Below, one piece after another: positions 1 to 64,000 of a stretch of DNA of 64,000 bases. Under the pieces are notes generated by a model. That model was not told where the DNA came from. It saw only the letters and a program-made list of their open reading frames with translations, and searched no databases. A program made the position numbers and the translations under genes. The stretch is from Megaustenia siamemsis (taxonomy: Eukaryota > Mollusca > Gastropoda > Stylommatophora > Ariophantidae), in assembly GCA_032433765.1 (NCBI GenBank), contig JAVIAB010000092.1, forward strand, positions 102,450,064-102,514,063. Reading direction: 5' to 3'. Each line of letters opens with the position of its first letter. Positions within the stretch are counted from its first letter, which is position 1.

Positions 1-221
1 GCAATTGATATTTAGATGTTCCTTATTTCTTTTGGTACTCTTCAAGACAGTTTTCATCATCAAGTAGTTCACTGATGGTTTGACACAAGCTTTTTTTTTT
101 TTATAACATGGATCTTTACAATGGATGTATAGACCACATTTCTGAAACCTGGGTGCATTTAAATGTTATATTATTATAACAAATGACAAAGCCATGCCAT
201 TTATTCATAAGTAAAATAGAA

Positions 222-536
222 TGACAGGCGTCTCAAAATACATCTAAGATAAACTTTAAACATAAAGACCTCTTAAAACATACTTATGTGAAAGATAAAG
301 TTTTAATATCAGTTAAATGGCCTCTTAAAACATACTTGTGTCAAAGATAAATCTTTAAGATCAGTTAAAGTGCTTCTTAAAACAGACCTGTGTCAAATAT
401 AAATATTTAAGATCAGTTAAGGTACTTCTTAAAACAGACCTGTGTCAAATATAAATATTTAAGATCAGTTAAGGTATTTCTTAAAACAGACCTGTGTGAA
501 AGATGAAGCTGCAGTTAAAAGACCTCCAAAACATAC
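222..536. repeat. 52-bp minisatellite abutting SLC23 exon 8 donor
   Basis: Units beginning aaaaca start at 275, 327, 379, 431 and 483 (52-bp spacing), and a related shorter unit at 528 is the exon 8 donor itself. Each unit keeps a copy of the donor, seen on the plus strand as aaaacanacctgtgt. Confidence 0.85.
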
Positions 537-26208
<25,672 letters not shown>

Positions 26209-27100
26209 CTGAAAACAGAAAAATTACAAATTAATCTTGAAATTATCAGCAAATTAATCAGCATTAATCTTGAAATAAAAAGAATTGTTGTTTATATTTA
26301 ATTCATAGAATATAAAAATTGAAAGATGCAATATACAGTTCAACATCTTTTGGAGAAGCACGATTTGCTTAAAAAGAGACCGTGCCCTCTTAAGATTGCA
26401 TTAGACGACATTTGCCATTAACATAATATATTAAACTGCTTCATTTTTACTGCGGGTTCACTTTTTTGGACTTCCATATTTTGTATTCCTCTTGACGAGG
26501 CATGGTTCCTTCAACTTAAGGCTAAGTATTCTGTGTTGTATTAGAGAACAATTCACATTATGAACATAGAGTTAAAATATATTTTACTGGCATTTTAACC
26601 ACCATATTTATTTTTCTTCCCATGACCACGAGTTATCACTCTTTATCACCCCTGTGATGCTATGTATATCACCAGAAGCGTGTATAATGAACTTCCAGTC
26701 TCTCATCACAGGATATCAAACAAGAACATACACAAACACATATATCTATATATTTGTAACATGTTTGTAGTTTTTACGAATTGTAAAAAAAAAATTATGT
26801 AATTAAATGTAATGCGAGGGGGGGGGGGGGGGGGAGGAGCTCACGCGTCCAGGAACAATCAATTATTTTGATTTATTATCTAGAATCGGGATAAATAAAA
26901 ACAATATAAACGCAAAATAGTTAATTAAAAAAAGCAAATACAATTTTCTAATCATATAAAAAAGATGTAATATTTTGGTTATAGCATTGATAAAGTAAAA
27001 ATATGGCGATAAGATGAAAGATAACGACAATGTTATAGATGTGAGAGTAACAACAAAGCGAAGAGTAGTCACTCTAAAAATACCAGTACAGCTAAAAGTA
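26209..27100. other. Upstream of SLC23 exon 1; no exon recognised
   Basis: A first exon or promoter should be upstream of 26208, but none can be assigned. Includes a G17 homopolymer. Confidence 0.5.
26818..26834. repeat. G17 homopolymer
   Basis: Seventeen consecutive G, preceded by cga and followed by agg. Could form a quadruplex and is a likely site of length error. Confidence 0.95.
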
Positions 27101-27101
27101 A

Positions 27102-27240
27102 AAAAAAGTACCCCCCGTCACGCCAAGTGGCGTATAGGGAAATATGGTGTTAGTGACCCTATATTTTACAGACCTTCAGCACATGATTTTTGGGGTAATG
27201 TGGTCGGTATTACGCCCGTGCTGCTTTTACTTTCCCAGAA
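27102..27240 (-). mobile_element. SINE family 1, 3' half only
   Basis: Contains the body from cgccaagtggcgtataggga to ctttcccagaaa, then unrelated sequence. The tRNA-like half is missing. Confidence 0.9.
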
Positions 27241-28411
27241 ACAAAGAAAAATGAATTTAGAAATATGGTGAGATTTGGCGAATTGGAATCTTGGCCTAAA
27301 AACAAGGTTTGTACTGAGTTTGAGTAGTAACTTTTTGTGAATCATGATCTTTATCAACAGATGCCGACAGTTGAAAGAATAAGGTTACATTACAGCAGAT
27401 TAGGAATGTCAGAACTGTATAAAGATTGTAAGATACTATACTGTTAGGGACAGACATAACATATTTATCTGTAATTATTTGTGTGGCATCCATCCGCCAA
27501 ACAATGTTTTAAATAAAAGTAACAAATAAGATATTCTGGTCATATGCCTTGAGCATAGCAAGTGACAAAATTTCAGCTGAGTTATACACAGAGTCTAGCT
27601 TCAAAAGAACAGAAGATTGCATTACCGGATAGATACACTATAAAACAAATTAGATTTAATAAGACCTGTATCCAAACGACTGATGTATCCATTATAATCA
27701 ACGAGGAAGCAACGTTTTGTCCGGCGAAATCTCTGGTGTGAAATGTGAGGGGAAAAATATTTTCAAGAACGATCAAATATCAAATCGCATTCTGGGACAC
27801 ACCATCACGAAATGGTGTGCAGCAAGTACATCATGTCCATCTTTATATGAAGTCTAATTGAGTCTCGTCAAACTTCGAGCATATTTGAACAATATCTAAC
27901 AACAGTATGTGATCTTTTTCTACATCTATTTAAGGACAAAAAACTATATTACTATAATTTAATACTTATTTTGACAAGTGACATCGTGAGATTGAATTGA
28001 TTAACCTGGCTATTGTGGCTTACCTAAAATGTTCGATTTTCTGTCCCATGTGTCTAGTACATTTCATATCGTCGAGATTTGCCTACTAGTGGTCAATTTG
28101 TATCATCTAGCGGCGTATTGTGGACAGTTTTAAAACGTAGTGTATATATAGTACAACAATTTACTTATATATTTCACACTCAATGACTAAAGAAAAGCCC
28201 CATTGGCTCGTATGTGTACACAGGTAATTAATTTTAGCTATCTTCTGATGTGTGAGCTCCTTGGTGAACTTTACATATGGTTTAACGAATTAACAATATA
28301 AGCTATATATGTTATACAATTAATTATATACCGCAATACACGACTACAACAATCACAGCCTGGTACTCTACAGTTCACGAAGCTGAATAAATTGGTACCT
28401 GGCTTATTGTG
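27241..28411. other. No gene seen
   Basis: No coding match or repeat recognised. Confidence 0.5.
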
Positions 28412-28426
28412 TTGAAGAAGATAATA

Positions 28427-28696
28427 AAAGTAAAAAAAGTAAAGTACCCCCGTCACGCCAAGTGACGTATAGGGAAATAAGGTGTTAGTGACCCTATATT
28501 TTACAGACCTTCAGCACATGATGTTTGGGGTAATGTGGTCGGTATTACGCCCGTGCTGCTTTACTTTCCCAGAAAAAAATCCGGTACCCATTTAAGTCTG
28601 GGCGAACCCGGAAGCCGTCGGTTGGGATCGAACCCTACCCCTTGTCCTTTGTAGTCCAGTTCACTAACCATCTAACCACTGAGCTATCGCGGCTCC
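28427..28696 (-). mobile_element. SINE family 1, full length, with TSD
   Basis: 15-bp duplication ttgaagaagataata / ttgaaaaagataata at 28412-28426 and 28697-28711. A short internal duplication (accatctaaccac) lies in the head. Confidence 0.94.
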
Positions 28697-28711
28697 TTGA
28701 AAAAGATAATA

Positions 28712-29519
28712 GCAACGAGAAAAAGAGGGAAAAGTCCTTCTCTCCTTCAAATGCTATGGCCTAGTGGGATTCAAAACTTTTACTCCCAGCTAGCAGTAGA
28801 AAAGCTTATTATGTGAAATCTTTTCACCTTTATATAATGTCGAGTTCATTCATATTAATGCATATATATATAATGGAGTGTATTGCGCTTTAGCATGATC
28901 ATACAGAAACCATCGATATGTCCCATCAACATGTTCAAGTTGACCTATCAGGAGAAACGACTTGGAACTAGCTACACAGAGGTAATAGGTAAGAGCTACA
29001 TATATATGAGCAACATAAGAGCAAGGTATAAGGTAAAAGCATCGAGGAAGAGCACCAAAATCTCTCTCACCTACAGTCTGGATGGTAAAGTTACCACGTC
29101 TAGTGTATTGTATGTCAAATGATACCCTATACTTTTACAGAGGATTGGACTCGATAATAATAGATTAAGTTGATTTTAAAGTTTATTTTCACCAAAAAAA
29201 AGTTGTATGAAGGCACTGGTAATTTTTAGCAAACAGTGGCTTTGTTTTTAGATTCATTAATGTGTACATCTAAATGTGAAAGAGGGAAAGAAAGAACAGA
29301 TGAAATTCTTGTTAGATCTTATAGAAATTCTTTAGAGAACTCCTGGTATCGATCGAAAGCAACAGGCTATAAGCTACTGTCTGTGATATTTTTTTTTCCA
29401 ACAACAAACAAAAATAATGTCTACCAGATCTTACAAATTAACGATTTACTGCATATGCTTAATAAATACTGTGGTAGGGAACAACGTCTAGTGTGTTGAA
29501 AGTCTACATCTTTTTTCTT
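28712..29519. other. No gene seen
   Basis: Short ORFs only, no match. Confidence 0.5.
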
Positions 29520-29705
29520 CTACCTTTCATCTCCCTGTGGAGTATAGGTCTTGAACAAACACTTTACAAGCCGTTCTGTTTCTTGCCATTCTTTTAAAAT
29601 CATTCCATGATCTTCATCTCTGCTTGCATCTGTCATCTCCAGGAATATTTTGGTCTTCCTCTTTGAAACAACAAGCTCCCTAACAATATGTTGTTCTGCA
29701 CTCAA
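29520..29705 (-). mobile_element. LINE 3'-end fragment
   Basis: Reverse complement ends with the same block as 41985-42060 and 51795-51960 (aatggcnagaaacagaa, ttgttcaagac). Translation in one frame resembles the WNDLKRMAKNR...FVEDLCS tail. Confidence 0.6.
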
Positions 29706-30369
29706 CTAGCAACGTACAAAGTTTACATAAATCTGCATTAATGACAAGAAAATGCAACAAAATAAAACAAACATGATTATTTTTTTAAATTACTAACCTT
29801 CAAGTGATGAATATTTGTGGAGATAAAACAAAGCTATTGGAATCTGACAGAACGGAGTCATGTTTTATAATGTCTTGAAAGTGAAATAACCAGACATGTG
29901 AGCCAAATTAGTGTAGTTGGACATCGCATAAATTAGTAAGATAGCAGGCATTTCGTGCTTCTGGTCAGGAACTGATGATGTTGATACGTGGGCTTCCATA
30001 TATTTTACGGTTTGTACCAAATTAACATTAAAAATACGGTGAACATAGCTTTAATACTATTTCATTTAAACTTTCATTTTTATTATAGATTAACAAACAT
30101 ACAGCATAAAAATATATACATTTGACATAATATGAGTTTGTACCTGCTGTTATTTGTTGACAGTATATCTCAAACAACCATTAAGCACGTAATACAATGG
30201 TTTTTAATTGTTACTGCTGTCGAACGTTCCTTGAATCTGAAGGTCAATTACATGACAAGGGTGACGCGCTGAAGACACTGATGTATGAAAGAACTACAGC
30301 ACAAAGAAATTAAGATGAACATACGAACAGATCAATGTCTATATTAAAGATAAGAAATAAAATCTGCTT
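29706..30369. other. No gene seen
   Basis: AT-rich, nothing supported. Confidence 0.5.
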
Positions 30370-30575
30370 AGCAATATGAGGGAACAAATGGAGAGATGGA
30401 AAGAGCACTTTGAAGAATTTTATAACAGACCCGGCCCAATAACCCTCGAAATATACTACCAGCAGAGAAAGAGTTACACGTTAACTGTGGAAAACCAAGC
30501 ATGGATAAAATACTGAAAGCCATCAAGCTATTAGAAAATGGTAAAGCTACAGGACCGGATGAAATTCTTTGATAA
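30370..30575 (+). mobile_element. LINE fragment, linker upstream of RT
   Basis: MERWKEHFEEFYNRPGP, then ILKAIKLLENGKATGPDE across two frames. This is the conserved stretch just before the RT domain in many LINEs. Truncated on both sides. Confidence 0.75.
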
Positions 30576-31859
30576 GCCATATTTCTTCTTCTTTTTTCTT
30601 TTATCTAGCTGCTGATGCCTTTATGGGGATGTACATGCAATGTGTTGTGGCTTTCTGACACCTACAATATTTTCCTGTTTCGGCCCACCACATCCGACTT
30701 CATAATTGCATTTTGAGTAGCTGGTTGTCTTCCTCTCACGTGACTAGACTGGTTAGTCTGTCAATAGGTGCATCAAGTAGATATGGATAAGGATCTGGAT
30801 AATTCTTATGTAGTCAGTCAGCTATGAGTCGCTCACTGCTTTCAATCTTTTGCTAATAAACTTCTTCATCCCCACTTACTGATCTAAAGTCACAGCACTC
30901 TTCTATGACAGGCACACGTAGGTGACAATACATAGAGATATCCCACCACTTTTGGTGAGTTTAGTTTGGAAACCTCCGTTTCTCTTGAGAACATCTATTT
31001 TTGGAAACGGGACCCAGAGTTGTCTTCTGGGATTTATTTTCTTCCGTGACCAAAGACCGCGCACTCCTCTTTTCTGAAAGTTTGGTCGACTGGAGCTTTA
31101 TTAGCTAATCTTAAAAATGAGTAATGAGTTAAAAGGAGGGAAAAAGAAAGACGAAGAAGACAATTGAAAAATTAAGCTATTAAGCATGGGGATAATAACG
31201 AAAAGAGAAAGAAAGAAAGAAAGAAAAAAAGAAAGAAAGAAATAAAGAAAAGGAACAGGACAAAGGTACATTGAGGAAGAAATAGCGATGATTTTTGTTT
31301 TATTCATTTGCTACCATCAATCAAATAGACTGCGGATTCTCTGAAGAAATGTGCCTTCTATTTTAATGTTTTAGTTTTACTGCACAGCTTCTATTCGAAT
31401 CGTTGCCATACTCTTCTCCTCAATTTTGAATGCTGAAGATAGTCTTGTGGTAGTAATAATCTGCCTGAATATTTTCTGGGCAGCCTTTTGTTTCCCTGCC
31501 ACTTCAAGGAGACAGATCTTAGTCGATCCGCCTCTCCAAATCCTCTCAACTGTTAGTTCCTTATCCTCTTCTTCTGCTGCGTACACCTTTAGACATCAAT
31601 AGTGATAGGAGATAACCATGGAACCTATTTGTTTACACCACTCCTATTATGTCCCCGTTTGGCTAGTTGTCTGCTTGTGTCCGGCAGCGTCACCCCTCGG
31701 ACAACAGCTTTGGCTGGCCTATTAAACTGTGGGGGACAAAAAGGAAAGAAATCTTCTTTCAGACAATAGTACATCATAAATATACATGTATGTGTGCGCT
31801 CGTAGATGCGTATAGCCATTATCGGTGGCGATGTAGTCGAGGAAACCTAGATGATGTTC
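30576..31859. other. No gene recognised; includes (GAAA)n tract
   Basis: A (gaaa)n purine tract lies at 31199-31253. A 69-codon minus ORF at 31377-31586 has balanced composition but no family match, so it is left unassigned. Confidence 0.5.
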
Positions 31860-31894
31860 TCTCCACTCACATATTTGTAGAACCCTTTACACAC

Positions 31895-32200
31895 TGTTAA
31901 CCCTTCGACCAGCAGGGTATTTACAGCGCACACCCGCGAATCCTTCTGTCTCCTTCTGGCCACGGTCCACGACACAGAGAAGAAATTTGTTGTTTGTTCC
32001 TTAAACCAGTTTCGATTATTTTGTTTTGGTTGTTTCATTACTAGTTAGCTAAGTAGGATTAGTTTTATTCACTTACATATATGTGCGTGTGTTGTTTGTA
32101 TGTTCCTGCTGAATACCTGTTGAGCCGAAACGTCGTTCAAATTTTTATCGTCTATCAATTAAGTAAATCTTCAACCATACCATTTTTTTCTATATTTATT
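31895..32200 (+). repeat. Dispersed repeat with hammerhead-like core, copy 1
   Basis: Shares with 36405-36700: cacccgcgaatccttctgtc, accagtttcgattattttgt, and the core cctgctgaatacctgttgag followed by ccgaaacgtcgt. The layout (ctgctga, short hairpin, gaaac) is like a hammerhead ribozyme except for C in place of the fixed A. Similar cores occur in Penelope-like retroelement ends. Confidence 0.6.
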
Positions 32201-32219
32201 TCAATTCTCCCTTTCAATA

Positions 32220-32720
32220 GTACACACAGCTGCTGGCAGAAAAGGCGGAGCATCGACCCAGTCGACAACAGTCTCAAAGGCAGGAGCTGGAACGACCTGT
32301 TATCGCGCTCAGCGTACAACAGGGACCTAGGATGTTAAGTGGCCAGAACAAATCAGAAAGCAATGGCAAATTACTGATTGCAGACTGCCGAGAAATTATA
32401 CAGTCAAAAGGAAAATATTAAAATAAAAGATCTAAACATTAAAAAGAACTTGTTTACAAACAATATTCCACAGAGGAAATTAAAATACTATGGCCACGTC
32501 TAAAAGACACAGCGGGTAGAAAAAAACAATAATGGAAGACATTGTTCGTGGGCGACGAATCAGGGGCAGATAATGAAGAAAGTGGTTTCAAGACAACAAG
32601 GAGACCTTAAATGTGACAACAGAAGAAGCAGGAGATCTGGTTAGAGGCAGAGATTCTTTCAGAAGGGGTGTGGTAAATACAACGTTCAGCAAAGGACATG
32701 TGGCCTGATGATGAGTGATA
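32220..32720 (+). mobile_element. LINE C-terminal fragment(s), decayed
   Basis: Includes GRSWNDLLSRSAYNRD at 32270-32330 and, further on, ggaaattaaaatactatggc, then DRDSFRR(G) and acgttcagcaaaggacatg, matching the tail at 24520-24570. Confidence 0.6.
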
Positions 32721-33690
32721 CGTTTGAAGTACACTCCAAGTGCACACTCAAGCTTCTCGTTTTTTTTATTGAAGGAAATATTGCTCCACTCCTGTAACGT
32801 TCAAGATTGATTAAAAAATAAGTTTTACGTTTTTTTATCATGTTTTAATTACTCTTTTTGTATTACCATGCAATCATTCAATCCTCGTCGTTCCATTTAA
32901 TATATAAACCTCTTAATTAGGGTAAAGACGATCTTCGCTGTTGTCTGTCCTAAGCCAACGTAACAGCTTCTTTACTTGTGTATTTCTGTGTTGGTTTATA
33001 ATCATTATAATAATGCCTATGTCCCATCATGACAATGATCGATTTTAAGTCACAACATAGAATCCTTTTATGTAGTCTGTTTTAAAGAAAGACTAATGCA
33101 ACTATACAATTTATTTTCTATATTTTTGTTAATATTCTCCCATCATCAACATAGTTATGCTAAATCCAAAGTTATCAAGCTCGTCCCAAGTTAAGCTTCA
33201 CGTATTTCGTCACACATTCTTGAGCATATCATTTTTGGTTTTCCTTAAGTTCTATAACCATCAGTGGGCAAGTGAAAAATTGTCTTTTGTTGAGCTTTTG
33301 GTTACATTCCAAAAACAGCATAAATAGCTTTTATCTTCTTTTATGGACTCACGTAGTGATGTACAGAAAGCAGAAAAACACAAACATGGTGATTTTGCTG
33401 TAATATATAAAGAATTAAAAGAAAAGGTATAACACATCCTAACAATAAAAACATGTCTCTGGTTACAAACTATGTTTGCAGACACAAGCTAATATTTACT
33501 GATACAATAATATCTTAAATGGACGAAAAGTTTAGTAAGCAAACCTTGGAACTAAGTTCAGTATGTTCATTTTTTAAACATTCATTTAATCACATTCAGC
33601 AGATAAAAGAGTCTGATGTTAACACTCTGTGTTGGTATTTGCATGACATAAGATCAAGATCATGTGCTAGCAGATCAGAAATCTTTTAAA
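32721..33690. other. No gene seen
   Basis: AT-rich with short ORFs and no match. Confidence 0.5.
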
Positions 33691-33719
33691 TATTTGACCT
33701 CAAATATGAAATGTATCAT

Positions 33720-33900
33720 CATTTAAAATATATTCTTCAATCTTCAATTGGTTTTGACTAGTATGACAAATACTAGTGTAAAAATAGTGACTTTATCAAT
33801 ATTGACTGTATCGATATCAACAGCCACTGTTGAAAGGTCTTTCGGTGCTATGAAACAGAATAATGACTCCAATAAGAAAGTAGCGTGGAGATAGTTCACT
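33720..33900 (+). pseudogene. hAT-type transposase C-terminal relic
   Basis: Reads VTLSILTVSISTATVERSFG and then AMKQNN, the dimerisation motif of hAT transposases and related domesticated proteins (consensus S/T-A-x-x-E-R-x-F-S). A stop follows at 33892. No upstream catalytic part can be read. Confidence 0.75.
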
Positions 33901-33967
33901 GGATCACTGCGTGAGGATTTTGATTGAACAAGAAGCGTTTCCAAGACAAGGATTCTTATGCAAAAGT

Positions 33968-34385
33968 CTGGAGCGTGATATCAATAAAAACAAAGGAGAG
34001 TACGGCTTTAAATGAGAATCTAAACAAGAGATAGATATTACAGGTAAGTGAGGGAGCGTGATATCAATAAAAACAAAGGAGAGTACGGCTTTAAATGAGA
34101 ACCAAAACAAGAGATAGATACTACAGGTAAGTGAGGGAGCGTGATATCAATAAATACAAGGAGAGTACGGCTTTAAATGAGAATCTAAACAAGAGATAGA
34201 TACTACAGGTAAGTGAGGGAGCGTGATATCAATAAATACAAAGGAGAGTACGGCTTTAAATGAGAATCTAAACAAGAGATAGATACTACAGGTAAGTGAG
34301 GGAGCGTGATATCAATAAAAACAAAGGAGAGTACGGCTTTAAATGAGAATCTAAACAAGAGATAGATACTACAGGTAAGTGAGGT
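33968..34385 (+). repeat. 83-bp tandem repeat, five units, each with a consensus splice donor
   Basis: gtgaggg/gtgaggt recurs at 34048, 34131, 34213, 34296 and 34379 (83, 82, 83, 83 bp). Each unit ends in tacaggtaagtg, a match to the animal 5' splice-site consensus. The array directly follows the hAT relic. Confidence 0.92.
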
Positions 34386-34540
34386 GTATTAGTTAAGACT
34401 TCAGATTGTCTTTCCTTTAAATGTGTTCCCTACCTCACCCCGGATTAGAAAAATATTCTTCCCCCCCCCCCCCACCCACCGCCAATTTTTTCCCCTGAAA
34501 GAAACTGCTGACAATTTTGCCCGGGCAGTGACCATATTTT

Positions 34541-34830
34541 TGTTGGGTGGGGGGGGGGCCTACTCTTTTTGACTTCCAAATGACGTTCTTAACGTGCACG
34601 AGTGTTCACGGAACCTCAGGTTTATTTTTGCCGTTATCTGCGTGGACTAGACATCGGATCTATCCAGAGGCCAGGGATACGCCACGAAAAAACCACGGAT
34701 TCAACTCTGAACAATCTCCATCGCGTGTGCTGGGAATTGAACTCTGGGACTTCCTGTGCAGAGGTCGACGTCTTACATTTAAACCATCCAGCCTCCCCTC
34801 CCAACCCCCCATATACATATTCTGAAAATA
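34541..34830 (-). mobile_element. SINE family 2, reverse copy
   Basis: tRNA-like head on the minus strand at 34735-34800 (gattttaaatgtaagacgtc-like, with ttgaact box B remnant), body cttaacgtgcacgagtgttc. Flanked by poly-C and poly-G tracts. Confidence 0.7.
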
Positions 34831-35540
34831 GCGAATAGAAAACCGGCGTCTGTCTTTAAAAGAAACACAAATTCTAAAATGGACAAAAGTATTGCATCAA
34901 ATATGTTGATCGAACAATGTTGAAAAAAATGTTATAATCGTTGAGACTGAAGTGGAACGTTTGTGCAAGAATTTCAGAAACACAGACTTGGGTTTACATG
35001 AACTCTTTACAGAGAAGACAATTCCGTCTGATTTATATGCAATGATATTTTTTTTTTCTGGCGGTACGCGACGGTACATTGGACAGGTACCTTTTTTTAA
35101 AAAAATTATTAAAATTCCAATTTATTGACAGTAAAAGTATATTCTCTCTGCTGTCAAGGCGGTCCCCTTGGCCATCTCTGCGGTGTGTTATACGTGTCAA
35201 ACTATTGCATAAGAGTGCAGTGACCACAAACTTTCAAATGTTTAAAATAACTTACTCTCCCGCAGTCCCTTCTCAACCTAATACTTAGCCACGCACTATA
35301 TAACATTGTTGAAGTGCTTTCAGTTATGATTTATGTATTAGTTGACACACAACCGAAAACAGGAAGCAGTGTTCGTTTCCAATATCTTCCAAAATAATTG
35401 TATCAGTTATGTACCAGCAGGCAATTGTTGTCAAGTTCTCAAATGAGCTGCGTTAATATAAGTATAATGTATCGTTGTATAACATGAGTAAAATAAGTCG
35501 TTACTTTAAGCCATTAAATAACAAAAACAAGACTTTGTAG
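34831..35540. other. No gene seen
   Basis: No supported feature upstream of the EGF-like segment. Confidence 0.5.
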
Positions 35541-35569
35541 ATTCGTCTCTACTTGCTATCAGTGACCTA

Positions 35570-36130
35570 TCAGTGCACTGTCGGTGTGTGAGGTGCAAAC
35601 ATTTACAGACACCTATTGTCTGGACGGGTATTCTTGGTCGTTTTGTGCAGTATGTAGTGGGTGTAGCAAAAGCTGCGACGTCATCATCGGTACGTGTCAC
35701 GGCTATTGTTCACATGGGATCTATGGACACGACTGCTCCAGGTCTTGTCTCAGTGTCTGTCCTTTATGTGAGAAAAAATCCGGAAAGTGCCTACAATGTA
35801 AACATCCTGGTTATACCTGTAATGACACTTGTCCCGATGGTAATTTTGGGCTACAGTGCGAACAGACGTGTTCTGATGGCTGTGACATCATATGTGACCC
35901 GGAAAGGGCAGACTGTACGTGCAAGGAAACGTACTACGGGTCAGACTGCACTCTCAAATGTCCGGACAACTGCGAAAACGACACCTGTGAACAGTCAACC
36001 GGGAACTGTGCATGCACGGGAACGTTCTACGGGTCAGACTGCTCTCAAATCTCCGGACAACTGTTTGAACGAAACCTGTGAACAGTTAATCGAAGCCTGC
36101 GTCTCGTTTGTCGATGATTCCCACGTTAAG
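35570..36130 (+). pseudogene. EGF-repeat (MEGF/scavenger receptor F-like) exon or gene fragment
   Basis: One frame carries EGF-like repeats of the laminin/MEGF type: CHGYCSHGIYGHDCSRSC, CKHPGYTCNDTCPDGNFG, CTCKETYYGSDC and CACTGTFYGSDC. Cysteines are regularly spaced; such domains are extracellular. At about 36046 the last repeat loses one base relative to the preceding near-identical repeat and the frame ends 30 codons later; the old frame (CLNETCEQ) continues one register over. An acceptor-like tatcag precedes the open stretch. No transmembrane segment or signal peptide. It could be an exon of a larger gene, or a broken or processed copy. Confidence 0.65.
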
Positions 36131-36149
36131 AAGAGTCTGCAGACTACAA

Positions 36150-36260
36150 CAAACTGTTGTTCCTGCTGAAGGTCTTTTGGTCAAAACGTCGTTCTCCTTT
36201 TGTTTTTGTTTCTCATCTACGTAAAGCTATAACCATACCACTTTATCCTTTTCTTTAATG
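36150..36260 (+). repeat. Hammerhead-like dispersed repeat, partial copy
   Basis: Contains cctgctgaaggtcttttggt and caaaacgtcgttc, then the ctacgtaaagctataaccat end shared with copies at 31895 and 36405. Confidence 0.5.
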
Positions 36261-36404
36261 TTCATTATTATCATCAGCTTTACAACAGCTTCACATTTCT
36301 ATGCATCTTGATGCATCTTTATGCCTTTACACTCTGCTTTATAGGTAATGTTGTTGTGTGTGTTTTATGATGTTTCAGTTAGTTCTCTGGCAACGCTCAA
36401 CTCC

Positions 36405-36700
36405 TCCACTAATCGTTGGGTAAACAGGGTAATTAAAGCGCCTACCCGCGAATCATTCTTTCTCCTTCTGACCACGGTCTACGACACAGGGAAGAAATTG
36501 TTCGTTTCTTAAACCAGTTTCGATTATTTTGTTTTGTTTGATTCATTACTAGTTAGCTACGCAGGGTTAGTTTTATTCACCGACATATCTGTGTGTATAT
36601 TGTTTGTTTATTCCTGCTGAAGGCCTCTTGAGCCCGAAACGTCGTTTACATTTGTGTCGTCAATCAATTGCGTAAAGCTTTTACCATACCATTTTTTTCT
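36405..36700 (+). repeat. Hammerhead-like dispersed repeat, copy 2
   Basis: About 300 bp alignable with 31895-32200. The core is cctgctgaaggcctcttgag followed by cccgaaacgtcgt, with a good hairpin ggcctcttgagcc between the two conserved strands. Confidence 0.65.
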
Positions 36701-36844
36701 TTTTTTTTCAATTTTTTTTTCTAATCTTTGTATTACCTTGCTCCAAAAAGGCTTGTGTTTTCTTCTTGCTCCTCCAGGAATTGATTATTTAGCAGCTCTC
36801 AAGATTGCCTTTGTTAACTCCTCTATCATTTTATTGACTTTCTT

Positions 36845-38340
36845 TTAATTGGTGTTGATGGCTGCAGTGTAGGCATCTGTAAGCTTGGCAAACTTTTCCC
36901 AGTCGGCTCTCTTGTAGTTCCAGTGGGGAAGTGGTATTTGCATCTCCTGTTTGTGAGCAAGATCCACTGAATGTTTGACTGGTCTGTGGTCACTGTCTCC
37001 AAGGTGTTTGAGTATTATTCTGGTTATTTTGTTGGATAAGTCTCCTGTTGCGAATGCTAAGTTAGCAGTTGATGTTGTTTTCCATCTTCTTCGGTAAAAG
37101 GTTCGGGGGTCCTCTCTAGAGTTTATGAGGAAAAGGTTGTTGTCTATTTTCCATTCTTCCACTTCTTCACCTCGAGCGTTGGTTTCCTTATATTCCCATC
37201 TTTCATAATGGCTGTTAAAGTCTCCTACTACCAGACACTGTAGTGGTTTTATTTTCATTGATCCCAGCTTGAGCAATATATCGTTAGAGCAGTACATGTT
37301 AACCTTGTACTATTGGACATGCTATCCTTTTACTATTGGAGTTGATAGATAAGTCTAGGCCGATGATCTTTGCCTCAACGTTTGTGAATACTTATATCTG
37401 CTTCGCTAGAATGGTAAAGTAAAATAAGTATAAGGATTCCATACTTGTGACCTTCCCTGTCTTGCCTAAATATCTGGTAGTCCCTGATCATAAATCTATG
37501 TTGATGATTAAGTTGAGTTTCTTGGATGCAGGCAACGTCTGTCTTCTACTCTTTTAGTCTTATTGCTAGTGCGTATTTTTTTGTCGTATATGCCCTCCGC
37601 ATCCCAGTGCATTATATTGCGATGTGTCTTGAAGCTATTTCGACCTGTAGTAGTTTCCCTCTGGTTCCATTTCCTGGCTGTCCAAAATGAGTCAGGGTGA
37701 CCACCAGTGGCTTGCGGTGCACCCTTTCGAGGCATGTGGCCCGGCACCACATCTGCCTAGGTGGACTACACAGACAGAGCACCATAATTAGAGTCCATTA
37801 GATCCACTCTGATTGAGTACATGTTAGGACGTTGCACTATGCTCTGCGCCAAATGCCCTGTGCATCGGATTTCTTCCAGTATATTTTATTCAGGTTTGCT
37901 TTCCTTATCCTGTGATTGTCCACAATCTTCCAGCAAGGCAGATTGTACTTTCTGTGGGGTGGGTGTTCTGCCCTTAGATGGTCGGCCCTCCCGAATTTAC
38001 GAGCACCATCTGTCCGAACTTTGTGTAGAGTTGTCTCTCTCATAGGTGGTCTGGTCTTCGGAGTTCTTGGGCACCGCCTGTCTGTTTGATAGAGGACAGA
38101 AAGAGGAGAAAAGACAGAGAAGCATTTAACCCATGAAGTGGGGATGGATTAGTTCAAACCAGAGCGTGTACCACTCGTCCGTGGTTCTGCGTCTTCACTT
38201 AAAGGGTTCCATCTACTCCTGGCTCCTTTGTCTGGCCACTCACCAAAGACCTGCCCAGCTTGGGTGACCCTGCCAGGAACTAAGCTCACGCTGGCATAGC
38301 TCCGTGGATCCCGGGGGCACACAAAACCTCCAACCACTAC
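36845..38340 (-). mobile_element. LINE 5' half with APE-type endonuclease (RNase H family), 3'-truncated
   Basis: 5' leader at 38340-38150 (GGFVCPRDPRSYASVSLV), a conserved module at 38043-37837 (FGRADHLRAE), then endonuclease: HRNIMHWDAEGIY at about 37600 and CLVVGDFNSHYERWEY, NLAFATGD and LGDSDHRPVKH at 37297-36845. The GDFN and SDH motifs are the catalytic signature of APE endonucleases. Frame broken between 37500 and 37300. RT is missing. Confidence 0.85.
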
Positions 38341-38479
38341 AAGGTGAGCCTAATGTGAAGGGATGTGACTTCCCATGCTTCACCTAAGACTGCTAGGGAG
38401 CTACAGTAACGTTCAGCCTCTCTAGAACTTAAACTACTGAAAATTTTAAGAATTTTGAGCACTCCCTTGGTTGCATCAT

Positions 38480-39410
38480 CTAGTTATCGCGCGGTGTATT
38501 CAGTGTGGCAAGACTTTTAAGCCCTTGTCCATAACTTTAAAATGCCAAAAGAAGTCACCGGAAGAGACAAGACAGATCGCTGTCTTTACGACAGCCTTTT
38601 AAAAAAAAATTACGTAATGCGAATTTGTTCTTGATTTGGGCCTTATATGTGATACTCCAAGAATTTAGCGAACTAAGTCTAGATTTGGAAGAATGAAATA
38701 TTGACTTGTGCAAAGCAGTCAGCAAGATAAAAAAAATATAGTTCAACTTTTTGAGGAAAGAACTGAAAATCATGATCCATATTATTGATTGTATGTCTTT
38801 TCAAGATGTGAAGAACTTGAGGTTCATGGGGTTTAAACTGCACACAAAACAACAGGCATTGTCATGCAATAAGTTCTGTCTTTTTCTTTTTTTTTTATAA
38901 AAGTTTGGCAGAAACTGTTGGAAAGCGGCCTCTTGAAATAGATGATGTTGATTTGCCGAAATGATCCAAAATTTGTTATTCTGAAAACTGGTAAGAAAAT
39001 CCATGTAAGTATCTGACATTTGCTGAAGCTGAGATGAAAAAGATAGCAGGCAGATTCCGCTTGAATGAAAGAGAAGCTTCGTGGTTTTCGTGAACAGCTT
39101 CAAGAAAATAAATTCCCAGACACACAACTTTCTCTAAATCACACTTTGGACACAATCTTCCAGTGAATGTGAAAGGGGTTTCTTTCAGATAAACCTTAAA
39201 GTAACTTCATTTAGAGCATCTCTGCTTGTACGGACAACCTCTGCACTCGTTGTTCATCAGAATAGTGGGTCCTCCTCTCACGAAATTCATTCCTAGCAAC
39301 AACAACAACAAAAATCCACAAAAATATGTGTTTCATGGTTACTCCAAGGTCGTCATTCTACTTTTGATTACACAGGCAATAAGCGATCTAGAAGCGACGA
39401 AGGTATATCA
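38480..39410 (+). pseudogene. hAT-derived transposase/KIAA1586-like relic
   Basis: Degenerate frames read VILQEFSELSLDLEE (about 38650), SSSECERGFFQINLK (39157-39200) and FIRIVGPPLTKFIPSN (39255-39300), in the order found at the C-terminus of hAT-related domesticated proteins. Many stops. Confidence 0.65.
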
Positions 39411-39759
39411 GAGGATATAATGAAAGTATGGAAGTTGCTGTAAAATCTTCAAGGTACCAGCGATTTTTACCCATAAAAAAGCACTCAAAATACCCCAAAC
39501 AAAAAGCTATCTAGACACCACTATGGTATATAAGAAAATATGTTAAACGTGTAGAGACAGATATAATAACATCATCTGGGTTAGAACCGGTACCCTTTTT
39601 CCACAAAAAGCACTGTATATATAATATACACTATAAGTTGATGTCAAAACTGACTGCAACAGATAATTATGATTTGTCAGTAGTTTGGTAATATAATGTG
39701 TCCAATCGAGAACAGAAATGACATTTTCGTTAGCACACCTATGTATCTTCTTCCCTTTT

Positions 39760-40828
39760 TTCTTTCTCATTTGTCTTTCAGCGTCGAGGGGAGATATAAT
39801 TTGCGGTATTTTGCTCTTCTGTTCACCTCTACTGCTGTTATGTTTCCTAGTGCTTCTAGTATTCCGTCGATCTATCTTTTTCGTGGTCGACCCTTGAGTC
39901 TGATATTCTGGCAACGTTTATTGAGGGCTCGTTGTATTGTGTTTTGAACTTCCTGCCGTGTTACGTGGCCAAACCATTTTATCTGTTGTTTCTTTATATA
40001 TTCTATGGTAGGGTCTATTCCTAGCTTTTTCTCAATTCTTCATTTCTGTTTCTTATCTCTCAGGGTGTTTCCTTTCATTCGTCTGACACAGTTCATCTCA
40101 GTAGAGGTTATTTTTCTTATCGTTCTTGCATCTAGGGTCCAGGACTGGCATTGGTAGCACAACGTTGGGATGAAAATGGTATGTAGAGTGCCCGTTTTGC
40201 CTCTAGAGTTATTTCCTTGTTGGACAATAGTGGTGATAACTGTCCAATGATTTAACAAAATTTGATGCATCTTGAGCATATCTCTGCTATTTGTAAATTA
40301 TTGTTTGTCACTAAACTTGCTAGCTATTTGAATTCCTCTACTTGTTTTAGTTGCCTACCTTCTATAGTTATGTTGATGTTCTGTTTATTTTTGGCGACAT
40401 TCATGACTTAAGTTTTGTTCATGTTGATTTTCATGTTGTATTTTGTGCCTGTGTTGTTTAGTCTATTTAAGTGTTCTTGTAGGTCTTCTACTTTTCCATG
40501 TATTAGTGCCTGATCGTCTGCAAATTAAAGCTCGTTGATCTCCTCTGTCTCTGATGGGTTGGCTAACTTGTATGCATATAGTCCATGTATGTAATACACA
40601 GTAGGGGTGATAGTACGCACCCCTGTCTTACATCTGATCTAACTACGAAGTGGTCCGTGCAGCCTGCTGCTGTTCTGACTGTGCAGCTGCTGTTGATGTA
40701 GAGAGACTTTTTAATTAGGTTGGTTAGATGTTGGCTTACTCCGTATGTTGTTAGTATCTCCCACAGTTGTTCTGTTTACTCTGTCGAATGTTTTTTTCCT
40801 GGTCAATGAAAGCTATGTATAAATTTTG

Positions 40829-40831
<3 letters not shown>
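39760..40831 (-). mobile_element. LINE with RT, 3' part, decayed (host of nested insertion)
   Basis: Reading from 40831 down: YIAFIDQEKTFDRVNRTTV, then FADDQALIHGKVEDLQEHLN near 40500 (catalytic FADD), KYNMKINMNKT, then SWTLDARTIRKITSTEMNCV and the 3' end at 39790. Several stops. The RT begins on the far side of the nested copy at 41173-41350. Related plus-strand copy at 17960. Confidence 0.82.
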
Positions 40832-40861
<30 letters not shown>

Positions 40862-41172
40862 GATCAGGACTCAGCCAGAGTAGGATTCCAGACTCCCACA
40901 TGAAGTCAGCTGTCAGGTTAAGTGTGTTGATCGCCCCCACAGACAGAACGTCACATTTAGAGTCCGCCAGATCCACTCTGACTGAACACCCGTTAATACG
41001 TTGCACTGTGTTCTGCGCCAGTGGCCCAGTGCATCCGATTTCAGCCAACATTTTTTCAGGTTTGCTTTCCTTAGCCTTTGATTTTCCCCAATCTTTCTGC
41101 AAGGCAGCAGATTGTCTTTTCTGTAGGGGGATTCTGCCCTTAGATGGTCTGCCCTCCCATGTTTACGAGGTT
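40832..41172 (-). mobile_element. Small internally deleted LINE copy, nested, perfect 12-bp TSD
   Basis: 341 bp: the module PEKMLAEIGCTGPLAQNTVQ, then a jump to the family 3' end TADFMWESGILLW, finishing in a (ga)n tail. Flanked by taaattttgatt at 40820-40831 and 41173-41184. Endonuclease and RT are absent. Confidence 0.9.
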
Positions 41173-41350
41173 TAAATTTTGATTGTGTTCTGTCGTTTTT
41201 TTTTTCAAGAAGCTGGTTTAGTGTGAATAGATCGTCAGTACATCCTCTGTTTTTTTCAGAACCCCATATGAGAATAGCTTAACTGTATTTCTAATATTGG
41301 TCTCAGCCTTTTTTTCCACGATCTTGACTTATAGTTTTCCTACATATACG
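41173..41350 (-). mobile_element. LINE RT, 5' part of the host copy
   Basis: Minus strand reads NRGCTDDLFTLNQLLEKKND and then QSKFN, which continues in the RT at 40831 once the nested copy is skipped. Confidence 0.75.
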
Positions 41351-41584
41351 GGAATAATACTTTCCTACACCTATGTACCATGTTCGTAAGAGGCGAGAAA
41401 GGAGGGTTGGGTATGGGACTGGGACTGGCTATCCCATACTGTAAAAAAAAAAGCCGAAAAAACTTCATAAACATGGACAAGTCAAAGAGAGAAAAGGTAA
41501 ATCCGCCATCCAGGAAAGATAAGGGCTCTCTGTCTAAGAGAGGATATCAAAAGCAAGAGGAGCTTTCATTGCACTGAGAAACAT

Positions 41585-42070
41585 GGAAATCCAAAGAAAT
41601 TAGGTTAAATACAAAAATAAAAATTTTCAACTCAAATGTTAAGTCGGTCCTATTATATGGCTGTGAAACATGGAGAACAACAAAATTAACAATCACGAAG
41701 ATACAGACTTTCATTAATGGATGCTTACGCAGAATAAAAGGATGGAAATGGCAGGACAAAATCACTAACATAGAATTATGGAAATGTACCAGTCAAATAG
41801 CAGTGGATAAAGAGATACAGCGAAGACGATGGCGCTGGATAGGACACACACTACGGAAGCCAACTGAGAGTATTACACAACGGGCCCTTTTTTGGAATCC
41901 CCAGGGGAAAAGACAAAGAGGAAGACCAATGAATTCTTGGAGAAGACAGATAGAAGCAGAGATGAAGATGATGGGGAAGACATGGAATGATCTTAAAAGA
42001 ATGGCAAAAAACAGAATGACTTGGAAAATGTTCGTTGAAGACCTATGCTCCACTGGGAGCTAAAAAAGTA
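41585..42070 (+). mobile_element. LINE C-terminal fragment
   Basis: SVLLYGCETWRTTKL, INGCLRRIKGWKWQDKITN, then in the open frame 41803-42063 RRRWRWIGHTLRKP, NPQGKRQRGRPMNSWRR and MFVEDLCSTGS. This is the typical C-terminus of RTE-like and related LINEs. The part after 41800 is intact. Confidence 0.88.
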
Positions 42071-42838
42071 GAAGAAGAGACACCTATGTATGCGGGAATA
42101 ATATGGGCATAGTTTTCTGCCTAATTCGCATTAGCCTTCCTCTCGACTCCTCTATGAAACGTTCCGAAGAAGAAACTAGGTCCTTACATTTGGAGCCAAA
42201 GTTGACTTTCAGGGAATGCCACATGGTGGATAAAACACCACCAAGGATGCCTTATGATGCCGTAATCTGAAATATTTTATGTCTGCGTTTACGTTCGTAG
42301 TTCACCCTCTCACCTCGCTCAAGTGAGCCCCAATTGCACTACTGTAACTAATAAACACAATAAATAGCATCTCAATTTCTACAGTTTAATGTGAGCGTGG
42401 TTTCTCAGAATCCAGTTCTCACAGAGACAAGACTTTCACTACAAATATATGCTCTAAGTAAAGAAGCTTTAACTAAGCTGGTTGGTCCTCCAACCCACCC
42501 TTATGATGTGTCTTTCAACCCTTATCAACCGTCAATTCATTTAAAACAAGCATCTAGCAACTGACTCAAAGAACAACGAACAAAGTCATGAAGATGATGT
42601 GATCAAAGTGATGAGCTCAGTATGGAAACTTGTTAAATGTATTAAAGTGTGTGCGTGTGTGTTTTTAAAAATTTTTTTTACACTCTTACTTTAATATTTT
42701 AGAGGCAAAAACACTAAACTTTACAAATCACTTACTGCCTATTTGTTTAGACAAAATTAACAATATAATAATTTGAAAAATATAATATCAATTAGACAAA
42801 AGTAAGTATACCAGAGCTTCAGAAACCTGGTATGTCAG
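42071..42838. other. No gene seen
   Basis: No coding match in this AT-rich stretch. Confidence 0.5.
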
Positions 42839-42882
<44 letters not shown>

Positions 42883-43740
42883 GATCAAGACTCAATCAGA
42901 GTAGGATTCCAGACTATCTCATGAAATCAGCTGTCTGTTTAAGTGATTCGATTGCCCCATATAGTTTCTCTTCCAGGGAGGTGGGCGTGGACCACATTGC
43001 TCTTCTCAGGTCCGTGTACTGGGGGCAATCCTGTACAACATGTTTTGTAGTCATATTGTCCAGTGTACAGTGGCATAGGCCGGTTGTAACTATTTTGAAT
43101 TTGGTAAACACGTGATTTCTCATTCTATTGAGGCCAGTGCGTAGGCGAAGTATGATGACTTGATCCCTCCTTGATAGTTGGTGGTATCAGTCCCTCTCGT
43201 TATGCTTTGGGTGTTCTCGTTTCCATTTTTCATGGTATTGACCTTGGAGGATGGATTTGGCTTCATCATAACTGAGCGGATAGTTCTCTTGTGTTAATCT
43301 CCCTCCCTCTTTAGCTAATTTGTCTGCACGCTGACTTTTCTCTGGAAGTTATTGCATAGTTGGTCTAGGGTTGTTCTCAAATCATCTAGTTCATTGTTCC
43401 TGAGGCTTTTTAGAGTTGTTAGTATTGACAGTGCATCAGTCAGAATCGCCAATTTATTTTGCATGTTATTTTTGTGTTGAGTAGCCAGTGTTGCAGCATC
43501 TCTGAACCTGTTAAAACGTTGCACTGTGTGCTGCGCCAGTGACCCAATGCGTCCGATTTCTGCCAGCATTTTATTCAGGTTTGCTTTCCTTAACCTTTGA
43601 TTGTCCTCAATCTTCCTGCAAGGCAGCAGATTGTCCTTTCTGTAGGGGGATTCTGCCCTTAGATGGTCGGCCCTCCCAGGTTTACGAGCACCATCTGCCC
43701 GAGCTTGATGTAGTTATTAGTTGGTCATTAGACCATCACC
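42839..43740 (-). mobile_element. Internally deleted LINE copy with RNase H and 3' end
   Basis: From 43740 down: the module (GRADHLRAE-type, MLAEIGRIGSLAQHTVQRF), joined directly to RNase H sequence LAILTDALSILTTLKSLRN (43450-43380), then a C-terminal segment FTKFKIVTTGLCHCTLDN, TKHVVQDCPQYTDLRRAMW, TADFMR and a (ga)n tail at 42880-42840. Endonuclease and RT are missing. Join point differs from the 40832 copy. Confidence 0.82.
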
Positions 43741-44024
43741 ATCACACATCAAACAACAGACTATAAGGTCTTCCAGCAATGCGAATTGTGAAGTCCCTCC
43801 TAACTAACACGAACCTCCAGGAGTCTCACCGATGCTGACAAGTCATGTACGAAACCCCACACCGTCTTTCATTGATTAGAGTACGACCATCCTAGGGATA
43901 TACAACTAAAAAGGATTGTTTTTTTAATAGGATGGGAAGATAGTGTTTCGGTAAATTTTTACCACGGTAAAAAAAAACTATAGTCGTGCACAATGTATGT
44001 GCACAAGCCAAAAGACACGCATTT

Positions 44025-44523
44025 GCTAATGTAATATAATATAATATAATATAATATAATATAATATAATATAATATAATATAATATAATATAATATATA
44101 TAATATAATATAATATAATATAATGTAATGTAATGTAATGTAATGTAATGTAATGTAACGTAACGTAATGTAACACAATACAATACAATACAATACAATA
44201 TAATAATAATATAATAATAATATAATACAATATAATATAATATAATATAATATAATATAATATAATATAATATAATGTAATGTAATATAATATAATATAA
44301 TATAATGTAATGTAATGTAATGTAATGTAATGTGATGTAATGTAATATAATATAATATAATATATAATATAATATAATATAATATAATATAATATAATAT
44401 AATATAATATAATATAATATAATATAATATAATATAATATAATATAATATAATATAATATAATATAATATAATATAATATAATATAATATATATAATATA
44501 ATATAATATAATATAATATAATG
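44025..44523. repeat. Pentanucleotide (AATAT)n array, about 500 bp
   Basis: taata repeats with blocks of taatg, taacg and acaat variants. Two copies carry a two-base slip (atatata) at 44095 and 44490. Confidence 0.96.
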
Positions 44524-46540
44524 TAGTGAATGGGACAGACTTATGAATTACAATCGTAAATTTTCACAGAAGTATGAATACTACAAAACGGAGTAATTGC
44601 CACAAGCCGGGCAGTAGAAATAATGTGGGCGTGGCTTGTTTACTTTCGTTTCAGCTTGTTTTATTCTATCTTTTTAGCGTGACCCTTTTAAAATAACAAT
44701 GTTGGAGTGTTGCGACATCACAGCTCAGCTCCCACCACAGGGTGGTGTACAAGATGTTAGGAATTAGTTCGTAGCTTTCTGTAACAGTAAATTGGCTAGG
44801 TATTCTTAAAGTCTTTAATTAAGGAATAATACAAAAGTGTCAAAAGCAGAATTGATTTGGTTTGAATTACTTAACTGACTAACTTTCAATATTTAATGAA
44901 ATTAATATGTCACCAGTGATGGTAATATTTCAAATATTAAATAAGTAACAATTAATTAGTTAGTTGTCACACTTGGGTGGTGTTGGTTGTGCAAGCAGCA
45001 CCTCCTGTGGTGTGTTTTGTCACGTGTGCTGTGCTAAAAATAAAAATAATAATTTTCTGTGATCGGTAAAGTGATCGGCAAATGAAACCTACGGGAGTTG
45101 GAGGTAAGGACTAACTCAGAAACAGACACAGTTGATGAATAAGACTAAGTTAAAGTTAGTTACAAATAATTGGGAACACAGGACACCATGAACTGAGTCA
45201 CAACTTGATTGACTGTGTTGTAAGTTAAATTGTTAATTTAGACCTATATATGATTTATATTACAGTTACTAAGAAAGATAGTAATTTATAAGTTTAGTTT
45301 TTGTTGCATGTTATATAACATTTATTATATATTTTTTAGGTAAATTACGAGTCTAACGTTTTAAATTAAAGTTGTGTTCCCCAGAACAAAACTTCAGTCT
45401 GTGTACCTCAAATGCTAAAAATAATCTCACAATGTTCACCACTAACGTATTTTATTTTATTTTTGGGCTAGGAAACAGGACCTTTGCTACCCTTGCGTTG
45501 CTTCTCTTACTTAGTAGATAATTTTAAATTAGGCGCAGTTTTGTATATTAATTGTAATAATTGTATGATCAAATGTTATATAAAATATATAACTTTACAG
45601 TTTACATTCATATTTTATATACTGTTGTGTGTAAGCTTGACTCTGTGTAATTAATTATAATATAATTTATATTGCTGTTATTATATTATTGTCATTTTAT
45701 ATGTTTGCAGCCTGACATATTTTTTTTTAAAATCAAAACGGTAGATAAATGGGATTGTGAGGTTTGATTTCTTTACACTAAATTACACCAACGCTTTTGC
45801 TAACTTTAAAGGCTTTTAATGTTCCTGAATTACTTAAAATTAAAATGTTTCTCATACATATTTTTTTTTTATAAAGCAGATTGCTAGATTACACTATTTT
45901 AAATTTCTTAATATTAGGAAGTAGCGAACATAATTTCAATATAACAAATTAGAAGCAGTCCTGTGACCAAAAAAAAAAAAAAAGAACAAGAAAGAGGAAA
46001 AAAAAATGTTAGCAGGAATGAATCAATGGACTTGTGGACTAATGGACTTCTTCTACATAAAGTTGTGGAAAGATATCCCCACCGTGTGCCTTTAAAGCGT
46101 TGCTTAATCTAACTTATTTGCAATAGTCTGTGGACAAAAGTATTTTATTCAACATTTTAAATTAACATATAAATCAAGGTTTGTGCCTTTTATGTAGTGG
46201 TTAGTATGCTGGCTCGATACTCATGTGAAGTGATAAAATCACAATGGTTTAGTGATGTAGGTTTAATCCAAGCTTGACATATTTTTCAGCCAAACAAGTT
46301 GAAAACAAAATGGGTACCTGACTCAGTTAGCCTCCTCGTGTTTAGATATTTTATATTTTACAAAACATGCTTACTTTAATTTTTATAAATATATAGTGAA
46401 ATGTTCTACTTTTTTTTTTTTTTTTTAACTTTATCTGGTTTATTTGTTTCAAAACATCACATTTTCCTATTCTTAAGTTAGTAAAATAATATTTGTGGAA
46501 GTCGATTAAATTGAAACAGCCAATCTGTTTTAAAAAATGA
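44524..46540. other. No gene recognised
   Basis: About 2 kb. A weak tRNA-like head (tagtggttagtatgctggct) at 46195-46290 may be a decayed SINE. No ORF over 60 codons with any family match. Confidence 0.5.
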
Positions 46541-46544
46541 GACT

Positions 46545-47175
46545 GGAAATAGGATACCAGTGAGGACATTCTCAAAAAGGAATGCCTAAAAATGTCAGAA
46601 GGAAAAACATTTTTCAGGCACATCATGAGAAGAGGAAAGCTATAACATTTGGTTACAGCTGGTAAAATATAGGGAAAGGGAGATTGTGGAAGACAAAGAG
46701 TGAAAATACTGAATAGCTTGGTGGAGGCAAAGTGCTTGACAGCAACGTAGTTGGAAAAGCTGTCAGCGACTCAGAGCTGATGGCTTATGCCAGGATTGGT
46801 GAACCAGAACCATCTAGACTGTACTCCTCCTCTTCGCTGTACCTCTAGCAGCAGACTAGCCAGTCTAGTCTTGCCAAGCAAGTAGGAATCAATGAAGGAA
46901 AGCAACCCAAAAATTCCATGCTAAAGTTGGATGTGTTGGGCTGAAAGGCACGAACCTCAAAACAAAGAATCTAGGCCCACTTAACACCCTTTTAAGGATG
47001 GATAATGAAGAAGTCAATCAATTCCTTTAGTAGCCTTCACGTGAACACCAGAGAGAAAGAACTAAAGATAGCTTGATGTCGTGGCATGGTAGACAGGCAA
47101 CAATAGAATTGATACAATGCCTTGTGGGTAGGACATGATCTCCTACAGGTATGGCACACAATGATGATGATGAAC
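46545..47175 (+). mobile_element. LINE family A 3' fragment with 340-bp insertion
   Basis: Matches 13440-13702 (aaaaacatttttcaggcaca, gaggaaagctataacattt), then is interrupted after atagcttggtg at about 46728. It resumes at about 47071 with a repeated atagcttgatg, runs on to catggtagacaggcaacaat, and ends cacacaatgatgatgatga. Confidence 0.8.
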
Positions 47176-47727
47176 CACCATAGGATACAGATAGTGAGTT
47201 AAGAAGAACAAAAATGGTTATGAATTACAGTAAAGGAGTACTACTTTCTACTGTTAAATATCCTCACTTACTACATTTTATGTATTTTTTTTTGGTTCGC
47301 CAGCTTTTACCTCTGACAAAAGTCCCTAGAGACCAGGAACTAAATTTTGTGTGTTAATCCATTTTTCCCAGACAGCCGTGTACACAGGGGTCCCTCACCA
47401 CATAGGCAGATAACTCAGACTTTGGAGGTACTCATATTTTTTTCCGTCGATGAGTAATTGACATTTCAAGCCGGGCCTCGCTGCTGAGACTAGGTGTGGT
47501 TGCCGCAGAGAGAAATCATAAATAAAAACCCCAACTGACAACCTCTCTGTCAGCATCTTGCCTCGAGACCAACCTGTCCCCCATTTTTATGTATGAAAAA
47601 TACCCTCTCTTTACTACTTTGTCTGCGTTAGTACTCTCTCCTTTAGTGTACAATATTGTCTGTACTGTACTCTTCGTAGATGTATAAGATTGCCTTTGAC
47701 ATGAATACTGTCCCTATACATGTACTA
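47176..47727. other. No gene seen
   Basis: No supported feature. Confidence 0.5.
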
Positions 47728-47855
47728 TCTGGATCCTCAGTGGCTGAGTGATTAGTGTGCTCACTTCCTGGTCAGAAGGCTCTGGGTTTGATCCCCATAA
47801 ATGATGGATTTTTTTTGAACCAACAAGGTTGTGGGGTTCATACATAAATATGCAA
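47728..47855 (+). mobile_element. tRNA-like SINE head, unclassified
   Basis: Contains tcagtggctgagtgattagt (box A-like) and ggtttgatccc (box B), then a poly-T stretch. The downstream body differs from families 1 and 2. Confidence 0.55.
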
Positions 47856-47954
47856 GCTTTTTCTTTGTTGTTCAGAGTCCACAAATTCATCATTATGTCT
47901 CTTGTGATTAGCTTTATACAGTTGTATTAATTTGTCTGTCTTGTTGGATACTCT

Positions 47955-48520
47955 ATCATCATCATTCAAGTGCCATGCCTGCTGGCGTAGGTGATCATGT
48001 CCCTTCACAACTTTCGATCTCGGCAGTTATTTATCATTTCTGTTGTTGACCTTCTACCAAGCCATTCTTTTAAGCTGTCTTGTATCTTTTCTCTTTGCTT
48101 CCCTCTATATTTTCTTCCCTCGATTTTCCAGTTTTCACAATACATTCCAGCTGTTCCTTTCTCATTACATGGCCAGAAATGATGATTGTTTCTTCCTAAT
48201 ATTGGAAATTAGCTCTCTTTTTGCAATGGCTTCTTTCAGAACATTTTCATTACCCTTCTTAGCTGTCCATAGTATTCTCAACATTCTTCTGTAAAACCAC
48301 ATTTCTAAAGCTTCCAGTGATTTTCTTGTCTGTTGTCCATGGTTCACATCTATATGTTAAGACTGGCTCTACATAACATTTAAGAACTCTTTTTCTTGTT
48401 TCTATTGTCAAAAATGGATTGTACAGTATCTTTCTAAATTTCTTGGAAAACTGCTTTTGCCTGAACCTTTCTGCATCTCACCCCTGTTGTGCATCTACCA
48501 TCTGAGGTTAAAATTGTTTC
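47955..48520 (-). mobile_element. LINE family A 3' fragment, reverse
   Basis: Minus frame 48347-48165: TRKSLEALEMWFYRRMLRIL, then WTAKKGNENVLKEA. The 3' end is atcatcatt at 47955. An older copy than 13160. Confidence 0.83.
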
Positions 48521-48799
48521 CCGATATTTACATTTATTTACCTGTTTTAAAATTTTCCCACTTGTCTTTATTGTGCATTGCGGTGATGTTTTTTCTTTGT
48601 TGTTACAAATGCTTCAATTACTATACCAAAATGTAATGCTTTATGCTGTTGCATTCGTTCTTCCTAAATTTCCTACTTTTGTGTATCTATGTTAAAGGCT
48701 TTCTTTAGAAATTTATTAATGTGTTTGTACTGGTAAATTATTTCACTAGAAGTGAAGTTGTATTCATGGCGGTAAACCTAATACTTATTAATTTATTGT

Positions 48800-49020
48800 C
48801 AACTTTCGGTCAATATGGTGGATAGGTGGCAGGAACCATTCAGGCTCTATCTGAAAAGTGTTCCTTTCTGATAATTTCCTCATATTCCAAGTCTGCTTGC
48901 TGTCAGAGCTACTGAGTTTAGTGCTCTGTGCATACCGTCTTAAGTTTCAGTATCCATTTGCTTATGATGAATGATGGTATCGTATGACGAAGAACAGTTC
49001 AGCTGTGTTCACTTTTGGTG
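48800..49020 (+). repeat. Unclassified dispersed repeat, copy 2
   Basis: Matches the reverse complement of 8590-8835 (ggtcaatatggtggataggt, tttcctcatattccaagtc). Confidence 0.7.
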
Positions 49021-51299
49021 CTGCATGGCCTTATGTCTTTTGGCATGTGCTGTAGAAGCTATGATGGGGACTGCAGCTGTCCTTCTTTGTTTGGATCCTC
49101 CATTGAGATGAGTTTTAATTTGTATGAATCCACTGGCACAGGCGGTTGAGAAATTATGGTTTTTAATTTGTTTCCAGTGATACCGGGGCCTTCAACTAAC
49201 CACAATCATAAATTATTGTCCAGTGTGTAAGAGGGTTTGTTGCATTTCTCTATTTTGGGTACTCTTTATCAGTGTAGCAACTCAACATGTTCTATTTTTA
49301 TTTTGTTTTAATTATTTCTACTTCTGCTTTTCCTCCTACTCATTTTTCTTTTTCTCCAACTTATTGATAATGATTCAATTATCTTTATAAAAACAAATCT
49401 GATTTTGTTATCTGATACACTGATATGAATGGCAGAACAAATCAATTAGATTGTTTGGTACAGTTTTTGTTATTTTAATATCAAATGTGGCAGTGCACTG
49501 GAGATAATGATGATATGAACATAGCTTTTAATGTTCCTTTGTTCATATATCATTAAATTGAAAACTGATGCTATATTTATCATTGGATGTTTTTTTAAAA
49601 TATATATTCATTGTATGTAAAGATACAGAGGAGGCAAATAATGATTTATATGAGATTTATACGTTCTTTAAAGGGCAATGTATGTGTGTTGTTATGTTTG
49701 ATTATATGTGTTATTATGTGTGATCATAAGTGTTATTGTGTATTATTATGTGTGATCATATGTGTTATTACTGTTAGATTATAGTCACTGTATTTATGTT
49801 TTTTGGTCAAGCACATCTGTCTCTGGCATTTTTATTATCAAACATCAGACCATGCATAGGACCCGTTAATGTGTTTCGCCACGTGACATCATCTTCGACT
49901 ACGGACAGCGGTGGCCTCATATTTGGTGGTGTCCAATCATCCATTGCTGAAACAGAAATCATAACATCTGCTACTTATTAATCCATCATCTTCTTCATCT
50001 AATATTTCCCCTTTTCCAGTTGCTTATTAGTGTTAACATTGTTTGTTGAAGGTCATGCTACATGTTCTATTTTTTTTAGTATTGCTATTGTAAACCAGTT
50101 GATTTTTATACATTTGAGTATATAAACCAGTTTCGTTCTATACCATAATTATTATGGTATAGAAAGAAACTGGTTTATATACTACTGTGTAATGTTTTTA
50201 ACACTGTTTCTAAATCTATTGTGTTTATACTCTATGTAAACCAGTTTTACTTACTAAGGTATAAACCAGTTTTATTCTCAACTTTATATAAAACAGTTTT
50301 GTTCAAATTCAATCCCCTATCTAATTCTAAACCTGAAGTAGTGTTGCTCTGAGTTGTCACAGGGATACAATCATACATTGATGATTGATTAAAAGCAGTA
50401 ACGTATTTTTTAAATTCATTATTTATGGCATTTCATAGTAATGGTATCAGTATGAGTGTATACAATACAACGATTGCCATACATGGGGACGTTTGCAATA
50501 ATTAAACACATGTACACTCTTGCTGCTTTTTCAAAGGGTAGAACTGAGTACTGAGTGAGCGAACTGTGTAAACATTGGCATTGTCATGGCAACGAAATCA
50601 ATATCTCGAAATCATATTCTGCTGCTCGGAACAAATTTGCACCAGGGCACGCGGAATTGATAATTCGGGTTAACTCGGTCGACATGATGATGAACCATCC
50701 AACGACAGTTCGATCATCGGGTGGTGGTTGTATGATGACTGGGGTGTACAGAGACTAGTATTAGATTAGAGAGCTGTCAGCGTCGTCGCCATGCTCGCGG
50801 TTGTCATGACTGCAGCATAAACATCGCGGTACATTGGTTGCGTTTGTGAGATTCATCAGCTGCTTGGCAAGTTTTGGTGAGTGGTACACAGGGCACCCTG
50901 CCGAGGTAATGACTTTACACGATCGAAGTTTATTAAGCCAGGTATCATATTTCTTTGTAGTTTGTTCACTATTAGGATCTTATTAAACTGTTGCTTTATA
51001 ATAAATGGATATGTGCAATAAAGATAGTTTTGATTATTATTATTTTTTGTAAATATACTACATTTATAACGTAATATACTTATTAGTAAAAATACCATAT
51101 ATGTATATGTTTACTAATCCGTCTTTCCCCTCATTTCACCCCTTTTAAGTGGGATGTATTGTGTCGCTAGTTTACGCCATTTAAGGCAAAGTTGCAATAT
51201 CTGCATCTTTAGGTCCGATATATCCGTCTTCGGCATGGAGATTTTTATTTTGCCCAACAGTTTTTCCTTGGCAATTTTTGGCCTACTCATTGCGACTTT
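49021..51299. other. No gene recognised
   Basis: About 2.3 kb with no coding match. Holds a palindrome at 50118-50182 and repeated ataaaccagttt motifs at 50090-50300. Confidence 0.5.
50118..50182. repeat. 65-bp near-perfect palindrome
   Basis: Arms 50118-50149 and 50151-50182 are reverse complements with one mismatched pair around a single T. Core ctataccataat / attatggtatag. Confidence 0.95.
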
Positions 51300-51545
51300 T
51301 ATCTGCTTAGGGTTCTTTAGTGTAGTGTGCGGTAGTTCTCACGGTACCTCGTTTTTCGTCGTTATTCGAGAAGGTTAGACATTGAATCTCACTACTTAAA
51401 GACCCAGGAAGGTAAAGCCACGAAGAAACCACAATTTCGCAGTGAAAAATTTTTAATTCCCTGTGATGGGATTCGAACCAATTACCTTCCTGTCCAGAGA
51501 CCAACGTCTTACCTCTAGACCACCAAGTCCCAGGTACGTAGTGCA
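51300..51545 (-). mobile_element. SINE family 2, reverse copy
   Basis: Minus-strand head gggacttggtggtctagagg with box B ggttcgaatccc, body at 51300-51440. No clear target duplication. Confidence 0.78.
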
Positions 51546-51794
51546 CTAATGACATGATGTATCGGCCAGGAAAATAATGCTCATTTTGGTTGGGATGGCC
51601 GGTACGGTACTAAAGGAGTTGTTTCTACATATTAATTTTAATACATGAAATATTGGTCCTCGTAAAAACGTCTTTAAATGAAATTACATGTACTTAATGC
51701 ATATTCTCAGCATTATACTTAAAATAACACTGCGGACGTGGAGATACGGTTCTAGTTTTCGTTTTTATGACAGTTTAAACCATAGTAAATCTTA

Positions 51795-51960
51795 TTCTAC
51801 CTTGTAACTCCCTGCGGAGCATAAGTCTTCAACAAACACACTCCAAACCTTTCTGTTTCTAGCCATTCTTTTAAGATCATTCCGTGTGTTTCCATTCGTC
51901 TTTATCTCTGCTTCCATTCATCTTTAAGAATATTTTGGTCTTCATCTTTGTGTTTTTTCC
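51795..51960 (-). mobile_element. LINE 3'-end fragment
   Basis: Minus strand reads NDLKRMARNRKVWSVFVED and then LCSAGSYK, as at 42000-42060. Confidence 0.75.
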
Positions 51961-51974
51961 TTCGGTATTACAAA

Positions 51975-52364
51975 AAAAACAATGAGAAAGAGAGTTCATT
52001 GGTGCTATATAGAACCAATTCTGACCTATGGAAGCGAATCATGGACAGTAGACAAACAAATAAAAAGACGATTAGAGGCCACAGAGATAGGATTTATCAG
52101 AAGAATGTGGAAAGTTCCCTGGACAGCTAAAAAAGACCAATGAGGAAGTTCTCAAAGAGGCTAACACAAAAAGGGAGCTCTTAAAAAACATCAGAAAGAA
52201 GAAATCAACATTTTTCGGGCACATCATGAGAAGAGGAAAGTTGGAATACTTGGTTACAACTGGCAAAATAAAAGGAAAGAGAGATCGCGGACGACAAAGA
52301 GAGAAAATACTGGATAGCTTGGTGTCATGGCATGGAAAACAGTCAACAACAGAACTGATACGAT
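51975..52364 (+). mobile_element. LINE family A 3' fragment, cut by Polinton
   Basis: Homologous to 1395-1780 and 13245-13625 (MRKRVH-type start, RRMWKVPWTAK, then gaaaatactggatagcttgg). Stops matching the other copies at ctgatacgat|, exactly where the Polinton begins. Confidence 0.92.
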
Positions 52365-53157
52365 AGTAGTAGACCAGGAGGGAAATGGTCTTACTTTTTT
52401 AGTTGACCAAAGAGTAGGGTATATCCTACGAAGTCCAGTACCCTTCAAGTACAAGAGTTATATAGTAGGATACCACCACTTTCCCATGGTGGAAGGTGGT
52501 GGTGGTGGTGGAGCTTCTGTCATGATATATATGTATACATGTATATGAATAGGGCTTGTATAGTGCATGAAGGGATGGGTTGTTGATTACTGAGTCATGT
52601 ATTGGACATCAGTTTTTCCCGCCAAAGTGACTTCCAATAGGAGCTAGTGTGTGTGTATGTTGTCCGGCTATAGACCACGCCCACTCCGGAAGTGAAACTA
52701 CCATATTAGGGAGTAGTGATACGTTAGTTATTTCATAGTTATGGTGAGTATATATATACATATAATAGTAATAGTAATAGTAATAGTTATTATATCTAAG
52801 TGGACGTAAATGGGCCCCGTATTTAAGATATGGACCATAAGTAGGTATATATACATACATATATATTGGCAAATCTTGCTGGCGGTATTAACGAACAGTC
52901 ATTTTCTCCTACCGTGGCAGCTCAATATCTCCCACCGTTGCCGCTCTCGCGTGAGTTTAATGATTATTGTCTCCAGCGAGCGCGAAACGCAACAAGTTGT
53001 GTAAACTAATGAGCGAGCTGTCTCGGTACGCGGTTAGCAGACAATAAGACATAGGTTAATAACAATACTTATGGTCTCGATACGCGTATAGTGTTATCAA
53101 ATAAGGCTCGTAAGTTATAAAATAACGACATAAATCTACCTCGCGACAGTCGTAGGT
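52365..53157 (+). repeat. Polinton left terminal region (inverted-repeat candidate), no gene
   Basis: 793 bp before the ATPase start. It holds a tggtgg-rich stretch at 52490-52512 and a short (tag)n at 52765-52785. The extent of the terminal inverted repeat cannot be set without the right end. Confidence 0.7.
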
Positions 53158-53772
53158 ATGGATCCAACCTGGAATCATCCGTTTACGGCGCTAGTCGCAG
53201 GACCGACGGGATGCGGAAAAAGTGTGTTTGTTAGGCGCTTTATCGACCACGTGTCAGAAATGATCAGACCCGCTCCGGAGGAAATAATCTACTGTTACGG
53301 CGAGTGGCAATCGATGTACGATACGATGAAGGGTGTTCAGTTTAACGAAGGGCTACCCGACATGGAGCAATGGCGAGGAGATAGGACACGTCTGTTGGTC
53401 ATAGACGATCTGATGAACGAAACCGACGATAGGGTCACGAAACTATTTACCAAGGGAAGTCATCATAGAAATATAAGCGTCGTGTATATAGTACAGAATC
53501 TCTTTAGCAAAAACAAGGAACAGCGGACGATAAGTCTCAACAGTCATTACATAGTTATGTTTAAAAACCCGAGAGACGGGTCTCAGATTACGAATCTGGC
53601 CAAACAAATGTACCCGGGGCGCGTGTCGTACGTGCAAGAAAGTTTTAAAGACGCGACATCGGCTCCACACGGGTATTTATTAATTGACCTTCGGCAAGAG
53701 ACACCGGATCATCTAAGGCTGCGCACAAATATTTTTCCTAAAGAACAGCAGGTAGTCTACATCCCAAAATAA
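53158..53772 (+). CDS. Packaging ATPase (FtsK/HerA, A32-like)
   Basis: 204 residues, intact. Pumps genome DNA into the capsid in related viruses. Walker A GPTGCGKS at residues 15-22; Walker B LLVIDD at 79-84 with two acids; a sensor-like VVYIVQNLF at 108-116. The short length and the position of the P-loop close to the N-terminus are usual for Polinton enzymes. The start is the ATG after an 800-bp noncoding leader, with no in-frame ATG upstream. Stops five bases before the next ORF. High-confidence assignment; activity inferred from family only. Confidence 0.96.
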   Translation: MDPTWNHPFTALVAGPTGCGKSVFVRRFIDHVSEMIRPAPEEIIYCYGEWQSMYDTMKGVQFNEGLPDMEQWRGDRTRLLVIDDLMNETDDRVTKLFTKGSHHRNISVVYIVQNLFSKNKEQRTISLNSHYIVMFKNPRDGSQITNLAKQMYPGRVSYVQESFKDATSAPHGYLLIDLRQETPDHLRLRTNIFPKEQQVVYIPK

Positions 53773-53777
53773 GGAAC

Positions 53778-54101
53778 ATGGGCGAATCTGTCAAAAGACA
53801 CGGAGAGATGTTGCGTTTTCTGTGCTCGGCTAAACCACCAGCTGTAAAGGCCGCGATGAAAACAGCGTCGCCTGATCTCATAAGAACTCTGTGCGAATGT
53901 TGCCACAACGTGTTAAAAGGTAACGTTCGGCTGACGCCGGCTCAGAAGAGACGGTTGCAGCGCCATAAACACGACCTGAGGATTCTCGCACGAAAAAAGA
54001 CGACCGTGAAAAAGAGAAAACAGATTCTACAAAAGGGTGGTTTTATCGGCGCTCTGATTAAACCAGTTCTGGGTATCCTGAGCGGTATTCTGGGCATGTG
54101 A
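53778..54101 (+). CDS. Small basic Polinton protein with hydrophobic C-terminus, function unknown
   Basis: 107 residues. The N-terminal half is Cys-containing (LCECCHNVLKGNV), the middle is very basic (KRRLQRHKHDLRILARKKTT), and the last 20 residues are Gly-rich and hydrophobic (GGFIGALIKPVLGILSGI). The combination suggests nucleic-acid binding plus a membrane- or capsid-facing tail, reminiscent of small core proteins of adenovirus-like particles. That is inference. Small ORFs of this look are common at this position in Polintons. Follows the ATPase by five bases and precedes the next ORF by three. Confidence 0.8.
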   Translation: MGESVKRHGEMLRFLCSAKPPAVKAAMKTASPDLIRTLCECCHNVLKGNVRLTPAQKRRLQRHKHDLRILARKKTTVKKRKQILQKGGFIGALIKPVLGILSGILGM

Positions 54102-54104
54102 ACG

Positions 54105-54566
54105 ATGGCCAAGAAAATGATTTTGATAGATCCTCGACTGGTAGAGTCTGTAAATCACCACCAAGTCGCGTATACGCCACCCGAGTCACTAAAAGACACC
54201 CTAGGAGATCTGGATACGCAAATGCAACGAGTCCTGGAAAGAGAGGACATGTCACCACGCGACAAAGCCAGAATGTATCAGCAGACATTGCAACGGTATC
54301 TGCAACGTCTCGATCAGTACAGACACAAACCTCTAGGCGTAGTGGACATTAAACAGGCACCCCCATCCCCCGACGCGATTACAACACCACCAACCGCGGT
54401 ACTTAAAGACGAAGTCGACGAAAAAATTCCTCAGTCAGCGCCAAGCGCGCCTAGGCCGAAAACGAAAGCGGTCACTCACAAAGAAGTTGTGGGCAAGTAC
54501 AGGCTCAGGAAAAGAAGAAAAAGTAAAATTCCAAAACCAAACTGGGAGTCATGGCCAAACGAGTAG
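54105..54566 (+). CDS. Polinton hypothetical protein, alpha-helical then basic
   Basis: 153 residues. Residues 27-70 are helix-prone (TLGDLDTQMQRVLERED, ARMYQQTLQRYLQRL); the centre is Pro-rich and low complexity; the C-terminus is basic (KYRLRKRRKSKIPKP). No catalytic motif. The last 16 bases overlap the integrase start. Function unknown; a virion or DNA-binding role is only suggested by charge and by the company it keeps. Confidence 0.78.
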   Translation: MAKKMILIDPRLVESVNHHQVAYTPPESLKDTLGDLDTQMQRVLEREDMSPRDKARMYQQTLQRYLQRLDQYRHKPLGVVDIKQAPPSPDAITTPPTAVLKDEVDEKIPQSAPSAPRPKTKAVTHKEVVGKYRLRKRRKSKIPKPNWESWPNE

Positions 54567-55637
54567 ATAAGATTTTAAGAAGCCGTTACTACGATCCGAA
54601 TCGACCGGGTGCCTACGGGGGTGTGGGTGGTTTACAGCGTAGTACAAAACTAAGCTCTGCAAAAATTAAAGAATGGCTGAGTCTACAGGATGCTTATACG
54701 CTACACAAACCCGTTGTTAGAAAATTTAAGAGACGACCCATCATCGTGGGTGGTATGAATCAGCAGTTCCAGGCTGATCTGATCGATCTGAGACAATTAA
54801 GAAGATAGAACGACGCGTTCTCGTATCTCGTTACGTGTATCGACGTTTTTGCGAAGTATGCTTGGGCAGTTCCGATACGGTCGAAAACCGCAAAAAATCT
54901 AGTGGAGGCCGTGAGCGAAATATTTGCCGAGCGCAAACCGATACATCTTCAAACGGACAAAGGATCCGAATTCGTCAACAAAACTTTCCTAAAGTTTCTC
55001 AAGGAAATGGAGTCCATTTCTTCACTACGGAGAACGAGGATATAAAGGCAGCGATCGTAGAACGATTTAACCGAACGTTAAAAGAGAAAATGTGGAAATT
55101 TTTTACGAAAACGAACAAATTGAGATATGTGGATGCGTTACCCGCCTTACTCAGAAACTACAATAATTCGTATCACAGGAGCATTAAAATGGCGCCGGTC
55201 CACGTAAATTCGGCCAATCAAGAACAAGTCTGGAACATGTTGTATAATAAACTATCGGGGAGAGACAATAGACAGTCAGTGGCGATCAATAACCGTTATA
55301 AAGAAGGTGATCGAGTTAGGATAGCTCAAGCCAGAGCTAATTTCAAAAAGGGTATACACCAGCGTGGACGGAAGAACTGTTTACAATCAGTCGTGTAAAC
55401 AAAAACACTAACCCGGTAACCTACGTTGTGAAAGATGATTCTGGTGAAGAGTTGAAAGGGTCGTTTTATACAGAAGAGCTTCAGAAAGTCGGCGAAAAAC
55501 GGGTGTATCGAATAGAAAACATCTTAGAAGAGAGGAAAGTTGATGGAAAAAAACAGTACTTAGTCAAATGGTACGCTTACAGCTCGGCATTTAACACTTG
55601 GATTTTGAGCGATCAAGTATCGAGATACAGAGACTGA
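54551..55637 (+). CDS. Polinton integrase (DD35E, chromodomain), three lesions
   Basis: Retrovirus-like integrase that inserts the element. Segment 1 (54551-54805) has the N-terminal YYDPNRPGAYGGV, WLSLQDAYTLHKP and the first catalytic Asp in FQADLIDL. A TAG at 54806-54808 interrupts it, but the same frame goes on with NDAFSYLVTCIDVFAKYAW and reaches QTDKGSEFVNKTF (second Asp, codon 54956). A one-base change in the aaa at 55005-55007 moves to the frame with VERFNRTLKEKMW (Glu, codon 55060; 35 codons after the Asp once the base is counted). A second, in A5 at 55345-55349, leads to the chromodomain YRIENILEERKV...YLVKWYAY (55499-55637). The long ORF start at 54835 is out of frame and not real. 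Confidence 0.92.
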
Positions 55638-55641
55638 CGAA

Positions 55642-55947
55642 ATGGAGGGGGATGAACACGTGCAAACTTTTCTGAGTGCAGTAGTTGAAAGAGAAGAAAC
55701 GAAGAACGACGAAGGGACCAGTCATGATAGCAGAACCTCACTCTGGCCTGTTTTCGGTAAACTGCTCCCGCGAATGGAAATCGTTTTTCTCTGCCAAATG
55801 ATCGTTATATATGCCGTAATCGGCGTGGCTTTATTTAATCTGACGGGTGGAAACGGTGAGGGTCAGGACGGAAAGATTTGGATCGCGCTCCTGAGCAGTT
55901 GTCTGGGTTACATGCTTCCAAATCCCAAGTTAGAGACGAGACGATGA
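55642..55947 (+). CDS. Polinton small membrane protein
   Basis: 101 residues with an acidic N-terminal tail, then two hydrophobic stretches: FLCQMIVIYAVIGVALFNL (about 49-67) and IWIALLSSCLGYMLPNP (about 79-95). Short two-segment membrane proteins of this type lie near the capsid genes in other Polintons. Starts four bases after the integrase stop. No enzymatic motif; role in envelope or entry is unknown. Confidence 0.8.
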   Translation: MEGDEHVQTFLSAVVEREETKNDEGTSHDSRTSLWPVFGKLLPRMEIVFLCQMIVIYAVIGVALFNLTGGNGEGQDGKIWIALLSSCLGYMLPNPKLETRR

Positions 55948-55957
55948 AACAAGGAAG

Positions 55958-56712
55958 ATGAGTTTTTACATCACAGCCCCCAGCAACGCTTCGATGCAAA
56001 TTTATCCTGAAAATAGTCCTGGAAACTTTTTCGTCAAACTCCCTCAAACTATCGAACTAAACGCAAACTACGAAGTCGGTTTGGCCGAGATACAATTTCC
56101 AAACACTCATTTCAACGTCCTACCCGGCGATATCTGGATCCGTTACGAAGCTTCCGGTAACACAGCAGTAACAATGGAACTGGCGCCGGGGTTATACAAT
56201 ACAGCGGATAACTTTATCGATGCTTTAAATAAAGTGATTTTGGAAAAAACACCCGGCGTCAATATGAGATTTTTTTATAAAAAAAACGAAAATAAGGCCA
56301 TCTTTAAAGTCGTTGAACAAGGAGCCTCGGTTACCATAAGCGAGGAATTGAAAAGTATCTTAAGCTTCACATCGAATCGCGTGACAGACGCTAACGTGGC
56401 CCTACACGGCGAGAAAGAAATAAATTTGGAAGCTCAAACTAGAAACGTGTATGTCTATTGCGATCTAGTGTCACCCAGAGTGGTGGGGATGTTCTGGTAC
56501 CCTTACTGAGGACAGTTCCTATTTTGGAGAAAACCACCACATCCATATTTCGCATCTACGACAAACCGCACTATGTCCCCCTGAGCAGGTTCTCCTTCGA
56601 CAGGTTAGAAATTCTTTTAACTAACGACAGGGGAGTTGCGATACCATTTACATCCGGAACGTCGGTACTGACGTTACATTTCAGAGCGCGGAAGCACTTC
56701 GATCTGGTATAA
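55958..56712 (+). CDS. Minor capsid (penton-like, single jelly roll), one frame break
   Basis: The first frame (55958-56509) begins MSFYITAPSNASMQIYPENS, with NYEVGLAEIQFPNT as the recognisable strand pattern. The second frame carries on with VLVPLLRTVPILEK, YDKPHYVPLSRFSFDRLEI and LTLHF to 56712. The switch lies in gggg at 56485-56488 and needs one base. Total about 250 residues, the usual size. The stop codon TAA overlaps the next ATG (taatg). Confidence 0.9.
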
Positions 56713-57197
56713 TGGTGAGACACACGCCGCTTCATCGAAATGCTAAGTTATACGAAGAGTGTTGCTTTAATCAAGCCGGCCACGGCCTCCCGGTATTTGT
56801 CGGAGGTAGAAGTCAGCGAGGTCGCGGTATCGGAAGTTTTTTCGGAGGCATCGGAAGAGCAATTTTACCGTGGCTAAAAACAGGTGGTAAGGCATTACTC
56901 AGAGAAGGTGTCGGCACGGGACTACAAGTCGCGCAAGACGCATTGGCGGGAAGAAACATTGGAGAGTCGTTTAAAGAAAGAGCTAAGGAATCCGGTCAGC
57001 GTTTAATTCAGGGAGCCATCAGTCATCTGGCCGGTGGCGATACAGGCCAACAAACCGGAAGCGGTAGAAGAAGGAAAAGACGAGCAGCTCCACCTGGGAT
57101 GCCGGCAAGAAGAATAAAAACGACAAAACGACACGATCACTCTCATTCCGCGTCCAAGAAGGCTAAGAGGACAAACTATTCGGACATATTCGGTTAA
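56712..57197 (+). CDS. Basic virion protein, pX/pVI-like
   Basis: 161 residues. Starts at the ATG overlapping the penton stop. N-terminal CCFNQAGHGLPVFVGGRSQR, then a glycine-rich amphipathic stretch GIGSFFGGIGRAILPWLKTG, and a strongly basic C-terminus with GRRRKRRAAPPG and SASKKAKR, a likely nuclear localisation signal. By position between penton and major capsid, and by composition, it matches the adenoviral core/minor protein class of Polintons. Assignment by analogy; likely processed by the protease. Intact. Confidence 0.82.
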   Translation: MVRHTPLHRNAKLYEECCFNQAGHGLPVFVGGRSQRGRGIGSFFGGIGRAILPWLKTGGKALLREGVGTGLQVAQDALAGRNIGESFKERAKESGQRLIQGAISHLAGGDTGQQTGSGRRRKRRAAPPGMPARRIKTTKRHDHSHSASKKAKRTNYSDIFG

Positions 57198-57202
57198 GCG
57201 AT

Positions 57203-58512
57203 ATGGCGTTAGTGCATCCCAAGTCTTGCGAGTGTTTCCATTCTGGACTAGATTTGTTTAGCGTTCCACCGACTCAGACATCTCTTGATTCTGCCCAGTT
57301 TGTAGAAGTTTCCCCCTTGGCGTCTCTGGCATCTGGGGCCCCTATAGAATTTTCCATCAGCGGAAATTCGGACGAATACATCGATTTTTCCAACACGTAT
57401 CTGCATATGAGAGCAAAAATTACGCTGTCCAACGGTGACAATATACCAAATGATGTTGAAGTTGCGCCTGTGAACTATTTTCTGCACAGTCTAATCTCGC
57501 AAGTCGACGTATCTCTCAACGATACTTTGATTTCAGCTTCTGAAAACACCTACCCTTTTCGAGCATACCTAGAAGCCACTCTCAACCATAGCAAGGAATC
57601 TAAGAAAAGTTATCTCACGAGCGCGCTCTACTACACCGATACTCCCAAACACGCGGATGACACCCAAGGTGACTCCAATGCGGGTCTTAAAACTCGTCGA
57701 AATCTGGCCCGAGGTAGCCATGAGCTGGATATGATAGGGCGACTTCACTCTGATATTTTTGCTCAGGAGCGTTACATGCTAAACAGGGTTGACGTGAAAA
57801 TTAAGTTGACCCCCTCAAAGGACGTATTTAACATCATAGCTCACGACAAAACTGTCGGTTATAAAAGTGTCATCACCTACGCCGCCCTGTTGGTGAGGAA
57901 AGCCTCAGTTAATCCGGCCATTTCGCTGGCTCACGAAAAGGCTCTCTTACGAGGCAATGCGCGATACCCATGAAGAGAGTTATGATTAAAACATTTGCCA
58001 TTCCTAAAGGCATGTTATCTCATTCCCAAGACAATCTTTTTCTGACTCAAACACCAACGCGACTAGTCCTCGGCTTACTGGACTCGGCTGCATTTAATGG
58101 AAGTTACGACACCAACCCCTTCAATTTTAAAAACTTTGGCCTTACCTACTTAAACATCACCGTCGCCGGTCATAGTATTTGGGGTAAACCTCTATCTACC
58201 GAATTTGACCGCGGTCAGTACGCTCGCGCCTACTTCAAGTCCATGTTGGCGTTGGGTCTTGTGGGAACAGACGCTGGTAACGGAATAGATTATAACGACT
58301 TCAAGAACGCCTACACTCTTTTTGCATTCGATCTCAGCCCTGGTCTTTTGAACGCCGAACAATTTGAGCTGGCAAAATCAGGGCCCGTCGCCATCGAGCT
58401 CAAATTTGCGACGATCACGCCTAATCCTATACAGGTCCTAGTTTACGCAGAACTGGATTCCGTGGTGGAGATCTCTAAAACGAGACAGATTCTTACAGAT
58501 TACACAGCGTAA
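57203..58512 (+). CDS. Major capsid protein (double jelly roll), one frame break
   Basis: The N-terminal half (57203-57969) has CECFHSGLDLFSVPPTQTS, FVEVSPLASLASGAPIEFSI and YFLHSLISQVDVSLND, the characteristic Polinton hexon-like start. The C-terminal half continues in another frame from 57970 (IKTFAIPKGMLSHSQDN, NPFNFKNFGLTYLNI, SPGLLNAEQFELAKSGPV). The switch is in ccc at 57967-57969 and is explained by one missing base. Total about 436 residues. No internal stop otherwise. The separate downstream ORF starting at 57970 is not an independent gene. Confidence 0.93.
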
Positions 58513-58523
58513 ACACTTCGACA

Positions 58524-59018
58524 ATGAATACGAGAGATATTCTCAAAGTACTTATGTCTGATATTTTTGTGAGACGGTGTTCCATTGTTAGCGTAGTGGC
58601 TCGCAATCGGTTACCTCGCTATATCGATCCAACTAAAACAGCAGCCTTCGTTATCAATACAGATCCCAGCTATCTACCTGGCTCTCACTGGGTCGCCCTC
58701 TACTACAACGCTATGGGGCAGTTTGAGTATTTCGACAGTTTCGGGTTTTCTCCCAGACATACCGAGATCATCGATTTTATCGAGCGGAATTCGAACAGAC
58801 CTCTCATCTACAACTCGCGTCAGTTACAAGATCTTGTTAGTAACGCGTGTGGACTGTACTCTGTGTATTTTCTACTGATTAAAACACGAGGAGGATCAAT
58901 GCAAAGGGTCTTAATGCCGTTTACCTCATCCACCAGACAACACATAAACGATCGAATCGTGTATCGACTACTAGCACCGAAGCTTGTGTCGCAAAATTTA
59001 AAATTTCTAGTGCAATGA
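58524..59018 (+). CDS. Adenovirus-type cysteine protease (maturation protease)
   Basis: 164 residues, intact. Cleaves capsid and core precursors in related viruses. Catalytic set visible: His55 in GSHWVALY, Asp71 in FEYFDSFGF, Gln102 in QLQDLVSN and Cys109 in NACGLYSVYF, the order and spacing of the Ulp1/adenain family. Begins 11 bases after the capsid stop. Its TGA stop forms the first bases of a palindromic CRE. Confidence 0.96.
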   Translation: MNTRDILKVLMSDIFVRRCSIVSVVARNRLPRYIDPTKTAAFVINTDPSYLPGSHWVALYYNAMGQFEYFDSFGFSPRHTEIIDFIERNSNRPLIYNSRQLQDLVSNACGLYSVYFLLIKTRGGSMQRVLMPFTSSTRQHINDRIVYRLLAPKLVSQNLKFLVQ

Positions 59019-59023
59019 CGTCA
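59016..59023 (+). promoter_or_regulatory. CRE/ATF site (TGACGTCA)
   Basis: Perfect 8-bp palindrome overlapping the protease stop codon, 88 bp upstream of a TATA box. CREB/ATF factors bind this sequence; adenovirus early promoters use ATF sites in the same arrangement. Confidence 0.75.
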
Positions 59024-59110
59024 GTGGCTAAAAATATCGCAGACAAGTCTGGACACGAATTTTAGTGTTTAAAAATCCGGACTAAACCGGATCTATAATC
59101 TGACCTATGC

Positions 59111-59118
59111 TATAAAAG
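59111..59118 (+). promoter_or_regulatory. TATA box for PC4-domain gene
   Basis: tataaaag, 60 bp before the ATG at 59171. Initiation near 59141 (gtcacac) would give a leader of about 30 nt. It is the clearest core promoter in the element. Confidence 0.78.
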
Positions 59119-59170
59119 TCGCGGGTGAGAAAGCGCCAGTCACACATCGCTCAGTGCTGAGATACAGAAG

Positions 59171-59926
59171 ATGCTGACAAACGGCGAGGCTGCACCAGTT
59201 GTCGATGTACCCACTCGCTGGGTCTACGTTACAGCAGCTCGTGAAATGGTCAAACCATTGGCTACAGGGCTGAAAGTAGCGTCCGTGTCTTCATACAGAG
59301 GGTCGACTATGATCCATATTCGAAAATTTTTCGGGACATCGAATTTAAAATATCCCACCAAGTATGGGATCACGTTGAATCGTTCAGAATTTGAACACCT
59401 CGTGTCTATGCAGGACGAGTTATTGGCCGAGTATGAGCGTCTCGAAGCCATTGCAACAACACTCGAGACTCATACAGTGAACGAACCCGACATCAGACTA
59501 GATCACACACTTCCAGTATCCACGTCGCCGAGTATCGAGCCATATTCCATAAATACTGGCTTTTACATGGCTCCTTTCTACGATACTGACAACTTCGAAA
59601 GTAGTCAGCCAATACCAGAACTATCTCCGGGTCATCTTAGTAGAAACGAACAGCTCGTGGCTATGCAGGACGAGTTATTGGCCGAGTGTGCTCGTCTCGA
59701 GGCTAATGCAACAACACTACAGCCTCTTCCCTCGAACGAGCCATCGACCACGGCAGATCATAGACTTCCAGTATCTACATCGGCATGCAACCAGCCTTAT
59801 TCGATAAATAATGGTTCTTACAGGACTCCCGTGTACGATACTGACAACGTTGAAAAGATTCAACCAATAACAACGAGTGCCCCTGGTCATCTTAGAAGAA
59901 GAAAGAGGCTGAGGCTGAACATTTAG
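59171..59926 (+). CDS. PC4-domain protein with internal tandem duplication
   Basis: 251 residues, intact. Residues 34-85 resemble the PC4/p15 ssDNA-binding fold: KVASVSSYRGSTMIHIRKFF, then KYPTKYGITLNRSEFEHL, with the PTKxGIxL loop and basic strand preserved. After it come two copies of an about 84-residue unit: LVSMQDELLAEYERLEA...PGHLSRNEQ and LVAMQDELLAECARLEA...PGHLRRRKR, each with LPVSTS, PYSIN and YDTDN. The C-terminus is basic. PC4 proteins bind melted or single-stranded DNA in transcription and replication, so a single-strand-binding or promoter role beside a protein-primed polymerase is plausible but inferred. Own CRE/TATA promoter and poly(A) signal. Confidence 0.83.
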   Translation: MLTNGEAAPVVDVPTRWVYVTAAREMVKPLATGLKVASVSSYRGSTMIHIRKFFGTSNLKYPTKYGITLNRSEFEHLVSMQDELLAEYERLEAIATTLETHTVNEPDIRLDHTLPVSTSPSIEPYSINTGFYMAPFYDTDNFESSQPIPELSPGHLSRNEQLVAMQDELLAECARLEANATTLQPLPSNEPSTTADHRLPVSTSACNQPYSINNGSYRTPVYDTDNVEKIQPITTSAPGHLRRRKRLRLNI

Positions 59927-59989
59927 ATGTTGTGTTTTAATGTCGTGTCTAGATGTACTGCATGAGCAGTATCGGTGTTGTGTTGTATC

Positions 59990-59995
59990 AATAAA
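59990..59995 (+). terminator. Poly(A) signal AATAAA
   Basis: AATAAA 64 bp after the PC4-domain stop, with a tgtcatttatgtgtacg GT-rich stretch downstream. Fits the end of the plus-strand unit, or of the whole rightward gene block. Confidence 0.75.
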
Positions 59996-59999
59996 ATAT

Positions 60000-60343
60000 A
60001 TATAAATTACAAAACATGCCTCGTGTTATTTGTCATTTATGTGTACGTATATAATGGATTGTATAGGTGTGAAAGTCATAGATGTTGTAACTCGTTTTTT
60101 CTGTTTTACACACAGGTATACTGGTAGTACACCAAGGATACTGAGAGTATCCATATTATTCTTACGAGACAGTACCACGTGACATGTATATACAATAGAA
60201 AAAAACTGCATACTTTTTTAATGATATATTTTAATACAATATAAACGTGACAACGACACAAACATATGTTCATTATCACTGGACATAAATCTATCACAGA
60301 AGTATCATTGTATATATACATAATATATATATATATAAATACT
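60000..60343. other. Intergenic meeting point of convergent units
   Basis: 344 bp, AT-rich with (at)n at 60318-60338. No gene. Short minus ORFs here have no match. Confidence 0.6.
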
Positions 60344-63300
60344 CTAGATACCTAACGGAAAAGTCGTCACATTGTCGTTGTGCACACGGCGTTTGATGTA
60401 GAAATAAGAGAGAGAATTTCTGTGCTGTGTATATGTATAGACACTCGATTTATATCGTTTAAAACCCACATTTTTCCCTCCCTGCGCCTGTTGTGTCTTG
60501 AGAACCTTCATAAATATATCTTTGTCTAGTTTATTGTGATGTTTGCTAAGCCCTTTAGTACTAGTTTTTGAGTAATCTCCAAAACAGTGGTATGTTTTAC
60601 TACATAACGATACCATCCATCCCCTTCGTACTCTAACTTAAATAAACCCGGGGTACGTTTATGGTACAATTTTGTTTTTTCGCAGTCTCGACAAGCTACC
60701 TTAAATTTACCTTTACTCCTAACAAACTCCTCCCGATGAACGCTACAGTCTCTGAGGGGAACCACTGATCGTACTCGTTATAAAAAGTTTCGAGTAAAGG
60801 CGGTCTAACGGCGGCAGCTAAACTAGGTTTACTTAACGCCAAATACAGACTGTCAGTGTCCATTTCACACAACTGAAAGTATGATCTCTCTACGAACCGG
60901 TCTAAAAAATCGTAATAAAATTGCAACATCCGTAGCTTGGCGTATTGATATACAAAGTAGCCGATTTGTAGCGGAAGGTCCCACCTCGTCGTCTTTTTAA
61001 CATTTCCACCTCGAATATATTCCCTACTCCTAAATCTGTCATATGTTTAAATAGGGGGTCGTTAACGAGCTTGGAAGCGGACTCACCCTCGCAGTACGCG
61101 ACGTTCGAGTGTTTCGCTTTATCGGTGAGAGTTTTTCCGTACGCCGAATTCCCTAACAACTTCATGGTCTCCCCCGTAATGGACTGCGTCTCATCTACAT
61201 CCCCTTTTCGTCTGGCGTCGGATACGGTATCCCCAAATTGTTTGAAACAACTAACAGGGTGGTATTCGATCACCTGGTAGATGTTGGTTACCTCTAGATC
61301 GTGATCCAAATACCATTTTAATAAGGGGGTGGCCAAAAGAATTTTCTTCCCGATATAACTACCTATCAGGGTACGTCTAGGGTCGTCAATAATTTATTTT
61401 TCACGGCGTATTCCTTCATAAGCTGTCCTATATCGTCTCTACACACGTCTACGTTTTTAAATATGGGTGTCATTTCGCTAAATATTCCTTGAGAGAGTCG
61501 GGGACATGAATATCGCATTCTACCAGACCAAACAGCGTTTCGTCTTTAACAGCTTTCAAGATCTGCGCGACGGTTAGTGGTAATTTTTCCCGGCATACGA
61601 TGGTTTTGCTCTGGGGAGGGCTTGTTTAAGAAACGGAATAATTGTGCTGTCGGTTTTCTTTAGCTCTTGCCACTCACATTCCCACATCTCAACCACGTCA
61701 ACTCCAACATCGTTGGTTAAATATTCGCGAATTTCCCGGTCTTGTCGTATAGCTCGGACAAGGGTTTTTTTTTATAGGGTTAACACCTTTGTGTTTTTCA
61801 GTGAGGTGACAGATATGGCCGTGCGTCAGACAACCATGATACTGCCAGACTTTATTATTAGCGGATAGGTTACTCTTTTGACAGAAGCCATCCACTCTAA
61901 TCCTACGAGGTCCTAAAGGTACCTCACCCCCGTTGTATTGAGTTCGCAACTCAATGTTGTGTTTGTGAGCTACCCACGTTAACCACTCTCTACTCTGCTG
62001 ATCGTAATAATTAACTTTACGTTGTCTAAACCCGTCCTCAACTTTTCGTATAATTGGAAAGTCAGTGGCATTTTCTGCATCAATGCCCAGAGATACAGAG
62101 CGTTTGCGTCGTAGCCTTTAAGACTCTCTACTACATTTTGAGGATTACCTCTGATTCGAGTCTCGTCCTTCTCGTGGTGGCGATGAAAGATTATGCTCGG
62201 ACCACCCACTATATTATCTCTAAGCGTTTTATGAAGCTCCGCCTCGCGTTTACCGCATAACGAAAAGACTACGTTTTTAGGTATGGTGTTGAAGAGGTAT
62301 CTTAACGTCACACCGGGGACTGAAATGGCGTCCTTAAACATATCTACACCTAAACCCGCGTAAAATTCGATCTGTTTCTCTAATGCGAGTAGGAAGGGCC
62401 CGACATCCTTGTTGTTATACCAAACAAGAAGATCTCTGAGAGTGGACATGTTATTGTCCGCCCATATCTTGTTACAATACTCGTACTCTTCGTTTGAAAT
62501 ATTACAGTTTTTAAGCGTCGAAAAGAAGGCCTCATGAGGGGGAGAGAGGTTTCGTCTAACTTTTTTAGATTCGTAATATACTCGTAACAAAATACACCTT
62601 TGGTCTCTTTAATCTTGTACGCTGCCAAGTATTTACTATAAGAGAACCCCGGGGCGAGATAATTTATAATATCTAAGAACTTTAGTCGACTGGTGGAGAT
62701 GCACATAAAATTATTATTGCGCTTAACGATAAACTTGAAGGGCGAGGTCACCCTTTTTTAGTTTTGTTTTGTTTCGGCCCTTCTTCCTCTTCTTCTTCAT
62801 CTTCTTCTTCATCGTCATCATCTTCTTCATCGTCATCTTCTTCATCGTCATCATTTTTCAATTCTTCTTCAACGTCATCTTCTTCACCTTCATCATCTTC
62901 TTCGTTCGCTTTTTCTACTTTGTTCGCCCCAGCTACGAAATGTCTTATTAAATATGGTTTGATAACGTTTAAGTCATACTTTCCAGAGTTGAACCCTATA
63001 ACGGGGAGCTCTTTCAAGTATGCCTCGAGTTTCCCTATGAGGTCACTACAGTCACCCCTGTCTCTTAAACTGTCAAAAACCTGTTTGAAACTGCCGCGTA
63101 AGATTATATACGACCGTTTCGCTAATGTCTCTAGATAATCTATCATTTTACTCACTAATTTTTGAGAATCACCTTCGCTCACAAAACATACCGGTTTTTC
63201 ATAACCAGGAATATTACTGGCTACGGCACACGACATTGGAATATGCCTGGCTACATATTCGGTCACACTACTAGTGTTTCCATCTGTCGTCGGTACATTA

Positions 63301-64000
63301 CTAAAGTAACATTCATAATCGTACGTCGCTCTGTAGGGATACACGTAATTATTAGGAACTTCTATACCCCTATTAGCTATCGTTTCGAGTATACCCTCTT
63401 TGTTCCTATAAACTCCTCCGATATACTTGTCTTTTCGCTTATCCCCGTACATGTCTTCTCGTGTCTACCCATATCCCAACATTCTTTCCACAATTTTCCA
63501 CATTTAGGACACGAAAAAGCATGGGCCGCCTTATCTATGTCCGCTATATACATAAAATGTTCTTCGTAAAATAGAACTCGTAAGGTGTCGCTAAAAGTCG
63601 TACTACCTCTTAGCATTGGGGACAGGGCTTGTTCTTTGTCAAAAGCGAAGACGTCCACGTTAATACCGAAACACTTTTCTAGAGAGGGAATCTGCGCTAA
63701 CGTTACACCCGGGAACTTGTCGTCAATATCTAAACCCTGATGGTCTTGCCACTGTTTCAGGAGATCGCTGGTGGGTCTGTGTAAATTACCGAGATTAGCA
63801 CCCTAAATAACGCTACACATCTAAAGAAACAGAGATTATCAGTATATGCTGGCCCGTTTATGTTATTTTGTAATGTATAAATGAATTTATTGTTTGTAAT
63901 GTGTTGTGGCAGGTCGGTGGTTAGACACCCGATAGGATATTCTACGAAATGATAGTGATAGAACGAAGTGCTGGGAATGGTTTCGACGCTATATTTAGTG
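60344..64000 (-). CDS. Protein-primed DNA polymerase B (Polinton), many frame breaks, 5' end outside window
   Basis: Replicates the element; family B with N-terminal exonuclease. Motifs run in order on the minus strand: NLCFFRC (about 63840), CPKCGKLWKECW (about 63500), Exo I YDYEC (63320), Exo II GFNSGKYD (62996-62973), an Asp/Glu-rich insert (62903-62770), LDIINYLAPGFSYSKYL, palm motif A GYDANALYL (62116), motif B KLLGNSAYG (61162-61136), motif C DTDSLYL (60860) and the C-terminus YKSSVYTYTQ to stop at 60344. Frame switches lie near 60610, 60738, 60993, 61380, 61473, 61613, 61765, 62031, 62539, 62754, 63443 and 63801. No in-frame nonsense codon is needed between them. All core catalytic residues are kept. 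Confidence 0.93.
62770..62905 (-). repeat. Asp/Glu codon-repeat insert in polymerase B
   Basis: Plus strand is ttcttcatcgtcatc-type trinucleotide repeat. The minus strand encodes about 40 acidic residues (EEDDEGEEDDVEEE, DDDEEDDDEEDDDDEEEDEE) between Exo II and the palm. Confidence 0.9.

What the first reader, a model, noticed from the sequence alone, without database searches (positions are those of the whole stretch)
54551..63803. Sixteen Polinton frame breaks are almost all single bases missing from short homopolymers
Integrase (A3 at 55005, A5 at 55345), penton (G4 at 56485), capsid (C3 at 57967) and twelve sites in polymerase B all restore register if one base is added to a run of identical bases; only the T9 run at 61765 needs a different count. 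Polymerase B shows no nonsense codon despite 12 shifts, and catalytic motifs are intact. Neutral decay should also produce stop codons, so under-called homopolymers in the assembly are a strong alternative. The element may therefore be intact and recent.
Basis: partly seen in the sequence, partly recalled or inferred. Interest (0 to 1): 0.78.

Follow-up and report, generated by a model that had tools for sequence, protein, structure and literature searches.

The report
Homopolymer undercalls in a repeated Polinton
A young virus-like mobile element in an animal genome looks riddled with reading-frame breaks, but its sister copies suggest that these are mostly assembly errors, while one stop signal in its integrase gene looks like a genuine mutation.

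Summary
Compared with 20 other copies of the same Polinton in this genome, the window copy is one base shorter at 17 sites: integrase 2, penton 1, capsid 1, polymerase B 13. Sister copies are longer in 296 of 302 site-by-copy cells, yet the copy has only 5 private substitutions. 14 of 17 losses are G/C. Losses do not track substitutions: 8 of 16 full-length copies have none, four have 8-17. A sister copy has a stretch with two-way indel noise. Fourteen host frames with cadherin matches are open over 915-2466 aa. Best explanation (0.8): homopolymer undercalls that polishing could not reach in a near-identical repeat. No reads were seen.

'Recent' is supported: 6-bp target duplication, inverted repeats with 2 mismatches, 9-22 substitutions in 9.5 kb to the four nearest copies. 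The proposed short-read test would be confounded by multi-mapping.

The parts
52359..52364 (.). left copy of the 6-bp target site duplication (the right copy lies beyond the window, in L029)
   Evidence: same six bases on both sides of the element
52365..53005 (+). left terminal inverted repeat; the right one is L029:3365-3998, beyond the window end
   Evidence: 641-column match, 2 mismatches, one 1-base and one 6-base gap
53134..53769 (+). packaging ATPase frame (stop to stop), open
   Evidence: Adeno_IVa2 E 8.5e-6, over cut-off
54527..55634 (+). integrase with chromodomain, broken: two one-base losses and one nonsense codon
   Evidence: rve and Chromo matches in pieces; losses; nonsense
54806..54808 (+). 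in-frame nonsense codon in the integrase, private to this copy
   Evidence: 20 of 20 other copies differ at this codon
   Evidence: no Pfam family except a sub-cut-off match
57203..58509 (+). major capsid protein gene (label from reader and recall), one one-base loss
   Evidence: two frames against relatives; loss
58479..59015 (+). adenain-type protease frame, open
   Evidence: Peptidase_C5 E 7.8e-8
59129..59923 (+). PC4-domain frame with an internal 255-nt duplication, open
   Evidence: PC4 E 2.9e-9; repeat
60347..64000 (-). polymerase B, part inside the window (continues into L029), thirteen one-base losses, no in-frame stop in the pieces tested
   Evidence: family by homologs

Best explanation
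This is one copy of a young, high-copy Polinton family. Its 17 frame breaks are mostly or wholly residual one-base undercalls of a long-read assembly. They persist here because, in a near-identical repeat, polishing reads are placed on sister copies that already match them. The copy is nevertheless not shown to be intact, because a separate private substitution puts a nonsense codon in the integrase. Shown: the breaks, their privacy and common direction, their G/C bias, their lack of relation to substitutions, a noisy stretch in a sister copy, long open host frames. Inferred: the sequencing and polishing cause.
For: Window shorter at 17 sites, 296 of 302 site-by-copy cells; six of the sites in 35 aligned copies of 39: 204 of 210 cells. 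17 losses against 5 private substitutions. Losses over 16 full-length copies: 0 in eight, then 2, 3, 4, 5, 8, 14, 15, 17; heterogeneous against substitutions, 0 of 10000 shuffles. Two clean sister copies differ by 21 substitutions and two multi-base gaps in 10 kb. The copy on C1 has a clean left part (6 mismatches, 2 gap openings in 2.1 kb) and a right part with 58 gap openings, both directions, and 17 mismatches in 3.3 kb; its own two inverted repeats differ by 14 gap openings, the C51:65.3M copy's also by 14, five other copies' by 0-2. Fourteen host frames with cadherin matches are open over 915-2466 aa. Polishing failure in repeats is described in PMC8812927 (passages).
Against: No reads were seen. 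The window copy's losses are one-way, unlike the two-way noise of the C1 copy. Run-length dependence does not separate undercalling from slippage. The flanks of the insertion could not be tested (search unanswered). The cadherin control is selected for long frames; 4 of the 150 listed matches hold a stop and some neighbouring matches have short frames.
Confidence: 0.8

Rival explanations
1. The losses are real and arose in a burst when this copy was made, by slippage of the element's own polymerase outside host mismatch repair; heavily hit copies are single bad replication products.
For: Losses without substitutions and their unevenness among copies fit a burst at birth; one-way loss; 14 of 17 in G/C; rate rises with run length.
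Against: Patchy placement: 13 of 17 in the polymerase part, p 0.0017, none in the left 2.1 kb against the nearest copy. Two-way noise with little substitution in a sister copy is hard to make by slippage.
Confidence: 0.1
2. Ordinary decay after insertion.
For: One private nonsense codon exists; single-copy substitutions are nearer to neutral (56 synonymous, 87 missense) than shared ones.
Against: 17 one-base losses to 5 substitutions, while eight of 16 full-length copies have substitutions or none and no such losses.
Confidence: 0.08
3. Programmed frameshifting joins the pieces.
For: A slippery site has been suggested for some adintovirus penton genes (PMC11071296, passages).
Against: The breaks are private to this copy at 17 sites; polymerase B is one open frame in 5 of 20 other copies.
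Confidence: 0.01

Closest known systems
Polinton/Maverick elements of animals (vertebrate set of PMC8097293, passages seen)
   Same: Inverted repeats, AGT-type ends, 6-bp target duplication, about 15.1 kb, rve integrase with chromodomain, ATPase, adenain-type protease, polymerase B
   Different: A mollusc-like host by nearest proteins; this copy's integrase has a nonsense codon
Adintoviruses (PMC11071296, passages seen)
   Same: rve integrase with C-terminal chromodomain, adenovirus-like protease and ATPase; a weak Bcl-2-like frame (the paper says that most mammal-associated species appear to encode anti-apoptotic homologs and/or candidate oncogenes)
   Different: The OTU-like N-terminal polymerase domain was not specifically tested; C2H2 fingers were found there
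Residual homopolymer error in repeats of long-read assemblies (PMC8812927, passages seen)
   Same: One-base run errors that cause frameshifts, concentrated in repeats because reads prefer error-free instances
   Different: The paper treats bacterial genomes; reads and platform of this genome are unknown

Membership tests
Polinton/Maverick | terminal inverted repeats with AGT-type ends | tested here: met
   641 and 634 bases, ends AGTAGTAG
Polinton/Maverick | 6-bp target site duplication | tested here: met
   TACGAT on both sides
Polinton/Maverick | rve integrase | tested here: met
   rve E 1.7e-11 and Chromo E 3.4e-8 in window pieces
Polinton/Maverick | protein-primed family B polymerase | tested here: met
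   1719 homologs, many of the 120 listed with PF03175; direct Pfam, PHROG, NCBIfam and PDB scans showed no polymerase family; protein priming itself not tested
Polinton/Maverick | packaging ATPase and adenain-type protease | tested here: met
   Adeno_IVa2 E 8.5e-6, Peptidase_C5 E 7.8e-8
Polinton/Maverick | jelly-roll major and minor capsid proteins | tested here: inconclusive
   328 homologs of the capsid piece but no Pfam or PDB match that names it; no fold was made; labels from reader and recall
Adintovirus | OTU-like N-terminal domain of polymerase B | not tested
   only Pfam was run on the N-terminal piece; no OTU family among the 20 listed
Residual homopolymer error | disagreement between reads and assembly | not testable with these tools
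   no reads are held
Residual homopolymer error | private one-base run differences independent of substitutions | tested here: met

The most novel reading that the evidence does not exclude
The losses are real and record the fidelity of the element's own replication: a polymerase copying outside mismatch repair leaves some daughter copies with a burst of one-base contractions in short, mostly G/C runs and almost no substitutions, so that many copies are born dead.
Probability: 0.1. Interest if true: 0.65.

Novelty: not a real feature. Interest (0 to 1): 0.22.

Why it matters
A recent, near-identical virus-like element can be scored as degraded when the decay belongs to the assembly, so counts of intact Polintons in long-read genomes may be too low in the youngest, highest-copy families. 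The opposite trap matters too: excusing the frame breaks does not make a copy intact, since a nonsense codon lay among them. The usual remedy, short-read mapping, is least reliable in such a repeat.

Tried and rejected
Scans of viral contigs with a polymerase piece, the capsid piece and a capsid alignment found no relative. I first took the difference between the two inverted repeats for seven one-base losses; inspection showed one 1-base and one 6-base gap, so that argument was dropped. Run length does not separate undercalling from slippage. Family and PDB scans of polymerase B named no polymerase; homologs did. A search for papers with Polinton, frameshift and homopolymer found 0 in the held open-licence library. 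Searches for repeats in the flanks and for cytochrome oxidase stayed unanswered.

Full report
What is there. The window is C91:102450064-102514063 of a 2.59-Gb genome in 155 contigs. The nearest named proteins are from molluscs (Pomacea and Littorina for the capsid; Bradybaena, Pomacea, Littorina and others for the polymerase). The element has a left inverted repeat at 52365-53005, a right one at L029:3365-3998 beyond the window, ends AGTAGTAG and TACGAT on both sides, so it is about 15.1 kb. Pfam on the pieces finds ATPase, integrase with chromodomain, protease and PC4 protein; polymerase B, on the other strand, is placed by homologs.

The breaks. Capsid relatives align in two frames. Seven polymerase relatives, chosen from 120 listed, align in a succession of frames. 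Twenty of the 39 other places scored were fetched over window 54.5-64 kb. At each site 16 to 20 of them cover it. The window is one base shorter than at least 75% of covering copies at 17 sites, 296 of 302 cells; a stricter count without merging gap placements gives 15. By gene: integrase 2, penton 1, capsid 1, polymerase 13. For six polymerase sites, 35 of 39 copies aligned and 204 of 210 cells are longer.

What was missed. Integrase codon 54806-54808 is a nonsense codon, made by a substitution that none of 20 other copies shares. It is one of five window-private substitutions: 2 synonymous, 2 missense, 1 nonsense. Other copies have 0 to 29 private substitutions, so five is ordinary, which suggests a real mutation; a base error is not excluded. 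As 3.8% of random substitutions would be nonsense, the absence of stops in polymerase B says little.

Why assembly error is favoured. (1) Losses do not follow substitutions. In 16 copies with full coverage (the window and 15 others), private one-base losses are 0 in eight, then 2, 3, 4, 5, 8, 14, 15 and 17; against substitutions this is heterogeneous (chi-square 65.3, 12 df; 0 of 10000 shuffles). The window's 17 is the merged count, the others are strict counts. Five copies of incomplete coverage were left out; they have 0, 0, 3, 0 and 2 losses. Some copies share substitutions with a sister, which lowers their private counts. (2) Two clean sister copies differ by 21 substitutions and two multi-base gaps in 10.0 kb. 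(3) Quality varies along and between copies. The copy on C1 differs from the window by 6 mismatches and 2 gap openings in its left 2.1 kb, but by 17 mismatches and 58 gap openings, both ways, in its right 3.3 kb. Its two inverted repeats, which control for each other, differ by 14 gap openings; so do those of the copy at C51:65.3 Mb; five other copies, the window included, show 0 to 2. (4) Fourteen host frames holding cadherin matches are open over 915 to 2466 aa, 17,033 aa in all. At the window copy's density (17 in 8037 coding positions tested) a 2.7-kb frame would hold about six breaks. This control is selected for long frames; 4 of the 150 matches listed hold a stop and some neighbouring matches lie in short frames, so it shows only that the density is not genome-wide. 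(5) PMC8812927 (passages) describes the mechanism: reads prefer the error-free instance of a repeat, leaving the erroneous one unpolished.

Against. No reads were seen. The window's losses are one-way, the C1 copy's noise two-way. Slippage by the element's polymerase could also give one-way losses in short runs without substitutions. The patchy placement argues against it but does not exclude it: 13 of 17 lie in the polymerase part (p 0.0017); in the left 2.1 kb the window lacks nothing against its nearest copy and one base, in a tract that varies both ways, against two others; in the right 3.5 kb it lacks about three, judged against two copies and its own left repeat. The flank test did not complete.

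Age and activity. The window differs from the four nearest copies by 9, 11, 20 and 22 substitutions in 9.5 kb, and its inverted repeats from each other by 2 mismatches. At a recalled rate of 2-4e-9 per site per year this is some hundred thousand years. Forty places, the window included, were scored at 99% or more on a 1-kb probe out of 844 first-look candidates. Frames at 95% or more of the longest are found in other copies for integrase 16, capsid 12, protease 19, PC4 18, polymerase 5 and penton 5 of 20 (frames clipped at the gene bounds, and copies lacking a region count as not open). Shared substitutions outside the subfamily split are 93 synonymous, 74 missense and 1 nonsense; subfamily differences 33 and 50; single-copy ones 56, 87 and 2; the neutral share of synonymous is 26%. 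This fits lineages kept functional while spreading and relaxed after insertion.

Verdict. The breaks are confirmed, one more than reported. Assembly undercalls are the best explanation (0.8). Recent: supported. Intact: not supported.

Noticed in passing
L029:2267-2938 (+), inside the element beyond the window end: A frame with a weak Bcl-2 family match (E 4.5e-5, 24.4 bits, below the 31.4 cut-off), possibly an anti-apoptotic gene carried by the Polinton.
   Followed up: partly
L029:260-1666 (-): C2H2 zinc fingers at the N-terminal end of polymerase B; many listed homologs also carry C2H2 families.
   Followed up: partly
window about 56279: A long A run in the penton-like gene is 7 to 10 bases in 15 of 20 copies and the window where the probe matched; it varies also among copies without other losses.
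   Followed up: partly
window 59393-59900: The PC4-domain gene holds a 255-nt tandem duplication, 76% alike.
   Followed up: no
window 62780-62903: A low-complexity TCT/CAT tract encodes an acidic Asp/Glu stretch within polymerase B.
   Followed up: no
L021 and L024 (C51:35.59 Mb and C1:61.38 Mb): These copies have the same coverage, substitution and indel counts against the window and no private substitution, which suggests very recent relatives on two contigs.
   Followed up: no
L035, L036 and L037: Two sister copies carry stretches with many gap openings in both directions, of use for judging this assembly's local quality.
   Followed up: partly
window 12034-12861, 14149-14959 and 44027-44522: Very long tetra- and pentanucleotide arrays, ordinary in a repeat-rich genome.
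   Followed up: no
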